Assembly (NCBI RefSeq): GCF_022482905.1
Contig: NZ_JAKVOI010000001.1
Span: 3,225,958-3,289,957 of the forward strand
Length of the DNA stretch: 64,000 nt
Source of the DNA: Clostridium sp.
GTDB lineage: Bacteria > Bacillota > Clostridia > Clostridiales > Clostridiaceae
Reading direction: 5' to 3'
The notes below the pieces were generated by a model. That model was not told the origin of the DNA, made no database searches, and was given only the letters and a program-made list of their open reading frames with translations. Positions 1 through 64,000 of this stretch are shown here, one piece after another. A program made the position numbers and the translations under genes. Positions within the stretch are counted from its first letter, which is position 1. Every line of letters begins with the position of its first letter.

Positions 1-1530
1 AAGGCAGCTAAAAAATTGAATATAGATGAAGAGAGTATAAAAAGATTTAGAATATTGAGAGAATCTGTAGATGCCAGGCGAAAAAACAAAATAAGGTTGA
101 ATTATATAGTAGAAATTGAAACTGAAGACGAAGAGAGATTGATGTCAAGAATACATGATAAAAATATAGTATTTTATGAAAGACATCAGTATAACGTTAA
201 ACTTGGGACACAAAAACTCATTAATAGACCAGTTGTAATAGGGATGGGACCTGCTGGAATGTTTGCAGGTCTTCTACTGGCCAAATTCGGCTATAAACCT
301 ATTATAGTGGAAAGAGGTGAGAAGGTAGAGGATAGAACAAACACCATAGAGAGATTTTGGAAAACCGGACAATTGAATACCGAATCAAATGTACAATTTG
401 GGGAAGGTGGTGCAGGCACTTTTTCAGATGGGAAGCTTACTACGCGAACAAAAGACGGCAGATGTAGAATTGTACTTGAGACTTTTGTCAGGCATGGAGC
501 ACCTGAAGAAATATTGTACAGCGGCAAGCCACATATTGGAACTGACATACTTAAGAATGTTATAAAAAATATAAGATGTGAAATAGAAAAAAATGGAGGA
601 AAAATATTATTCAATACGAAGTTAAACGATCTTAATGTCAGAAACGATAAACTTGAGTCAATTACAATAGGTAGTGAAGAACTGCCATGTGATGATCTTG
701 TGCTCTCCATAGGGCACAGTTCAAGAGATACATATGAGATGTTGCTTGAAAAGAACATATTTATGGAGCAGAAGCCTTTTGCCATTGGGGTAAGAGTTGA
801 ACATCTCCAGCACATGATAGATGTAAATCAATATGGAAGATATGCCGGACATCCAAGGCTTGGTGCATCGGATTATAGACTTACTTCAAAAAGTAAAAAT
901 GGAAGAGGTGTGTACAGCTTCTGCATGTGTCCTGGAGGAGAAGTTGTAGCAGCATCTTCCGAAAATGGCATGCTGGTTACAAATGGAATGAGCAACTATA
1001 AAAGAGATGGAAGAAATGCCAATTCCGCTGTAGTTGTAACTGTAGACAAAAATGACTTTGAAGATAATCTTCCTCTCAGCGGTATGGAATTCCAGAGACA
1101 TTATGAGAGTATGGCATATAAAGTTGGAGGAGAAAGCTACGAAGCACCAGTTCAATTAATAAGGGATTTTTTGGAAGATAGTGTATCGCATGAATTTGGA
1201 AGTGTAAAACCAAGCTACAGACCCGGGTATAATTTTGCAGATTTAAGGAGGTGTCTTCCTTCGTCTGTCATTGAGGCACTTAAAGATGGATTTGTGAATT
1301 TTGAAAGGAAAATAAAGGGGTTTTCAAGTGGAGATGGTGTTATAACCGGAATAGAGACTAGAACTTCAGCACCTGTCAGGATACCGAGGAATGAAAATCT
1401 TGAAAGCATATCTGCAGGGGGAATTTATCCATGTGGTGAAGGTGCGGGATTTGCAGGAGGTATAATATCTTCGGCAGTTGATGGAATAAAAGTAGCTGAA
1501 AAAATAATGTGTAAATACAAGCCTTTTTAA
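1..1530 (+). CDS. FAD-dependent oxidoreductase (COG2509-like), 5' partial
   Basis: The reading frame is open from the first base, so the gene starts left of the window; about 509 codons are present. The visible protein has a dinucleotide-binding glycine motif (VVIGMGPAGMFAG) after roughly 75 residues, a GEGGAGTFSDGKL segment and a C-terminal GEGAGFAGGI segment. This is the pattern of the uncharacterised FAD/NAD(P) dehydrogenase family that clostridia usually encode just before glmM. The substrate is unknown and the protein is probably cytoplasmic. The gap to glmM is about 90 bp with no clear terminator, so the two may be co-transcribed. Family assignment is from motifs and context; confidence in the enzyme class is good, in the function none. 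Confidence 0.85.
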   Translation, partial: KAAKKLNIDEESIKRFRILRESVDARRKNKIRLNYIVEIETEDEERLMSRIHDKNIVFYERHQYNVKLGTQKLINRPVVIGMGPAGMFAGLLLAKFGYKPIIVERGEKVEDRTNTIERFWKTGQLNTESNVQFGEGGAGTFSDGKLTTRTKDGRCRIVLETFVRHGAPEEILYSGKPHIGTDILKNVIKNIRCEIEKNGGKILFNTKLNDLNVRNDKLESITIGSEELPCDDLVLSIGHSSRDTYEMLLEKNIFMEQKPFAIGVRVEHLQHMIDVNQYGRYAGHPRLGASDYRLTSKSKNGRGVYSFCMCPGGEVVAASSENGMLVTNGMSNYKRDGRNANSAVVVTVDKNDFEDNLPLSGMEFQRHYESMAYKVGGESYEAPVQLIRDFLEDSVSHEFGSVKPSYRPGYNFADLRRCLPSSVIEALKDGFVNFERKIKGFSSGDGVITGIETRTSAPVRIPRNENLESISAGGIYPCGEGAGFAGGIISSAVDGIKVAEKIMCKYKPF

Positions 1531-1623
1531 ATAAATAACATTTGAATAAATATTCACAGTATAATATAATGTGATTTGTGTATTTGATTTTAAGATTAAC
1601 AATTGATAAGAGAGGTATTTTTA

Positions 1624-2976
1624 ATGCATAGAATGTTTGGAACTGATGGAGTCAGAGGGATTGCAAACAAGGAATTGACATGTGAACTGGCGTACAAGCT
1701 GGGGAAGGCCGGGGCCTGTGTACTGACGGAAGGAGCCGGAAGCCCTAAAATACTTGTTGGAATGGATACGAGAATATCTGGAGACATGCTTGAAGGGGCA
1801 TTGGTTTCAGGAATACTTTCAGTTGGAGCAAAAGCCATATGTGTAGGGGTCATACCAACACCTGCAATAGCATATCTCACAAAAAAATACGGTGCAGATG
1901 CGGGTGTTGTAATATCGGCATCTCATAATCCTGTAGAATACAATGGAATTAAATTTTTTAATGGACAGGGATATAAGCTTTCAGATGAACTGGAAGATAA
2001 AATACAACGACTTATTGAAAGTGAATTTAAGGGAATAGATGTACTGACAGGTGAAAAAATAGGAGCCAAGACAAATAAAATATACAAGGCTCTTACTGAC
2101 TATATAGAATTTGCCAAATCAACTATAGATGTAAATTTAAAGGGGCTCAGGGTAGCACTTGATTGTGCAAATGGAGCATCATCCAAGACATCGGTCAAAG
2201 CCTTCAAGGAGATGGGTGCAGACGTTTATGTAATAAACAATGATCCTGATGGAATAAATATAAATAAAAATTGCGGTTCTACGCATCCAGAGGAACTTAT
2301 GGATTATGTAGTGAAAAAGAAATGTGATTTGGGACTTGCTTTTGACGGCGATGCAGACAGGTGCCTTGCTGTAGATGAAAATGGAAATTTGATAAATGGT
2401 GATTTTATAATAGGAATAATAGGAAAGTACTTGAAATCCAGGGGAAGATTGAATAAAAATTCTGTAGTTGTTACTGTTATGAGTAATCTTGGACTGGATA
2501 TAGCATTGAGAAATGAAAATATAAATACTGTAAAGACAAAGGTTGGAGATAGATATGTTCTGGAAGAAATGAAAAAGAATGGGTATGTACTGGGCGGCGA
2601 ACAGTCAGGACATATAATTATGCTGGATTATAATACGACAGGTGACGGACTTGTTACAGCACTTCAAATAGCTTCCATAGTAAAAGAGAGCGGCAGGACT
2701 CTTTCGGAACTTGCATCCTTTATAAAGGAGCTGCCGCAGGTACTTGTAAATGCCAGAGTACCCAATGACAAGAAAAATATATATAATGAAGATGAGCAGA
2801 TAATGTCTGAAATAGAAAAAATGGAGAAAAAATTGGATGGGTGCGGGAGAGTCCTTATAAGGCCATCTGGAACAGAACCGCTTGTCAGGGTAATGCTGGA
2901 AGGAAAGATACAGTCTGAAATAGATGACATGGCGAGTAATCTTGCAAGTTTGATTGAAAAAAAGGCCAATTTATAA
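1624..2976 (+). CDS. glmM: Phosphoglucosamine mutase GlmM
   Basis: Interconverts glucosamine-6-phosphate and glucosamine-1-phosphate on the route to UDP-GlcNAc for the cell wall. The 450-residue length is normal. The start is the ATG opening [12 protein letters not shown], because an AGAGAGG ribosome site lies about 8 bases upstream; a TTG 21 bases earlier would place that site inside the gene. The active-site serine is S100 in ISASHNP, the metal-binding loop is FDGDADR, and the C-terminal phosphate loop is [11 protein letters not shown]. It lies directly before glmS, which makes its substrate, a common clostridial arrangement. Confidence 0.97.
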
Positions 2977-3077
2977 TTGATGTTTTTGTATGCAAGGTAT
3001 AGATGCCGGATGGGTATTTATATCTTGTTTGATTATAAAATATAGACATGTTAATATAAAGTTAATAGTGTTAATAG

Positions 3078-3107
3078 TTGACAAAGAATGATTTTAAATC
3101 ATATAAT
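3078..3107 (+). promoter_or_regulatory. glmS promoter
   Basis: A TTGACA -35 box (3078-3083) and a TATAAT -10 box (3102-3107) are separated by 18 bp, which is close to the consensus for the vegetative sigma factor. Transcription would begin near 3114, about 64 nt before the predicted ribozyme cleavage site. Confidence 0.75.
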
Positions 3108-3177
3108 GTATTGACGGAATATTTAAAGCTGTTAATTTCGGGAAGGAAGGTGATTATAAAGAAATTATTTCATAAAA

Positions 3178-3360
3178 GCGCCAGGACTTAAGTGAAATTC
3201 AAGTTCCACTAACCCAATCATAGATTTGGAGTGTCACTTAAGTTGACGAGGATGGGGAGTATCGAATTCTTCGGCGGGTGCCCCACGGTATGTCGCACTA
3301 CCGTTAACGGCTGATAAACTCAGAAAGTGATTTCTGAAACAACATCAGTCTGGTGTTGAA
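3178..3360 (+). ncRNA. glmS ribozyme (GlcN6P-activated self-cleaving riboswitch)
   Basis: The leader of glmS holds the conserved glmS ribozyme blocks in order: AGCGCCAGGACT at the cleavage site, GTTGACGAGGATGGGG, TATCGAA, TTCGGCGGGTGCCCCACGG, and ACCGTTAACGGC. Cleavage is expected just 5' of G3178. In the known family, glucosamine-6-phosphate acts as cofactor and cleavage destabilises the glmS message, giving product feedback. The 3' boundary is approximate. Two small hairpins (3363-3378 and 3384-3402) follow before glmS; their role is unclear. Confidence 0.95.
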
Positions 3361-3565
3361 ACCTCAATATTCATTGAGAAGCTGGGATAATTCTTGTATC
3401 CCTTATATCAATCACAATTATGTCCTGTTAAAAAAAGAATATCAATAGGCTCATTTCTTATACTCTTTTTTAGATGTTGGAGTATGGGGATTTTGTTTGT
3501 GTATCTAAAATATAGTTTTATAACAGGATAAATCCAAATTATCAAATTTTGAGAGGAAGATTAGT

Positions 3566-5392
3566 ATGTGCGGAATAGTTGGGTTTGTTGGTAATGAGAA
3601 TGCAACACCTATATTGGTGAATGGCTTGAGTAAGCTTGAATACAGAGGATATGATTCAGCAGGTGTTGCGGTAATTGACAATGATCATATAAATGTAACT
3701 AAATGCAAGGGAAGACTTTCAAATTTAGAGGGTAAATTGAAAGACAAACCTTTGAAAGGATATATAGGAATAGGGCATACAAGATGGGCAACACATGGTG
3801 AGCCGTCAGATGTAAATGCACATCCACACAGTAATGGAGATGGAACTATAAGTGTAGTTCACAATGGCATAATAGAAAATTATGTTGAATTGAGACAGAT
3901 GCTTAAATCCAAAGGCTATAAATTTGTTTCAGATACAGATACGGAAGTTATTCCACAGCTTGTAGATTATTTTTACCATGGCGATCTGACAGATGCTGTA
4001 ATGAAGGCGGTTTCCAGACTGAAAGGAAGCTACGCCATAGGGGTGATTTCATCCAGGGAACCAGACAAGATTGTTGCAGCAAGGAAGGACAGCCCTCTTG
4101 TAGTTGGTACCGGAAACAATGAATATTTTATAGCTTCTGATATACCTGCCATATTGAATTATACAAGAGATGTATATCTGTTGAATGACAACGAGTTTGT
4201 AGTACTTGATAAAACAGGTGTAAAGATTTTAGACGGCAGCAAGAATCAGATCAATAGGGATATATTTCATGTAACATGGAATGCAGATGCTGCTGAAAAG
4301 GGCGGATACGATCATTTCATGATAAAGGAAATACACGAACAGCCAAAGGCAATAAAGGATACAATGACTTCACGAATTATGCCGGGAAAACCTGTTACTC
4401 TTGATAATATAAAACTGACAAAAGAACAGATAGATGATATAGATAAAATATATATTGTAGCTTGTGGAACAGCATATCATGCTGGAATTATAGGGAAATA
4501 TGCAATAGAAAAGCTTGCAAAAATGTCTGTAGAAGTAGATGTAGCATCGGAATTCAGGTATAGAGATCCTATAATAGATAACAGAACCTTGATGATAATA
4601 GTGAGTCAGTCCGGTGAGACGGCTGATACCCTAGCAGCACTTAGAGAAGGAAAAGAAAAGGGCGCAAGAGTAATAGCTGTAACAAATGTTGTAGGCAGTA
4701 CAATATCAAGGGAGGCTGAAGATGTTCTTTATACCTGGGCCGGACCTGAAATTGCAGTTGCATCTACTAAAGCCTATGTGACACAACTTATCGTAATGTA
4801 TACATTGGCTTTGTTTCTTGCACAAAATAAAGGTACTTTAAATGAAGAAGAAATTGAAGAATTGAAATCAGAGATGCTTACTCTTCCAGAAAAAGCTGAA
4901 AAAGTATTGAAAAATGAAAATATTGTTGAAGATTTTGCAGCCGGAAATTATACTCACAGGGATATGTTCTATATAGGAAGAGGACTTGATTATGCTGTTG
5001 CCATGGAGGGATCGTTAAAGGTAAAAGAAGTATCATATATCCATTCAGAGGCATATGCTGGTGGAGAGCTGAAGCATGGACCTATAGCTTTGATTGAAAA
5101 TGGAACCATAGTTGTAGCAGGAGCAACTCAACAGAAGCTGGTTGAGAAAATGATAAGTAATATTAAGGAACTGACTACGAGGGGTGCGAAAGTGCTTGGC
5201 CTTGCAATAGAAGGAAGCAAGGATGTAGAGGATTCAGTGGATTCAATAATTTATCTTCCTAAAATAATGGATGTATTTGCACCTGTACTTGAAGTAATTC
5301 CTCTTCAGCTTCTAGGATATTATATGGCTATTAAAAAAGGCTGCGATGTAGACAAGCCGAGGAACCTGGCAAAATCAGTCACAGTGGAATAG
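3566..5392 (+). CDS. glmS: Glutamine-fructose-6-phosphate aminotransferase (isomerizing)
   Basis: Makes glucosamine-6-phosphate from fructose-6-phosphate and glutamine, the committed step of amino-sugar synthesis. The 608-residue protein begins MCGIVGF, with Cys2 as the amidotransferase nucleophile. It has two SIS sugar-isomerase domains (SQSGETADT near residue 350; a second near 460-590) and ends in the conserved DKPRNLAKSVTVE tail. That tail is encoded by the DNA that TnsD recognises as attTn7 in other bacteria, and a Tn7-like element begins 24 nt after the stop codon. Control is by the upstream ribozyme. The natural terminator is no longer adjacent; a candidate lies at 18002-18046. Confidence 0.98.
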   Translation: MCGIVGFVGNENATPILVNGLSKLEYRGYDSAGVAVIDNDHINVTKCKGRLSNLEGKLKDKPLKGYIGIGHTRWATHGEPSDVNAHPHSNGDGTISVVHNGIIENYVELRQMLKSKGYKFVSDTDTEVIPQLVDYFYHGDLTDAVMKAVSRLKGSYAIGVISSREPDKIVAARKDSPLVVGTGNNEYFIASDIPAILNYTRDVYLLNDNEFVVLDKTGVKILDGSKNQINRDIFHVTWNADAAEKGGYDHFMIKEIHEQPKAIKDTMTSRIMPGKPVTLDNIKLTKEQIDDIDKIYIVACGTAYHAGIIGKYAIEKLAKMSVEVDVASEFRYRDPIIDNRTLMIIVSQSGETADTLAALREGKEKGARVIAVTNVVGSTISREAEDVLYTWAGPEIAVASTKAYVTQLIVMYTLALFLAQNKGTLNEEEIEELKSEMLTLPEKAEKVLKNENIVEDFAAGNYTHRDMFYIGRGLDYAVAMEGSLKVKEVSYIHSEAYAGGELKHGPIALIENGTIVVAGATQQKLVEKMISNIKELTTRGAKVLGLAIEGSKDVEDSVDSIIYLPKIMDVFAPVLEVIPLQLLGYYMAIKKGCDVDKPRNLAKSVTVE

Positions 5393-5424
5393 AGTTAAAA
5401 ATCTTAAATAAAACCTGTAATTTT

Positions 5425-5504
5425 GAAATAAAGTTTAACCATTTGAAAAAAAGTCGCACCATTTGTAAAAAAGTTTAATCATTTGAAAAAAAGATGAATC
5501 AAAA
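5425..5504 (+). repeat. Four tandem 20-bp TnsB-binding-like repeats (glmS-proximal end)
   Basis: Four units with an exact 20-bp period start at 5425, 5445, 5465 and 5485. The shared pattern is GAAAWAAAGTTTAAYCATTT; unit 2 deviates in its centre (GTCGCACC) and unit 4 in its second half. Tn7 carries four overlapping TnsB sites at its glmS-proximal right end, so position, number and density all agree with a transposon end. Confidence 0.8.
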
Positions 5505-5524
5505 AAATAATAAAGTATATACTA

Positions 5525-5543
5525 CTATACGTAAGACGTATAG
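5525..5543. promoter_or_regulatory. Operator-like palindrome upstream of tnsA
   Basis: A perfect inverted repeat, CTATACGT-AAG-ACGTATAG, lies between the end repeats and tnsA. The 8-bp arms and 3-bp centre look like a dimer-binding operator for the tns promoter. No cognate regulator gene is visible nearby. Confidence 0.4.
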
Positions 5544-5574
5544 GCAAAACAATGAAATATAAATTTATAGTAGT

Positions 5575-5616
5575 AAGGCTATACATTCTTATGCGAAAGA
5601 GTGTATAGCCTTTACT
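5575..5616 (+). terminator. Hairpin before tnsA (terminator or attenuator)
   Basis: A perfect 11-bp stem (AAGGCTATACA, 5575-5585, with TGTATAGCCTT, 5602-5612) is followed by TACTTTT. It lies just before the tnsA ribosome site AGGTGG. It could stop glmS transcripts entering the transposon or attenuate tns expression. The T run is short, so termination is uncertain. Confidence 0.5.
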
Positions 5617-5635
5617 TTTAGGTGGTGTAAGTTGA

Positions 5636-6475
5636 ATGTCAAAAAGAAAAAGAAACATTAATGTAGAAAAAATGATTAAAGAAGGAAGAGGCCAAGGAAT
5701 AGGCTTTGAATATAAGCCTTGGATTAACATTCAAGATGTGCCGTCTTTAGGGAGGAGTACTAGATTAAAAGGAATAAAGACAGGAAGAGAACATCAATTT
5801 TTATCCGATATGGAAAGAAATTATTTTTATATTCTTGAATATTCAGAACAGGTTGTTGATATTAGGTAACAATTTCCACTTTTACCTTTAGAGGATACCC
5901 TTCTTATTGCAAATGAGCTTGGTTTAGAACATCCTAAAAACCCTAAAACTGGTGAATATGTTGTAATGACAACAGATTTTTTAATAACTAAAAATGATGA
6001 TAATAAATTAACTGAAGTAGCTAGAACAATAAAAGCTAAGGACAAATTATTTAATAAAAGAATACTTGAAAAATTTGAAATTGAGAGAGTGTATTGGGAG
6101 AAAAGAAAAATAGATTGGGGAATTGTAACGGAAAATGAAATAGATAAAACTATTGCAACTAATATAAGCTTTGCATATGGATATAAAAATATTAAAGACC
6201 TAGATTGTTTTGAGGGTATTGAAAAGCTTGAATTTATTGATTTAATCTATGAATTTATAAAGAGAATAGTAGGAAGTAATAAAACTATGAGAACTATATG
6301 CAATACCTTTGACAAAGATATGAGTCTTGAAATAGGAAGCGGTTTGAGTATATTTAAGTATTTGATTATAAATAAAATTATCGAAGTTAATATTGTTGAG
6401 AAAATAGATGTTAATAAAGTAATACCAATTACTAATGTAATTGAAAAGTCTATTAATAAGTTGGAGGCAATATGA
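5636..6475 (+). pseudogene. tnsA: Tn7-like transposase endonuclease subunit TnsA, nonsense mutation
   Basis: TnsA makes the 5'-strand cuts at the transposon ends together with TnsB. The frame is open from ATG 5636 (AGGTGG site upstream) to the stop at 6473-6475, except for one TAA at codon 78 (5867-5869). There the family motif would read VVDIREQFPLL but here reads VVDIR-stop-QFPLL; one base change (GAA to TAA) explains it. The catalytic acid candidate E60 lies before the stop; D114 (MTTDFLI) and the lysine of TEVARTIK lie after it, matching the nuclease core of TnsA. The C-terminal half matches the TnsC-contacting domain by position. The stop overlaps the tnsB start (ATGA). Confidence 0.85.
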
Positions 6476-8541
6476 TTACAATTAATACTGTCTTTAAATA
6501 TACAGATACAGGTACTAGAATTAGAATCATACATGTTTCAAAAGAAAATGTTTATTATGTAAACATCGATTCAGTTACATCTATGCCTAAAAAGGAACTA
6601 TTACGAATCTTACAGGATGAAGTAGATGCAAATAGGTTAATGGTTATAAAAGATCCTTTTGCAAGATTAATTGATGAAAGTAAACTTTCAAAAATTCAAA
6701 TAGATAAAAGAAATATGGATTGGGAATTTATTTCAAAGTATTGGGAAGAGAAGAAACATGATATTTTAAATGTAAGCACTAGGAATAAAACGCTTAAAGA
6801 AATGGCAGATGAAAGCCATTTAAGTTTAACAAAGGTGAAAAAAATACTAAGTAGATACTGGCAAAGAGGGTTAAGTAAAAATTCGTTGCTACCCGACTAT
6901 ATAAATTCTGGAGGAAGAGGAAAAGAAAAGAAGTTAACTGAAAATAAAGTAGGTAGACCTAAGAGAGCTGATTATAATGGCAATATAATACAAGGAATAA
7001 ATATAACAGAGAATATAAAAAAACAATTTAGTTTTGCCATAAATAAATATTATAGAAATGCAAATAAAATATCATTAAAAGAAACATATGAGCTAATACT
7101 AAGAGATTTTTATTCTGATACATATAAAGAAAATAATGAACTTAAATATAAAGTATGGGATAAATCAAGAATACCTACTTATGACCAATTTTATTACTGG
7201 TTCAAAAAAAATGAAGATCCAAAGAAGGATATAGTTTTAAGAGAAAGCGCGAAGGAATTTGAATTAAAAAATAGAGAACTGCTTAGTAACTCAACAATTG
7301 AAACAGATGGACCGGGTACAAGATTTCAGGTGGATGCTACAATTGCAGACATTTATTTAGTTAGTTCTTTAGATAGAAACAGGATTATAGGTAGGCCTGT
7401 AGTTTATGCCATAATTGATGTTTTTTCAAGACTTGTAACAGGTATTTATGTTGGTTTAGAGGGACCATCATGGCTTGGAGCTATGATGGCACTGAATAAT
7501 ATGATTACAGATAAGGTTGAATTTTGTAAGAGTTATGGTATAGAAATAGTGGAGGAGCAGTGGCCAGCTAAACATATTCCAGATATTATAATAGCTGATA
7601 GAGGAGAGTTTGAAGGGTATTCGGTAGAAAATTTGATAAATAATTTAAATATTAAAATAGAAAACACACCACCATATAGAGGAGACTTAAAGGGAATAGT
7701 TGAGAGAAGTTTTAAAACTACTAATGAGAAAATCAAGCACAAGACCCCTGGTGCAATCCAAAAGGAATATAGGAAAAGGGGAGATAGGGATTATAGGCTG
7801 GATGCAACCCTTACTTTAGAAGAGTTTACAAAGATATATATAAACCTTGTATTGGAACATAATAATAAACAAATTGACAAGTATCCAGTAGAAATTGAAA
7901 TGCTTAAGGATAACATAGCTCCAATTCCATCAGCACTTTGGAATTGGGGAATAGAAAATAAAAAAGGAAGACTTAGAACTGTTGATAGAGAGGTTTTAAG
8001 ATTAAATGTACTTCCGAGGGGCAGAGCTAATGTTTCAAGAGCAGGTATAAGATTTAAGGGATTATATTACGGTTCACAAAAAGCACTGGAGGAGCAGTGG
8101 TTCATAAAATCAAAGGTTAGAAGTATAGAAATACTGTATGATCCAAGGAATATGAATAATATTTACATTTCCTATGAAGAAGGCAAAAGCTTTGAAACGT
8201 GTTATTTACTTGATCCAAGTAAACAGTATGAGGATTGCATTTTAGAGGAGATTATATTTAATTTTGAACTTATTTCAGAGTTAAAGGAAGCACAAAAGAA
8301 TAGGCAAAATCAGCTAAAAGTTGATGTCGATTTAGAAATAGATAAAATAGTCAAAGCTGCTAGAAAGAAAAAGTCTATAGAGATTAATGGTGAAAGTAAT
8401 AATAAAAAGCTTAAAGGAATCAAAATAAATAGAGCAGTTGAAAAAGAGCTTAATAGAGAAAAAGAGGCCTTCAAGTTGGGAAAGGAAACTATTTCGGCTG
8501 AAGGCGCAGAAGTAATAAAATTAAATGCAAGTAGTGGATAG
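6472..8541 (+). CDS. tnsB: Tn7-like DDE transposase TnsB, C-terminus replaced by IS
   Basis: TnsB binds the transposon ends and carries out 3'-strand cutting and joining. This 689-residue frame (Tn7 TnsB has about 702) has an N-terminal DNA-binding region (about 1-260), an rve/RNase H core and a C-terminal beta and helical region. The catalytic triad is D288 (FQVDATIAD), D376 (IIADRGEF) and E411 (KGIVERSF). Its spacing of 88 and 35 residues equals that of Tn7 TnsB. The start overlaps the tnsA stop by ATGA. The last residues and the stop codon are supplied by the IS3 element inserted at 8535, so the natural tail, which contacts TnsC in Tn7, is missing. Confidence 0.9.
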   Translation: MITINTVFKYTDTGTRIRIIHVSKENVYYVNIDSVTSMPKKELLRILQDEVDANRLMVIKDPFARLIDESKLSKIQIDKRNMDWEFISKYWEEKKHDILNVSTRNKTLKEMADESHLSLTKVKKILSRYWQRGLSKNSLLPDYINSGGRGKEKKLTENKVGRPKRADYNGNIIQGINITENIKKQFSFAINKYYRNANKISLKETYELILRDFYSDTYKENNELKYKVWDKSRIPTYDQFYYWFKKNEDPKKDIVLRESAKEFELKNRELLSNSTIETDGPGTRFQVDATIADIYLVSSLDRNRIIGRPVVYAIIDVFSRLVTGIYVGLEGPSWLGAMMALNNMITDKVEFCKSYGIEIVEEQWPAKHIPDIIIADRGEFEGYSVENLINNLNIKIENTPPYRGDLKGIVERSFKTTNEKIKHKTPGAIQKEYRKRGDRDYRLDATLTLEEFTKIYINLVLEHNNKQIDKYPVEIEMLKDNIAPIPSALWNWGIENKKGRLRTVDREVLRLNVLPRGRANVSRAGIRFKGLYYGSQKALEEQWFIKSKVRSIEILYDPRNMNNIYISYEEGKSFETCYLLDPSKQYEDCILEEIIFNFELISELKEAQKNRQNQLKVDVDLEIDKIVKAARKKKSIEINGESNNKKLKGIKINRAVEKELNREKEAFKLGKETISAEGAEVIKLNASSG

Positions 8542-8613
8542 GCTACAATAAATAAAACAACTTTTTTAGGAACATGATATAATAAAATAATTATAGAAAA
8601 GGGGAAATTAATC

Positions 8614-8910
8614 ATGTCTGAAAAAAAGGAAACAAAAAAGAGACATAATTATACAACGGAATTTAAGAATCAAATAGTAGAACTTTATCATAATGGTAAG
8701 ATGAAAAGTGAGATTGCCAGGGAATATAGTCTATCATTATCAATGGTGAGTAGATGGATAAGGCAGTCTGAAAATACGGGGTCATTTAAGGAAAAGGATA
8801 ATCGAAGCAGGGAAGAACAGGAACTTATAGAACTGCGCAGGAAGAACAAACAACTTATGATGGAGAATGATATTTTAAAACAAGCTGCGCTGATTTTGGG
8901 ACGAAAGTAA
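8614..8910 (+). CDS. IS3-family transposase OrfA (helix-turn-helix)
   Basis: A 98-residue protein with an N-terminal helix-turn-helix (FKNQIVELYHNGK...IAREYSLSLSMVSRWI) and a leucine-rich coiled coil ending in ENDILKQAALILGRK, typical of OrfA. It recognises the IS ends. The ribosome site is GGGG about 8 nt before the ATG. The protein is identical in both copies in this window. OrfAB fusion by -1 frameshifting is usual in the family; I see no unmistakable slippery heptamer near its end. Confidence 0.93.
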   Translation: MSEKKETKKRHNYTTEFKNQIVELYHNGKMKSEIAREYSLSLSMVSRWIRQSENTGSFKEKDNRSREEQELIELRRKNKQLMMENDILKQAALILGRK

Positions 8911-8912
8911 AT

Positions 8913-9746
8913 GTGATAAGGAAGAATTCCCACAAATACTCTGTATCAGCAATGTGCAAAGTCCTCCAGATTTCAAGAAGTACCTATTACTATAAAAGTA
9001 GAAAGAAAAACAGTGAAGATGCTCTTATATCTATGATTAAGGACATATTTAACTCAAGCCGGAATAATTATGGAACACGAAAAATCAAGGTTGAGTTACA
9101 GAAAAAAGGATACAGAGTTTCAAGGCGGAAAATAGGCAGAATAATGCAACAAAATACTCTTGTATCCAGTTATACAAAATTAAAGTTCAAACCACATGTG
9201 GATAAATTCAATGAATCAAAAATAGATAATCTGGTTAAACGGGAATTTAAGAATCAACCATACAGGAATGTTGTAGTAAGCGATCTTACATATGTCAGAG
9301 TTAGAGACAGATGGGAGTATATCTGCATACTTGTTGACCTTTTTAACTGTGAGATTATAGGTTACAGTGCAGGGAACCATAAAGATGCAGCATTAGTAAG
9401 AAAAGCTTTTGCAAAAGTAAATGGCAATCTAAGGAATATTGAAATTTTTCATACAGATAGAGGTAATGAGTTTAAAAACAAAATTATAGATGAGGCAATG
9501 CTGGCCTTTCAAATTAAACGTTCACTTAGTATGAAAGGATGTCCTTATGATAACACAGTTGCAGAAGCAGCATTTAAAATTATAAAAACAGAATTTGTAC
9601 GTGGAAAAGTATTTGAATCACTTGATGAGTTGAAATGGCAGCTAGCAGATTATGTTAACTGGTTCAATAACCATAGAATTCATTCATCTCTTGGATATGT
9701 AACTCCATATCAATTTAAGTTAAATAACCTTAAAAAAGTTGTCTAG
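8913..9746 (+). CDS. IS3-family transposase OrfB (DDE integrase core)
   Basis: A 277-residue catalytic subunit with an HTH_21-like region (NYGTRKIKVELQKKGYRVSRRKIGRIM) followed by an rve core. The DDE residues lie in VVSDLTYVR, FHTDRGNEF and DNTVAEAAFK; the C-terminal HSSLGYVTPYQF motif is also typical. The listed start is GTG 8913, three bases after the orfA stop, in the -1 frame. It differs from copy 2 at seven residues (for example P/S in KFKPHVD, C/R in DLFNCEII, L/R in EAMLAF), so the copies have diverged a little or came from different donors. Confidence 0.93.
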   Translation: MIRKNSHKYSVSAMCKVLQISRSTYYYKSRKKNSEDALISMIKDIFNSSRNNYGTRKIKVELQKKGYRVSRRKIGRIMQQNTLVSSYTKLKFKPHVDKFNESKIDNLVKREFKNQPYRNVVVSDLTYVRVRDRWEYICILVDLFNCEIIGYSAGNHKDAALVRKAFAKVNGNLRNIEIFHTDRGNEFKNKIIDEAMLAFQIKRSLSMKGCPYDNTVAEAAFKIIKTEFVRGKVFESLDELKWQLADYVNWFNNHRIHSSLGYVTPYQFKLNNLKKVV

Positions 9747-9765
9747 AAAAATGTTGACATTCCAC

Positions 9766-10536
9766 ATATATCATCCAAGCTTGGAGGAAACTAAAGTTAG
9801 CAATCAAGCAAAGATAAGAAAATATGTTAATAAGAACTCCAATTCAAACAGAGAATTAACCTCAGAAGGTAATGGGTCAACGAGAAATTCAGAAGAAATA
9901 GACACTTCATCAATAGAACATGAATATGAAAGACTTCCTCAAATAAATAAAAAGAAAAAAGGTCTTAGAATAACAAGAAAAGTTGAAGATGAAAATACCA
10001 AGAAATATATTTTAGAAGATGATCATTTAAGAACAACAGCAGATGCCGGTGGAGAAGAAGTAATTAGAGGATTAGAATTTAAGAATGTAGATAAAGTTGA
10101 AGAAAAAGGTGAATTGACAGAGTTTATTGATATTTTAAAGCTTTTACAAAAACGACATAACATAAAAACAGTTGAGGTAATTACGGGAGAACTCCCTGAG
10201 GGAAAAAAAGGCAAGAGATTTGCAAGACTTAGTGATGGAGTTACTAGGAGAAGGTATGCTATAGGGAAGGTTGCTATGATGGATGGTAGAGAATGCAGTT
10301 TGATTGAGGCTGAAAGGGAAGGTAGGGCTTTGTCAATGCTGATACTAAAATCTCAAAAATTAATGAATTGGAAAGCGATTTATAGTATACTATTATTGGG
10401 AGTTGTTAATGAAAGTGGAAAATGGAGTAATGGTGCTATTAAAGAAGTTGAAGCATTGGAAGTTCAAGTTATAAGAAATAAACATATTAATAAAGAATTA
10501 TATAATAAAGTAATTTTTATATACAAAAAATTATAG
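9766..10536 (+). pseudogene. tnsE: TnsE-like target-selection protein, C-terminal remnant
   Basis: The open frame begins inside the IS right end (possible ATG 9751) and reads 257 residues of non-IS sequence to a stop at 10536. The C-terminal part contains ITGELPEGKKGKRFARL, SDGVTRRRYAIGKV and SLIEAEREGRALSMLIL, which I recognise as the pattern of the TnsE C-terminal domain; in Tn7 TnsE (about 538 residues) directs insertion into replicating plasmids. The order tnsA-tnsB-(missing)-tnsE fits Tn7. The N-terminal half, plus tnsC and tnsD, is absent, apparently removed in the event that placed the IS here. The identification rests on memory of the family pattern plus gene order. Confidence 0.65.
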
Positions 10537-10696
10537 AATGTTAAATAAATTATACAATATAAAACATATAATAAATAGTTTATGTGTTATTTATATGAAA
10601 ATGATACATTAGTATAAATTTGTAAAATATTTATTGAATGGGTATATATTTTAAAAATAATACATTATAATATAATTCTTTGAGAGGTATTGTACT

Positions 10697-13600
10697 ATGA
10701 ACAATAAATATAAAATTTTTATAGAGAATTTAAATAATAATGAATATTATACCAGTTCAAATATATTTGAAGAGTTAATATCATTATTAGAATATAAGGA
10801 TTCTATAAATTTTAAAATTAATAATGGATCCGGAGATTTATATGATGCAACTTATAGTATATCATTGGATGGCAAAAATTACACAGTTTTAGGTATAAAA
10901 AAATTGAATTTTATAGATGAAAGAGAAATAGTAAAAAATCATCTAAAATATTGGAATAAGAATGATATACCGTTTTCTATAATTATTTTACCTAATGAAA
11001 TAAGAATATATAACAATTTTGCAATAGATGAAAGTAAGATGTTGTTTTCTTCGAAGAAAAATAATAATATTGATTTATTAGAATTATTGAGTAATGAGAA
11101 CATTATATCAGGATTAGTGTTAGAAAAATTAAATTTATATATTAATAAAAAAAATCGTGTTGATACAAGGCTTTTAAGCAACCTTAGGGAGACAATAAGA
11201 AGGTTGTACAATAAATGCCATATGCCATTAAAAAATGCGTATGATTTTTTAGCACAATGTATATTTATAAAGTACCTGGAAGATAGAGGAATGATAGGCG
11301 AAAGTGCCTTTTTGCCTTATAAAGCAAGCAATTTTGTAATGTTACTAAAAAATAATGACACGGAAAAAATAAAAAAATTTTTTAGATATATGAAAAAAAG
11401 ATTTAATGGAGATTTGTTTGATATAAGTGATAAAAGTCCTTTTCCTAACAAAAATGAAATTAATGTTGTATATGATTTTTTTCTTGGTGATGATATTTAC
11501 ATTGATGGTAATTGTCAAATTACGATGTTTTATTATGATTTCGCTATAATTCCTATAGAACTTATAAGTAATATATACGAAACATTTTTTGATTTAGGTG
11601 ATGAAATTTTAAAAACTAATACTGCAAATACTAATGGAGCTTATTACACACCTTATTTTTTAGCAGATTTTATGATTGATAAATGTTTTAATCAAGTTGA
11701 AATGTTGGATGGTAAAAATTTAATTAAAGTACTTGATCCTGCATGTGGTTCTGGAATATTTTTGGTCGAAGCCTTTAAAAAAATGGTTAATTATTACATA
11801 GGAGAACATGGCACAATAGATGGAAATACATTAACTGATATTTTAACTAATAATATATTTGGAGTCGACATTAATGAAGAGTCGTTGAAAATAACATGCT
11901 TTAGTTTATATATAGCGTTATTGGAATATTTAAAACCAAAAGATATTATGGAGAATAGGTTTAAATTTCCAAACCTTATAGGAATAAATTTACATAGGTG
12001 TAGTTTTTTTGATAGTGAACTTAATGAAATTAATATAAAAGCTGATTTAATTATTGGAAATCCACCTTGGGTAAGTAAAAATGAAGGAGATCATATAGAT
12101 TATTGTAAAAAAAGAAGTATACCTATATCTGATGGACAATTGGCACAAGCTTTCTTATGTAGGGTTGAAGATTTTTGCAATAAGAATACGATTATAACAT
12201 TAATAGTACCAAATAGCATTTTTATTAATCATAATGCAAAAGAATATAGACGATTTTTTTATGAAAATTATGAATTGCTTGAAATTTTCAACTTAAACAG
12301 ATTAAAGAATATGCTATTTATAAATGCTAGTGCACCATGTTCAATTGTGTGTTATAAAATACTTAGAATGAATAAAAACAATTATAATTTTAATTATTAT
12401 TCATTTAAACCTAATTTGTTTTCAAAATTATTCAATAAAATAGTTTATGATAAGGCCGAAATTATTAAAATAAATAGAAATATTGTAGAAAAATATGATT
12501 ATATATGGAGAGTATTGACTTATGGAGATGAATTTGATTTTAGGGTAATAAAGAAGTTATATATGAATAACTGTACATTAGGAGAATTGATTAATAGCAA
12601 AGAAAGTAAGCTAATGTGTGAACGTGGATATGTAGTTGGAAATAAGAAATATGAAAGAAAAGAATTTCTTAAATTTCGCGGAGGAAATCTAAAAAATGCA
12701 TTCGGAAAGTATATTATAGATTATAAAAATTTGCCTAAAATAACACAAGAATACTATGAAAGACCTAGAAAAACGGAAATGTACAAATATAAAAACAAAA
12801 TATTAATTAAACGTACATTCAATAGAAAAAATTGGGGAGCTGCTTATTGTGAAAATCCTATATTGTTTACAGATGATTTCCATTGTATTGCAGATAAATC
12901 GGGTAATAATAAATTGATAATAAGATACTTGGAGGCAGTTATTAATTCAAAATTATTTCATTATTATTACATTCATACTACTAAGATTATGTCTTCTATT
13001 AAGCCTGAATTAAGTAAAGTAGATCTGTGTAATTTTCCTATTGTAGATGTAAAAGGTAATAAGGAACAAATTATAAAAATTTGTGATAAGACTATTAAAA
13101 TAGAAAAATTATTAGGTGAGATACAAACAATGGCTATTGAAGACATACAAAAGCAAGAAAAGGCTATGATAATAGAAGATATTCAAAAAGACATAGACAA
13201 TATGATTTATGATTTATATAAATTAAATGATATAGATAAAGAAACGATAAAGTATACATTTAATGACATTGAACCTGAGATTTACAAGAAAACATTAAAA
13301 AAGGAGATAGCTACTACGAAGGATTATAAAATATATTCTAAATATATTTGTGATTATTTTAATAGATTATTGAAAGGTCAAGATATTAATGTAGTTGCAT
13401 CTAAAAATTATTCAAAACAATTGTATACAATTGTTTTTTTTAGGATAAGTAATTGCATTAATGATAATTCAGATGATTGTTTAACTGAAAAAATTTTAGA
13501 AAAAATACCTGATTTATTGGGAATAATGAGTTTAGAAAATCTAAATACAGAAGTGATTGTTAAAAATAATATTAGCGGTTTTTTACAAGAAGGTTTTTTT

Positions 13601-13711
13601 GTTATAAAAACAAAAGAATATAAAAATTGGACCAAGATGAGTGCAATAAAAGATGCAAATTATTTTGTTGACTGCATTTTTAATTCTTTTGAGGGGGCGG
13701 AAAATTTATGA
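10697..13711 (+). CDS. N6-adenine DNA methyltransferase (Eco57I/type IIG/ISP-like)
   Basis: This 1004-residue protein has methylase motif I at DPACGSGIF (D347) and the catalytic motif IV NPPW at 455-458, the signature of N6-adenine or N4-cytosine methylases. Residues 1-150 resemble the front domain of type IIG/ISP enzymes (YTVLGIKKLNF, then IPFSIIILPNEIRIYNN). There the nuclease glutamate of a D-X(n)-EXK motif appears replaced (LGIKK), so this part is probably not an active nuclease. Residues about 640-800 look like a TaqI-type specificity region. The ATG at 10697 has a GAGAGG site. The stop overlaps the next start (ATGA), indicating coupled translation with a nuclease. Cargo of the Tn7-like element; likely restriction or phage defence. 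Confidence 0.85.
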   Translation: MNNKYKIFIENLNNNEYYTSSNIFEELISLLEYKDSINFKINNGSGDLYDATYSISLDGKNYTVLGIKKLNFIDEREIVKNHLKYWNKNDIPFSIIILPNEIRIYNNFAIDESKMLFSSKKNNNIDLLELLSNENIISGLVLEKLNLYINKKNRVDTRLLSNLRETIRRLYNKCHMPLKNAYDFLAQCIFIKYLEDRGMIGESAFLPYKASNFVMLLKNNDTEKIKKFFRYMKKRFNGDLFDISDKSPFPNKNEINVVYDFFLGDDIYIDGNCQITMFYYDFAIIPIELISNIYETFFDLGDEILKTNTANTNGAYYTPYFLADFMIDKCFNQVEMLDGKNLIKVLDPACGSGIFLVEAFKKMVNYYIGEHGTIDGNTLTDILTNNIFGVDINEESLKITCFSLYIALLEYLKPKDIMENRFKFPNLIGINLHRCSFFDSELNEINIKADLIIGNPPWVSKNEGDHIDYCKKRSIPISDGQLAQAFLCRVEDFCNKNTIITLIVPNSIFINHNAKEYRRFFYENYELLEIFNLNRLKNMLFINASAPCSIVCYKILRMNKNNYNFNYYSFKPNLFSKLFNKIVYDKAEIIKINRNIVEKYDYIWRVLTYGDEFDFRVIKKLYMNNCTLGELINSKESKLMCERGYVVGNKKYERKEFLKFRGGNLKNAFGKYIIDYKNLPKITQEYYERPRKTEMYKYKNKILIKRTFNRKNWGAAYCENPILFTDDFHCIADKSGNNKLIIRYLEAVINSKLFHYYYIHTTKIMSSIKPELSKVDLCNFPIVDVKGNKEQIIKICDKTIKIEKLLGEIQTMAIEDIQKQEKAMIIEDIQKDIDNMIYDLYKLNDIDKETIKYTFNDIEPEIYKKTLKKEIATTKDYKIYSKYICDYFNRLLKGQDINVVASKNYSKQLYTIVFFRISNCINDNSDDCLTEKILEKIPDLLGIMSLENLNTEVIVKNNISGFLQEGFFVIKTKEYKNWTKMSAIKDANYFVDCIFNSFEGAENL

Positions 13712-14337
13712 TTGATAAAACATCGCAAGATTCTCCCTGGTGGTTTAGAAAAGTAAAAACAGGGGTAATAACTAATTATATTAAATTGATAGTATATAGC
13801 TATAATGAAATAAAAAATCATAAATTTTCTAAAACTCCAATAGAAGATACTAGACGAAATTTATTAGTTGAAAGTATGTCTAAAAACAAAAGTATGTTTG
13901 GAATAATCTTTAATATATCTACTGAAAATGGAACATATGATAAAGAAACTTATAAAGATACTGGTCGTATTGATATATGTTGTTATATTAGTGAATTACA
14001 AGATAAATATATTGCATTTGAATGTAAAAGATTTATAAAAAATAACATGACCGCAAGTCATTTTAAAGATCAGTATTTAAATGAGGGTATGAAGAGATTT
14101 TTTGATAACATTTATTCAGAGAATATGGATATAGGTGGAATGATTGCGTTTGCAGAGACAGGTGATTTTACGAAACTGGACAGGCTTCTTTCGTTAAATC
14201 TTAATAATATAGCATTAGATGGATCATTTAAAGATATATCCTCAAAATATGAGCATAATAAAGTTTTTGAAACAAAACATAAAAGAATTAACGGTAATAT
14301 TATTACGTTGTCACATATTATAATGGATTTTACATGA
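13708..14337 (+). CDS. Small PD-(D/E)XK nuclease-like protein, coupled to the methylase
   Basis: A 209-residue protein with no family name that I recognise. It carries a convincing PD-(D/E)XK core: GRIDICCY (D89) followed after 15 residues by IAFECKRF (E105, K107). An earlier acidic residue in RRNLLVESM could complete the metal site. A large hydrophobic-aromatic start (DSPWWFRKV) precedes it. The ATG overlaps the methylase stop codon by ATGA, so the two are made together, which suggests a restriction subunit paired with the modification subunit. A role in cleavage is inferred from motif and coupling only. Confidence 0.65.
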   Translation: MIDKTSQDSPWWFRKVKTGVITNYIKLIVYSYNEIKNHKFSKTPIEDTRRNLLVESMSKNKSMFGIIFNISTENGTYDKETYKDTGRIDICCYISELQDKYIAFECKRFIKNNMTASHFKDQYLNEGMKRFFDNIYSENMDIGGMIAFAETGDFTKLDRLLSLNLNNIALDGSFKDISSKYEHNKVFETKHKRINGNIITLSHIIMDFT

Positions 14338-14738
14338 GTGTAAAAAACGATTAATTAAATATAGATACCGCATTTTTCTTAATATAATTGAAATTTATTG
14401 AGATAACTATTGTGAATCAATGGTTTGATTCAGCAAGTTTTTGCATACAAAATTTTATTTTAATTATAATATCTTTAATATTAAAAGAGTTCAGATAAAA
14501 GCATATTAAAAAATATTAAATGATTTTATTCTATAACAAAAATAAAACTTTATAATTAATTAGAAATTAAAGATTTTGTGAAAGATAAAATATTGTAAAG
14601 CTTAAAAGCGCACAAATTGTTTGAATTATAGGAATAAAACAAATTAAGTAAAAGATATAATCTATGTATATATAAGATAATTTAATATTAACTTTATATA
14701 TTTATTAGTAATTAATATAATGTTTGGGGGAGAATGAG
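14338..14738 (+). other. 401-bp AT-rich gap with one hairpin
   Basis: No gene is seen. A short hairpin (GAATCAA-TGG-TTTGATTC near 14413-14430, followed by TTTTTG) may end the methylase-nuclease transcript weakly. The rest is extremely AT-rich and could hold a separate promoter for the helicase gene, so the helicase may be expressed independently. Confidence 0.4.
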
Positions 14739-17237
14739 ATGGTTGATTTCAAAAAATTGAGAGAAAAGAGAAAAACTGCAGATCCAATTAAACCATATGA
14801 TATTTTTAAAAGACTAGCACCAGAAGGAATAAATGACTTGTGGCATAGCCAACAAATAATATTAGATGAATGGTTTCAAAGAAGGAATGAAAAAGATCTA
14901 GTAATAAAACTAAATACAGGTGGAGGCAAAACAATAATAGGATTGCTAATAGCACAATCTATTGTTAATGAAACTAAAGGCTCAGTTCTTTACTTGTGCC
15001 CAACAAATCAACTTGTAAGCCAAACATTTGATAAAGCAAAACAATATGGAATAAAGGTGGCTAAGTATGTTTCAGGAAAAGGAATACCGATAGGATTTAA
15101 AAGTGGAAATTGCATAATGGTTGCTACATATAGTGCACTATTCAATGGTATGTCTACATTTGGCTTGGAAGGTGATGTAGATATTACTTCAGTAGAGGGT
15201 ATTATTTTTGATGATGCTCATACTTCTGGATCTATAGTGAGGGATCAGTTTACTTTGAAAGTAGAGTATAATGATAAAAATAGTGAACTTTACGATGAAA
15301 TAGTAGGAATATTTAGGAATGATTTTAAAGATATTGAACGAATTGGTATATTCGATGATGTTACAGGTGGTAAAGATAGTAAAGTACTAGAAGTACCATA
15401 TTGGGCATGGAAGGCAAAAGAAATTCAAATTAGAAATTTATTAAAAGACAAATCTGATCAATTTAAATTTCAATGGAAACTATTGAGAGATAACTTAAAA
15501 TATTGTCATTGCTTAATTGATACAAAAGAAATAAGTATAACGCCTATATATCCACTAGTTAACTTGTTTCCAACATTTATAAATTGCAAAAAGAGGATTT
15601 ATATGTCGGCTACTTTAGCTAATGATAGCACCATTATTACAACCTTTGATGCGGATTATAATTCAGTATTAAATCCTATAGAGGTAGATAGTAATGTTAG
15701 TATGGGAGAACGAATGATATTAGCACCAGCATTAATGAACATAAACGCTGATATAAAACAATTGGTAAAAGATCTGTGCAAGGTAATATCAGAAAAATAT
15801 GGAGTTATAATTTTAACACCATCGTCAATAGCTTCAAATCAATGGACTGAAATAGGAGAATTTGCAGCTAAAAGTGCAGAGGTATTAGCACAAGTGGAAA
15901 AAATGACGAAACATGATAGCAAGGGCCCCTTTATTTGGGCTAATAGATATGATGGTATAGACTTACCAGCAGATACTTGTAGATTATTAATTATGGCAGG
16001 AAAACCTGGAGTTATGAATGCATATGATAGATATATCGCATCTGTATTAAATGGTAGTCAGTTAATAAATTCAATTGTTGCACACAGAATCGAACAGGGA
16101 ATAGGGAGAGCGACTAGGGGAGCCGGAGATTATTGCGTTATTTTACTTGAAGGTGATGATATAATAACTTGGATAAGTGAGCGCTCAAATTTAAATTTAC
16201 TCAGTCCATCTACAAGAGCACAGCTAGAACTTGGCAATGATATAAGTAAAGAAATAACAAATGTAGATGAATTATATTCAACTATTAAGAGGTGTTATGT
16301 TAGAGACCCAGAGTGGACTTCACTTCATGCGGAAATGTTAGCAGATATAAGTAATGATAAAATAAGTTATGAAAAAACTATTAAAGAAGCAGCGGCAGAA
16401 AGAAGATTTTTTAATTATTACTTAATTGGTGATCTAAATCTTGCAAAACAAGAATTAAATAATTTAATTAAGGACGTATTGGATATCAAGTTGAAAAGTT
16501 GGTTAAAACAAATATTAGCTAAGATTTATAATGATTTAGGTGAAAGAGATAAAGCTAGGATTTTACAAAAAGAAGCTTATAAAGGAAATAATCAATTATT
16601 TAAGCCACTTTCTGATATACCATATGAATATTTACAAGAGCCATCTAATCAATCAAAAAAAATAGTGGATAGTTTAAAAAAATATTCCTATAGGAAGGGG
16701 CTTATAAGCGAAATTAGTAACATAACATCTAAATTAACACCGAGTTCATCAGCAAATCAATTTGAAAATTCTATGAAGCAGTTAGGAAATTTAATTGGTT
16801 TTGAATGTCAAAGACCAGAATATGTATATGGAGAAGGTCCTGATGTATTATGGAGAATAGAAAGTAAAAAGTTTTTAATAATAGAATGCAAAAGTAAGAA
16901 GAAAACAAAAAATCCATTAAATAAAAAAGAACATGGTCAGCTATTAGAGTCATTTGAATGGTTTAAGGAAAAGTATCCAGGATGTAAAGGAGAAAAAGTA
17001 TCATTACATCCTACAGATTTTGTCACAGAAGGTGCACATACTAATGAAACTTTGGTATTTACATTAAAATCTTTAAATAAATTAATAGTTAATGTTAACA
17101 GTCTTTTTAATGAATTGTGTTATTTAGATTTTGATGAAATTACTATGAACAGAAAATGCGATGAGTTGTTAAAAAAATTCAAGCTTTTACCAGATAGCTT
17201 TATTAATGAGTATTGCGAAAAATTTAAATCTGTATAA
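14739..17237 (+). CDS. DEAD/DEAH-type helicase fused to a C-terminal PD-(D/E)XK domain
   Basis: An 832-residue protein. The start is ATG 14739, 7 nt after a GGGGGAG site; a TTG upstream would swallow that site. Superfamily 2 motifs are clear: Walker A TGGGKT (60-65), VLYLCPTNQL, DDAH (158-161), YMSATL and QGIGRATRG near residue 460. A helical region (about 540-640) follows, then a nuclease-like core: GEGPDVLW (D702), 13 residues, then IIECKSKKK (E716, K718). ATP-driven translocation coupled to cleavage is a plausible role. It follows the methylase-nuclease pair and shares the ECK motif with the small nuclease. The set resembles a split type I/ISP restriction system, but I cannot match it to a named defence system. 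Confidence 0.8.
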   Translation: MVDFKKLREKRKTADPIKPYDIFKRLAPEGINDLWHSQQIILDEWFQRRNEKDLVIKLNTGGGKTIIGLLIAQSIVNETKGSVLYLCPTNQLVSQTFDKAKQYGIKVAKYVSGKGIPIGFKSGNCIMVATYSALFNGMSTFGLEGDVDITSVEGIIFDDAHTSGSIVRDQFTLKVEYNDKNSELYDEIVGIFRNDFKDIERIGIFDDVTGGKDSKVLEVPYWAWKAKEIQIRNLLKDKSDQFKFQWKLLRDNLKYCHCLIDTKEISITPIYPLVNLFPTFINCKKRIYMSATLANDSTIITTFDADYNSVLNPIEVDSNVSMGERMILAPALMNINADIKQLVKDLCKVISEKYGVIILTPSSIASNQWTEIGEFAAKSAEVLAQVEKMTKHDSKGPFIWANRYDGIDLPADTCRLLIMAGKPGVMNAYDRYIASVLNGSQLINSIVAHRIEQGIGRATRGAGDYCVILLEGDDIITWISERSNLNLLSPSTRAQLELGNDISKEITNVDELYSTIKRCYVRDPEWTSLHAEMLADISNDKISYEKTIKEAAAERRFFNYYLIGDLNLAKQELNNLIKDVLDIKLKSWLKQILAKIYNDLGERDKARILQKEAYKGNNQLFKPLSDIPYEYLQEPSNQSKKIVDSLKKYSYRKGLISEISNITSKLTPSSSANQFENSMKQLGNLIGFECQRPEYVYGEGPDVLWRIESKKFLIIECKSKKKTKNPLNKKEHGQLLESFEWFKEKYPGCKGEKVSLHPTDFVTEGAHTNETLVFTLKSLNKLIVNVNSLFNELCYLDFDEITMNRKCDELLKKFKLLPDSFINEYCEKFKSV

Positions 17238-17364
17238 TTTTATGTTAGGTATGTAGTTTGTATTAAATATAATTTATTTGATTTTGAGTGGACTTTCTAT
17301 TGAATTCAATAAACATTTATCCTCAAATTTTAGTTTGAAGTATAGTTTTAAAGGAGTGTTTTTG

Positions 17365-17436
17365 ATGAGGATAATATTTATAGGCTTTTTGCTGGGAAAT
17401 AGTGTTTATGGGGAGAATATCTCATCTAAAGAGTGA
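17365..17436 (+). CDS. Possible 23-residue hydrophobic peptide
   Basis: A short frame (MRIIFIGFLLGNSVYGENISSKE) lies behind a strong AAAGGAG ribosome site 8-9 nt before the ATG. The first half is hydrophobic like a signal peptide or small membrane peptide. It may be a real small peptide of the cargo or the stump of a deleted gene. Evidence is only the ribosome site and composition. Confidence 0.25.
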   Translation: MRIIFIGFLLGNSVYGENISSKE

Positions 17437-17730
17437 GTTTTCGTAATTAATACAGTTTGAATATTTTGTCATATCGGTATACCAATTATTATAGAATATT
17501 GTGGTTAATTTTAATTGTTGTAATTTTAATAATGATTTACACTGGGAGTCAATGTTTTGAAACTTGCGATTTGCCAAAAATACATTTTGCTTTTTTAATG
17601 TGGCACCTTTAGGATTTCCCAATAAATACTGTACTATTGGTAAATTGGTTTTTTTGTAAATTAATATTAAATTTGAAGTGTCAGATTTATTAAGGTTGTT
17701 TGGAATATTAATGTTTTCCATATAAATCAC
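17422..17730 (-). CDS. Hypothetical protein near the distal transposon end
   Basis: A 102-residue frame on the minus strand (99 if the second ATG at 17721 is used). Its composition is plausible for a protein (IYKKTNLPIVQYLLGNPKG, then a leucine- and lysine-rich stretch) but no family is recognised and the ribosome site is weak. It sits between the helicase and the distal end repeats. It could be a cargo gene, a remnant or chance. Confidence 0.3.
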   Translation of the reverse strand: MIYMENINIPNNLNKSDTSNLILIYKKTNLPIVQYLLGNPKGATLKKQNVFLANRKFQNIDSQCKSLLKLQQLKLTTIFYNNWYTDMTKYSNCINYENSLFR

Positions 17731-17815
17731 TACTTTTATTTACAATGTTTTAGGCAAATACTGTAAATAAGTTTGTAATAATAAAAATTTATTTGTGAAC
17801 TTAATATATAAATAA

Positions 17816-17967
17816 AATATGATCAAACTTTATTTCAAAAATAAAACATCAAAAAAATAAAAGCAGCCAAGTTTTGCTCAAACTTTATTTTAAAATTTAT
17901 TTTATGTTCCAACGAAGTTAAGCTATTTCTTAAAGATAATTTGATCAAACTTTAATAATAAGTTAAT
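17816..17967 (-). repeat. Three dispersed TnsB-binding-like sites (distal transposon end)
   Basis: Read on the minus strand, the units are GAAATAAAGTTTGATCATAT (17816-17836), AAAATAAAGTTTGAGCAAAA (17873-17892) and TTATTAAAGTTTGATCAAAT (near 17940-17957). They are inverted relative to the four units beside glmS and spaced about 60-65 bp apart, like the three separate TnsB sites of the Tn7 left end. The terminus should lie near 17967 by spacing, but the expected TGT there reads ATT/TAT, so the tip seems mutated. Confidence 0.65.
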
Positions 17968-18001
17968 ACTAAAATTGGTGTTAACTAAAATTAAAGCATA
18001 G

Positions 18002-18046
18002 AAAACTAGGCATTTTAAGAAAGTCAAAATGTCTAGTTTTTTATTA
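18002..18046 (+). terminator. Strong terminator, probably the displaced glmS terminator
   Basis: A 15-bp stem (AAAACTAGGCATTTT, 18002-18016, with AAAATGTCTAGTTTT, 18026-18040, including G-T wobbles) is followed by TTTATTATTT. It sits about 35 bp past the estimated transposon end, with no gene of its own upstream outside the element, as expected for the terminator that originally followed glmS. Confidence 0.7.
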
Positions 18047-18206
18047 TTTCCCCTAAAATCAACTGTGATGCCATTAAAATCTTAAGTTTTTTCCTAAACT
18101 CGAATGCTATCTTTATAACTACTTGCCTGATTCCTGAGCTGGTTACAGTTACCTTTGCAGCTCATACTGCATACTATTTTATATATGTTTTTATTTATAT
18201 TGTAAT
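18047..18206. other. Short decayed stretch between terminator and EamA pseudogene
   Basis: I see no intact gene. The minus strand reads short broken frames (for example MSCKGNCNQLRNQASSYKDS before a stop), which may be remains of a gene, but nothing can be assigned. Confidence 0.3.
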
Positions 18207-18638
18207 TTAACTTAACGCAACTATAATTGCACCTATTGCTATTAATCCAACACCCAATCCGTTTAATTTACTTATTTTTTCTCCCAAGAAAAGAATAGAT
18301 AATACAGTTGCAATTACTACGCTAAATTTATCTATTGGAGCTACTTTAGCAACTGTACCGAATTTTAATGCTAAAAAATAGAATAACCATGAGAGTGCTC
18401 CAGCAACTCCACTTAATATTATGAATGAAAATGCCTTTTTGTTCGAAATTATTTGAGGTATCTTATTGAGATTTCCTTGGAAAAAAATAACAGCCATAAG
18501 AAAAATAGCCATGATAACAGCTCTTACTGCAGTTGCAGTATTGGCATCAACTGATTTAAGACCTATTTTGCCAAATATTGCTACTAGTTAAGCAAATACA
18601 GCAGAACATATAGCAAATAAAAACCATAAATTATTCAT
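18207..18638 (-). pseudogene. Short EamA/DMT-family transporter, nonsense-disrupted
   Basis: From ATG 18638 (AAGGAG site) the frame reads MNNLWFLFAICSAVFA, then TAA at codon 17, then continues in the same frame through LVAIFGKIGLKSVDANTATAV, four hydrophobic helices and a GVGLIAIGAIIVAL tail to 18207. The full length of about 143 residues matches the single-domain EamA transporters common in clostridia. Only the nonsense codon breaks it; internal re-initiation (ATG 18512) would lose the first helix or two. It belongs to a cluster of broken genes flanking the transposon. Confidence 0.75.
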
Positions 18639-18657
18639 ATATAATAACTCCTTATAC

Positions 18658-19048
18658 TTATAAAATTTTAAATTCTTCTCTTTGAGGCCAATATATTTTA
18701 AATTCAAGTTTTTCAATATCTCGTTGTTGTTTATAATTTACTCTGAGGTTGGAATTCTCTGGTATAGTTATACCTTTCTCAATTTTTAGAAATTGAGCTA
18801 TATTATTTGAATCTTTTAATGAGGATATCTTTTCACATATGCTATTCAATAGATTTTCAGATTTTCCTTTTTCATCTTCAGAAACTTGATAAAACTCATT
18901 TTTATTAATGTAATTGGTAGAATCACCTGTAGAAAGCCAATTGATTAAAGCATCTTTACTAAATCGCCATTACCTCCCAATCTTTCTTGCTGGAATATGT
19001 TCCTCAAAACTTACAAGCTTGTTCAACATTTAATATATTGCTATCCAA
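18658..19048 (-). pseudogene. Excisionase-type helix-turn-helix protein, multiply broken
   Basis: From TTG 19048 (GGGAGGTG site) the frame begins MDSNILNVEQACKF, the usual opening of MerR-like excisionase-family DNA-binding proteins. An early stop follows, and the middle of the HTH domain appears deleted. The frame resumes with EEHIPARKIGR, a TAA, then WRFSKDALINWLSTGDS and a C-terminal region to IYWPQREEFKIL. At least one deletion and two stops are present. Function lost. Confidence 0.6.
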
Positions 19049-19398
19049 AATAGCACCTCCCTTAATAATATTTATAATACTGATTAATATAAAAATCAAT
19101 ACATAAAAGTAAATAATAGTATTTTAACATTATTTAAATGTATTTTAACTGTATTAAGTGCTGCGTTAACATAGTCATAACTGTATTTTTAATTTGATTT
19201 TAATCTTATCTTTAGTTTTTTTAATTTACCTAATATAAAAATATTAATAAATAAAGAGATTATAGAGGGAGGAATAGAATTTTGATTAAAACAGAAAAAC
19301 TTGCAATGTTGAAATCAATAGAGTTATGAATGCAGCAGTATTTATTACAGCTCATTTACTAAAGGATATAGAAGTTCTTTAACGATTGGAGAAGAAAA
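19049..19398 (+). other. AT-rich gap upstream of the PepSY gene
   Basis: No intact gene is seen. A strong GGAGG site at about 19268 leads only into a short frame, so a gene may have been lost here. The motif ATTTTAATCTTA (19197-19208) recurs at 22548-22559 ahead of the PAP2 genes and could be a binding site of the neighbouring OmpR-type regulator. Confidence 0.3.
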
Positions 19399-19801
19399 AT
19401 GAAAAATATTTTTGTCGATTTAAAGGAATTCTGCAAAAAATATAAAAAGAGAATAATAGCTATTTCATCAATTAGTCTATTAACTGTGATAATTGTGGTA
19501 GGAGCAGTAGGGGGGGGATAATATATTCAAAGGCAAAAACGAATATAAAATATAGTCAGGAACAACTTCAACAAATTGCTTTAGGGAAAATACCTGGTAA
19601 GGTATTAAAGGTAGAAAAGGAGTTGAATTTTGAAGAAGCAACTTTTGAATACAAGTTTAATATTAAAGATAAAGAGAATATGCTTCAAGTAGTTAAGTTA
19701 GACTCTCAAAATGGTGTTATATTAGGAATAAATAATAAAAGTTCCGTAAAGGAAAATAAAGAAGGCCATGACAATGAGAGAGGTGGCCATGGCAAGAACT
19801 A
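19399..19801 (+). pseudogene. PepSY-domain membrane protein, frameshifted in a poly-G run
   Basis: ATG 19399 opens MKNIFVDLKEFCKKYKKR followed by one transmembrane helix (IIAISSISLLTVIIVVGAVGG). A run of eight G residues (19510-19517) then throws the frame into TAA. One more or two fewer G would continue into IIYSKAKTNIKYSQEQLQQIAL and a PepSY repeat (GKIPGKVLKVEKE...FEYKFNIKD, GVILGI), ending GGHGKN. PepSY membrane proteins often sit next to two-component systems, as here. The lesion could be phase variation, decay or a sequencing error in the homopolymer. Confidence 0.7.
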
Positions 19802-19869
19802 AGAAAATAGTATATATTGATATTATATAGTGGGCTAATAGCTCACTATTATTTTATGGAGGTGGTAAT

Positions 19870-20550
19870 GTGAATGACTATAAAATACTTTTAGTAGAAG
19901 ATGAAAGACAAATGGCAATGTTTATTGAAATGGAACTTACACATGAAGGATATAAAGTTGATGTAGCATATGATGGAAGGGAAGGATTAAAAAATTTAGA
20001 AAATAAAGAATACGATTTAATCCTTCTTGATGTTATGTTACCAGGCTTAAATGGAATTGAAGTCTGTAGAAGGATCAGACAATTTTCTTATGTGCCTATT
20101 ATAATGTTAACAGCTAAAAGTGACATACCTGATAAAGTATTGGGGCTTGATGCTGGAGCTAATGACTATTTAACGAAGCCTTTTGCAATAGAAGAATTAT
20201 TAGCAAGAATTAGGGTATACATGAGAAACAAAATATTAAAAAATAAACTTGATGAAATCAAAGTAAAAGATGTAGTCATGGATAATAAAACACATCAGGT
20301 ATGGAGAGCTGGTAAAGAAATAGGACTTACAAAAAAAGAATTTGACATTCTTGAAATGTTGCTAATCAATAAGAATATTGTACTTACAAGAGAACAATTA
20401 ATTGAAAAAGTATGGGGATATGATTATGTGGGAGATACAAATGTAGTAGACGTATTTATAAGATATTTAAGAAGTAAAATTGATGATGATTTTGAAGATA
20501 AGCTTATAAGTACAATAAGAGGTGTAGGATATGTTATTAAAGAAAATTAA
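19870..20550 (+). CDS. OmpR-family response regulator
   Basis: A 226-residue cytoplasmic regulator. The GTG start follows GGAGGTGGTAAT directly. The receiver domain has the acidic pair ED (11-12), the phosphoacceptor D54 (LLDVMLPGLNG) and K in LTKPFAIEEL. A winged-helix DNA-binding domain (about 130-225: LTKKEFDILEMLL, REQLIEKVWG, DVFIRYLRSKID, TIRGVGYVI) follows. Intact although its partner kinase is destroyed. The kinase start overlaps its last codons. Likely targets are nearby membrane genes (PepSY, PAP2). Confidence 0.93.
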   Translation: MNDYKILLVEDERQMAMFIEMELTHEGYKVDVAYDGREGLKNLENKEYDLILLDVMLPGLNGIEVCRRIRQFSYVPIIMLTAKSDIPDKVLGLDAGANDYLTKPFAIEELLARIRVYMRNKILKNKLDEIKVKDVVMDNKTHQVWRAGKEIGLTKKEFDILEMLLINKNIVLTREQLIEKVWGYDYVGDTNVVDVFIRYLRSKIDDDFEDKLISTIRGVGYVIKEN

Positions 20551-21218
20551 GAATACTTTCAATAATATGATAAATAGACTTCAAGGAGCATTTGACAGGC
20601 AAGTACAGTTTGTATCGGATGTATCCCATGAACTTAAAACTCCTATTGCAATTATTCAAGGATATGCTAATTTACTTGACAGGTTGGGAAAAGATGATAA
20701 AGAAGCTTTAGAGAAGTCAATTCATGCAATTAAATTAGAGTCGACTAATATGGCTAATTTGGTTGAGAGATTATTATTTATTGCTAAAGGTGATAGTGGA
20801 ATACAAAAAATAGAAAAAAAGAATTTTGGCTTAATGAGCTTATTTCTGAAGTAGTTAGAGAAAGTAAATTGATAGCCTCGAATCATATAATATCAAATGA
20901 TAGGAATGATACTGTTAGTATTATTGCCGATTACAAAATGATAAAGCAGATGTTGAGAATATTTATTGATAATAGTATTAAATTTTCACCAGGGCAGAGT
21001 ACAATAGATATAAGTTCAAAAATATATAATAATAAGATAAGGATAACTATAAGTGATAGGGGTATTGGGATACCCCAAAATGAAGTTGAAAAGATATTTG
21101 ACAGATTTTACATTGTTGATAAATCCAGGTCTAAAGAAAAGGGAGGAACAGGTCTTGGATTATCTATAGCAAAGTGGATTGTTGATATGCATCATGGGAC
21201 TGGAATGTCAACATTTTT

Positions 21219-22052
21219 CTAGACAACTTTTTTAAGGTTATTTAACTTAAATTGATATGGAGTTACATATCCAAGAGATGAATGAATTCTATGGTTATTG
21301 AACCAGTTAACATAATCTGCTAGCTGCCATTTCAACTCATCAAGTGATTCAAATACATTTCCACGTACAAATTCTGTTTTTATAATTTTAAATGTTGCTT
21401 CTGCAACTGCGTTATCATAAGGACATCCTTTCATACTAAGTGAACGTTTAATTTGAAAGGCCCTCATTGCCTCATCTATAATCTTATTTTTAAACTCATT
21501 ACCTCTATCTGTATGGAAAATTTCAATATTCCTTAGATTGCCATTTACTTTTGCAAAAGCTTTTCTTACTAATGCTGCATCTTTATGGTTCCCTGCACTG
21601 TAACCTATAATCTCACGGTTAAAAAGGTCAACAAGTATGCAGATATACTCCCATCTGTCTCTAACTCTGACATATGTAAGATCGCTTACTACAACATTCC
21701 TGTATGGTTGATTCCTAAATTCCCGTTTAACAAGATTATCTATTTTTGATTCATTGAATTTATCCACATGTGATTTGAACTTTAATTTTGTATAACTGGA
21801 TACAAGAGTATTTTGTTGCATTATTCTGCCTATTTTCCGCCTTGAAACTCTGTATCCTTTTTTCTGTAACTCAACCTTGATTTTTCGTGTTCCATAATTA
21901 TTCCGGCTTGAGTTAAATATGTCCTTAATCATAGATATAAGAGCATCTTCACTGTTTTTCTTTCTACTTTTATAGTAATAGGTACTTCTTGAAATCTGGA
22001 GGACTTTGCACATTGCTGATACAGAGTATTTGTGGGAATTCTTCCTTATCAC
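21219..22052 (-). CDS. IS3-family transposase OrfB, copy 2
   Basis: A 277-residue DDE transposase nearly identical to the copy at 8913-9746. The catalytic motifs are VVSDLTYVR, FHTDRGNEF and DNAVAEATFK. Arginines in DLFNREIIG and EAMRAFQIK are the residues usually seen in this family, so this copy looks the more canonical of the two. Confidence 0.93.
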   Translation of the reverse strand: MIRKNSHKYSVSAMCKVLQISRSTYYYKSRKKNSEDALISMIKDIFNSSRNNYGTRKIKVELQKKGYRVSRRKIGRIMQQNTLVSSYTKLKFKSHVDKFNESKIDNLVKREFRNQPYRNVVVSDLTYVRVRDRWEYICILVDLFNREIIGYSAGNHKDAALVRKAFAKVNGNLRNIEIFHTDRGNEFKNKIIDEAMRAFQIKRSLSMKGCPYDNAVAEATFKIIKTEFVRGNVFESLDELKWQLADYVNWFNNHRIHSSLGYVTPYQFKLNNLKKVV

Positions 22053-22054
22053 AT

Positions 22055-22351
22055 TTACTTTCGTCCCAAAATCAGCGCAGCTTGTTTTAAAATATCATTC
22101 TCCATCATAAGTTGTTTGTTCTTCCTGCGCAGTTCTATAAGTTCCTGTTCTTCCCTGCTTCGATTATCCTTTTCCTTAAATGACCCCGTATTTTCAGACT
22201 GCCTTATCCATCTACTCACCATTGATAATGATAGACTATATTCCCTGGCAATCTCACTTTTCATCTTACCATTATGATAAAGTTCTACTATTTGATTCTT
22301 AAATTCCGTTGTATAATTATGTCTCTTTTTTGTTTCCTTTTTTTCAGACAT
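22055..22351 (-). CDS. IS3-family transposase OrfA, copy 2
   Basis: A 98-residue helix-turn-helix plus coiled-coil protein identical in sequence to the OrfA of copy 1. OrfB follows two bases after its stop in the -1 frame. Confidence 0.93.
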   Translation of the reverse strand: MSEKKETKKRHNYTTEFKNQIVELYHNGKMKSEIAREYSLSLSMVSRWIRQSENTGSFKEKDNRSREEQELIELRRKNKQLMMENDILKQAALILGRK

Positions 22352-22705
22352 GATTAATTTCCCCTTTTCTATAATTATTTTATTATATCATGTTCCTAAA
22401 AAATGTTTTATTTATTGTAGCCTATCCAGACTATAGATGTAGAAAGTGAGGAAGGTAAATATACAAACATAACGGTTGCGTTGGATTTAGATAAATAAAG
22501 AAAATATAGGGCATTCCTTAAGGTAAATCTAAGTTTATTTTAATATAATTTTAATCTTAAGTATAGATAATTTATATCATATATTTATTATATTTTATTT
22601 ATCTGTTGTAACTGGAGATATTATTAATTGTCATTATAATAATATCCATTATTTCAGGAATAGTTGCATTTATTGAAGAAAAGAGAAATGGAGGTGATAG
22701 CGAAG

Positions 22706-23266
22706 ATGATATCATTAATACAGAATCTTGATAATTCTATTCTCGTATATATAAAGAATAATATGCATGGATATATAATGGATAAAGCTATGCTCATAAT
22801 AACCTCTTTAGGCAACGTAGGAATTATATGGGCTGTGATCTCCATCTTACTAATGAGTAATAAAAAATATAGAAACATAGGTTTTATGGCTTTAGGAGCT
22901 TTAATATTAAGTACGATTTTAGGGGAAGGAATATTGAAACATGTAGTTAAACGCATAAGACCGTCAGCAGATATACCAGCAGTTAATCTTCTGATTTCAA
23001 AACCTTTATCATATTCATTCCCGTCAGGACATACTACTTCTTCGTTTGCAGTTGCAGGAGTATTAGCAAAATATTTTAAACCATATTCAGTTGAGTTTTT
23101 CAGTTTGGCAACTTTGATAGCTTTTTCAAGATTGTATCTATATGTTCATTATCCTACAGATGTTTTAGCTGGTATAGTTTTAGGGTTAATTTGCAGTAAA
23201 ATGACTATTTATTTTTTCAATAGAATGAGTCAATCAAAGCAGTTAATATGTAAAAAAGGTGATTAG
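22706..23266 (+). CDS. PAP2-family membrane phosphatase
   Basis: A 186-residue protein starting at ATG 22706 behind an excellent GGAGGTGAT site (8 nt). About five hydrophobic helices carry the three PAP2 motifs: KHVVKRIRP, SFPSGHT and SRLYLYVHYPTD, which form a phosphohistidine active site facing outward. Relatives dephosphorylate undecaprenyl pyrophosphate or phosphatidylglycerol phosphate. It follows the two-component system and is tandem with a second paralogue. Function as a lipid phosphatase is well supported; the exact substrate is not. Confidence 0.88.
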   Translation: MISLIQNLDNSILVYIKNNMHGYIMDKAMLIITSLGNVGIIWAVISILLMSNKKYRNIGFMALGALILSTILGEGILKHVVKRIRPSADIPAVNLLISKPLSYSFPSGHTTSSFAVAGVLAKYFKPYSVEFFSLATLIAFSRLYLYVHYPTDVLAGIVLGLICSKMTIYFFNRMSQSKQLICKKGD

Positions 23267-23770
23267 ATGTATTTAAGTATTTTCAGAAGAATAAATATAT
23301 TTGATAATTATATTTTATTTGCTATTAAAAAATATATGCAAAATAAGTATTTAGATAAATTAATGCCTATAATAACAAGTATGGGAAATTTAGGAGCTAT
23401 TTGGATTATGATGGCTGTAGTTTTAATCTTAGATAAGCCATATAGATTAATTGGTAATATGGTAATACTTACAATAATAATAAGCACCATTGTTGGGGAA
23501 GGAATAGTAAAACATATAGTGAGGCGAGTTAGACCATGTAATAATGAAAATAATGTTAGTCTCTTGATTTCGAAGCCAATATCATATTCATTTCCCTCTG
23601 GACATACTGTATCATCTTTTGCTGTTGCTGAAGTGCTATCCATGTATTTTAGTCAATATAAGCTGATATTTATAGGTATAGCATTTTTAATAGCTTTATC
23701 GAGGCTATATCTATATGTTCATTATCCAACAGATGTTATAAGGAATCATAATTGGAATACTTTGTTCTAA
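23267..23770 (+). pseudogene. Second PAP2-family phosphatase, 3' frameshift
   Basis: The ATG follows the first PAP2 stop without a gap. The protein is a paralogue of its neighbour with the motifs KHIVRRVRP, SFPSGHT and SRLYLYVHYPTD intact. After PTDVI the frame shifts: a 2-base loss (ATAAGGA where ATAGCAGGA is expected) yields RNHNWNTLF-stop, while the other frame continues GIIIGILCSKLIF, which is the missing last helix. The catalytic residues remain, so some activity is conceivable, but the fold is truncated. Confidence 0.75.
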
Positions 23771-23795
23771 GTTAATCTTTATAATTTTACGAGGA

Positions 23796-23826
23796 GGATA
23801 TTTAGCAAAGTTTGATATCCTTTTTT
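23796..23826 (+). terminator. Terminator after the PAP2 genes
   Basis: A GGATAT...ATATCC stem (23796-23801 with 23815-23820) is followed by TTTTTT. Confidence 0.6.
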
Positions 23827-24087
23827 GCTCATTTATCTTGTAATACTTTTATTCCAGCACTATTTATAGATATTATTTTGATTAAATTCTGTTTCAAGAT
23901 TAAGTTGTGTTTGAAAACTAAATATTGCACAGAAGCTGAGTTTTAGTTAAAATATAATAAAAAAACTTGTGAGATTGTAAATATGGCACAAAAGTTCATC
24001 AACATAGGGCCGATGATATATTGCTTTGAGATATATCATAGTTCCTTTTGTTTATGAAAAATCAACGTTTGTAGGAGTATAATTTTT
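23827..24087. other. Leader of the MerR gene with one hairpin
   Basis: No gene is visible. A hairpin (TGATATAT 24014-24021 with ATATATCA 24031-24038) followed by TTCCTTTTG lies 50 bp before the MerR gene and may be a weak terminator or attenuator. The rest is AT-rich. Confidence 0.35.
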
Positions 24088-24909
24088 ATGAAAGACAGAA
24101 TATCGATAACAGATTTAGCAAGACTTAGAAATGTAACTACTGAAACTCTAAGACATTATGATAGAATAGGACTTTTCAAACCAATATATGTTGATCCGAG
24201 AACCAATTATAGATATTATTCTATTTTGCAGTACGAAAAACTCGGCACGATAAAAGAACTACGCCAACTCGGAATGTCACTTAAGGAAATAAAAGAATAT
24301 TTCGATAACAGAAGTGCAAATAAATCACTTTCAATATTGAAGAAAAGACATATAGAACTGAAAGATAGAATAAGAAATCTCAGTGTATTGGAAAAGAATA
24401 TATCGGAGAAAATTGAGTTTTTAGAATCTGTAATTAAAGAGTCAAATACAGATGAAGTTGTACTGAAAAAATTCCCGGATAGAAAGATAATTACCTTTGG
24501 CAGGGTAGTTAAGAATAAAATTGACTTAAGTTATGAATTTCTTGAGCTCGAAAATAGTCTTCAGGAGATTTCACCTATTTTGGCAAGTAATAGACTGGGA
24601 TTTATAATACCTGAGAAGAATATTCAATCCTTGAATGACATGAATTCAAATAGAGTATTTGTATTTTCAAAGGGTAAATCAAAAATTGATGAAAGCTGTA
24701 TTAAAACTGTAGAGGGAGGAACTTATGCCTGTATATATAACATTGGAAAGCCATGGCATAGAGAAAAAAGTATAAATAAATTAATCGAATTTATTAAAAA
24801 TGAAGGATTTGTGATATCTGGAGATGCACTTCGGGTTGCACAAATTGATATAACAGTGACTGATATTCTAGATGAAGAGTGCTTTGAAATACAAATTCCA
24901 GTTAGATAA
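24088..24909 (+). CDS. MerR-family regulator with effector-binding (BltR/GyrI-like) domain
   Basis: A 273-residue regulator. Residues 1-70 are a MerR winged helix (ISITDLARLRNVTTETLRHYDRIGLFKP, YRYYSILQYEKLGTIKELRQLGMSLKEIKEYF). Residues 75-120 form a coiled-coil dimerisation helix, and the rest resembles a GyrI-like ligand pocket, as in multidrug-sensing BltR/BmrR. The following operon begins with a promoter of classic MerR architecture (19-bp spacer holding a palindrome), so this protein probably controls it. The ligand is unknown; the target operon suggests an amidino or amino compound. Confidence 0.9.
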   Translation: MKDRISITDLARLRNVTTETLRHYDRIGLFKPIYVDPRTNYRYYSILQYEKLGTIKELRQLGMSLKEIKEYFDNRSANKSLSILKKRHIELKDRIRNLSVLEKNISEKIEFLESVIKESNTDEVVLKKFPDRKIITFGRVVKNKIDLSYEFLELENSLQEISPILASNRLGFIIPEKNIQSLNDMNSNRVFVFSKGKSKIDESCIKTVEGGTYACIYNIGKPWHREKSINKLIEFIKNEGFVISGDALRVAQIDITVTDILDEECFEIQIPVR

Positions 24910-24943
24910 CCTATTGATATGAAAATATTGATAGGTTATTTTT
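24906..24943 (+). terminator. Terminator after the MerR gene
   Basis: ATAACCTAT (24906-24914) pairs with ATAGGTTAT (24931-24939), followed by a T run. Confidence 0.65.
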
Positions 24944-24954
24944 GATTATTAATA

Positions 24955-24985
24955 TTGACATTTGTGTAACACAAAAGTTTATAAT
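24955..24985 (+). promoter_or_regulatory. MerR-type promoter with palindromic operator in a 19-bp spacer
   Basis: A consensus -35 TTGACA (24955-24960) and -10 TATAAT (24980-24985) are 19 bp apart, too long for good basal activity. The spacer opens with a 15-bp palindrome TTTGTGT-A-ACACAAA (24961-24975). MerR regulators bind exactly such operators and twist the DNA to activate. The MerR gene lies immediately upstream. Confidence 0.75.
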
Positions 24986-25017
24986 TATAACAAATATTTT
25001 TAAGGGAGGTGTGAAAA

Positions 25018-26334
25018 TTGGAAAATAACATTTATCAAGATATAAAGTTGATTTCGCAGGAATTAAAGTCGGAGGTTGTGTCATTTGCCCGGAAGTTGAT
25101 TCAAACTCCAAGTATCAGCGGATCAGAATATGAGCTGAGCTGTATCCTGCTGGACGAAATGAAAAAACTTGGTTATGATGAATATTTTAGAGATGATCAG
25201 GGCAATATTGTGGGTATTATAAATGGAGAAGAGGATGGACCGACTATAATGTACAATTCCCACATGGATCATGTTGGTGAAGGGAATCTTGAAAACTGGA
25301 GAGGATATGATCCCTATGGTGGGAAAATTGACATATGTGAAGTAGATGACAGTGACGGGACAAAAAAAGAAATGACTGAGTGCATCCATGGTAGAGGCGC
25401 CTCTGATGTAAAGGGAGGAGAGGCGTCCCAGGTTTATGCAGGAGGAGTACTTGTAAGATTAAAAAAGATGGGATATAAATTTAAAGGAAAATTCATGTTT
25501 ACAGGTGTTGTTATGGAAGAACCTGCAGAAATGGTTGGAATGAAACATCTCATAGAAAAAACACTTCCATCCCGTGGTTTGACTTATGATGCCATGATTA
25601 CATCAGAGGCTTCTTCATTAAAAATATATTGTGGGCATAGGGGTAGAGTTGAAATACTTGTTACCGTCTATGGCAGGACTTGTCATGGCAGTACGCCCTG
25701 GTCCGGAATAAATGCTATATATAAAGCAATACCACTGATATGTATGATCAAAGATGATCTTTCAAAATCACTTCCAGAGGATGAGAAACTTGGCAGGGCA
25801 TCAATATCACTTAATATAATAGAATGCAGCCCGGGAGCTCTTTCTATTGTACCGGATAAGTGCATGCTCTCTATCGACAGACATCTCATACCTGGTGAAA
25901 CTCCAAATATGGCATTAAAACAAATTCAATCGTTAATTGATGAAATATCGTCAAATGATGCAGGATTCAAAGCAGATGCTGTAATAAAATCATCACTTGA
26001 AAAATCATATACAGGAGTAGAATATGAAGTGCCTAAAATAATGGAACCATGGAAAATTTCACAGGGCCATGGATTTGTAAAATCTGCTGCAGCTGCAATT
26101 GAATCGGTTGGGCAGAAAGTAAAGTATGGCTATTGGTATTTTGGAACGGATGCGAGTAAAACTGCTGGCATCGATAAGAAACCCACTATTGGATATTCAC
26201 CTATGCAGGAACAGTATGCACATAGTCCGTATGATAAAGTGAGGATTGACTATATTGTAAAATCCATTGCAGGGAATACTGCTATTTTTATAAAGGCTTC
26301 GGAAGGTGATTCTGAAATATTTAAATTATTATAA
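25018..26334 (+). CDS. M20-family metallohydrolase (YgeY-like)
   Basis: A 438-residue zinc-dependent amidohydrolase/peptidase of the ArgE-DapE-ACY1 family. The TTG start follows AGGGAGGTG. Metal ligands are visible in NSHMDHVGEG (His and Asp), in GRGASDVKGG and in VVMEEPAEMVG; the dimerisation domain holds YCGHRGRVEI and CHGSTPWSG. The details resemble the YgeY family, found in selenium-linked purine/diaminopropionate clusters. The neighbouring amidinotransferase-family gene and exporter suggest processing of a guanidino or N-acyl amino-acid substrate. Family strong, YgeY assignment moderate, substrate unknown. Confidence 0.8.
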   Translation: MENNIYQDIKLISQELKSEVVSFARKLIQTPSISGSEYELSCILLDEMKKLGYDEYFRDDQGNIVGIINGEEDGPTIMYNSHMDHVGEGNLENWRGYDPYGGKIDICEVDDSDGTKKEMTECIHGRGASDVKGGEASQVYAGGVLVRLKKMGYKFKGKFMFTGVVMEEPAEMVGMKHLIEKTLPSRGLTYDAMITSEASSLKIYCGHRGRVEILVTVYGRTCHGSTPWSGINAIYKAIPLICMIKDDLSKSLPEDEKLGRASISLNIIECSPGALSIVPDKCMLSIDRHLIPGETPNMALKQIQSLIDEISSNDAGFKADAVIKSSLEKSYTGVEYEVPKIMEPWKISQGHGFVKSAAAAIESVGQKVKYGYWYFGTDASKTAGIDKKPTIGYSPMQEQYAHSPYDKVRIDYIVKSIAGNTAIFIKASEGDSEIFKLL

Positions 26335-26364
26335 TCGATTGTCCATTGTAAGGAGGAAATGGTT

Positions 26365-27230
26365 GTGAAAAAAACTTATGTTAAAAAAACTTATGTTAAA
26401 AACTCAACTGGAGTTTTAAAGAAAGTATTATTGTGTCCACCCACATATTTTGAATTTGAACCAATTAACGTGATAACTGAGGACTGGCTTGACAAGGGGG
26501 AAATATCGGATAAAAAAGCTTGCTTGAGAGAACATGCTGAATTAGTACAGGCTTATAAAGAAAATGGAGTAGAAGTTGTAATGATGGAACCTGATCCAGA
26601 TTTACCCTATGAGGTCTTTTCAAGGGATTTTGGAGGATGTGTATCTGAAGGATTTATAATGGGAAGGTTCAGAGAACCTGTACGTCAGGGAGAAACTGCC
26701 AGATATGAAGCGAAGATGAAGGAACTTGGAATACCATGTGTTGCAAGATGTACATCAGGTGCATATGAAGGAGGGGATTTTTGGTTCCTCGATGATTATA
26801 CATTAGCGCATGGAGTTATAGCAAGGACTGATTTTGATGGTGCCGAAAATGTAAGAAGGCAGTTAAATGAATTGGGATATGAAATGATTATCGTACCTGC
26901 CTTAAGGCAGAATCTTCATCTCGATATGTGTTTCAATATAGTTGCTGAAAAAACAGCTGTAGTATGTAAGCAAGCACTACCTTATAATTTTTTAAAATGC
27001 TTGAAAAGAGAAGATTTACATTAATAGATGTACCACAGGAGGGAGTATTCAGACATTATTGTAATCTTCAAGCTCTTGGAAATGATAGGGTAATAAGTTT
27101 TAAAAATAATAAAAGGGTAAATGAACAGCTTGAAGCTCTTGGAATAAAAACTGTGAAGCTTGATCTCGTTGAGATACTTAAAGGTGGAGGTGGACCACAC
27201 TGTATGACATTTCCATTGGAAAGAAAATAG
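26365..27230 (+). pseudogene. DDAH/amidinotransferase-family protein, single-base frameshift
   Basis: Arginine-deiminase superfamily enzymes act on guanidino groups through a Cys-His pair. I prefer GTG 26365 as start (8 nt from AGGAGG) over ATG 26359, which is only 2 nt from it. The first frame carries VFSRDFGG, EGGDFWFL and LHLDMCFN, then ends LKCLKREDLH-stop at 27024. The -1/+1 frame overlapping from 26997 continues MLEKRRFTLIDVPQ to the active-site cysteine in GGGGPHCMTFPLER. One missing A in the TTTTTTAAAATGC run (26985-26998) explains the break. Without repair the catalytic Cys is lost. Codons 3-11 contain a 15-bp tandem duplication (KTYVKKTYVK). Confidence 0.8.
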
Positions 27231-27314
27231 ATATTCTATAATGAACATAAATGTGATATTATTATAAAATACAATAAAAATCTATTTAATTTTCAATGAA
27301 AGGGAATATATATT

Positions 27315-28223
27315 ATGAAATCGAAGCTGATTGGTTTTTTATGTTTATTTTTAGCAGCGACTATATGGGGTGGAATGTATGTAGTCAGCAAATATATACT
27401 GGAATTTGTATCATCTATTACATTGGTGTGGATCAGATATTTTATTGCATGCATAATATTATTTCCGGCTTTAATAGTGGTCAATCACCGTAAAGGAAAT
27501 TACAATAAAATGGGTAAGAAAGATTGGCTGCTTGTAATATGGATAGGGTTTATAGGATATTTTGTTTCAATAGTTTGTCAATTTATAGGGACAAGCTTGT
27601 CTGATGCGCATACGGGATCTTTAATTACAGCAGCTTCTCCTGTGTTTGTAGTGTTGTTTGCAAGATTTATACTTGGAGAGTCTCTTACAAAAAGAAAAGT
27701 TGTATCACTTTTTCTGTCAGTGATAGGTGTCATTATAATTGTAGGATTTGACAGTACTGGTACAGGCCATTTTCTGGGAAGTATAATACTTGTAGGTGCA
27801 GCTGTAACCTGGGCGCTTTTATCAGTATATGTGAAGATTGCGTCCAGATATATGGATGCAATTACTATAACTGCATATGCAATGCTGGCTGCTTTAATAT
27901 TTACTACACCATTTATGATTTCAGAGAATAATAATTTTATTCCAATTTTAAATAATAACAGGGTTTTAATCGGTATAATTTATCTTGGAATTGTATCTAC
28001 TGCAGGAGCATTCTTCTTATGGAATAAGGGTATTGAAATGGTTGAAGCAGGTACAGGGTCATTGTTTTTGTTTTTTCAGCCTATTACAGGTTCTTTTCTA
28101 GGATGGCTTTGCCTTGGAGAACAATTGACAAGCAGCTTTTTTATCGGTGGAATTTTGATAATATTTGCAGTTGTTATAGCTTCTAAAAGCGAGAGTTATA
28201 CTGAAATTAATAATGTTAAATGA
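27315..28223 (+). CDS. EamA/DMT-family transporter
   Basis: A 302-residue inner-membrane protein with ten predicted helices arranged as two EamA repeats (LFLAATIWGGMYVVSKYIL in the first; GAAVTWALLSVYVKIAS opening the second). Members export amino acids or metabolites. It is third in the MerR-controlled set, 85 bp after the DDAH-like gene, so it may export the product or toxic substrate of that pathway. Transport class strong, substrate unknown. Confidence 0.9.
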   Translation: MKSKLIGFLCLFLAATIWGGMYVVSKYILEFVSSITLVWIRYFIACIILFPALIVVNHRKGNYNKMGKKDWLLVIWIGFIGYFVSIVCQFIGTSLSDAHTGSLITAASPVFVVLFARFILGESLTKRKVVSLFLSVIGVIIIVGFDSTGTGHFLGSIILVGAAVTWALLSVYVKIASRYMDAITITAYAMLAALIFTTPFMISENNNFIPILNNNRVLIGIIYLGIVSTAGAFFLWNKGIEMVEAGTGSLFLFFQPITGSFLGWLCLGEQLTSSFFIGGILIIFAVVIASKSESYTEINNVK

Positions 28224-28254
28224 GGTATATTAGTTATTATAATATACCTCATTT
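28218..28254. terminator. Bidirectional terminator between EamA and DUF1284 genes
   Basis: A perfect 15-bp stem (AAATGAGGTATATTA, 28218-28232, with TAATATACCTCATTT, 28240-28254) lies between convergent genes and overlaps the EamA stop codon. Confidence 0.75.
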
Positions 28255-28256
28255 AA

Positions 28257-28637
28257 TTAGAATAAACCTTTTTCACAATAGCCATAGGGAAACCACTTGC
28301 ATTTGGAACATGTTTTTTGAAATGTTTCTAAAGTTAAAGTTTGTTTTATTGCTTTAACTGTATTTGAATAATAATATATGTTATTGTATTTGATATTTAA
28401 AATCTTTAATGCACGGGCATCAAGGTATGATACTTTATCTTGAAATACACAGTCACCATTCCTCAAATTGTTAGGGCATGCTGCACAGATATTATCACAG
28501 CCATGTGTTATTATTATCAGTGATTTATCTTCCAGCGCATTTGTTATTTTATCCATGTTTTTAATGAAAATTTCACTATATCCATGGCCTGTGTAACCTT
28601 GGATACATAACAAATGATGAGGTCTTAGCATTAACAT
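28257..28637 (-). CDS. DUF1284 domain protein (cysteine-rich)
   Basis: A 126-residue protein beginning MLMLRPHHLLCIQGYTGHGYS, the hallmark of DUF1284. Cysteines in CDNICAACPN, CVF, CSKCKW and GYC could bind an iron-sulfur cluster or zinc. Its start overlaps the end of bioY by a few bases, so the two are co-transcribed; no function is established. Confidence 0.85.
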   Translation of the reverse strand: MLMLRPHHLLCIQGYTGHGYSEIFIKNMDKITNALEDKSLIIITHGCDNICAACPNNLRNGDCVFQDKVSYLDARALKILNIKYNNIYYYSNTVKAIKQTLTLETFQKTCSKCKWFPYGYCEKGLF

Positions 28638-29182
28638 TTAATTAGTTTCGCCCTTAGGAGAGCTTGTCTAACATTGTATCCGAGTATATAGGCAACTATA
28701 ATTTTTACTATATCCAAAGGAATATACGGAAGCACACATAGAGCTATGGATTTTTGTATTGACATATTTGTTATAAAAATAAATTGTAAAGTTCCTATAA
28801 AGTAGCAGACCATCAAAGAAAATATAAGTCCAAGAATTTTGAATATAAAATTCAAATCATTTTCTGCAGTTTTTCCAATAATAAATGCAATTATAGGAAA
28901 ACTGATCAAGAATCCCCCTGTAGGCCCAACGAGCACACTTAATCCACCAGAGAAATTGGCAAATACAGGTATTCCGACTATTCCCAAAAGTATGTATATT
29001 ATTTGAGATAAAGTACCAAGTTTACTTCCCAATATTATGGAAGACAAATATATGGCCAATACCTGCATGGTAATAGGAACAGGACTGAAAGGCAATGGTA
29101 TGGAAATTTGTGATAAGACGGCGGTTATAGCTGTAAATATAGCAACGGTACACATTTCTTTAATTGAAAAATGACTATTCAT
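28631..29182 (-). CDS. bioY: Biotin transporter BioY (ECF S component)
   Basis: A 183-residue six-helix membrane protein that captures biotin for an energy-coupling-factor transporter. Recognisable segments are the LSQISIPLPFSPVPITMQVLAIYLS region with its FSPVPITMQ motif, LLGIVGIPVFANFSGG and GPTGGFLISF. The ATG follows AGGAGG. A perfect BirA-like palindrome lies 19 bp upstream, so biotin repression is expected. Confidence 0.95.
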   Translation of the reverse strand: MNSHFSIKEMCTVAIFTAITAVLSQISIPLPFSPVPITMQVLAIYLSSIILGSKLGTLSQIIYILLGIVGIPVFANFSGGLSVLVGPTGGFLISFPIIAFIIGKTAENDLNFIFKILGLIFSLMVCYFIGTLQFIFITNMSIQKSIALCVLPYIPLDIVKIIVAYILGYNVRQALLRAKLIKC

Positions 29183-29200
29183 GTTTTTAACCTCCTTAAA

Positions 29201-29252
29201 TATAATCTTATTGTTAACTAATTAAATAAAACAAGTTAACAATAAGATTATA
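29201..29252. promoter_or_regulatory. BirA-type operator upstream of bioY
   Basis: TATAATCTTATTGTTAAC (29201-29218) and its exact complement GTTAACAATAAGATTATA (29235-29252) flank a 16-bp spacer. The inner TTGTTAAC-N16-GTTAACAA half-sites match the Firmicute BirA box; the extended perfect arms (18 bp) include the probable -10 region. Confidence 0.8.
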
Positions 29253-29549
29253 TTTGTATCAGGGGATTTTGTCAAGATATAAAGTTATATTTCAGAAGAT
29301 TTGTTAGTATAGCAGGTTTTATAAAAATTAAAGTACTAATTTTAATATTGACAATTTAATAAAATTATAATACTATTGTATTAAAATAATATATTTAGTA
29401 AAATATATAGCTTCATATTTAAAAATTGATCAATTAGTATATCTCGGAATTCATTAAAATATTCGTGGTTTTGTAAGTTGAAATCAGGAGTATTTTATAG
29501 AATACTGGATATAAATAAATGTTTCCTGCTATAGAAAGGTGGATATGTG
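29253..29549. other. AT-rich intergenic region between divergent bioY and TIGR04076 genes
   Basis: No gene or structured RNA is seen. A TTGACA at 29349-29354 followed 17 bp later by a weak TACTAT could be a promoter for the TIGR04076 gene. Confidence 0.3.
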
Positions 29550-29810
29550 ATGGAGAAAGTCGTTGTCAATGTTATAGAATCTAAATGCGATTGTTACAAA
29601 AAGGGAGATAAAATATATATAGAGGACATGTTAATTAACATGAAGAAAACAAGTAATGTTTGCGTTACGGCTCTTCAGGCCATTTTTCCGTTTATATACG
29701 CATCTAGAAAGGGGATTACACCAGAACAGATGGGTTATGGGGAGAAACTTATAGTTCAATGTCCTGATTATTGTGAACCGGTGGTATTTGAAATAAAAAA
29801 AATGGGTTGA
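29550..29810 (+). CDS. TIGR04076 family protein
   Basis: An 86-residue soluble protein (MEKVVVNVIESKCDCYKKGDK..., CVTALQAIFPFIYASRKG, IVQCPDYCEPVVFEI). It matches the small cysteine-containing TIGR04076 family that is common in anaerobes and has no known function. The ATG at 29550 is preferred over the adjacent GTG because AAAGGTGG lies 7 nt upstream. Confidence 0.75.
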   Translation: MEKVVVNVIESKCDCYKKGDKIYIEDMLINMKKTSNVCVTALQAIFPFIYASRKGITPEQMGYGEKLIVQCPDYCEPVVFEIKKMG

Positions 29811-29822
29811 TCTGATGAATAA

Positions 29823-29876
29823 AAAAGCATTTTCATCATTAACAGAATTAGCTGCTGTTATAATAAAAATGCTTTT
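29823..29876. terminator. Bidirectional terminator
   Basis: AAAAGCATTTT (29823-29833) pairs with AAAATGCTTTT (29866-29876), with an inner AACAG/CTGTT stem, between convergent genes. Confidence 0.7.
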
Positions 29877-29887
29877 GTAAATATTGT

Positions 29888-30490
29888 TTAGGATATCTCA
29901 AACTGTTTTTTTATTATTTCGGAAAGTATTTGGGCGGTTTCGTGTACTCCAAATAAACTACTGTCAATCATCAGATGCTTATTTTTTATACTTTCCAGTG
30001 AATAGCCGGCATAGTTTTTATAATAGTTGTCTCTTGCCTTGTCAACATCTCTAATCATCTTGCGGGCTTCCTCCGGCTGCATGTGTAATGTGCCTATACA
30101 ATTTTCAAAACGTGCTTCTTTTGGAGCATATATAAATATATTCATGCAGTTTTTATGATCTTTCAAGATGAAATCGGCACATCTGCCGACGATAATACAG
30201 GATTCTTTATCTGCCAGGTCAAGTATTATCTGCCTTTCTACATCAAATATTTTATCCTGATTATATTTTGGAGAATCTCCCAAAGGAAAAAGCATATTGA
30301 AAAAATTTGATTTGGACCCCGTTTCTTCATGATTGCTTATAGTTGATACGGGAAGGTTCAATTTCCTTGAGGTTTGCTCTACTATATCCCTGTCATAGTA
30401 TTCTATTCCAAGCATTTCGGATATCTCTCTTGCTATTGGTCTTCCCAAGCTTCCAAACTGTCTATTGATTGTTACACAATATTTCTTCAT
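29888..30490 (-). CDS. Cytidylate kinase-like family protein
   Basis: A 200-residue P-loop-like kinase relative. It opens with VTINRQFGSLGRPIAREISEMLG, where the usual nucleotide loop is modified as in the cytidylate_kin2 family, and contains YYDRDIVEQTSRK, IIVGRCADFIL and RDVDKARDNYYKNYAG. The true substrate of this family is unsettled. It sits 10 bp after an ABC transporter gene on the same strand and may be part of that transcript. Confidence 0.8.
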   Translation of the reverse strand: MKKYCVTINRQFGSLGRPIAREISEMLGIEYYDRDIVEQTSRKLNLPVSTISNHEETGSKSNFFNMLFPLGDSPKYNQDKIFDVERQIILDLADKESCIIVGRCADFILKDHKNCMNIFIYAPKEARFENCIGTLHMQPEEARKMIRDVDKARDNYYKNYAGYSLESIKNKHLMIDSSLFGVHETAQILSEIIKKQFEIS

Positions 30491-30500
30491 AAATTCAATA

Positions 30501-31235
30501 TCACCCCACTATTCGTGCAAGAAAAGTTCTTGTACGCTGATTTTTTGGATTTGTAAAGATTTCTTCAGGCTTGCCTTCTTCGACAATATATCCATCTGCC
30601 ATAAAAATAACCCTGTCAGAAACATCCCTGGCAAATTCCATTTCATGAGTTACTACTATCATTGTCATACCATCATCAGCCAGTTGTCTCATGACGGCGA
30701 GTACATCACCGACAAGTTCAGGATCCAGTGCTGAGGTAGGTTCATCAAAAAGAAGAGCCTTGGGTTCCATTGCCAGTGCACGGGCTATGGCAACTCGCTG
30801 CTGCTGGCCTCCTGATAATGTGGCAGGCATTGCATTTGCCTTGTCTGCAAGTCCAACTTTTTCAAGCAGTTCGAGAGCTTTCTTTTGAGATTCATTTTTT
30901 GATTTTTTCTTGGTCAGAACTGGGGCAAGCATAATATTTTTCAGAACACTTTTCATGGGAAACAAATTAAATCGCTGGAATACCATACCAACCTCTTCGC
31001 GATATTTTCGTAGATCATTACTTTTTTCACGTATATTTTTATTACTGTAATAAATATTTCCACCAGACTGAGTTTCAAGTTGGTTGATGCAGCGGAGCAG
31101 TGTACTTTTACCAGATCCGGAAGGACCAATTATACATATGACTTCTCCTTCTGAAACTTCAAGATTGATATCTTTAAGTACTTCAAGATCACCAAAATTT
31201 TTAGATAAATTTTCTACACGTATCAGGCTGTTCAT
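30501..31235 (-). CDS. Polar amino-acid ABC transporter ATP-binding protein
   Basis: A 244-residue GlnQ/HisP-type ATPase with Walker [10 protein letters not shown], signature [15 protein letters not shown], Walker [13 protein letters not shown] and the switch histidine in VVTHEM. It overlaps the permease gene by 4 bp. Together with that permease and the lipoprotein it forms a complete importer for a polar or sulfur amino acid. Confidence 0.95.
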
Positions 31236-31879
31236 ACTTTCACCCTTCTTTCTATCTGTTTTTGAATAATAATTAGAATTGAAATTATCACTAGATAGAA
31301 CACAGCACCTGCAGTATAGGCTTCTATTGTATTGAAAGTAACTGCAGCATAATTTTGAATCTGCTTTGTTATTTCATTTACTACTATTACAGAAAGTATT
31401 GCTGTATCCTTAACTGTAATTATAAACTGATTGAATAAAGCGGGTAGCATTGAGCGAAAAGCAGGTGGCATAATTATATGCCATAAAGTCTGAAAGGGTG
31501 TTAGACCAAGTGATAATCCAGCCTCTTTCTGACCAGGGTCAATTCCCTGCAATGAACCACGTACTATTTCCGCAATAAATGCACCTGAATTCAAGGATAT
31601 TACTATAATTCCTGCCAGATTGCTTCCAATATCATGTCCGATAATTTTAGGAACAACAAAGTATACATATAAGGCTTGAACGATCAGAGGTGTTCCTCGA
31701 ATAATCCATAAGTATACATCGGCGACAGCTACTGCAATCTTGATTTTATAGTGAAGTACAAAACCGGAAATGCATCCCAGCAAAAATCCAAATAAAATAC
31801 CAAATATTGAAACCTCCAGTGTCACTTTTAATCCATCTAAAAGCATAGGCATCAATACTTTGAGAAAACTCAAATCCAT
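31232..31879 (-). CDS. Polar amino-acid ABC transporter permease
   Basis: A 215-residue HisM/GlnP-type membrane protein with about five helices and the EAA loop [26 protein letters not shown] that docks the ATPase. The N-terminal [17 protein letters not shown] motif is characteristic. Confidence 0.95.
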
Positions 31880-32008
31880 AATATCATCCTTCCTTAAAGT
31901 ACAACCTTTGTATTGATTGTCATAGTTTTATAAAATTAAAGATTTCTTCTGACAAATCTATATTCCAATGATAAAATTCTGCTATTGAAATTGCCAGAAG
32001 AATCTGTC

Positions 32009-32875
32009 TTAATTGGTTATACTTTTACACCATTTTTGCTCGATTTTATCCAATGTTCCATCCTGCTGCAGTTTTTTGATTGCTGCATTCAAAATACCGA
32101 CTAACTCGGGATTCTTTTTGGAGGCATTAAAAGAAACTGCAATTGCATATGGAGACTGATCCTGTGCAAATTGTTCACCGACCATCTTGAGCTTTGAATT
32201 CTTTTTATTTGCTATATAGTATGTAGTACCGGGTGCATCATAAATAAGGCAATCTACCTTGCCACTTTCAAGTGCTTCGTGTGCTGTTGTAATAGAATCA
32301 TATATTTGGAGATTATTTGAAGGAATACCAGCTTGAACTGCATACAAATTGCCGGCAGTTCCCTTTTCTACAGCGACTTTATATTTACCACTCTTGAGAC
32401 TTTCAATTCCTGTTATTTCCTCTGGACTGGTTTCTTTATTTGTAATAACTGTAAGACCTGCCTTATAGTAAGTATCACTGAAATTCATGGCTTTTTTTCT
32501 CGAATCTGTAGCACAAAGAGCAGCCATGGCAATATCCAATTTTCCTCCAGATACGGATGTGGTCAACGGACTGTAATCCATAGCCTGTACAGTATTACCG
32601 TCAATTTTAAAACCAAGAAGCTTCTGAAGTGCATTTAAAAGATCAATGTCAAATCCTATTAAAGTTTTTCCGTCATTGTCGTAGTAGCTGAAAGGAGCAT
32701 AAGTACCAGAAGTTCCAACTTTAAAAGTGTAATCCTTCAGAGCTCCTTCAAGTTTTCCTGTATAAGTTTTCGATGAATTTTTGGAATCTGTACTGTTCTT
32801 TGAAGCAGTACTGCCGCATCCTGACAGTGATCCTACCAGGGTTATTATCAATAATGCGGTTAATAATTTTTTCAT
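32009..32875 (-). CDS. Amino-acid ABC transporter substrate-binding lipoprotein
   Basis: A 288-residue protein starting at ATG 32875 (AAGGGGGAAT site), giving a lipoprotein signal peptide MKKLLTALLIITLVGSLSGCG with the lipobox LSGC. The SBP_bac_3 domain includes FKVGTSGTYAPFSYYD, IGFDIDLLNAL, DIAMAALCATDSRKKAMNFSD and YKAGLTVITNK. Substrate could be cystine or another polar amino acid; the sequence alone does not decide. Confidence 0.93.
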   Translation of the reverse strand: MKKLLTALLIITLVGSLSGCGSTASKNSTDSKNSSKTYTGKLEGALKDYTFKVGTSGTYAPFSYYDNDGKTLIGFDIDLLNALQKLLGFKIDGNTVQAMDYSPLTTSVSGGKLDIAMAALCATDSRKKAMNFSDTYYKAGLTVITNKETSPEEITGIESLKSGKYKVAVEKGTAGNLYAVQAGIPSNNLQIYDSITTAHEALESGKVDCLIYDAPGTTYYIANKKNSKLKMVGEQFAQDQSPYAIAVSFNASKKNPELVGILNAAIKKLQQDGTLDKIEQKWCKSITN

Positions 32876-33073
32876 TTTTATTCCCCCTTTGAATTTTTTA
32901 TTTCTTAAGTCATGAAGATTATAAAGAGAAACATTCATATAACCTGAATTTGAATGTCTCTGATTAACATTTTACCGTTAATGAGTTATAACAATCAATC
33001 TTTTTATACACAGTATCATCTGTTTGTAATTTTGTCAATAATTTATTTATTTTTTTACCAGGTTGATAATTTA

Positions 33074-33958
33074 TCATGATTTAGAATATGCGGTTTCTAA
33101 AATCCTTTCTGTATACTCAATAAATTTTTTAGAAGCAGGAGAAATGTGTGCTAGTGATTTTATTCCAATTCCCAAACTTCGAAAGGAATATGGTTCAAGT
33201 GGCAAAGTAGTAACCTGGCTTGACCACTCTTGGATGATTAAGTTTGGCAGTATGCTTATGCCAAGATGGTTCGCAACCATTGAAATAATAGCATGGTCAT
33301 CTGTTGATGAAAAGCGTATATATGGTTTTACACCTGATTTTGTCAATAAAAGGTGTATATCATAGTCAATACCAAATGCAGACATGATGAAAGGTTTGTC
33401 CTGAAAGTTTGAAACTGCATAAGTACCATTTACGGGAGCTTTAAAATCTTTCGGCAGTATTGCCATAAGAGGATCGTCATGGAGCGGTATCCAGTCGAAT
33501 TTCTGGGAAGGTCTGTGACTGCAGAAACCAAAATCTACAGTGCTGTTTTCAATCCATGATTCTATTTCATCAATTCCGCCTTCTTTCATGTGAATATCAA
33601 TATATGGAAAATCATTTTGAAATTCATATATGATCTTTGGAAGCCAGTTTATGGAAATACTTGAATATGTTCCAATGTTGATGGAACCGGTTTGGAGACC
33701 GTTTAAAGCACTTATTGTCTGTTCAAGACGGGAGTTCTCGGATAAAAGCTGTCTCACAAGCGGGACAATTTTCTTTCCGTTGTCTGTAAGAGATACACCG
33801 CGTCTTGTTCTGACAAACAGTGGAAAACCCATTTCATTTTCCAGACTTTTTATTATATGACTTACTCCGGATTGAGTGTATCCAAGTTTATTGCCGCTCA
33901 AAGTAAAATTTTCAGTTTCTGCTACATCAGCAAGAAGTTCGTATTTTTTTAAATCCAT
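33074..33958 (-). CDS. LysR-family transcriptional regulator, divergent from the prd operon
   Basis: A 294-residue regulator starting at ATG 33958 (AAAGGAG site). Residues 1-60 form the winged helix (LLADVAETENFTLSGNKLGYTQSGVSHIIKSLENEMGFPLF), followed by a periplasmic-binding-like effector domain. It is divergent from prdC and upstream of the amino-acid transporter, so it may control both. The characterised activator of prd genes in Clostridioides is PrdR, a sigma-54-type protein; a LysR protein in this position is different. Confidence 0.92.
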   Translation of the reverse strand: MDLKKYELLADVAETENFTLSGNKLGYTQSGVSHIIKSLENEMGFPLFVRTRRGVSLTDNGKKIVPLVRQLLSENSRLEQTISALNGLQTGSINIGTYSSISINWLPKIIYEFQNDFPYIDIHMKEGGIDEIESWIENSTVDFGFCSHRPSQKFDWIPLHDDPLMAILPKDFKAPVNGTYAVSNFQDKPFIMSAFGIDYDIHLLLTKSGVKPYIRFSSTDDHAIISMVANHLGISILPNLIIQEWSSQVTTLPLEPYSFRSLGIGIKSLAHISPASKKFIEYTERILETAYSKS

Positions 33959-34046
33959 TTTAATGCTTTCTCCTTTCAAAATAGGATTAATGAATGAGAC
34001 ATGATAAAAATTAATGTCTGATATTGAAAATTGTAATTTTACTATT

Positions 34047-34059
34047 TTCATAATATGAA
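34047..34059. promoter_or_regulatory. LysR-box-like palindrome (T-N11-A)
   Basis: TTCATA-A-TATGAA is a perfect palindrome with T-N11-A spacing midway between the divergent LysR gene and prdC, the expected position for a LysR operator. Confidence 0.5.
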
Positions 34060-34146
34060 TTATTATAGTGTAAACAGATAAAAAAAACAAATTATCAATT
34101 TTAAGCACATGTAGTAAACAATCCGGCAATAGGAAGGAGAGATAGC

Positions 34147-35451
34147 GTGGAGAGGTACAGATTTTTAATGAATCAGCATATTGGGAAACCATCCGTTCCT
34201 CTGGTTGAAAAAGATGAAACGGTAAAGAGAGGAAGACTTATAGCCGGAAAGATGCCGGGAGTGATGGGAAGCAATATCTATTCAAGTGTAGATGGAAGAG
34301 TTGTCTGTGCAAATGATACTTATATTGAAATTGAAGAGCAGGAGAAAACTGATATGGATCAATATGAGAAACTGTATGGTACGGCACCACAGGAACTGGT
34401 GGAGGAATCCGGACTTGTAGGGCTGGGCGGCGCAGGCTTTCCAACATATGTAAAACTTTCAAAGCCTCTGGATAAAGATGGTACGTTAATAATAAATGCA
34501 GCAGAATGTGAACCAATTTTAACCCATAATATTTTGATGATAGAAAAGAAATCAAAAGAAATTGTCCGCGGTATTGAGATAGTTATGGGTATGGTTCATG
34601 CTCAGAGGGCCATAATCGGTATAAAAGAAAAAAATAAAAGAGCAGTGAAAGCACTTGAGAAATGTGTTGATAATTATAAAATAAAAGTTTGTTTACTGCG
34701 TGATATGTATCCAATGGGAGAGGAAAGGGCAATTATTAGAGAAACAAAAGGCATACTCCTGGATGTTGATGAACTTCCTTCCAAAGCCAATACTGTTGTG
34801 ATCAATGTGGAAACAGTCTACAGAATTTATGAAGCGGTGGATAAAAAGAAACCATTTATTGACAAAGACGTTACAGTGGCAGGAAAACTTAAAGGTGATC
34901 TGATTCAAGTATTTGAGGATGTTCCTATTGGTACAAAAGTCAGCTCACTAATAGAAAAAGCAGGTGGATGCTATCCAGATTATGGTGAAATCATTATGGG
35001 AGGACCATTTACAGGTAAAAGAACATCCTTGAACTCACCGGTAATCAAAACAACAGGAGGAATAATTGTTACAGAAACCTTCCTCAAGGCTCCGGATAAA
35101 ATAGGTCTTCTTGTATGTGCCTGTGGAGCAGATGAGAAAAGACTTGTACAAATAGCAGAAAGCATGGGCTCGGAGGTGACGGGTATAGAATATTGCAAGC
35201 AGGCCCGCAAGGTCAAAAGTAGTTATAAGTGTGAAAATCCAGGAATATGCCCCGGACAGGTTCAGAAAGTAATGGCCCTTAAAAAGACAGGTGCCAAGGC
35301 GGTATTGATAAGCAACTGCAGTGACTGTACAAATACGGTAATGTCCTGTGCTCCAAAGATTAAGCTTCCCGTATATCACTGTACTGACGGTGCACTCAGG
35401 GCTGTCAATCACAGATTGATACGAAAGTTGAATTCTGATAACAAATATTAA
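34147..35451 (+). CDS. prdC: Proline reductase-associated electron transfer protein PrdC (RnfC-like)
   Basis: A 434-residue flavin/iron-sulfur protein thought to feed electrons to D-proline reductase. The GTG start is preceded by GGAAGGAGAG. It contains an RnfC-like core with the glycine-rich NADH/flavin segment GLVGLGGAGFPTYVKLS, INAAECEPILTHN, GMVHAQRAIIGIKE and a SLBB-like ligand region (VTVAGKLKGDLIQVFEDVPIG). Many C-terminal cysteines (VCACGADE, CENPGICPG, SNCSDCTNTVMSC) suit redox work. PrdC homologues in some species contain selenocysteine; none is encoded here. It leads a seven-gene run to 41633. Confidence 0.9.
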   Translation: MERYRFLMNQHIGKPSVPLVEKDETVKRGRLIAGKMPGVMGSNIYSSVDGRVVCANDTYIEIEEQEKTDMDQYEKLYGTAPQELVEESGLVGLGGAGFPTYVKLSKPLDKDGTLIINAAECEPILTHNILMIEKKSKEIVRGIEIVMGMVHAQRAIIGIKEKNKRAVKALEKCVDNYKIKVCLLRDMYPMGEERAIIRETKGILLDVDELPSKANTVVINVETVYRIYEAVDKKKPFIDKDVTVAGKLKGDLIQVFEDVPIGTKVSSLIEKAGGCYPDYGEIIMGGPFTGKRTSLNSPVIKTTGGIIVTETFLKAPDKIGLLVCACGADEKRLVQIAESMGSEVTGIEYCKQARKVKSSYKCENPGICPGQVQKVMALKKTGAKAVLISNCSDCTNTVMSCAPKIKLPVYHCTDGALRAVNHRLIRKLNSDNKY

Positions 35452-35488
35452 GAAAATATAGAAAGTTATGAAATAGGAGGAAATAAAT

Positions 35489-37213
35489 ATGTCAATTACT
35501 AACGAAACAATAAAAAATCATTTAAAAGATCCAGCAATCTTTTGCTGTCAGAGAAAAAAAGGATTGGTAATCAGTGAGCATGATTTAGAGGATCCTACAT
35601 TATTTGATGATATGGTGGAGGCAGGTCTCATGACATTGAGTGATGACGGGCTTACAATTGAACAGGTACTTGGAAGGACATTGACATCGGATGCAGATGC
35701 GCTTACTCCAATAACTGCGGATATGCTGGATGGTATCAATGAAACATCAGAAGCCTCAGACCAATCCAAAACATGTAATGGAAAAGAAAAGGTTGAAGCA
35801 CAGAAAACGGAAAATAACAAGATGCTGCACATTGAAATATCAAAGCTGGAAGGGCTTAAGCTGGATATACCTGCAGGTATGTTGATAAACCAGTCACCTG
35901 AACTGGAAAAAGAACCGGCAGAAGATAAAGTTATAAGAACTCTTGTCAAAAAGTACTACAAGGTCAATGAAGTAAAACTTGGATTGGAAACATCGTTTGA
36001 AGGTGGAGTATTGACTATAGATAAAAATATTGTGGATAAGGCAATTAAGGCGGATCCTCTTGTAAAAGAATTGAAAATGGACATTATTACACCGGATAAC
36101 AGGCATGTTTATACAGAAACTATCATGGATGTGTGTCCAATATCTACTAAAGCAGAGGGAAAGATTGGAGAAGGAATTTCACATATACTGGATGGTGCTG
36201 TATTTATGCTTACTGGTGTTGATGAAGATGGGGTACAAGTTCACGAGTTTGGTTCCTCGGAGGGCTATCTTGACGAAAAGATGAAATTTGGAAGACCTGG
36301 CTGTGCAGATGAGAATGACATAATCATCCGTGTACATGCAGTTATTCAGAAAGGCACAGGAATGGAAAGAAGGGGCCCTTTTGCAGCACATGCTGCAGAA
36401 GATGTAATTATTCAGGAAGTTAGAAATATAATCAAGAAGACGTCAGAACCTGTAGAGAAAGAAAAAGTATGCAGGGATGTAAAAAAGTATGGCAGACCAA
36501 GAGTGGTTCTGGTCAAGGAAATCATGGGGCAGGGTGCTATGCACGATAATGTTCTTTGTCCGACGGAACCGGCAGGTATACATGGTGGGCAGAAAAATGT
36601 AGATCTTGGTAATGTACCTATTATGATGACACCGAATCAGGTACGTGACGGAGCAATTCATGCATTGACATGCATAGGACCTGCGACAAAGGAAATGACA
36701 AGGCATTATTTTCGTGAACCTCTAGTTGAAGGACTGGCAGAAGATGATGAAGTGGATTTGATTGGAGTCATATTTGTAGGAAGTCCTCAGGTCAATGATG
36801 AAAAGTCTTATGTTTCAGAACGTCTTGGAACACTTGTGGAAACTCTGGAGGTAGAAGGAGCCATAGTTACTACTGAAGGTTTTGGAAACAATCATATTGA
36901 CTTTACATCACATATTGAGCAGATTGGGATGAGGGGAATTCCTGTGGTTGGTGTATCTTTCTGTGCATACCAGGGACAGCTTGTTGTAGGAAATAAATAT
37001 ATGGATGCAATGATAGAGATCAATAAAGACAAGGATGGATTTGAGAATGAAATTGCAGGATGCAGTTCTATTACAAAGGAAGATGCAGATAGGGCAATTC
37101 TCATGTTAAAGACGAAAATGGCTGGAACTCCTATTGAGCCTGCTGATCGTAAATGGAAGCAGGAGGTAATTGACAAAAATCAAAAAATTGTTGACGAGGT
37201 ACTTGGAAAATGA
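35489..37213 (+). CDS. prdA: D-proline reductase proprotein PrdA
   Basis: A 574-residue precursor of the pyruvoyl-containing subunits of D-proline reductase, which reductively opens D-proline to 5-aminovalerate. The probable self-cleavage site is the Thr-Cys of HALTCIGPATKE, with Cys395 becoming the pyruvoyl group. The C-terminal part has GRPRVVLVKEIMGQGAMHDN and TTEGFGNNHIDFTSHIEQIG motifs shared with glycine reductase subunits. GGAGG lies 8 nt before the ATG. The 3' end overlaps the next gene by 4 bp. Confidence 0.95.
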   Translation: MSITNETIKNHLKDPAIFCCQRKKGLVISEHDLEDPTLFDDMVEAGLMTLSDDGLTIEQVLGRTLTSDADALTPITADMLDGINETSEASDQSKTCNGKEKVEAQKTENNKMLHIEISKLEGLKLDIPAGMLINQSPELEKEPAEDKVIRTLVKKYYKVNEVKLGLETSFEGGVLTIDKNIVDKAIKADPLVKELKMDIITPDNRHVYTETIMDVCPISTKAEGKIGEGISHILDGAVFMLTGVDEDGVQVHEFGSSEGYLDEKMKFGRPGCADENDIIIRVHAVIQKGTGMERRGPFAAHAAEDVIIQEVRNIIKKTSEPVEKEKVCRDVKKYGRPRVVLVKEIMGQGAMHDNVLCPTEPAGIHGGQKNVDLGNVPIMMTPNQVRDGAIHALTCIGPATKEMTRHYFREPLVEGLAEDDEVDLIGVIFVGSPQVNDEKSYVSERLGTLVETLEVEGAIVTTEGFGNNHIDFTSHIEQIGMRGIPVVGVSFCAYQGQLVVGNKYMDAMIEINKDKDGFENEIAGCSSITKEDADRAILMLKTKMAGTPIEPADRKWKQEVIDKNQKIVDEVLGK

Positions 37214-37395
37214 TTGAGCTGAATCCAATATTGACTGAGGGAAAAATTGTTGAAGTAAATGATACTGCAGTAAAAGTGGATGTCCGGGGAAGACTTGGAG
37301 TAATATGTGTACCACTTAGATGGGTATTTACAGATAAAAAGCTTGAAGCGGGTCAAACGGTGCAATTTTACTTCAGCTACATGCAGACTATTTAA
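37210..37395 (+). CDS. Small prd-operon protein (CBO2463/CBO2479-domain type)
   Basis: A 61-residue beta-rich protein (PILTEGKIVEVNDTAVKVDV, RGRLGVICVPLRWVFTDKKL, GQTVQFYFSYMQ). A small protein of this type regularly lies between prdA and prdB in clostridia. It overlaps prdA by ATGA, so translation is coupled. The fold resembles a small beta barrel; its role is unknown, perhaps assembly or processing. Confidence 0.75.
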   Translation: MIELNPILTEGKIVEVNDTAVKVDVRGRLGVICVPLRWVFTDKKLEAGQTVQFYFSYMQTI

Positions 37396-37436
37396 TGAAG
37401 ATAAAAATAAATAATAAAATCAAGGAGGAAGATAAA

Positions 37437-38162
37437 ATGAAATTGACAACAGCACCAGGATTAAAATCAGAAATATTTGTTCCAATTACACCTAAGCCCG
37501 TTTGGACACCGCTGAAGAAATCTTTGAATGAATGTAAGGTAGCATTTATAACAGCTGGAGGTATTCACAAAAAAGATCAGGTTCCTTTCAATACAGCAGG
37601 TGATTACACCTATCGACCAATTCCATCGGATACACCGACTTCAGAGCTGATGGTTACGCATGGTGGATTTGACAATTCAGATATCAATAAGGACGTAAAT
37701 GCAATGTTCCCATTAGATAGGCTTCGTGAACTTGTTGAGGAAGGATTTATAGGGAGTCTGGCAGAGGAAATGTACGGTTTCATGGGAGGCGGCGGAAATG
37801 TGGACAAATTCAAGAATGAAACGGGGCCTGAAATTGCTTCCAAGCTTAAAGCCCAGAATGTAGACATTGTACTTTGTACTGGAGGCTGTGGTACCTGCCA
37901 TCGTTCAGCCACTATTGTAACAAGAGCTTGTGAAGAGGCGGGAATGTCTTGTATTGTAATTGCTGCATTGCCTCCAATTGCCCAGCAGCAGGGAGCCCCA
38001 CGTATTGCGGCAGCTCACGTGCCTATAGGTTCAAATGCCGGTGAACCAAATAACATAGAAATGCAAACAGGCATTCTAAAAGATTCACTTAAATGTATAG
38101 AAGAATTTGATCACTTTGGACAATTAAAGTTATTGCCATATGAATACAGACACAATGTTTAA
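37437..38162 (+). CDS. prdB: D-proline reductase subunit PrdB, cysteine form
   Basis: A 241-residue subunit carrying the redox-active site of D-proline reductase. The start is ATG 37437, behind AAGGAGG; an upstream ATG at 37395 lacks a site. Family motifs are AFITAGGIHKKDQ, YRPIPSDTP, HGGFDNSDINKDVN and VLCTGGCGTCHRS. In characterised PrdB proteins the catalytic residue near position 152 is selenocysteine; here the codon is TGT (Cys151), with C147 and C154 nearby. The family also resembles GrdB-type reductases. This should act as a cysteine homologue, probably slower than the selenoenzyme. Confidence 0.93.
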   Translation: MKLTTAPGLKSEIFVPITPKPVWTPLKKSLNECKVAFITAGGIHKKDQVPFNTAGDYTYRPIPSDTPTSELMVTHGGFDNSDINKDVNAMFPLDRLRELVEEGFIGSLAEEMYGFMGGGGNVDKFKNETGPEIASKLKAQNVDIVLCTGGCGTCHRSATIVTRACEEAGMSCIVIAALPPIAQQQGAPRIAAAHVPIGSNAGEPNNIEMQTGILKDSLKCIEEFDHFGQLKLLPYEYRHNV

Positions 38163-38175
38163 CTAGGAGGCAGTT

Positions 38176-39234
38176 ATGGATTATTTACCGAAATTACCAA
38201 ACGCCGAAAAAGTATTTCTCGCAGTGGACTCCCATACTATGGGAGAACCAACGAGAATTGTATTGCAGGGTTTCCCGGAACTGCAAGGTAAAACAATGAT
38301 GGAACGTAAAAATTTTCTCAAAAAGAATTATGACCATTACAGGACAGCCCTCATGCTTGAACCACGAGGACACAGAGATATGTTCGGGGCTGTTGTTACA
38401 GAACCAATCAGTGAGGAAGCTGATTTGGGAGTAATATTTATGGACAGCGGTGGATACTTGAATATGTGTGGACATGGAAGTATAGGAACAGCTACTGTGG
38501 CAGTCGAGACTTCATTGGTTGAAGTTAAGGAGCCTTATACAGATGTAGTTCTGGAAGCTCCGGCAGGTATAATCAGAACCAAAGTGAAAGTTGAAAATGG
38601 AAGAGCAGTGGAAGTAAGCATTTTAAATGTTCCCGCTTTTTTATATAAAGAGGACGTAGAAGTGGAAATTGATGGTTATGGAAGAATTCAATTTGATATT
38701 TCCTTTGGAGGCAGTTTTTTTGCACTGGTTGATACGGAAAAAATCGGCATTGCAATTAAACAGGATAATTTGCCACTATTAAAAGATATGGCCATGAAGC
38801 TTATAAGAAAGATAAATGAATCAATGAGAATTGTTCACCCGTATTTGGATATAACATCTGTGGATCTTGTTGAGTTTTACGGAAAATCAGATAATCCACG
38901 GGCAGATTTGAAAAATGTTGTTATCTTTGGTGAATCACAGGTGGATCGCTCGCCCTGTGGTACAGGAACCAGTGCTAAACTGGCCTATCTCTATTCAAAA
39001 GGAAAGATAAGTCTTGGAGAAGAGTTTTGCTATGAAAGCATCACAGGTTCTATATTTAGAGGATCTGCAGTGAAAGAAGTTAAAATTGGAGGAAGAAAGG
39101 CTATTATTCCACGAATTACAGGAAGTGCGTATATTACAGGATTGAATAAATTGATATTGAATGATTATGATCCTCATGAGTATGGTTTCATTATTGGGAA
39201 AAAATATAAAAGGGAAAAATCAAGCACTATATAA
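38176..39234 (+). CDS. prdF: Proline racemase PrdF
   Basis: A 352-residue cofactor-independent racemase converting L-proline to D-proline, the substrate of the reductase. Both catalytic cysteines are visible: MCGHGSIGT and DRSPCGTGTSAK. Other family landmarks are VDSHTMGEPTRIV and EPRGHRDMFG. AGGAGG lies 7 nt before the ATG and the gap to prdB is only 13 bp. Hydroxyproline epimerase is the main alternative, excluded by operon context. Confidence 0.95.
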   Translation: MDYLPKLPNAEKVFLAVDSHTMGEPTRIVLQGFPELQGKTMMERKNFLKKNYDHYRTALMLEPRGHRDMFGAVVTEPISEEADLGVIFMDSGGYLNMCGHGSIGTATVAVETSLVEVKEPYTDVVLEAPAGIIRTKVKVENGRAVEVSILNVPAFLYKEDVEVEIDGYGRIQFDISFGGSFFALVDTEKIGIAIKQDNLPLLKDMAMKLIRKINESMRIVHPYLDITSVDLVEFYGKSDNPRADLKNVVIFGESQVDRSPCGTGTSAKLAYLYSKGKISLGEEFCYESITGSIFRGSAVKEVKIGGRKAIIPRITGSAYITGLNKLILNDYDPHEYGFIIGKKYKREKSSTI

Positions 39235-39259
39235 TAGGTAGGGAAAGGATATTAATAAT

Positions 39260-40390
39260 ATGAAGTTTAATTATTATTTACCGGTAAATCTTGTTTTTGG
39301 ATCCGGAAAAATAGAAGTGCTGGGTGAAGAAACAGCGAAATATGGTAAAAAGGCTTTTATTGTTACAGGAAGAAACAGCACCAGGAAGACCGGTCTGCTT
39401 GATAGATCGATCAAACTCCTGGATAAGGCTGGAATTGAATATGTAGTATTTGATAAAGTAACCAATAATCCCTTGACTACAACAGTTGAACAGGGTGCGG
39501 GTTTAGCTGTTGAAGCTGGATGTGATGTTGTAGTTGGCATTGGCGGCGGAAGTATCATGGATGCCGCCAAGGCCATTGCATTCAGTGTAAAAAACAGAGG
39601 CGATATTTCCGATTATATTTTTGGAAGAATATATGGTAAAACTGCACTTCCGATTGTACTTGTGCCCACAACTGCAGGTACAGGAAGTGAAGGCAATAAT
39701 TTTGCTGTATTGACCAATCCTGAAAATGGAGATAAGAAATCCCTTAGAACCGGAGCAATTTATGCAAAAGTATCGATTATTGATCCTGAACTTATGATGA
39801 CAATGCCAAAGTCAATTATTGCCTCAGTGGGATTTGATGCATTGACTCATAATATAGAGGCATATGTTTCAAGAATAAGTCAGCCTATTACTGATATGCA
39901 GGCTCTTTATGGAATGAAGCTTTTGTCGGAGAATCTGGTGAAAGTTTATAATGACCCTGAAGATATTGAGGCATGGGAAAAGGTTACACTAGCTTCTACA
40001 CTCGGTGGAATGGTTATCGGGGTATCGGGAGTTGCGGCTGCCCATGCACTGGAGCATCCCGTAAGTGGTTTAAAAAATGTAGTTCATGGCAGAGGGCTTG
40101 CGGCTTTGATGCCGGATGTAGTTAAAAGATCGTTTGAATATGCACCTGAAAAATTTGGTGTTGTTTCTAAAATTCTAGGTGGGAAGAATGAAAGTGATTG
40201 TTCAGAAGTCATTCGAAAATTGCTTGAAAAAATAGAATTGAATGTCAACCTTTCTGACCTGGGAGTAAGTTCCGATGACGTAGAGTGGATGGCTGAAAAT
40301 TGTATGAAGGTTTCCATGGCATCATTGAAGAATAATCCGAAACAGTTTGATTATGAAGAGATTAAAGAAATTTACTATGCTTGTATATAA
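39260..40390 (+). CDS. Iron-containing alcohol dehydrogenase
   Basis: A 376-residue type III dehydrogenase using NAD(P)H and Fe2+. The nucleotide loop is VVGIGGGSIMDAAKA; metal ligands lie in GFDALTHNIEAY, AAHALEHPVSG and VVHGRGLAALMP. It follows prdF by 25 bp in the same orientation. In proline fermenters a 5-hydroxyvalerate dehydrogenase of this class reduces glutarate semialdehyde. With the adjacent aminotransferase, that is the role I infer here, not one the sequence proves. Confidence 0.9.
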   Translation: MKFNYYLPVNLVFGSGKIEVLGEETAKYGKKAFIVTGRNSTRKTGLLDRSIKLLDKAGIEYVVFDKVTNNPLTTTVEQGAGLAVEAGCDVVVGIGGGSIMDAAKAIAFSVKNRGDISDYIFGRIYGKTALPIVLVPTTAGTGSEGNNFAVLTNPENGDKKSLRTGAIYAKVSIIDPELMMTMPKSIIASVGFDALTHNIEAYVSRISQPITDMQALYGMKLLSENLVKVYNDPEDIEAWEKVTLASTLGGMVIGVSGVAAAHALEHPVSGLKNVVHGRGLAALMPDVVKRSFEYAPEKFGVVSKILGGKNESDCSEVIRKLLEKIELNVNLSDLGVSSDDVEWMAENCMKVSMASLKNNPKQFDYEEIKEIYYACI

Positions 40391-40418
40391 ATTTATGTAG
40401 ATAAAGGAGATCGTAGAT

Positions 40419-41633
40419 ATGAGATTAAAAGATAAAGGACTAGCTGCACAAGATGTAAAATCCTTAGTTAAAAAATATATGATTGAAACATATGAACGCT
40501 ATGATTTTGTATGTGAACGTGCAAAGGGTATGTATCTTTATGATGAAAAGGGGGAAGGCTATCTCGATTTTTATGGTGGTATTGCTGTAAACAGTGCAGG
40601 AAACTGCAATGACAAAGTTATTGCTGCTGTAAAAGAACAGATTGAAGATGTAATGCATACATTTAACTATCCCTATACTATTCCACAGGCACTCCTGGCA
40701 GAGAAAATATGTGAAACCATTGGAATGGACAAGATATTCTACCAAAATACAGGTACCGAAGCAAATGAGGCAATGATCAAAATGGCCAGAAAGTATGGTG
40801 TAGAAAAGTATGGACCCAACAAATATAATATTGTAACGGCCAAACAGGGCTTTCACGGAAGAACTTACGGTTCATTGACTGCTACAGGACAACCTGACAA
40901 TGCATGCCAGATTGGTTTCAAGCCCATGGTTCCAGGATTTTCCTATGCGGACTTCAATGATCTGGAATCATTCAAATCCTTAGTTACTGAAAATACAATT
41001 GCCATTATGATTGAACCGATCCAGGGTGAAGGAGGGGTTATTCCGGCTACACAGGAGTTCATGAAAGGAATTAGAAAACTTTGTGATGACAAAGGTATGC
41101 TGCTTTTAATAGATGAAGTACAGACAGGATGGTGCAGAACTGGAAAGGTTATGGCATATATGCATTATGGTATAAAGCCGGATATCGTATCCATGGCAAA
41201 AGCTATGGGTGGAGGAATGCCTATTGGAGCAATTTGTGCAACTGAAGAGGTATCAAAAGCTTTCACTATGGGATCTCATGGAACCACTTTCGGAGGGAAT
41301 CCTTTATGTTGTGCCGGTTCACTTGCTGAAATAAATGAATTGCTGGATAATGATCTGGCTGGAAATGCTGAAAAAGTGGGAAATTATTTCATGAATAAAT
41401 TGAAGACACTTCCACATGTGAAGGATGTACGTGGCAAGGGACTGATGATAGGCATTGAATTTGATGCACCTTTGGGTAAAGACATAAAGCATGGCTGTTT
41501 TGATAGAAAGCTTCTTGTCACCTTGATAGGAACTTCTGTAATTCGTGTACTGCCGCCGCTTATTGCAGCTAAAGAAGATTGTGACAAGGCATACGAGATT
41601 TTAAGGGCAGCAGTAGAAGAAGCATATAAATAA
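40419..41633 (+). CDS. Class III aminotransferase (ornithine/acetylornithine/5-aminovalerate type)
   Basis: A 404-residue PLP enzyme of the ArgD/RocD/GabT group. Motifs are YLDFYGGIAVNSAGN, NTGTEANEAMIKMARK, FHGRTYGSLTATGQ, IDEVQTGWCRTGK and the PLP lysine in SMAKAMGGGMPIG. It lies 28 bp after the alcohol dehydrogenase. Two roles fit: ornithine to glutamate semialdehyde, feeding proline supply; or 5-aminovalerate to glutarate semialdehyde, disposing of the proline reductase product. The linked alcohol dehydrogenase favours the second. A strong terminator follows. Confidence 0.85.
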   Translation: MRLKDKGLAAQDVKSLVKKYMIETYERYDFVCERAKGMYLYDEKGEGYLDFYGGIAVNSAGNCNDKVIAAVKEQIEDVMHTFNYPYTIPQALLAEKICETIGMDKIFYQNTGTEANEAMIKMARKYGVEKYGPNKYNIVTAKQGFHGRTYGSLTATGQPDNACQIGFKPMVPGFSYADFNDLESFKSLVTENTIAIMIEPIQGEGGVIPATQEFMKGIRKLCDDKGMLLLIDEVQTGWCRTGKVMAYMHYGIKPDIVSMAKAMGGGMPIGAICATEEVSKAFTMGSHGTTFGGNPLCCAGSLAEINELLDNDLAGNAEKVGNYFMNKLKTLPHVKDVRGKGLMIGIEFDAPLGKDIKHGCFDRKLLVTLIGTSVIRVLPPLIAAKEDCDKAYEILRAAVEEAYK

Positions 41634-41651
41634 ATTTTCATACATTCGTTT

Positions 41652-41700
41652 GCGGTTTTCTGTGATGAAATTTAATCATTACAGAAAACCGCTTTTCTTT
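41652..41700 (+). terminator. Terminator ending the prd operon
   Basis: GCGGTTTTCTGT (41652-41663) pairs perfectly with ACAGAAAACCGC (41681-41692), followed by TTTTCTTTT. Confidence 0.9.
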
Positions 41701-41772
41701 TATATGTACTTAAGGTACAAACAAGTATATATATAATTGTTTGTTTTGTATATATGAATATTATTAGTAATA

Positions 41773-41849
41773 TGTTAAATTATATATAATTAATTTATTA
41801 AATTAGCAATATGTCAATTTAAATATTATAAATATTATAAATATTATAA
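41773..41849 (+). promoter_or_regulatory. Leader of the Pot-type operon with shared motif and short tandem repeat
   Basis: The 15-mer TGTTAAATTATATAT (41773-41787) recurs exactly upstream of the gabT-like gene (47212-47226). A 9-bp unit AAATATTAT is repeated three times near 41823-41849. The shared motif may be an operator of the PucR regulator encoded between the two targets. Confidence 0.35.
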
Positions 41850-41868
41850 TGGATAAGGGGGAAGAGGA

Positions 41869-42963
41869 ATGACTGTAATTGGCGCAGATTTATTAGTGGA
41901 CAAAGTAGAAAAATATTATAAAAGTTTTAAAGCTGTTGATAAAGTAAGCTTCAAAGTCAATAAAGGAGAATTCTTAACTATATTGGGGCCAAGTGGTTCA
42001 GGTAAAACATCATTATTAAAACTAATTGCGGGGTTTGAAAAAATAAATTCAGGTCAAATCCTTTTGAATAATGATAATATCGAAAAGAAGAAACCTTATG
42101 AAAGAAATATTGGAATGCTGTTTCAAAATTATGCCCTATTTCCACATATGACTGTTTTTGATAATATTGCCTATCCTCTTAAGATTAGAAAGGTCAACAA
42201 AGACGACATAAAAAAAAGAGTCAATGATATGTTAAAAATGATTGATCTGGAGGAGGTAGCAAAGAGATATCCTAAACAGCTGAGTGGAGGTCAGCAGCAA
42301 AGAGTTGCTTTAGCCAGGGCTATAGTGTTCAACCCTCCGCTGCTTTTGCTGGATGAACCATTGGGGGCATTGGATAAACACCTGAGACAAAAGATGCAGT
42401 TGGAGATCAAGCATATACAGCAAAAGATCGGTATTACAACTATAAGTGTTACCCATGATCAGGAAGAAGCACTTACAATGTCGGATAAAGTATGCATTAT
42501 GAATAAAGGACAGCTGGAGCAAATAGATACTCCGGAAAATATATATCAAAAACCAAAGAGCAGGTTTGCAGCAGAATTTATTGGTGAAATAAATCTTATA
42601 GATGGAAAAATAATTGAAACAGAAGGGAAATTGGCAACTGTAGAAATATTCAATAAAAAAATTGTGAAGGCGGAAATGGAGGAACCAGATCAGTACCTAC
42701 AGGGCAAGGCAGTTTCCATAGCATTAAGACCAGAAAACATAGTTGTCAGTAAAGGTGAAGCAAAATATGATAATAACATCAGTGTTGTTGTCAAAGAAGT
42801 CATTTTTGTTGGAGATTCATTAAAAGTAAAAGTAGTTAACAAGAAGGAGCAGGAGATGATAGTAAAAGTAGATGTAGAGGATTCTATAAAGAATTTATTG
42901 ACTGAAGGTCAGGAAATAATATTGAATTGGGAGACAGACAAATGCTCCTTGATAGGAAATTAA
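41869..42963 (+). CDS. potA: PotA-like ABC transporter ATP-binding protein
   Basis: A 364-residue ATPase of the spermidine/putrescine (MOI) class: Walker A GPSGSGKTS, Q-loop FQNYALFPHMTV, signature [15 protein letters not shown], Walker B LLLLDEPLGALD and a C-terminal TOBE regulatory domain (from about residue 280). First gene of a four-gene importer. Substrates of this class include polyamines, and related systems take up GABA-like amines; the GabT-type gene downstream suggests an omega-amino acid or polyamine. Confidence 0.92.
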   Translation: MTVIGADLLVDKVEKYYKSFKAVDKVSFKVNKGEFLTILGPSGSGKTSLLKLIAGFEKINSGQILLNNDNIEKKKPYERNIGMLFQNYALFPHMTVFDNIAYPLKIRKVNKDDIKKRVNDMLKMIDLEEVAKRYPKQLSGGQQQRVALARAIVFNPPLLLLDEPLGALDKHLRQKMQLEIKHIQQKIGITTISVTHDQEEALTMSDKVCIMNKGQLEQIDTPENIYQKPKSRFAAEFIGEINLIDGKIIETEGKLATVEIFNKKIVKAEMEEPDQYLQGKAVSIALRPENIVVSKGEAKYDNNISVVVKEVIFVGDSLKVKVVNKKEQEMIVKVDVEDSIKNLLTEGQEIILNWETDKCSLIGN

Positions 42964-43003
42964 TATATAAAATCTGTGTGAATCGGATGAGGAGGAATAA
43001 ATT

Positions 43004-44056
43004 ATGAAGAAAAAATTACTATCTTTAATAGGAATAATGTTAATATTGTTTAGTTTTTCAGGATGTGGGAATTCTTCAAAGACTTCAGGAAATGATGATA
43101 AACAGCTTGTTGTTGTTGATTGGGGAGGGGCATATTCTGACGCCAGGAAAAAGGCAAATTATGAGCCGTTTGAGAAAAAATATGGAGTTAAAATAGTTGT
43201 AGTAAATCCTACCGACTACGGTAAACTGAAAGCTATGGTTCAATCGGGAAATGTTGAATGGGATGTAGTAAATGTAGATTCTGATTTTTCATTAAGAGGT
43301 GGAAAACAGGGACTGCTTGAAAAATTGGATTATAACTTAATAAAGACAGATGGAATTGATAAAAAATTTATAAATCCATATGGTGTAGGATCAGATACCT
43401 TCAGTGTTGCTATTTGTTACGGTACAAATACTTTTTCAAAGGATAATCATCCTAAGAATTGGGCTGAATTTTGGGATACAGCCAAATATCCTGGAGCACG
43501 TACTATGTGGAAGTATCCTCTGGGAACATTGGAAAGTGCGCTTTTGGCAGATGGAGTTAAGCCTGAAGATTTATATCCTTTGGATGTAGACAGGGCTTTT
43601 AAGAGCCTTGACAAGATAAAGAAGAATGTTAAACTCTGGTGGACTAGCGGGGCACAGACACCTCAGGCTCTTTCAAGTGGAGATGTTACTTTGGCAGCAT
43701 CATGGAATAGTAGGATTGCAGAAGCCAAAAGAGAAGGAGCACCGGTAGACTTAGAATATAATCAAGCCTTAATAGGCGGAGATTCATGGGTAATACCAAA
43801 AGGAGCAAAACATAAGGATCTTGCCATGAAGTTTATTGCATATGTAACTACTCCAGAGCAGCAGGCAGCATTTTCGAAATTAATCGATGATGGACCAGCA
43901 AGTTCAAAAGCAGTTGATTTATTGCCGGAAGATAGAAAAAAGGCACTTGGTAAAACTGACGAAGATGCTAAAAAACAGATAATTGTAGATGTCAACTGGT
44001 GGGCTGACAATTATGAAGCTGTGGATAAGAGGTTTCAAGAATGGTTGATTCAGTAA
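43004..44056 (+). CDS. potD: PotD-like substrate-binding lipoprotein
   Basis: A 350-residue extracellular binding protein. The signal peptide MKKKLLSLIGIMLILFSFSGCG ends in the lipobox FSGC. The mature part matches SBP_bac_8 (VVVDWGGAYSDARKKA, EWDVVNVDSDF, WAEFWDTAKYPGARTMW, GDSWVIPKGAKHKDLAMKFI). Unusually for a Pot operon it comes second, before the permeases. A perfect palindrome follows it. Confidence 0.92.
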   Translation: MKKKLLSLIGIMLILFSFSGCGNSSKTSGNDDKQLVVVDWGGAYSDARKKANYEPFEKKYGVKIVVVNPTDYGKLKAMVQSGNVEWDVVNVDSDFSLRGGKQGLLEKLDYNLIKTDGIDKKFINPYGVGSDTFSVAICYGTNTFSKDNHPKNWAEFWDTAKYPGARTMWKYPLGTLESALLADGVKPEDLYPLDVDRAFKSLDKIKKNVKLWWTSGAQTPQALSSGDVTLAASWNSRIAEAKREGAPVDLEYNQALIGGDSWVIPKGAKHKDLAMKFIAYVTTPEQQAAFSKLIDDGPASSKAVDLLPEDRKKALGKTDEDAKKQIIVDVNWWADNYEAVDKRFQEWLIQ

Positions 44057-44063
44057 AATGTAT

Positions 44064-44097
44064 CAGTACTTTGAGATTATATAATCTCAAAGTACTG
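44064..44097 (+). promoter_or_regulatory. Perfect 34-nt palindrome between binding protein and permeases
   Basis: CAGTACTTTGAGATTAT (44064-44080) is followed directly by its exact complement ATAATCTCAAAGTACTG (44081-44097). No T run follows, so it is not a normal terminator. Such hairpins stabilise the upstream message and let binding protein exceed permease. Confidence 0.6.
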
Positions 44098-44138
44098 AGT
44101 ATAGAAACAATCAACCGATGAATGGAGGGATAAAATTG

Positions 44139-45038
44139 ATGGATGAAAATTTAAAAGGACAAAAATATGGATTAGAAAATAATTTTTTGTGGTCCAGATT
44201 CAGGAATTTACTGAATCCAAAATGGACGTTGATCTGGATTCCAGGATTGTTTGTACTGCTGTTTACGTTTATTCCTATATTGAAATTATTCAAATTGAGT
44301 TTTGTAGATCAGGATGGGTTTACATTAAAGTACCTATCTATGGTTTTTACACAGAAAATATATTTTCAGGTTATATTGCTTACGTTGAAAACTGGATTTT
44401 TAATAACAATAATATCCATTTTACTGGCATATCCTGTAGCTTATTTTATTGTGAAGACAAAATCTTCCAGAGCAAAAAGATTGGTTCTTCTTATAATTAT
44501 GATACCATTTTGGATTAGCTTGCTGGTTCGTACTTTTTCATGGATAATAATTCTTCAGGATCAGGGCATATTGAATTCCTTTCTTATTCATATCGGATTG
44601 ATAGACAAGCCAATGCATCTGCTGTACAATACTATATCTGTAACAATTGGTATGGTTCATGTTTTATTTCCATTTATGGTCTTGAATATTTATTCTTCCA
44701 TGGAGAATATAGACATGCAATTGGTTCAGGTAGCAGAAGTCATGGGAGCAAAGCCGATTAGAGCTTTTTGGCAAATATTTTTTCCGCTGTCAGTTCCAGG
44801 GATATTGTCGGGCTCGATACTTGTATTTGTTCTATCATTAGGGTACTTTATAACCCCTTCATTATTGGGTGGATCAAAAAACATGCTGATTTCGACACTT
44901 ATACAAAATAATATAAGTGCTACGTTGAACTGGCCTCTGGCATCTTCACTTGCACTGGTATTGTTTATAATCACCATGGCACTATTGTCCGTACTTGGGT
45001 TGCTGATGAAAAAATATCATATGATTGGAGATGAGTAG
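44139..45038 (+). CDS. potB: PotB-like ABC transporter permease
   Basis: A 299-residue permease with six helices after a 35-residue cytoplasmic lead. The EAA loop is VAEVMGAKPIRAFWQIFFPLSVPG. The start is ATG 44139, 9 nt after GGAGGG; the upstream ATG at 44118 precedes that site. The stop is three bases before the next ATG. Confidence 0.92.
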   Translation: MDENLKGQKYGLENNFLWSRFRNLLNPKWTLIWIPGLFVLLFTFIPILKLFKLSFVDQDGFTLKYLSMVFTQKIYFQVILLTLKTGFLITIISILLAYPVAYFIVKTKSSRAKRLVLLIIMIPFWISLLVRTFSWIIILQDQGILNSFLIHIGLIDKPMHLLYNTISVTIGMVHVLFPFMVLNIYSSMENIDMQLVQVAEVMGAKPIRAFWQIFFPLSVPGILSGSILVFVLSLGYFITPSLLGGSKNMLISTLIQNNISATLNWPLASSLALVLFIITMALLSVLGLLMKKYHMIGDE

Positions 45039-45040
45039 TA

Positions 45041-45817
45041 ATGTGGTTGCCTATAGTTGTAATTGTCGTATTGTTCTTTCTTATAGCACCTGTATTTGTA
45101 CTTATACCATTATCATTTACTTCTTTGACTTATTTTAAGTTTCCACCTCCAGGTTTTTCAACACAATGGTATAGAGCATTTTTCGACAACAGTCAATGGA
45201 TGGAATGCTTTGGAAGAAGCATCGAAATATCCATACTGACGGTAATACTTTCGCTTGTTATAGGTACTATGGCTGCAGCGGCAGTTACTAGAATAGAATT
45301 TAAATATAAAGAAATTTTTATGGCATTTATGGTCATGCCTATGGTTATTCCTGTAATTATAATAAGCATAGCATTGTATAATGCTTTTTCTCCCCTAAGA
45401 TTGACTGATACTATACAGGGTATAGTGCTTGCGCATACACTACTTTCCATACCAATGGTATTTGTAACTGTGATGACAGGTCTCAAAGGGGTTGATAGAA
45501 ATATAGAACTGGCTGCCATGGGTTTGGGTTCCAGGTATATTGGCGTATTTTTTCATATAACACTGCCTCAAATAAAGGCCAGTATGCTGTCTGCGGCAAT
45601 ATTTGCCTTCAGTACCTCAATAGATGAAGTAACTGTAACTATGTTTATAGCCGGTGCAAATACCAAGACTCTTCCTGTTGCAATGTGGGAGAGCATGAGA
45701 AACAATATAGCTCCGGATATAGCTGCAGTATCAACAATATTGATAGGTATAACATTGTTGATGCTTGGTATACAGGGAATCATGAAGAGCAGAGTTGCCA
45801 AAATAAAACAGAATTAA
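45041..45817 (+). CDS. potC: PotC-like ABC transporter permease
   Basis: A 258-residue six-helix permease partner of PotB. The EAA loop is LAAMGLGSRYIGVFFHITLPQIK; the segment FAFSTSIDEVTVTMFIAG is conserved in PotC. It begins two bases after the potB stop and a terminator ends the operon. Confidence 0.92.
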   Translation: MWLPIVVIVVLFFLIAPVFVLIPLSFTSLTYFKFPPPGFSTQWYRAFFDNSQWMECFGRSIEISILTVILSLVIGTMAAAAVTRIEFKYKEIFMAFMVMPMVIPVIIISIALYNAFSPLRLTDTIQGIVLAHTLLSIPMVFVTVMTGLKGVDRNIELAAMGLGSRYIGVFFHITLPQIKASMLSAAIFAFSTSIDEVTVTMFIAGANTKTLPVAMWESMRNNIAPDIAAVSTILIGITLLMLGIQGIMKSRVAKIKQN

Positions 45818-45828
45818 ATTCAACTTTT

Positions 45829-45856
45829 AAAACTGATGCATGGGCATCAGTTTTTT
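45829..45856 (+). terminator. Terminator after the Pot-type operon
   Basis: AAAACTGATGC (45829-45839) and GCATCAGTTTT (45844-45854) form an 11-bp stem with a 4-nt loop and a T run. Confidence 0.85.
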
Positions 45857-45933
45857 CATGCAGCCACAATTTTCTATCATGTTGTGTTAAAATTTTAATA
45901 TAGTAGGATTATATATGAGGGTGTGTATGAATT

Positions 45934-47151
45934 ATGATAGTTAATTGTGGAAATGTAAACACGTTGCCTTATGCTGATAAGTTGAAACTTGTAGCCGGTA
46001 AAAACGGATTGGATAGAGTAATAAAGTGGGTTCACTACCTTGAAAATCCAGATTACATTATGTGGTTGAAAGGTGGAGAATTAGTCTTAATAACAGGTAT
46101 ACTTATACAAGACAAGCCTAATGAACTTGTAAAGATTGTAAATGATTTAAATAGTAAAAATGTAGCTGGTCTTGTTATAAATGTAGGTCCATATATTGAC
46201 AGAACTCCGAAGGAAGTAATAGATGCTGCAAACTCCTTTGATTTTCCAATATTTGAACTGCCTTTTAATATAAGGTTTATTGATATAAGTCAAAGTATAT
46301 GCAAGGCTATTTTTATGAGCAGAATTGAGCAGGAATCCATGAACAATTTTATGAAAAAGATAATTTATGGTGATGTAGACTTCAACAGTCAGGAGATTGT
46401 AAACAGAGCGGTTTTTTATGGATATAGCCCCCGATCGGCTTATTGTACATTTGTCATATTGATAAATAATTTTACTGATTTTATTATAAAAAGTGGAACC
46501 TGGGATGAAGAAATTGCATATAGATTTGTACAGCAAGTTAATCAAATAATAGCTGATGTCATGGATATATATGATAAAAATACAATCCGGATAGTTGAAA
46601 ATAATTCTATAATAGTAATGTTTGCTGTTGATAATATTAAGAAGGACAAGATTAATTCCATTGCATATGAATTAATCAAGAGAATATCTTACAAAATAAA
46701 AGATATTGATATAAACATTGGTATAAGCAATTTGTGGATTAATTTAAAAAATCTTAGAAACAGTGTGGATAATGCACAGAAAGCTTTAAAGATTTTAAGA
46801 ATAGTTAAAAACAAAGATGGAATACTTAACTACAATAATATAGGAATATACAGATTGTTGTTTGAAATAGAAAAGAAGAATGAAATGAAAATATTTTATA
46901 AGGAGACACTTGGAAAATTAATTGATTATGATATGAAAAATTCTACAAGATTGGTTGAAACTCTTAAGACATATATAGACAATAACTGTAACTTATTAAA
47001 TACTGCTAATTGCCTTTTTATACATAAAAATACATTAAAGTACAGAATCAAAAGAATAGAGGAAATTTCTGGATGCAATCTTAAAAGTATAGACGATTTA
47101 TTAAATTTTGATATGGCTTTTAAAATAAACGATTTTATAACATGTATCTAA
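45934..47151 (+). CDS. PucR-family transcriptional regulator
   Basis: A 405-residue activator. Residues 5-120 are the PucR sensor domain (KLVAGKNGLDRVIKWVHYLENPDYIMWLKGGELVLITG), the middle is GGDEF-like without catalytic residues, and the C-terminus is a PucR helix-turn-helix (LVETLKTYIDNNCNLLNTANCLFIHKNTLKYRIKRIEEISG). Family members respond to purine, GABA or amino-acid signals. It lies between the Pot-type importer and a GABA-type aminotransferase, and probably controls both. Confidence 0.9.
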   Translation: MIVNCGNVNTLPYADKLKLVAGKNGLDRVIKWVHYLENPDYIMWLKGGELVLITGILIQDKPNELVKIVNDLNSKNVAGLVINVGPYIDRTPKEVIDAANSFDFPIFELPFNIRFIDISQSICKAIFMSRIEQESMNNFMKKIIYGDVDFNSQEIVNRAVFYGYSPRSAYCTFVILINNFTDFIIKSGTWDEEIAYRFVQQVNQIIADVMDIYDKNTIRIVENNSIIVMFAVDNIKKDKINSIAYELIKRISYKIKDIDINIGISNLWINLKNLRNSVDNAQKALKILRIVKNKDGILNYNNIGIYRLLFEIEKKNEMKIFYKETLGKLIDYDMKNSTRLVETLKTYIDNNCNLLNTANCLFIHKNTLKYRIKRIEEISGCNLKSIDDLLNFDMAFKINDFITCI

Positions 47152-47318
47152 AAGAACAAATAGAATACTTTATAATTGTCTCCTAGGTATATATTAATAT
47201 CAATGACAATGTGTTAAATTATATATGAAGTAATTAATAAATTAATAAATTATAACACTGTTAAGAAACAATTTATTAATTATAAAATTATAAGGTATGA
47301 TATTTGGAGGGATTAGAA

Positions 47319-48692
47319 ATGATTGAGGAAAGTAATGCAAAAATCGTAACGGAGATTCCAGGTCCTAAATCGAAGAAATTAATAAAAAAGAGGGAAAAAT
47401 ATGTAGCTAAAGGGGTTAGTTGTTCTGCACCCATATTTGTAGATGAAGCAAAAGGAGCGCTTATAAAAGATATAGACGGAAATGTGTTTGTTGATTTTGC
47501 AGGAGCTATAGGAGTGCAGAATATTGGACATAGGGACGATGGAGTAGTTGAAGCTGTAAAAGCACAGCTTGACAAATATATTCACCCATGTTTTCATTCA
47601 AATATGTACGAGCCATATATTGCACTTTCAGAAAAGCTTGTAGAAATTACTCCAGGCAATTATCCGAAAAAGGCAATGCTTTCAAATAGTGGTGCCGAGG
47701 CCGTAGAAAATGCTATTAAAATAGCAAGGGCATACACAAAAAAAACCGGTATTATTTCACTTAACGGATCTTTTCATGGCAGGACTAATCTCACAATGTC
47801 CATAACAAGTAAATATAAGCCATATAAAAATGGGTTCGGGCCTTTTTCAACAGAAACTTATAAGACTGAAGCTGCGTACTGCTATAGATGTCCACTTGGA
47901 TGTAAATATCCTGAATGTGGTATAGCTTGTGCAGAAAAATTGAGGACCATGTTAAAAACTGTTGTATCAAAAGATATGATAGCTTGTCTTATAGCAGAAC
48001 CCGTACAAGGAGAAGGGGGTTTTTTAGTACCGCCGAAAGAATATTTCCAGAAGCTTCAAGAGATATGCAATGAAAATGATATAGTGTTTATAATTGATGA
48101 GGTACAGGCTGGGTTTGCAAGAACGGGTAAATTGTTTGCACATGAGCATTTTGATGTTGAGGCTGATATAATAACTATGTCCAAATCCATAGCAAATGGA
48201 ATTCCGCTGAGCGCAGTTGTAGGAAAAGCTGAAATTATGGATGCTGCATGTGTTGGAGGAATTGGAGGAACATACGGAGGCAGTCCGCTGGGATGTGTTG
48301 CGGCACTCAAAGTTATAGAAAAAATAAAAAAAGATAGCCTTTGTGACAGGGCCAATGAAGTTGGTAAATATATATTAGATAAACTTAATGAAATGAAAAA
48401 AGAGTATGGTGTAATAGGAGACGTAAGAGGTCTTGGAGCCATGATTGGTCTGGAATTTGTAAAGGATAGGAGCACAAAGGAACCTTATGGAGAAATTGTA
48501 AAGAATATCGTAGATTATTGCTTTAAACATGGAGTTATATTTTTAAATGCCGGATTGTTCGGCAATGTAATCAGATTTCTTCCACCGCTTGTGATAACAC
48601 ATGATCAACTTGAATATGGACTCAAGGTGCTTGAAGATGCAATTGGCAAATTCAGTATACAAGAACAAGTAAAATATAAAAGTATTGTTTAG
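47319..48692 (+). CDS. 4-aminobutyrate-type aminotransferase (class III)
   Basis: A 457-residue PLP enzyme most like GabT: DFAGAIGVQNIGHRDDGVVEAVK, SNSGAEAVENAIKIARAYT, SFHGRTNLTMSIT, IDEVQAGFARTGK and the PLP lysine in TMSKSIANGIPLS. A CYRCPLGCKYPECGIAC insert is typical of GabT in Firmicutes. ATG 47319 is 7 nt after GGAGGG. It would transaminate GABA or 5-aminovalerate to the semialdehyde. Shares an upstream 15-mer with the importer operon. Confidence 0.88.
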   Translation: MIEESNAKIVTEIPGPKSKKLIKKREKYVAKGVSCSAPIFVDEAKGALIKDIDGNVFVDFAGAIGVQNIGHRDDGVVEAVKAQLDKYIHPCFHSNMYEPYIALSEKLVEITPGNYPKKAMLSNSGAEAVENAIKIARAYTKKTGIISLNGSFHGRTNLTMSITSKYKPYKNGFGPFSTETYKTEAAYCYRCPLGCKYPECGIACAEKLRTMLKTVVSKDMIACLIAEPVQGEGGFLVPPKEYFQKLQEICNENDIVFIIDEVQAGFARTGKLFAHEHFDVEADIITMSKSIANGIPLSAVVGKAEIMDAACVGGIGGTYGGSPLGCVAALKVIEKIKKDSLCDRANEVGKYILDKLNEMKKEYGVIGDVRGLGAMIGLEFVKDRSTKEPYGEIVKNIVDYCFKHGVIFLNAGLFGNVIRFLPPLVITHDQLEYGLKVLEDAIGKFSIQEQVKYKSIV

Positions 48693-48720
48693 TAGTTTTG
48701 CCTTGTAAAATTTTAGATAA

Positions 48721-48758
48721 AAAAGAAGTACATTTAATCTAATAGGTGTACTTCTTTT
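48721..48758. terminator. Bidirectional terminator
   Basis: AAAAGAAGTACA (48721-48732) pairs with TGTACTTCTTTT (48747-48758) between convergent genes. Confidence 0.85.
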
Positions 48759-48779
48759 TATACTATAAATAATCAAGGC

Positions 48780-49394
48780 TTATTTTGGCAAATGAGAAGT
48801 ATCATTTATGGTATATATCATTGGACTTAAATTATCATCAAAAATTATTTTGGACACAGAGGTATTTAAAAGTACAATTTTATGGTACATTGAAAGTTCC
48901 CAGTCAAATAATGCCACTAATCCGGCTTTTATTATTCCGCCGTGGGCTACTACTGCGATCTTTTTATGGCTATTTTTGTTCACAATATCCATTAAAACAC
49001 CTCTGGCTCTTTTGCAGGCATTTTTCAGACTTAAGTCTCCACCGCATAATGGTGCTTCTTCGGTATCGGTTTTCCACCTTATGTATTCTTTTTCGTAATT
49101 AGTAAGAATTTCTCTGGAAGTTAGTCCTTCCCATTTGCCATAATTGATTTCGCGTAAGTTATTTGCTATCATAGGCTGTTTACCAGTATTTTCTGAAATT
49201 ATTTCAGCAGTTTTTCTGGCACGTTTTAATGGACTTGAATAAATATAATCAAAATTTCCATTTAGATGCCTGGCAAGATATTCAGCTTGAGTTATTCCAT
49301 CCGGTGCAAGCTCTATATCTGAGCATCCCTGAAATTTACCAAGTGTATTCCATTCTGTTTGACCGTGTCTTATCAATAATAATTCAGTTTGCAT
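48780..49394 (-). CDS. Histidine phosphatase family protein (phosphoglycerate mutase/CobC-like)
   Basis: A 204-residue phosphatase. The phosphohistidine motif LLIRHGQTEWN is at residues 5-15; YSSPLKRARKTAEII, NYGKWEGL and the second catalytic histidine VVAHGGIIK follow. ATG 49394 is preferred over the upstream GTG since GGGAGATG precedes it. Alpha-ribazole phosphatase is one possibility, but no cobalamin genes are near. Confidence 0.88.
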   Translation of the reverse strand: MQTELLLIRHGQTEWNTLGKFQGCSDIELAPDGITQAEYLARHLNGNFDYIYSSPLKRARKTAEIISENTGKQPMIANNLREINYGKWEGLTSREILTNYEKEYIRWKTDTEEAPLCGGDLSLKNACKRARGVLMDIVNKNSHKKIAVVAHGGIIKAGLVALFDWELSMYHKIVLLNTSVSKIIFDDNLSPMIYTINDTSHLPK

Positions 49395-49544
49395 TGCTAC
49401 ATCTCCCACGTATTTTATGATTAAATACTAGAATATTTTATACTGCAAGTCAATAAAAATAAACATATAATTCGAATGCTTGATCATTTTGTTGACAAAA
49501 TCAATTTTAATATGTTAATATTTAAATTAATTGAATATTTGATT

Positions 49545-49697
49545 CTTATCAAGAGAGGCAGAGGGACTGGCCCTATGATGCCCGGCAACCTGAACATGGT
49601 TTTCAACGGTGCCAATTCCAGCAGGTACATACCTGAAAGATGAGAAAGTGTATAAAAAAACTTTCTTGTAATTTTAAGCAGGAGGTTTTTTATTTTA
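49545..49697 (+). ncRNA. SAM-I (S-box) riboswitch with terminator
   Basis: The leader shows the S-box signature: CTTATCAAGAGAGGCAGAGG, GACTGGCCC, GATGCCCGGCAACC, GGTGCCAATTCCAGCAG, a P4 hairpin CAGGTACATACCTG and the closing GATGAG (aptamer about 49545-49646). Downstream an AACTT-CTTG/CAGGAGGTT stem followed by TTTTTTATTTT (to 49697) is the probable terminator. High S-adenosylmethionine would switch off the hcy operon. The first gene lies 170 bp further on. Confidence 0.95.
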
Positions 49698-49867
49698 TAA
49701 TCAGATTAGTTCTTTTTAGGTGTGAAATGATAATTTGTAAGTTGTAGTATATTATTAAATTTAGCTTAATTGACTTTTCACCATAAAAGTTAAAAGATTA
49801 TAAAAGATTGGAATTAAAAATCATCCTGCAGAAAAATATTTAGATAATTATATTTTAGGAGGACGTT

Positions 49868-50083
49868 ATGAATATAAAGGTAAATGGAGAAGACAAGAAT
49901 ATAAAGGATGGAGTAACAGTAACTGAAATTTTGAAAATTGAAAATGTTGAAATGCCTGATATGGTTTCAGTACAATTGAATGATGAATTTGTAGATAGAG
50001 ATAAATTTTCCGATACTGTATTAAAAGAAAATGATAAGATAGATTTCTTGTATTTCATGGGAGGTGGAGCTCTTGGATTTTAA
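49868..50083 (+). CDS. hcyS: Sulfur carrier protein HcyS (ThiS-like)
   Basis: A 71-residue ubiquitin-fold carrier. The C-terminus reads YFMGGGALGF: the di-glycine that must form the thiocarboxylate is masked by four residues. That fits HcyS of the Wolinella-type methionine pathway, whose tail is removed by the JAMM protease HcyD. AGGAGG lies upstream of the ATG. It overlaps hcyF. The alternative, ThiS for thiamine, is less likely because the operon encodes sulfite reductase and MetY. Confidence 0.85.
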   Translation: MNIKVNGEDKNIKDGVTVTEILKIENVEMPDMVSVQLNDEFVDRDKFSDTVLKENDKIDFLYFMGGGALGF

Positions 50084-50903
50084 TGAAGAGCAAATCGAAA
50101 GATATTCAAGACATATAATATTGTCTGAAGTTGGAGTAGAAGGACAGGAAAAGCTCCTCAATTCAAAAGTACTCATCATAGGTACAGGCGGACTTGGAGC
50201 ACCTGCGGCAATGTATCTTGCTGCTGCAGGTATAGGAACTATTGGACTTGTAGATGGAGATGTAGTTGATTTGTCCAATCTTCAAAGACAGATAATACAT
50301 CAGACGAAAGATGTAGGGAAACCTAAAGTGCAATCCGGGAAGGAAACCATAAACGAGTTAAATCATGATGTAAATGTAATAACCTATGATGAACTTGTAG
50401 ATTCACACAATATTTTGGATATAATAGAGGATCAGAACTATGATTTTATAATAGACGGTACAGATAATTTTCCAGCCAAATTTTTGATAAATGATGCCTG
50501 CGTACTTTCCAAGAAGCCATTTTCGCATGGCGGCATAATAAGATTTCAGGGACAACTAACTACCTACATACCTGACAATGGGACTCCTTGCTACAGATGT
50601 ATTTTTCAATCACCACCTCCAGCTGGTGTAGTACCTACATGCAGGGAGGCAGGAGTACTTGGTGTTATGGGTGGAGTGATAGGATCGCTTCAGGCAACCG
50701 AAGCTCTTAAATATATCCTTGGACTTGGAGGTAATCTTGCTGGATATCTTCTAACGTACAATGCACTGACAATGCAGTTCAGAAAAATAAAAGTCGGTAA
50801 AAATAAAAAATGTGGAATATGTGGCGAGCATCCTACTATAAAAAATCTTATAGACTATGAGCAGGCTGCTTGTGATCTAAAAACCGGAAGTTTAAAAGGG
50901 TGA
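50073..50903 (+). CDS. hcyF: E1-like adenylyltransferase HcyF (ThiF/MoeB family)
   Basis: A 276-residue enzyme that adenylates the C-terminal glycine of HcyS. I choose TTG 50073, 5 nt after GGGAGGTGG; GTG 50064 overlaps that site. Nucleotide-binding GTGGLGAPAAMYLAAAG, the DGDVVDLSNLQRQ segment, DGTDNFPAKFLIND and two zinc CxxC pairs (CYRC, CGIC) are present. Overlaps the hcyS end. Confidence 0.88.
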   Translation: MDFNEEQIERYSRHIILSEVGVEGQEKLLNSKVLIIGTGGLGAPAAMYLAAAGIGTIGLVDGDVVDLSNLQRQIIHQTKDVGKPKVQSGKETINELNHDVNVITYDELVDSHNILDIIEDQNYDFIIDGTDNFPAKFLINDACVLSKKPFSHGGIIRFQGQLTTYIPDNGTPCYRCIFQSPPPAGVVPTCREAGVLGVMGGVIGSLQATEALKYILGLGGNLAGYLLTYNALTMQFRKIKVGKNKKCGICGEHPTIKNLIDYEQAACDLKTGSLKG

Positions 50904-50909
50904 TAAATT

Positions 50910-51320
50910 ATGATTTATATAGATAGATTGGAGTATGAAAAAATTATAGAGCAGGCAAGAAGAGAATTACCGGATGAATGCTGTGGTTATCTTGCTGGAA
51001 ATAAGTCCGGAGCAGATATATTTATAAAAGAGGTATATGCTCTGACCAATATAGACCACAGTAATGAACACTTTTCAATGGATCCAAAAGAACAGTTCAA
51101 TGTTATAAAGTCCATTAGAAAAAAAGGATTGGAGGTGATAGGAAACTACCATTCCCATCCTGAATCTCCATCCAGGCCTTCTGAAGAGGATAAAAGGCTT
51201 GCATTTGACCCTAATATACTCTATGGGATTTTATCACTGCAAAAGCAGGAGCCTGTATTTAACTTATTTAAGATAAGTAAAGATAAAATTGTTGAAAAAC
51301 TTGCGTACAAGGTCAGTTAA
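50910..51320 (+). CDS. hcyD: JAMM metalloprotease HcyD
   Basis: A 136-residue Mov34/MPN zinc protease. The JAMM motif is complete: E in LPDECCGYL, then NYHSHPESPSRPSEEDK (H-S-H-P, seven residues, S, two residues, D). In the described pathway it trims the HcyS tail to expose Gly-Gly. Six bases after hcyF. Confidence 0.88.
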   Translation: MIYIDRLEYEKIIEQARRELPDECCGYLAGNKSGADIFIKEVYALTNIDHSNEHFSMDPKEQFNVIKSIRKKGLEVIGNYHSHPESPSRPSEEDKRLAFDPNILYGILSLQKQEPVFNLFKISKDKIVEKLAYKVS

Positions 51321-51353
51321 TTATTAATATAAATTTTGGGAGGTGTATTTTAT

Positions 51354-53666
51354 ATGATAGATATAAGTCAGGATAATTATAAGGCAATAGAAAGTATAAA
51401 AGACAAGTCTGAGCAATATGAAAGAAAAGATATAGATCCAGTCAGGTTCAAGGCATTCAGAGTGTCGATGGGAGTATATGAACAGAGAAAAAAGGAAACT
51501 TACATGGTAAGAACTAGAATACCAGGTGGGGTTATAAGCCTAAAGCAATTTCAATGTCTAAGTGAACTTGCCAAAAAATATGCAGGAGGAAAGTTGAAAT
51601 TTACATCGAGGCAGGATATTCAGTTCCATAGTGTTGACCTGAAAGATGCATATCCGATAATGAAATCTCTCATAGATGCAGGTATAATAACAAAAGGTAC
51701 AGGAGGAAATACTGTAAGAAATATCGAGTGTTCACCGTTGTCGGGAGTTTCACTTGATGATGTGTTTGATGTAACGCCATATATGAAGGCTGCTACCAAC
51801 TATCTGATAAAGGATCCTACTACCATGAATATGCCGAGAAAGTACAAGATAGCCTTTTCCAATAGTCCGGCTGATACAGGCAATGCAACAATATCGGATC
51901 TTGGATTTATTGCCAGGATTGTAGACGGAAAAAGAGGATTTGAGTTGTATGGAGGCGGCGGATTCGGCGGAAGCCCGAGGGTATCACTCAAGCTTAGAGA
52001 TTTTGTGAATGCAGAAGATATTCTCTACTATATTCAGGCAATGAAGAATTTATTTGAGGCAGAAGGGGACCGAACCAACAAGAATAAGGCTAGAATAAGA
52101 TTCATAGTAATGAGACTTGGTGAGAAGAAATTTATAGAAAGATTCGATGAAGAAGTAGACAAATTGAAATCGACAGGTGGCCTGGATGTTCATGTAGATG
52201 AAGATGAATTCATATTGAATCATACATCACAGGTTGTGGAGGATGTCAAAATATCTGGAGAACTTGGCAATATACTGTTTCCTCAGAAACAGGCTGGATA
52301 TTACTCGGTTTATGTACATCCACAGAGCGGGAACCTGAATGCCGGCAATTTGGATGAGGTTCTGGATTTTGTCAAAAACCTGGACTATGAAATATCAATC
52401 AGGGTAACAAACACGCAGGGATTTTTTATAAGAGATTTAAAAGAACAGGATGCACAAAAACTTATTCCTGTGATAGATAAATTTACTTCAAGATATAACA
52501 TGGATAATTCACTGACCTGTGTTGGTGCATCTACCTGTCAGCTTGGACTTTGTCTTTCCCAGAATTTATTGAAGGGAATCAAGGAAAGATTTAAAGAAGC
52601 ACCATCAGATATAAAAGCTGCGCTTCCAAGGATGTACATATCAGGATGTCCAAATTCATGTGCACAGCATGAAAAAGGGGCAATAGGACTTCATGGAAGA
52701 GCCAAGAGAACAAAAGAAGGACTTATACCAATGTATTCAGTATCACTTGGAGGAAAGGTTGGATCAAATTCAGCCAGAATGGGTGAAGACTATGGAGATA
52801 TTCCGGCCAAAAAAATTCCGGATTTCCTCTATGAACTTGCAGGTTTAAAGGTGAACTCTGGATATGAGGATTTTTATAAGTTTTTAAACGGCAAAGCATC
52901 AGATATAAAGGAACTTATAGGCAAATATACTAATATAGATGAGTTTATCAACGAAATTGACATCTATTTTGACTTTGGTTCTTGTGAGAGATTTTCCTTA
53001 AAAGGACGTGGTCCGGGAGAATGCAGCAGCGGTGTCATGGATGTTATAAGACTTGATCTTTCCAATGCAGGAGATTATCTTGAAAAATACAGAAAAACGA
53101 ACAAGAACTTGGATTTGTACTCTTCAGCGGTATCTTCAGCACGAACTCTTCTGGTTTTAAGAGGTGTAGATACTAACAAGGACAGAGAAATATTTGAGCA
53201 GTTCATAAAGAATTTTGTAGATGAAGGATACTTGAAAGCTTCCATAAAGGAATTGTTCCAGAGTCTTATAGATTACAAGATGGGTGACCTGGACAATTTA
53301 CACGATAAACTGCCGGAGGTGGAATATCTGTATAATAAAGTCAAGGCAATGTATGAGTCCTTAAATGGCAAATTGGATATAACTCTTCCCAAAGAAGAGA
53401 GTGTTCAGCTGAAGGATGAAAACAAAAATGATGGTGAAAAAGGTTATAAGATAATTGATTTCAGGGGAGTAAAATGTCCTATAAATTTTGTAAAGGTAAA
53501 AATTGAACTTTCCAAAATCAAGTCAGGAGAAACAAGAGGATTTTACCTTGATGACGGGGAACCGATAAGCAATGTTCCTCAAAGTGTAAAGAAAGAAGGA
53601 CATAAGATAATTTCGATAGATACAAATTATGATGGATACAATTTACTCGTTGTAGAAAAGAAGTAG
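51354..53666 (+). CDS. Nitrite/sulfite reductase fused to a C-terminal TusA domain
   Basis: A 770-residue protein starting at ATG 51354 behind GGGAGGTG. Two ferredoxin-like halves surround the siroheme-Fe4S4 site: C-x5-C in CVGASTCQLGLC and C-x3-C in ISGCPNSCAQ. Sulfite reductase makes sulfide for HcyS thiocarboxylate in this pathway. The last 75 residues are a TusA/SirA domain (IIDFRGVKCPINFVKVKIEL, persulfide Cys708), so the enzyme may pass sulfur to its own relay cysteine. The intervening region (about 520-690) is helical. Confidence 0.9.
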   Translation: MIDISQDNYKAIESIKDKSEQYERKDIDPVRFKAFRVSMGVYEQRKKETYMVRTRIPGGVISLKQFQCLSELAKKYAGGKLKFTSRQDIQFHSVDLKDAYPIMKSLIDAGIITKGTGGNTVRNIECSPLSGVSLDDVFDVTPYMKAATNYLIKDPTTMNMPRKYKIAFSNSPADTGNATISDLGFIARIVDGKRGFELYGGGGFGGSPRVSLKLRDFVNAEDILYYIQAMKNLFEAEGDRTNKNKARIRFIVMRLGEKKFIERFDEEVDKLKSTGGLDVHVDEDEFILNHTSQVVEDVKISGELGNILFPQKQAGYYSVYVHPQSGNLNAGNLDEVLDFVKNLDYEISIRVTNTQGFFIRDLKEQDAQKLIPVIDKFTSRYNMDNSLTCVGASTCQLGLCLSQNLLKGIKERFKEAPSDIKAALPRMYISGCPNSCAQHEKGAIGLHGRAKRTKEGLIPMYSVSLGGKVGSNSARMGEDYGDIPAKKIPDFLYELAGLKVNSGYEDFYKFLNGKASDIKELIGKYTNIDEFINEIDIYFDFGSCERFSLKGRGPGECSSGVMDVIRLDLSNAGDYLEKYRKTNKNLDLYSSAVSSARTLLVLRGVDTNKDREIFEQFIKNFVDEGYLKASIKELFQSLIDYKMGDLDNLHDKLPEVEYLYNKVKAMYESLNGKLDITLPKEESVQLKDENKNDGEKGYKIIDFRGVKCPINFVKVKIELSKIKSGETRGFYLDDGEPISNVPQSVKKEGHKIISIDTNYDGYNLLVVEKK

Positions 53667-53678
53667 TAGGGGGTAATT

Positions 53679-54908
53679 ATGAAGTTTAATACCAAACTCA
53701 TACATGGAAATTTAAATATAGATGGAACGGGAGCCACCAACGTTCCTGTATATCTTTCAAATGCCTATGCCCACAGTAGTGCGGAAGAGCTTGAAAATAT
53801 ATTTAGTGGCAGAAATATGGGGTATGCTTATACCAGAATATCAAATCCTACTACTACTTCTTTTGAAAGAAGAATGGCCAGTGTAGAAGAAGGTGTCGTT
53901 GCTACCTCGGCAGCATCTGGCATGAGTGCTATCTATCTTGCCATAATGAATGTATTGCAGCCGGGAGATGAAATAATTGCTTCAACCGGTCTTTATGGCG
54001 GAACGTATACCTTGATAAGAAATCTCAAATCTTTTGGAATAAAGGTAAAGTTTCTTGATAATATGGATGAAATTTCTTTAAATAATGCAATAACTGAAAA
54101 TACAAAGCTGGTGTTTACGGAAACCATAGGCAATCCAAAACTTGATGTCCTTGATATAGAATCTGTTTCAAAAATTTGCAGGGACAACGATATTATTTTG
54201 ATTGCAGATTCTACAATGACTACACCATACCTTATAAAACCTCTGAAATATGGAGTTGATATAGTCATACATTCTACATCCAAATATATAAATGGTACAT
54301 CAAATTCCATAGGAGGAATTATAATAGATGGAGGGAGCAGCAAGTATTCTAATCCCAAATATGACAATTTCAAGTCATATGTAAAAAAATACGGCAAGAT
54401 GGCATTTACGGCCAAGCTTAAGGATACAATAGGTAGAGATATAGGGGCAGCTTTATCGCCAATGAGTTCATTTTTAAATCTCACGGGATTGGAGACTTTG
54501 TCTCTAAGAATGAGAGAGCACTGCAGGAATGCTTTGACTATTGCCCGATATCTAGCCGACAATAAAAAAATAGTTGAAGTAAACTATCCAGGACTTGAAA
54601 CTTCAAAATACAATAACTTAGTTAAAAAGTATTATAAAAATGAAGCTGGAGGAATTTTGACGTTCAGATTGGGAAGCAAGGAAAAAGCATTTAATTTCTT
54701 AAACAGCTTAAAACTTGTATTGAATCTTACGAATATAGGAGATACAAAGTCCATAATAATTCATCCATCTTCCACAATATGTTCAAATAATACCGAGAAA
54801 GAAAAAATACAAATGGGAGTATATGATGATTTGCTTAGATTATCTGTGGGAATAGAAGATGTTGATGACATAATAGAAGATATTGAGCAGGCACTTGATA
54901 TCCTATAA
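53679..54908 (+). CDS. metY: O-acetylhomoserine sulfhydrylase-type PLP enzyme MetY
   Basis: A 409-residue Cys/Met-metabolism PLP enzyme: AYTRISNPTTTSFERRMASVEEG, SGMSAIYLAIMNV, STGLYGGTYTL, ADSTMTTPYLIKPL, and PLP lysine K202 in HSTSKYINGTSNSIGG. In the operon it would take sulfur from HcyS thiocarboxylate to make homocysteine. Methionine gamma-lyase is a family alternative that the SAM riboswitch and partners argue against. A terminator follows. Confidence 0.88.
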   Translation: MKFNTKLIHGNLNIDGTGATNVPVYLSNAYAHSSAEELENIFSGRNMGYAYTRISNPTTTSFERRMASVEEGVVATSAASGMSAIYLAIMNVLQPGDEIIASTGLYGGTYTLIRNLKSFGIKVKFLDNMDEISLNNAITENTKLVFTETIGNPKLDVLDIESVSKICRDNDIILIADSTMTTPYLIKPLKYGVDIVIHSTSKYINGTSNSIGGIIIDGGSSKYSNPKYDNFKSYVKKYGKMAFTAKLKDTIGRDIGAALSPMSSFLNLTGLETLSLRMREHCRNALTIARYLADNKKIVEVNYPGLETSKYNNLVKKYYKNEAGGILTFRLGSKEKAFNFLNSLKLVLNLTNIGDTKSIIIHPSSTICSNNTEKEKIQMGVYDDLLRLSVGIEDVDDIIEDIEQALDIL

Positions 54909-54919
54909 TTTAATTTATA

Positions 54920-54954
54920 AAAATAGAGTACAAGTTAACTTGCACTCTATTTTT
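54920..54954. terminator. Bidirectional terminator
   Basis: AAAATAGAGT (54920-54929) and ACTCTATTTT (54944-54953) surround an inner CAAGTTAACTTG palindrome between convergent genes. Confidence 0.8.
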
Positions 54955-54960
54955 AGTTGA

Positions 54961-56001
54961 TTACTTATTTGGATAAAGTATTATTTTGTTGGCTTCCTTG
55001 GACATACTTAACTTAAAAGCTTCTTCCCATCTGTTTAAAGGAAACTTATGGGATATAAGATCTTCTACATTCAATTTTTTTTGTTGGAGTAATTTTATAG
55101 CTGTATTCCAGGATGTGGGCTTGGATGAGATAAAGCTTATTAAATCAAGTTCTTTAAGAAGCAGCTCATCCCATAAATTTATAGTAGCTTTGGAAGGGGC
55201 AGATACAAGGACTATTTGTCCTAGCTTTTTTACTATATCAAAAGCGGTATCTAATGCTGAGTTGGACCCTGAACATTCAAAAACTATATCGGCACCAAGT
55301 CCATCAGTTAGATTATATATGTGCTTCCCGATGTTATCCTGTCCGACTATAAGTATATCTTTTATTCCCATCTTCTTAGCAAGTTCGAGCCTTTTTTTGC
55401 TGTGTGCTGTTCCTATTAAAATGACTCTTGCACCTGCAATTTTGACAAGCTGTGCAGTTATAATTCCAATAGGTCCAGGACCTGAAACAACACAGGTATC
55501 ACCAGGCTTTATGCTTGATCTTTCAAATACACCATGCACACAACAACTTATTGGTTCCACCATTGCACCTTCTTCAAAAGAAACATTGTCAGGAAGCTTG
55601 TGTATTCTATTTGAGTCACATACTACATATTCTGCAAAAAAACCATTCACCTTTGATCCGAGACTTGTTCTATTTATGCATAAATTGTAATAGCCTTCTA
55701 TACAATATTCACATTTCCCGCAATGTGTAAATGTGGTCTCAGTTACAACATGATCACCTACTTTTAGATCTGATACACCTTCACCAATTTCTGATATGAT
55801 CCCACTTCCTTCATGCCCTATCACTACAGGTGTCTTGAGTTTTGTTTTTCCTTCATCGGTTTTATAGAATCTTATATCCGTACCACATATTCCTGCAGCC
55901 ATGACCTTTATTACTACTTGTTTATATCCTGCTTTTGGTATTGGCAATTCCCTCAATTCGGTATTTTGCGCTTCTGGAGATGTTTTAACTAGAGCCTTCA
56001 A
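54961..56001 (-). CDS. Zinc-dependent alcohol/polyol dehydrogenase (MDR family)
   Basis: A 346-residue medium-chain dehydrogenase. Catalytic zinc ligands appear in GICGTDIRFYK and GHEGSGIISEIG; four structural zinc cysteines in CGKCEYCIEGYYNLC; the cofactor loop is VVSGPGPIGIITAQLV. The class oxidises sorbitol, threonine or other polyols. Third on a minus-strand set with a second dehydrogenase and an aldolase. Confidence 0.9.
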   Translation of the reverse strand: MKALVKTSPEAQNTELRELPIPKAGYKQVVIKVMAAGICGTDIRFYKTDEGKTKLKTPVVIGHEGSGIISEIGEGVSDLKVGDHVVTETTFTHCGKCEYCIEGYYNLCINRTSLGSKVNGFFAEYVVCDSNRIHKLPDNVSFEEGAMVEPISCCVHGVFERSSIKPGDTCVVSGPGPIGIITAQLVKIAGARVILIGTAHSKKRLELAKKMGIKDILIVGQDNIGKHIYNLTDGLGADIVFECSGSNSALDTAFDIVKKLGQIVLVSAPSKATINLWDELLLKELDLISFISSKPTSWNTAIKLLQQKKLNVEDLISHKFPLNRWEEAFKLSMSKEANKIILYPNK

Positions 56002-56061
56002 TGGAAATCATCTTCTTTCTATATTGAAGTTTGGCTGGTATGAAGATATAAAGTTACAGAA

Positions 56062-57111
56062 CTACCTGTCGAGTTCAGGCAATATGGCATATTTAATGCC
56101 TTCCTGCCTTCCAATGCTCTCAAGTGCATCTATGGTTTTTGAAAGAGGATATTCTCCCGTTATAAACATGCTGCCGTCAATCTCCTTGGTTGCAAGAAGG
56201 TGCAGGGCCTGCTGTATATGATATGGTGTATGGTGATATACTGCCTTTATCTGTATTTCCTCGTAGTGGAATTTCTGGCAGTCAATTGTTATCTGTGATC
56301 CCTTTTTAGTTCCGCCGAAGGCCAGTACAAGTCCCCGGGGTCTTATCATGTTTATTGCATTTTCCCATGCTTGTGGGAAACCTGTAGCCTCAATTGCAAC
56401 GTCCACACCTTTTCCTTCCTGTGAGAGTTTTCTTACTTTTTCTATATGTTCCGGTGAGGATGCATTTACCGTGTATACAGCCCCAAATTTCTTCGCCTGT
56501 TCAAGCCTGTAATCTGACAGATCCACGGAAATTACCCTTGCACCTTTCAAAGTGGCAAGCTTTACAAACATGAGGCCTATTGGACCGGCACCTATTACTG
56601 CCACGGTTTCACCAACTTTTATCGGGGTTCTGTCTATACCATGGACGGCACATCCGAGCGGTTCTACAAGGGCGGCCTCCCTATAATCAAGCCCCTCGGG
56701 AATCTTGTAGTAGTTGTAATTGAGTATTCTCTCGGGAACCACAACGTATTCTGAAAAAGCTCCATTTAAATACTGAAGGTCTTCACATAGGCTGAACATT
56801 CCTCTTTTGCAGAAATAACAATGGTAGCAGGGAGCTGTATTGGCGCCTACAACTCTGTCGCCAAGCTTGAATCCGGTAACGTTTTTACCGGCCTCGACAA
56901 CATCACCTGCGAATTCATGTCCAAAGGTTGAAGGTGTTTTTGTAACTATAGTGGGATGTCCTCTTCTATAGGTCTTGAGATCGGTACCACAGGTCAGGGC
57001 AGCTTTGACTTTTACAAGTATCTCGCTGTCGCCGGGTGTAGGTATGTCCACCTCTTCAAATCTTACATCTCCTGGTGCATAGAACATCTGTGCTTTCATT
57101 TTTCCTTTCAT
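56062..57111 (-). CDS. Second zinc-dependent polyol dehydrogenase (MDR family)
   Basis: A 349-residue paralogue-class dehydrogenase with ALTCGTDLKTYRRG, FGHEFAGDVVEAG, CYHCYFCKRGMFSLC and AVIGAGPIGLMFVKLA. It lies between the aldolase and the first dehydrogenase on the same strand. G+C is visibly higher than its neighbours over 56100-57000 (CCC, GGC and CTC codons are common), suggesting a different origin or strong expression. Confidence 0.9.
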   Translation of the reverse strand: MKGKMKAQMFYAPGDVRFEEVDIPTPGDSEILVKVKAALTCGTDLKTYRRGHPTIVTKTPSTFGHEFAGDVVEAGKNVTGFKLGDRVVGANTAPCYHCYFCKRGMFSLCEDLQYLNGAFSEYVVVPERILNYNYYKIPEGLDYREAALVEPLGCAVHGIDRTPIKVGETVAVIGAGPIGLMFVKLATLKGARVISVDLSDYRLEQAKKFGAVYTVNASSPEHIEKVRKLSQEGKGVDVAIEATGFPQAWENAINMIRPRGLVLAFGGTKKGSQITIDCQKFHYEEIQIKAVYHHTPYHIQQALHLLATKEIDGSMFITGEYPLSKTIDALESIGRQEGIKYAILPELDR

Positions 57112-57143
57112 GCTTATTCCTCCTAGTTTTATATAAACTTATT

Positions 57144-57788
57144 TTATTGTCCATACTTTTCGATAATAGACTGTCTTGCTTCTTTGCAGACTTGTTCGGG
57201 CAGAGGAGAAAGAGTGCCTATTATTTTTGCACCAATGGCTATTTTAGCAGCCTCCTCAATAACTATCGCATTATTTAGTGCTATATCTATATTTGTTCCT
57301 ACTGATAAGGCTCCGTGTTTTTCCATGAGTATGGCATCATCATTTTTTAATGATTCAGCTGTAACTTCAGCAAGTTCTTTGCTGCCCATAGGTCTGTAAG
57401 GAGCACATCTTACAGGTCCCCCTACTAATCCAGCTAATTCTGCAAGCAGACATGGAATTTCCTGATTGCAGCAGGCCCAGGCTGTAGCCCATGGAGAATG
57501 TGTGTGTACGACTCCGCTGACATCAGATCTTCTTCTGTAAACTGCACAGTGCATTCCAGCTTCAATAGAAGGTTTCCTTTTCCCATCTATGATGTTGCAA
57601 TTTTCATCTACTACAACAATGTCTTCTGGGAGTAATTCTTCATATTTCATTCCGCTGGGGGTGACACAAATATAACCGGTTTTATTATCCCTAAGGCTAA
57701 AATTACCGAAAGTTAATGCTACAAGTTTTTGCCTTTGGACTTCTAATGCAATTTCTATGACCTTTTTTCTTTGAATGTCTAGTAACAT
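57144..57788 (-). CDS. Class II aldolase/adducin family protein (fuculose-phosphate aldolase-like)
   Basis: A 214-residue zinc aldolase or epimerase relative: GNFSLRD, VTPSGMKYEELLPEDIVVVD, HTHSPWATAWAC (zinc histidines) and MEKHGALSVGTNIDIALNNA. It cleaves or epimerises sugar phosphates such as fuculose-1-P or ribulose-5-P. First gene of the minus-strand set, divergent from the SAF-domain oxidoreductase. Confidence 0.88.
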   Translation of the reverse strand: MLLDIQRKKVIEIALEVQRQKLVALTFGNFSLRDNKTGYICVTPSGMKYEELLPEDIVVVDENCNIIDGKRKPSIEAGMHCAVYRRRSDVSGVVHTHSPWATAWACCNQEIPCLLAELAGLVGGPVRCAPYRPMGSKELAEVTAESLKNDDAILMEKHGALSVGTNIDIALNNAIVIEEAAKIAIGAKIIGTLSPLPEQVCKEARQSIIEKYGQ

Positions 57789-57823
57789 TGAAATCTCTCC
57801 TCAAATTTTATTTTGTTGTAACA

Positions 57824-58060
57824 TGTAAAAGTTAAGGTATTTAATATTACTTTTACATATGTTCATTACAATGATTTATGTAAAATTAATTTTGACATTA
57901 TAGTATCATTGAGATGATAGTTTGTCAATAAATAAATTTTGTCTTTGGCAGCAGCTAAAAAATAGTACTCTATAGACTATTGACTTATAAAATAAAAATG
58001 CATATAATCGTTTTGAACATAAATAAACATATAGAACACATGTAAAAGTAGTAAAAGTAA
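57824..58060. promoter_or_regulatory. Repeated TGTAAAAGT operator half-sites in the divergent promoter region
   Basis: TGTAAAAGT (57824-57832) and its complement ACTTTTACA (57849-57857) form a 9-bp-arm inverted repeat by the aldolase promoter. TGTAAAAGT recurs at 58043-58051 with GTAAAAGT at 58053-58060 near the other gene. These are candidate sites for the SorC regulator. No gene is visible in 57789-58134. Confidence 0.5.
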
Positions 58061-58134
58061 ATTTTTATTTGGCGCCGCATTAAATATTTACGCGTACTTT
58101 TTTGACTTAATTTTAAATTATGGAGGTTGAAAAT

Positions 58135-59424
58135 ATGCTGGGATTAAATTATAAGCTGGAAGACTTAGAAAAAAGAGGACAAGCTATATATACTGCCATT
58201 ATAGGAGCAGGACAGATGGGAAGAGGTATGACAAGCCAGATGATACTCATGAAAGGAATGACTCCTTCAATTGTAGTTGACATAAATCTTGATAATGCAA
58301 AAAAAGCGTTCCTGAATGCAGGGATACCTGAAAAGGATATTTTGATTGCGACAAATCAAGAAGAGGCAGATGAATGGATGAAAAAAAAGAAATATGTTGC
58401 TGCATCAGATAGTCATTTTGCAACACAATCCAAGGTTATTCAAGCTGTCATAGAAGCAACAGGTATAACTGAAGTTGGTGCTGAAATAGCACTGGATACC
58501 ATATTGAATAAGAAACATATTGTGATGCTCAATGCCGAAACGGATGCAGTAGTGGGGCCTATACTGAAAAAATTTGCAGATAATGCAGGAGTAGTATTTA
58601 CGGGAGCAGCAGGAGATGAGCCGGGAGCAGTCAAGGAGCTCTATGATTTTGCCATAGCTGCTGGATTTGAAGTCAGAGTTGTAGGAAAAGGCAAAAATAA
58701 CAAGGTTGATCTTGACTGCAATCCTGATACTGTAAAAGAGGAAGCAGTGAGAAGAGGTGTTAGTCCGCATATGCTTGCAGCGTTTAAGGAAGGAAGCAAG
58801 ACTATGGTTGAAATGGCACTGATGTCAAATTCAACAGGCTGTGTTCCTGATATAAGGGGAGCACATGGAATAAGTGGACAAGTAAATGATTTACCTAAGA
58901 TACTGAGCCTGAAAGAAGAAGGTGGAGTACTAAATAAATATGGTGTTGTTGAGTATGTCGATGGAATAGCACCTGGAGTGTTCTTGATTGTGACAAGTAA
59001 ATTACCTGAAGTAAGAAATGAAATGGAGTATTTGAGTATGGGAAAAGGACCAAATTATATACTTTATAGACCATATCATTTATGCAGCCTGGAAACTCCT
59101 TTATCAGCAGCAAAAGCAGTATTGGATCATCAGGCTACCATAGCTCCATTGGCTGGTCTTGTATCGGAAGTAGTAACTGTTGCAAAGAAAGATCTGAAAG
59201 CAGGGGAAAAATTAGATGGAATTGGTGGCTATACCGTTTATGGGACAATTGAAAAAGCCGATATAGCCAGTAAGCTGGGGGCCATACCCGTAGGATTGAT
59301 AAATACTGATACTGTATTGACCAAAGATGTTAAAAAGGGTGATATTATTACTTATGACATGGTTGAATTCAAGAGAGAAACAACACTTATGCAGTTAAGA
59401 AAGATGCAGGATAAGATCTTTTAG
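58135..59424 (+). CDS. SAF-domain oxidoreductase (homoserine dehydrogenase-like, COG4091)
   Basis: A 429-residue NAD(P)-dependent enzyme. The start is ATG 58135, 8 nt after GGAGG. The Rossmann opening is AIIGAGQMGRGMTSQM; MLNAETDAVVGPILKKFAD and GAAGDEPGAVKELYDFA are family marks; the C-terminal 90 residues hold a SAF-like region (DLKAGEKLDGIGGYTVYG). COG4091 proteins occur in sugar-acid and polyol catabolic loci. The exact reaction is unknown. A strong terminator follows. Confidence 0.8.
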   Translation: MLGLNYKLEDLEKRGQAIYTAIIGAGQMGRGMTSQMILMKGMTPSIVVDINLDNAKKAFLNAGIPEKDILIATNQEEADEWMKKKKYVAASDSHFATQSKVIQAVIEATGITEVGAEIALDTILNKKHIVMLNAETDAVVGPILKKFADNAGVVFTGAAGDEPGAVKELYDFAIAAGFEVRVVGKGKNNKVDLDCNPDTVKEEAVRRGVSPHMLAAFKEGSKTMVEMALMSNSTGCVPDIRGAHGISGQVNDLPKILSLKEEGGVLNKYGVVEYVDGIAPGVFLIVTSKLPEVRNEMEYLSMGKGPNYILYRPYHLCSLETPLSAAKAVLDHQATIAPLAGLVSEVVTVAKKDLKAGEKLDGIGGYTVYGTIEKADIASKLGAIPVGLINTDTVLTKDVKKGDIITYDMVEFKRETTLMQLRKMQDKIF

Positions 59425-59444
59425 TAGAATTTAAGATAAATTAT

Positions 59445-59497
59445 ACAAATAATTTGGTTTTGATTGTGATGTTTTTAAAACCAAATTATTTGTATTT
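59445..59497 (+). terminator. Terminator after the SAF-domain gene
   Basis: A perfect 17-bp stem (59445-59461 with 59477-59493; ACAAATAATTTGGTTTT and complement) is followed by ATTTTA. Confidence 0.85.
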
Positions 59498-59529
59498 TAT
59501 AATTAATAAGTTTTAAAGTAATTAAATTG

Positions 59530-59558
59530 TTGTGGCCTGGTTTCTTTGATGGTATAAT
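59530..59558 (+). promoter_or_regulatory. Promoter of the SorC gene
   Basis: TTGTGG (59530-59535) and TATAAT (59553-59558) with a 17-bp spacer. The upstream ATG at 59564 would sit at the transcription start, which supports the internal ATG 59624 as the true start. Confidence 0.6.
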
Positions 59559-59623
59559 TCAATATGTTATCAAATGTTCAACTTGTGAAAAATGATAATA
59601 TTGAGAGGAGATTGAGTGCTATT

Positions 59624-60580
59624 ATGAGAAAAATTGTAGGTACAACAAGTTTAATAATTAAATGCTGTAAATTATATTATGAGGATTCACTGACTCAGGA
59701 TGAAATAAGTAAAAATCTAGGAATTTCAAGACCTACAGTATCCAGATTGCTTGATGAAGGTAGAAAGCAGGGAATAGTAAAAATTGAAATATTAAATCCT
59801 TTAAAAAATAATTATGAAGATTTAGAGAGAGATATAGAAAAAAAGTATAATATCAGGGAAACTATTATAGTTGATGATAATGATGATGAGAATATACAAA
59901 AAAAAGTTGCTGCCAAAGCTGCTGCACAATACTTGCAGCGTATTGTAAAAAAAGATAATAAAATAGGTGTCTCAATGGGAACAACAATAAAAAACATTTC
60001 AAAATACATTACTCAAAATCAAAGATTGCAGTTACAATTTATACCTCTTGTAGGAGGAATCGGACAGATTCAAATTGATATCCACCCTAATCAGATAGTT
60101 ATGGACCTGGCTAGGGCATATAATGGTGAATTTAAATTGCTGCATGTCCCTGCAGTGGTATCAAATGCTGATATAAGGGATAATTTCATAAAAGAGAAGA
60201 GTATAAATGAAATATTGATGATAGGAAAAAGTGTGGATATTGCAGTTGTTGGAATTGGTTCTCCAGTAATAAAAAGGTCTACTATGATGAAAAGCGGATA
60301 TTTTGATATAGAAGATATAAGAAAATTTAAAAAAGAAGGGGCAGTAGGAGATATATGCCTGCAATTTTATAATATAAATGGTGAATTTAAAAACTTTCAA
60401 TTTAATAAACGAGTTGTAGGAATTACATTGGAGGATATTAGAAATATTAAAACTGTCATAGGAGTTGCATGCGGAAATGATAAAGTTCAAGCTATTAAGG
60501 GAGCGCTAAAGGGCAATTTTTTAGATGTACTGATTACTGACTACAGTACTGCAAAGATTATTTATGAAAATACAATATGA
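59624..60580 (+). CDS. SorC/DeoR-type sugar-binding transcriptional regulator
   Basis: A 318-residue regulator (338 if ATG 59564 is used). The N-terminus has a SorC helix-turn-helix (CCKLYYEDSLTQDEISKNLGISRPTVSRLLDEGRKQGIV). The rest is a sugar-phosphate isomerase-like effector domain (GVSMGTTIKNISKYI, VGGIGQ, AVVGIGSP, GVACGNDKVQAIKGAL). The effector is usually a phosphorylated sugar. It probably governs the surrounding polyol genes. Confidence 0.9.
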   Translation: MRKIVGTTSLIIKCCKLYYEDSLTQDEISKNLGISRPTVSRLLDEGRKQGIVKIEILNPLKNNYEDLERDIEKKYNIRETIIVDDNDDENIQKKVAAKAAAQYLQRIVKKDNKIGVSMGTTIKNISKYITQNQRLQLQFIPLVGGIGQIQIDIHPNQIVMDLARAYNGEFKLLHVPAVVSNADIRDNFIKEKSINEILMIGKSVDIAVVGIGSPVIKRSTMMKSGYFDIEDIRKFKKEGAVGDICLQFYNINGEFKNFQFNKRVVGITLEDIRNIKTVIGVACGNDKVQAIKGALKGNFLDVLITDYSTAKIIYENTI

Positions 60581-60817
60581 AAATATACTATTAAAGTTTT
60601 ATTTATTAGTATTATAAATTATTCTATTATAAAAAAGAAGACGAAATACAATAAAAAGAAAATAAAAGAAAATAAAAGAAAAAACAATTTGAAGTGGAAT
60701 TAATCATTTAATAATTTAATATACTAGGTTTGTATATTAAATAAAAAGAATGTATTATTAAATAAAAGTCATAAGAATTTAAATATAAGTAGATTTTCTA
60801 TAAAGGGGGGATAAATT
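60581..60817 (+). promoter_or_regulatory. Leader of gutM with repeated element
   Basis: A 10-bp unit AATAAAAGAA is repeated in tandem (60651-60680, first copy imperfect). The 17-mer GTATTATTAAATAAAAG (60752-60768) recurs exactly at 61778-61794 before the glycerol-1-phosphate dehydrogenase gene, with a variant at 60732-60748. It may be a shared control site. Confidence 0.35.
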
Positions 60818-61213
60818 ATGTTTAAGTTTATTTGTATAATTATAGGCTTGATGTTAATACAGACTTTTATGGCACACTTCCAAGCCAAAAGTTATAGGGA
60901 CGTTGTTAGAAAACTTCGAGGGAAGGGAATAATAGGAATAGGAGTCAAGAAAGGTAGAATAAAGGCTGGAACTATAGTAATACTTGTGAGTGACAACAAA
61001 GGTAGGATTATTGAAGGCGAGCAAATGAGAGGTTATACTATTTTTGCAAGGTTTAAAGTAATTGATGGAATTGAAGGACAAGATATTTTAGAGTTAAAGA
61101 ATAAAGTGATTTTACAAAAAAGAAATAAAGCTTTTTTAGATGCAATTGAACGAATAGAAGATGTATTATCGAAAAAAAGCAGCAATATTAATGAAATTGA
61201 AAATATAAAATAA
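60818..61213 (+). CDS. gutM: Glucitol operon activator GutM
   Basis: A 131-residue protein with one N-terminal hydrophobic helix (FICIIIGLMLIQTFMAHFQA) and the GutM pattern SYRDVVRKLRGKGIIGIGVKKGRIKAG and GRIIEGEQMRGYTIFARFK. GutM proteins activate PTS polyol operons together with other regulators. The ATG follows AAAGGGGGG. Placed between SorC and the PTS IIA gene. Confidence 0.88.
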   Translation: MFKFICIIIGLMLIQTFMAHFQAKSYRDVVRKLRGKGIIGIGVKKGRIKAGTIVILVSDNKGRIIEGEQMRGYTIFARFKVIDGIEGQDILELKNKVILQKRNKAFLDAIERIEDVLSKKSSNINEIENIK

Positions 61214-61281
61214 GTTTTTATATTTATGAAAAGGTTTTAATAATTATGGATTAAGTTTAAATATTTTAGGAGGAATGTTTT

Positions 61282-61638
61282 GTGAAATATAAAGCTAAAG
61301 TTACTGGTATAGGGGATTCTGCGTTTGAATTATTTGAAGCATGTAATAGTCTTGTTATTTTTAATGATAATGCTCCAGCTGAATTGGCCGAAATTTCTAT
61401 ATTGCATACTATTGAAAACTTTAAAGAAAATATAGCTGTTGGGGATAAACTTATATTAGGAAATCAAACTTATATAATAACTTCAATAGGTGATGAAGCC
61501 ATACATACCTTGAAGGAAATGGGACATTGTACACTTAAGTTTTCAGAAGATGAAGAAGTTGACTTACCAGGTCAAATTGCATTGAAGGGTTCATCTTCTC
61601 CTGATGTAAACGTTGGTGATATTATTGCATTTGTATAG
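61282..61638 (+). CDS. PTS glucitol/sorbitol-type IIA component
   Basis: A 118-residue phosphocarrier: KVTGIGDSAFELFEA, the probable phosphohistidine in ISILHTIENF, VGDKLILGNQTYIITSIGDEA. The GTG start follows AGGAGGAATGTTTT. No IIB or IIC component is in the window; they may lie downstream of the right edge. Its target sugar is probably a polyol. Confidence 0.88.
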   Translation: MKYKAKVTGIGDSAFELFEACNSLVIFNDNAPAELAEISILHTIENFKENIAVGDKLILGNQTYIITSIGDEAIHTLKEMGHCTLKFSEDEEVDLPGQIALKGSSSPDVNVGDIIAFV

Positions 61639-61925
61639 TAGTTAGTACACTCCTTAGCAATACGAAAAAAAACGATAAATAGTAAAAATAAAAGAAATTG
61701 AGAGCATATTTAAGAAAAGGTATACAATATTTAAGAAAAGAAATAAACAATCAATTTGAATAAAATATGATATGTTAGTATTATTAAATAAAAGGTAAGT
61801 AGACAAAACTCATATAGAAAGGAGTAAAAAAGTAAGCAAACAATAAAATAGTATAAAATTTAGCTTAACAAAATCAGAATCTATGCAAATGGACATGTTG
61901 TGAATATCAAAAAGGGGTGTTAGAT
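61639..61925 (+). other. AT-rich gap before the glycerol-1-phosphate dehydrogenase gene
   Basis: No gene is visible. It contains the second exact copy of the GTATTATTAAATAAAAG element (61778-61794) and an AAAGGAG (61819-61825) that leads into no open frame. Confidence 0.35.
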
Positions 61926-63308
61926 ATGAAATTAAGCGTAAATAACATTAAAAACTTAACAATTGATGATCTTCTAGGTGGAAAACTAGAATGTGAATGT
62001 GGAAAAAATCATGAATGTAATGTAAAAAGTATGATAATTGAAAATAGTGCTATTAAGAAAATACCTGATTTATTAAAAAAATTAGAATTTAAAAATATAT
62101 TGATGATAGCAGATACTAATACTTATAAAGTTGCAGGGAAAAATGTAGAAACTATTTTGGATCAAGAGAAAATAAATTATAAAAGATTCATATATAGAAC
62201 GAAGAAGGATGAATTGCTGGTTCCGGATGAAAATGCCATAGGCAGTCTTTTTACCAAGGTTGAGAAAGGTATGGATTTAATTCTTGCAGTAGGTTCAGGA
62301 GTATTAAATGATCTATCCAAATTTGTAAGTTACAGGCTTGGTATTGATTGTATTATTGTAGCTACAGCACCTTCAATGGATGGATTTATATCAGATGGTT
62401 CTTCACTTATAGTAGATGATCTTAAAAGTACATTTGTATCGCAACCTCCGAAAGCTGTTGTTGGAGATATAGACATTTTAAAAGAAGCCCCTATGGATAT
62501 GATTCTGGCCGGTTTTGGAGACATAATAGGGAAATATTCTGCTCTGTGTGATTGGAAATTAAGCAAAATAGTAAATGATGAATACTATTGTGATGTTGTT
62601 GTAAAGATGGTAAAAGATTCATTGAATAAATGTGTTGGAAGTACAGATGGAATAAAAAAGAGAGAAGACAGTGCAATAAAGAATTTAATGGAAAGTTTGC
62701 TGCTTACAGGAATTGCCATGAGCTATATAGGTAATTCAAGACCGGCTTCTGGAGCCGAACATCATATGTCGCATTATTGGGAATTGATGTTTCTATTCCA
62801 GGGAAAAAAGGCCTTATTTCATGGAACAAAAGTGGGAATTTCTACAGTTTTAATTACAAAATTAAGAGAATTATTAGAAGAGGAAAAATTGAATTTTGAT
62901 AAAGCTGTAGATAACATAGGTTCTTTTGATGAAAAGGAATGGGAATCAGAAGTTACTAAATTATATGAAAAAGCTGCTCCGGAAATTATAGCTGTAAGTA
63001 AAAAAGAAGGGACAAACTCTACTGCGACAAGATTGAAAAGAGTTGGTGTAATAAGAAAAAAACTTGATGAAGTTATAGAAAGTATGAAAGACACACCTTC
63101 CTCCGAGGAAATAAAGTCAATTTTAAGGAGAGCAGGTGCACCTGCATTACCTAATGAAGTAGGTATAAGTGACAAAATAGTTTTTAACAGTGTGTTAATG
63201 GCAAAGGAAGTTAGAATAAGGTATACTGTTTTACAGCTTTTAGGAGATTTTGGACTGCTGGAGAAATTTGCACACGAGATTATGAATTATTTAAAAGAGG
63301 AGAAATAA
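61926..63308 (+). CDS. sn-Glycerol-1-phosphate dehydrogenase (AraM/EgsA-like)
   Basis: A 460-residue enzyme of the iron alcohol dehydrogenase fold. Motifs are VGSGVLNDLSKFVSYRLG, TAPSMDGFISDGSSLI, ILAGFGDIIGKYSALCDW and GAEHHMSHYWE with metal-binding His. Family members reduce dihydroxyacetone phosphate to glycerol-1-phosphate; AraM of Bacillus lies in the arabinose operon. A cysteine-rich start (LECECGKNHECN) is common in the family. ATG 61926 is preferred (AAAGGGG 8 nt upstream) over GTG 61917. One base separates it from the phosphatase gene. Confidence 0.85.
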   Translation: MKLSVNNIKNLTIDDLLGGKLECECGKNHECNVKSMIIENSAIKKIPDLLKKLEFKNILMIADTNTYKVAGKNVETILDQEKINYKRFIYRTKKDELLVPDENAIGSLFTKVEKGMDLILAVGSGVLNDLSKFVSYRLGIDCIIVATAPSMDGFISDGSSLIVDDLKSTFVSQPPKAVVGDIDILKEAPMDMILAGFGDIIGKYSALCDWKLSKIVNDEYYCDVVVKMVKDSLNKCVGSTDGIKKREDSAIKNLMESLLLTGIAMSYIGNSRPASGAEHHMSHYWELMFLFQGKKALFHGTKVGISTVLITKLRELLEEEKLNFDKAVDNIGSFDEKEWESEVTKLYEKAAPEIIAVSKKEGTNSTATRLKRVGVIRKKLDEVIESMKDTPSSEEIKSILRRAGAPALPNEVGISDKIVFNSVLMAKEVRIRYTVLQLLGDFGLLEKFAHEIMNYLKEEK

Positions 63309-63309
63309 T

Positions 63310-64000
63310 ATGTATGATTTAAGCAAAAGAGAGTCTGCATTTAAGAATAAAGATGAAGTGAAAAAGATACTTGAAAATGTCAAGTGTTATGTTATGGATT
63401 TAGATGGTACTGTTTATTTGGGAGATAAAATTTTAGAGGGTTCTATAGAATTTTTTAGAACTCTCCAAAAATATAATATCAAGTTTAAATTTTTTACCAA
63501 CAATTCATCTAAAAACGCACAGATTTATGTTGATAAAATTACAAAAATGGGTTATCCGATAACAGAAGATATGATGCTTATTTCTAACCATGTTATTATA
63601 CAGTATATAAAGAAAACGTTACCCAATAAAAAAGTATTTGTTTTAGGCAACAAATACTTGAAAGAAGATTTTATAAAAGCAGGAATCAATATCGTGGAAA
63701 AAGATGCTGATGTTGTAGCAGTAGGGTTTGATACATCCTTATGTTATGAAAATGTTTCAAAAGCGTGTGATTTTATAAGAAATGGAGCAATATTTTTAGG
63801 AGTAAATCCAGATTTCAATTGTCCAACTGAAAATGGCTTTATACCGGATTGTGGTTCAATTTGCAAGATGATTACAGCATCAACGGGAGTTTTACCGGAA
63901 TTTTTCGGAAAACCAACACATCATACTCTAGAGTATATATTGAATTATACAGGTTTGAGGGAAAGCGAAATAGCGATGATAGGAGATAGATTATATACAG
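63310..64000 (+). CDS. HAD-IIA (NagD-like) phosphatase, 3' partial
   Basis: 230 codons are visible before the window ends. The N-terminal HAD motif I is VMDLDGTVYLGDK, motif II FFTNNSSKN, a cap domain follows (GVNPDFNCPTENGFIPDCGS), then GKPTHHTLEYIL and motif IV AMIGDRLYT. The ATG lies one base after the dehydrogenase stop, so the two are coupled. It could dephosphorylate glycerol-1-phosphate or another sugar phosphate from this pathway. Confidence 0.9.
   Translation, partial: MYDLSKRESAFKNKDEVKKILENVKCYVMDLDGTVYLGDKILEGSIEFFRTLQKYNIKFKFFTNNSSKNAQIYVDKITKMGYPITEDMMLISNHVIIQYIKKTLPNKKVFVLGNKYLKEDFIKAGINIVEKDADVVAVGFDTSLCYENVSKACDFIRNGAIFLGVNPDFNCPTENGFIPDCGSICKMITASTGVLPEFFGKPTHHTLEYILNYTGLRESEIAMIGDRLYT

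Follow-up and report, generated by a model that had tools for sequence, protein, structure and literature searches.

A methylase-small nuclease gene pair beside a relative of Hna on a decayed Tn7-like element of Clostridium sp.

Two independent anti-phage systems probably lie side by side between positions 10697 and 17237 of the window, the 64,000-nucleotide stretch of a Clostridium sp. contig (NZ_JAKVOI010000001.1) that was analysed here. System A (10697-14337) would be a two-gene restriction-modification system with a separate nuclease subunit, and System B (14739-17237) would be Hna. This region holds three open ORFs, all on the + strand (10697-13711, 13708-14337, and a third one inside 14724-17237). 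Hna is an already known system, whereas the architecture formed by the methylase and the small nuclease has no name in the catalogues searched. The chances are about even that this represents a widespread architecture, unnamed in those catalogues, in which a methylase with a fused recognition region directs an obligatory small nuclease encoded by a separate overlapping gene. A scan for promoters and terminators yielded a number of sites not above that of shuffled sequence.

The methylase and its small nuclease neighbour

The first ORF (10697-13711, + strand) encodes a gamma-class N6-adenine DNA methyltransferase of 1004 aa with a type IIG-like architecture. It matches Eco57I (67 bits) and N6_Mtase (53 bits), and its best-scoring PADLOC models are those of type IIG enzymes (PDLC03603/PDLC03623), with 256 bits for PDLC03603. 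The preliminary description called it an NPPW methylase, and both DPACGSGIF and GNPPW are present; in 75 aligned methylases the latter motif reads GNPPW in 73 and GNMPW in 2. Across the first 150 residues of these 75 sequences no column is conserved as D, D/E, or K (column maxima of 44% D, 67% D/E, and 61% K); 55 of them have a loose D-x(6-30)-(D/E)xK pattern somewhere in the N-terminal part, at no fixed column. A dead PD-(D/E)XK domain was considered for this part, but its profile showed no similarity to that of the small nuclease, and because of this the claim is limited to catalytic residues that are not conserved in the N-terminus.

The second ORF (13708-14337, + strand) encodes a small PD-(D/E)XK protein of 209 aa, assigned as the nuclease partner on the basis of alignment, neighbourhood, and weak Pfam matches. 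It starts with an ATG at 13708, in a 4-nt overlap with the methylase stop; the overlap had been noticed originally. The residues D89, E105, and K107, which had been picked out correctly from the single sequence, are invariant together with E46 in all 81 aligned small nucleases, although two trimmed MAFFT alignments (A3 and A5) give E46 as only "at least 90%". No well-fitting model for this protein was found in PADLOC, Pfam, or NCBIfam: PDDEXK_9 matches 8 of 68 members weakly (best 3.1e-4), and HSDR_N matches one of the 68 (6.2e-4). Single-sequence searches with the 209-aa protein recovered three distant plasmid relatives and none in 193 other genomes of the same family, the genome contig collection, or phages; such searches underestimate the family, because one genome of the same family (L012) has a member.

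The two genes constitute a conserved pair. Among the best 80 of 302 methylase relatives, 76 have sufficient downstream sequence (at least 600 nt), and in 75 of these a small PD-(D/E)XK gene lies directly downstream, as counted with a nuclease profile to which members from these very loci had been added. The neighbourhood of the 209-residue protein, whose conservation the preliminary description had proposed to check, is thus conserved, with the methylase upstream. A possible nuclease start is found no more than 30 nt from the methylase stop in 74 of the 75 loci, and the nearest choice overlaps the stop in 59. When the search is started from the nuclease, the methylase is adjacent in three of three plasmids, in three of three matches outside the own genome (398 genomes), and in the single viral contig; L127 is another viral contig that carries a methylase relative, and the L015 contig stops inside the methylase. 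The pair loci span bacteria and archaea. BLAST clustering of the flanks of the 80 loci revealed no recurrent third gene, a procedure that a very diverged gene could escape. The commonest extra family, related to type III methylases, appears in 8 of the 80 loci, and the four of these eight that were scanned all match MTase_III. No published account of the pair was recognised, which is weak evidence, as REBASE and most subscription papers lay outside the scope of the search.

Proposed function of the pair and alternative readings

According to the proposed model, the pair would act as type IIG enzymes do, except that its nuclease resides on a chain of its own. The 1004-aa methylase would hold the recognition region and protect the host's own sites, and the 209-aa protein would serve as the nuclease subunit and cleave DNA lacking the modification, either at the sites found by the methylase or close to them. 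Both proteins would form a complex, their genes may be translationally coupled, and the pair would be expected to restrict phages. The presumed target-recognition region (residues ~617-876, ~nt 12545-13324, + strand) was delimited from its variability and by analogy rather than from a structure. Between the loci L028 and L048 this region is 32% identical, compared to 82-86% in the rest of the methylase, and the small nuclease is nevertheless 86% identical. Because the recognition region differs in these loci and the nuclease does not, the comparison suggests a nuclease that acts in trans and takes its specificity from the methylase. Of the 17 pairs whose catalytic parts reach at least 80% identity, this is the sole clean swap; one of its members is a 7.6-kb MAG contig, and the edge of the swap is steep on the left only. 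The looser pairs L033/L042 and L033/L077 show the same dip in the recognition region, with nuclease identities of 59-60%, and a further search, which covered 299 genomes from the L048 host's family, added one match with 46% identity. The small nuclease is itself about as variable as the recognition region (mean column identity of 0.27), and its identities correlate with those of the recognition region (0.84) and of the methylase catalytic part (0.90); therefore, it may have a specificity role of its own.

Like type IIG enzymes (PDLC03603/PDLC03623; MmeI), the methylase unites a gamma N6-adenine methylase with a long N-terminal part and, further downstream, a variable region in one chain. In contrast, its family lacks conserved N-terminal nuclease residues, and a neighbouring gene encodes the nuclease separately, so that the active nuclease required within the methylase chain of a type IIG enzyme appears to be missing, the residues being unconserved and the motif lying in another gene. 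With type I systems (HsdM/HsdS/HsdR) the pair shares a methylase plus recognition part serving as platform and a nuclease in another chain, but it has no ATP-driven translocase, the recognition region is apparently fused to the methylase, and the nuclease chain has only ~210-250 aa. Regarding a translocating HsdR subunit, the Pfam scan gave no helicase match in the 209-aa protein, and the neighbouring Hna is no HsdR.

The best surviving alternative, which we nevertheless consider unlikely, is an orthodox type II system: target recognition would lie in the small nuclease alone, and the large methylase would protect the target. Such systems require separate, adjacent nuclease and methylase genes, which are present here; PD-(D/E)XK is more common than any other fold among type II nucleases, and the covariation described above (0.84-0.90) fits this reading too. 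However, orthodox type II nucleases that differ in specificity mostly cannot be aligned with each other, whereas one alignable nuclease family follows the methylase in nearly all the loci, from bacteria to archaea. Moreover, the nuclease is unchanged across the recognition-region difference between L028 and L048, although this is a single case, and ~210 aa would give little space for a separate recognition domain.

An even less probable alternative is that the small PD-(D/E)XK protein is an accessory in a BREX-like, modification-based defence, for instance one that regulates the methylase, or a nuclease limited to phage DNA that is modified or replicating. The methylase is a large Eco57I-like N6-methylase as BREX PglX/BrxX is, its family profile is distantly related to BrxX (44.9 bits) and MmeI (43.8 bits) through the catalytic domain, and among solved structures its best relatives (84.9 bits) are adenine methyltransferases with no nuclease named. 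Nevertheless, it falls far under the BREX cut-off (56.6 vs. 500 bits), no BREX partner or other third gene recurs in the flanks compared, no PglZ was found among the window genes scanned, and all four catalytic residues of the small protein are invariant. Membership in MADS was likewise rejected (38.8 bits vs. a cut-off of 720), and for DISARM, judged without a cut-off, the best 25 of the 33 PADLOC matches of the methylase include no methylase of that system.

If the preferred reading of a type IIG-like enzyme with a separate nuclease chain is true, a restriction system whose nuclease lacks a fitting family model occurs at 302 places in a one-genome-per-species collection (80 of them examined), and its methylase is labelled as a self-sufficient type IIG enzyme wherever only the methylase is modelled. 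The pair would also be a natural intermediate between type I, where the nuclease resides in another subunit, and type IIG, where it is fused, and its specificity could be changed by swapping the recognition region alone. The fusion of nucleases in the evolution of restriction-modification is discussed in PMC6158711, and the pair resembles the separate-nuclease step that an evolutionary model would need between both types.

The Hna relative and the question of one system or two

The third gene (14739-17237, + strand; 832 aa from its ATG) encodes an SF2 helicase with a C-terminal PD-(D/E)XK core and is a full-length diverged relative of Hna. In a phmmer search it aligns with the PDB 10UJ/9YKJ chain (E 1.5e-122; residues 6-837 of the TTG ORF against 1-844), which is Hna according to the deposit codes and its length of 845 aa, and PADLOC PDC-S28 gives 918.7 bits over residues 6-835. 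The ATG at 14739 is preceded by a GGGGGA stretch, and the start (MVDF) matches the solved chain. Both proteins share the SF2 helicase motifs, the C-terminal D...ExK, the start, and, apparently, the single-gene arrangement. The residues D702, E716, and K718 given originally are correct when numbered from this ATG (D707, E721, and K723 in the longer TTG ORF), and two PD-(D/E)XK centres, one in the small nuclease and the other in the helicase, are supported as first proposed. The last lysine aligns with Hna K729, whose change to Ala abolishes the nuclease. Published work describes Hna as a single-effector helicase-nuclease abortive-infection system, and the protein from Sinorhizobium meliloti as a 3'-5' ssDNA exonuclease restrained by ATP and dimerisation and released by the phage single-stranded DNA-binding protein. 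The mode of action of System B would be carried over from that protein; this diverged relative in a low-G+C genome may likewise act in abortive infection and be activated by a phage SSB. On this analogy, it is most likely a separate single-gene abortive-infection system.

Neighbouring defence genes on one mobile element need a co-occurrence test before being read as one system. Hna is absent from the flanks examined of all 80 methylase loci, and 14 of 14 other Hna loci, a gene frequent on plasmids (213 records), have neither the methylase nor the small nuclease. A single split restriction system of three genes acting jointly, as the preliminary description had it without mapping it onto BREX, DISARM, Hma or Druantia, is thus rejected because the trio fails to co-occur at the loci examined, and is very improbable. 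In its favour, the three genes lie next to each other in one orientation, no other large ORF is present from the tnsE remnant to the distal repeats, and the cargo of one element could cooperate. Against it, the helicase alone fits Hna/PDC-S28, a single-effector system, and 401 nt separate its ATG from the small-nuclease stop, with a G+C content of 30% versus 24-26% in the pair. What survives of the idea of a split is that the nuclease appears split from the methylase; the helicase-nuclease is a neighbour.

The Tn7-like carrier

The carrier had been described as a Tn7-like element with defence cargo, which it is, although a decayed one. As in Tn7 and Tn7-like elements at attTn7, there are TnsA, TnsB, and TnsE matches, a site downstream of glmS, end repeats, and defence cargo. 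Restriction-modification is the commonest defence cargo of Tn7-like elements according to PMC8649781, the accessible part of which does not mention the methylase-nuclease pair. The glmS-proximal end carries three repeat copies with 20-bp spacing (5422-5493), and the distal end repeats (CAAACTTTA) stand at 17824, 17879, and 17946 (17824-17955); the distal-end stretch is similar in a genome of the same genus (78% over ~155 nt), which does not fix the exact boundary. All the following features are, like both sets of repeats, on the + strand. The gene tnsB (6472-8541) matches Mu-transpos_C (33 bits) and PADLOC TnsB (50 bits), and a tnsE remnant (9739-10536) matches TnsE_C (53 bits).

Unlike intact elements, tnsA (5636-6475) is interrupted by an in-frame stop, its open part (5966-6475) matching the Pfam models TnsA N and C, and an IS3 element (8614-9746; NF033516, 251 bits, and HTH_Tnp_1) occupies the place expected for tnsC/tnsD. 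From 5.9 to 10.6 kb, the + strand ORFs with 90 aa or more contained no TnsC match, and TnsD gave a sub-threshold match only (15.6 bits vs. a cut-off of 32.4), from a small IS3 ORF. Of what a mobile element requires (intact TnsA, TnsB, and TnsC, a target selector, and two ends), the full set is not present, while the ends are, and the element is probably immobile.

A conserved methylase and small nuclease pair

The cargo comprises three uninterrupted open reading frames on the forward strand, which encode a methylase (10697-13711), a small nuclease (13708-14337) and a helicase (14739-17237, read from the ATG at 14739). The preliminary description, whose gene coordinates and residues are correct (with helicase numbering counted from that ATG), had taken all three as one split restriction system with two nuclease centres. 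The part of this reading that stands concerns the methylase and the small nuclease, which form a unit; the helicase belongs elsewhere, as discussed below.

A scan with a five-member methylase alignment returned 302 relatives, of which the best 80 were kept. Judged by their record titles, they include Firmicutes, Bacteroidota, Chloroflexota, spirochaetes, Patescibacteria, Methanosarcinales and others, with MAGs in the majority. Among these 80, the small nuclease is the next gene on the same strand in 75 of the 76 methylase loci with at least 600 nt downstream. The nuclease profile behind this count was built in two rounds, a five-member version being used first and members found at these same loci then being added. 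The remaining contigs (L024, L026, L090 and L097) end too soon after the methylase, and that of L024 holds a nuclease fragment at its end. The sole exception, L027 (5776-8835), is a methylase relative with ample downstream sequence but no nuclease beside it, and is possibly a solitary methylase. The neighbourhood of the 209-residue protein is equally conserved in searches starting from the nuclease, in which a methylase adjoined it in 3/3 plasmids, in 3/3 hits other than its own among 398 genomes and in the single viral contig found (1/1). In 74 of the 75 loci, a possible start codon lies no more than 30 nt from the methylase stop, and the nearest one overlaps this stop in 59, although choosing the nearest start biases the count towards adjacency. 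The window's own pair overlaps by the four nucleotides ATGA.

In three loci (L030, 3783-12160; L033, 3893-12229; L066, 3867-12133), and more loosely in L077, the pair lies inside a type III system, with the modification gene on one side and the restriction gene on the other. PADLOC scans of these four loci detected MTase_III (613-649 bits) upstream of the pair and REase_III downstream; clustering placed a relative of this upstream gene in 8 of the 80 loci, and these four are the ones that were scanned. In two alphaproteobacterial plasmids (L007, 5217-5693; L008, 5208-5684), a 158-aa protein overlaps the methylase start. Judged by its sequence, it looks like an HTH/MerR-type regulator; the L007 copy has no PADLOC match.

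Catalytic residues, specificity and class

Residues E46, D89, E105 and K107 are kept in all 81 aligned small nucleases (duplicates and pieces shorter than 180 aa being left out), a pattern that, judging from the alignment, is that of a PD-(D/E)XK enzyme. E46 falls to a conservation level of at least 90% in two further alignments whose starts had been trimmed more tightly. Family models recognize these proteins poorly: a Pfam superfamily match was obtained in 8 of 68 (best 3.1e-4), NCBIfam yielded one weak match among the 68, to another family, and PADLOC gave no match for the four scanned.

For the methylases encoded by the window, L012 and L006, type IIG is the top PADLOC label. Type IIG enzymes carry their nuclease in the N-terminal region. 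Across residues 1-150 of 75 methylases, no alignment column is above 44% for D, 67% for D and E together, or 61% for K, and a loose D...(D/E)xK motif occurs in 55 of the 75 at no fixed position. By sequence, the pair lacks the defining feature of type IIG, a nuclease in the same chain.

Of 2775 methylase pairs compared, 17 share 80% or more identity in the catalytic part, and one of these, L028 (a short MAG contig) and L048, is the single clean case of an apparent swap. These methylases are 84% identical in the N-terminal part and 86% in the catalytic part, fall to 32% over the segment equivalent to residues 641-850 of the window methylase, and return to 82% afterwards, while their nucleases are 86% identical. 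In a sliding comparison, the left edge of the dip is steep and the right edge more gradual. The same dip appears in L033 against L042 and L077, with nucleases 59-60% identical. The simplest reading of the L028/L048 case is that the target-recognition region has been replaced and the nuclease left unchanged, in which case the methylase would set the specificity of the nuclease. Over all pairs, nuclease identity correlates with that of the variable region (0.84) and of the catalytic part (0.90), a relationship that neither proves nor excludes a nuclease role in specificity.

The two proteins would thus constitute one restriction complex that methylates the host's own DNA and cuts unmodified DNA, with the target specificity of the nuclease provided by the methylase. 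Orthodox type II systems are defined by independent recognition by the nuclease; for the pair, this single apparent swap would favour specificity set by the methylase. Restriction-modification as such is already known; no name for this two-gene architecture turned up in the literature searched, a scope outside which REBASE and most subscription papers fall.

The helicase as an Hna relative

In a PDB sequence search, the only strong relative of the helicase was the 845-aa chain of 10UJ, 9YHN and 9YKJ (E 1.5e-122, residues 6-837), the remaining six matches being weak and to helicases (E 4e-4 or worse). Entries 10UJ and 9YKJ were deposited for the 2026 paper on Hna, a one-gene helicase-nuclease abortive-infection system, which reports that a change of K729 abolishes the nuclease (PMC13381803). 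This lysine aligns with K718 of the window helicase, which on these sequence grounds is assigned to Hna, a system itself already known. The PADLOC candidate PDC-S28 represents the same family (918.7 bits), and a survey of Bacillus cereus genomes places PDC-S28 among the PADLOC candidates given another system by DefenseFinder (PMC11811056). Searches against defence models, proposed in the preliminary description, have labelled the helicase and the methylase but not the small nuclease.

The idea that the three genes co-occur as a set did not hold where it was examined. A translated search of plasmids with the window's Hna relative gave hits at E 1e-30 or better in 213 records; 11 of these were inspected together with three genomes, other than its own, matched at 1e-60 among 391 of the class (one on a contig of only 5.5 kb). 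No methylase or small-nuclease relative was detected at E 1e-5 in these 14 Hna loci, and no Hna relative in the flanks of the 80 methylase loci from reference genomes (up to 6 kb on each side, less on short contigs). Among the loci examined, Hna does not travel with either member of the pair.

Other restriction genes are present at some of the 14 loci, such as a cytosine methyltransferase and a Vsr gene in L112. L014 (989-6932) is another defence cluster having Hna without the pair, with the Hna relative directly 3' of a type IV methyl-directed restriction gene and PDC-S07. The lactococcal plasmid pMRC01 (NC_001949.1; L110, 6001-8535) encodes an Hna relative that shares 34% identity with the window protein. 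The title of a reference to this record terms the plasmid phage-resistance- and bacteriocin-encoding, and its phage resistance could be based on Hna.

A decayed Tn7-like element

The cargo genes are flanked by Tn7-like remains (tnsA, tnsB and tnsE) downstream of glmS and by end-like repeats at 17824-17955; defence cargo on such elements is already known (PMC8649781). The element is decayed, since tnsA contains an in-frame stop, an IS3 (8614-9746) lies within the transposition gene set and, among forward-strand ORFs of at least 90 aa in that region, TnsC has no match and TnsD only a sub-threshold one, from a small IS3 ORF. Two IS3 copies (8551-9760 and 21151-22420) are 98.8% identical and in opposite orientation, the second adjoining a split and shortened histidine kinase gene (20531-21222). 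Stretches resembling the ends of the element were found in same-genus genomes (G142:C22, L117; G114:C2, L118), and this similarity suggests that related Tn7-like elements may be circulating in the genus.
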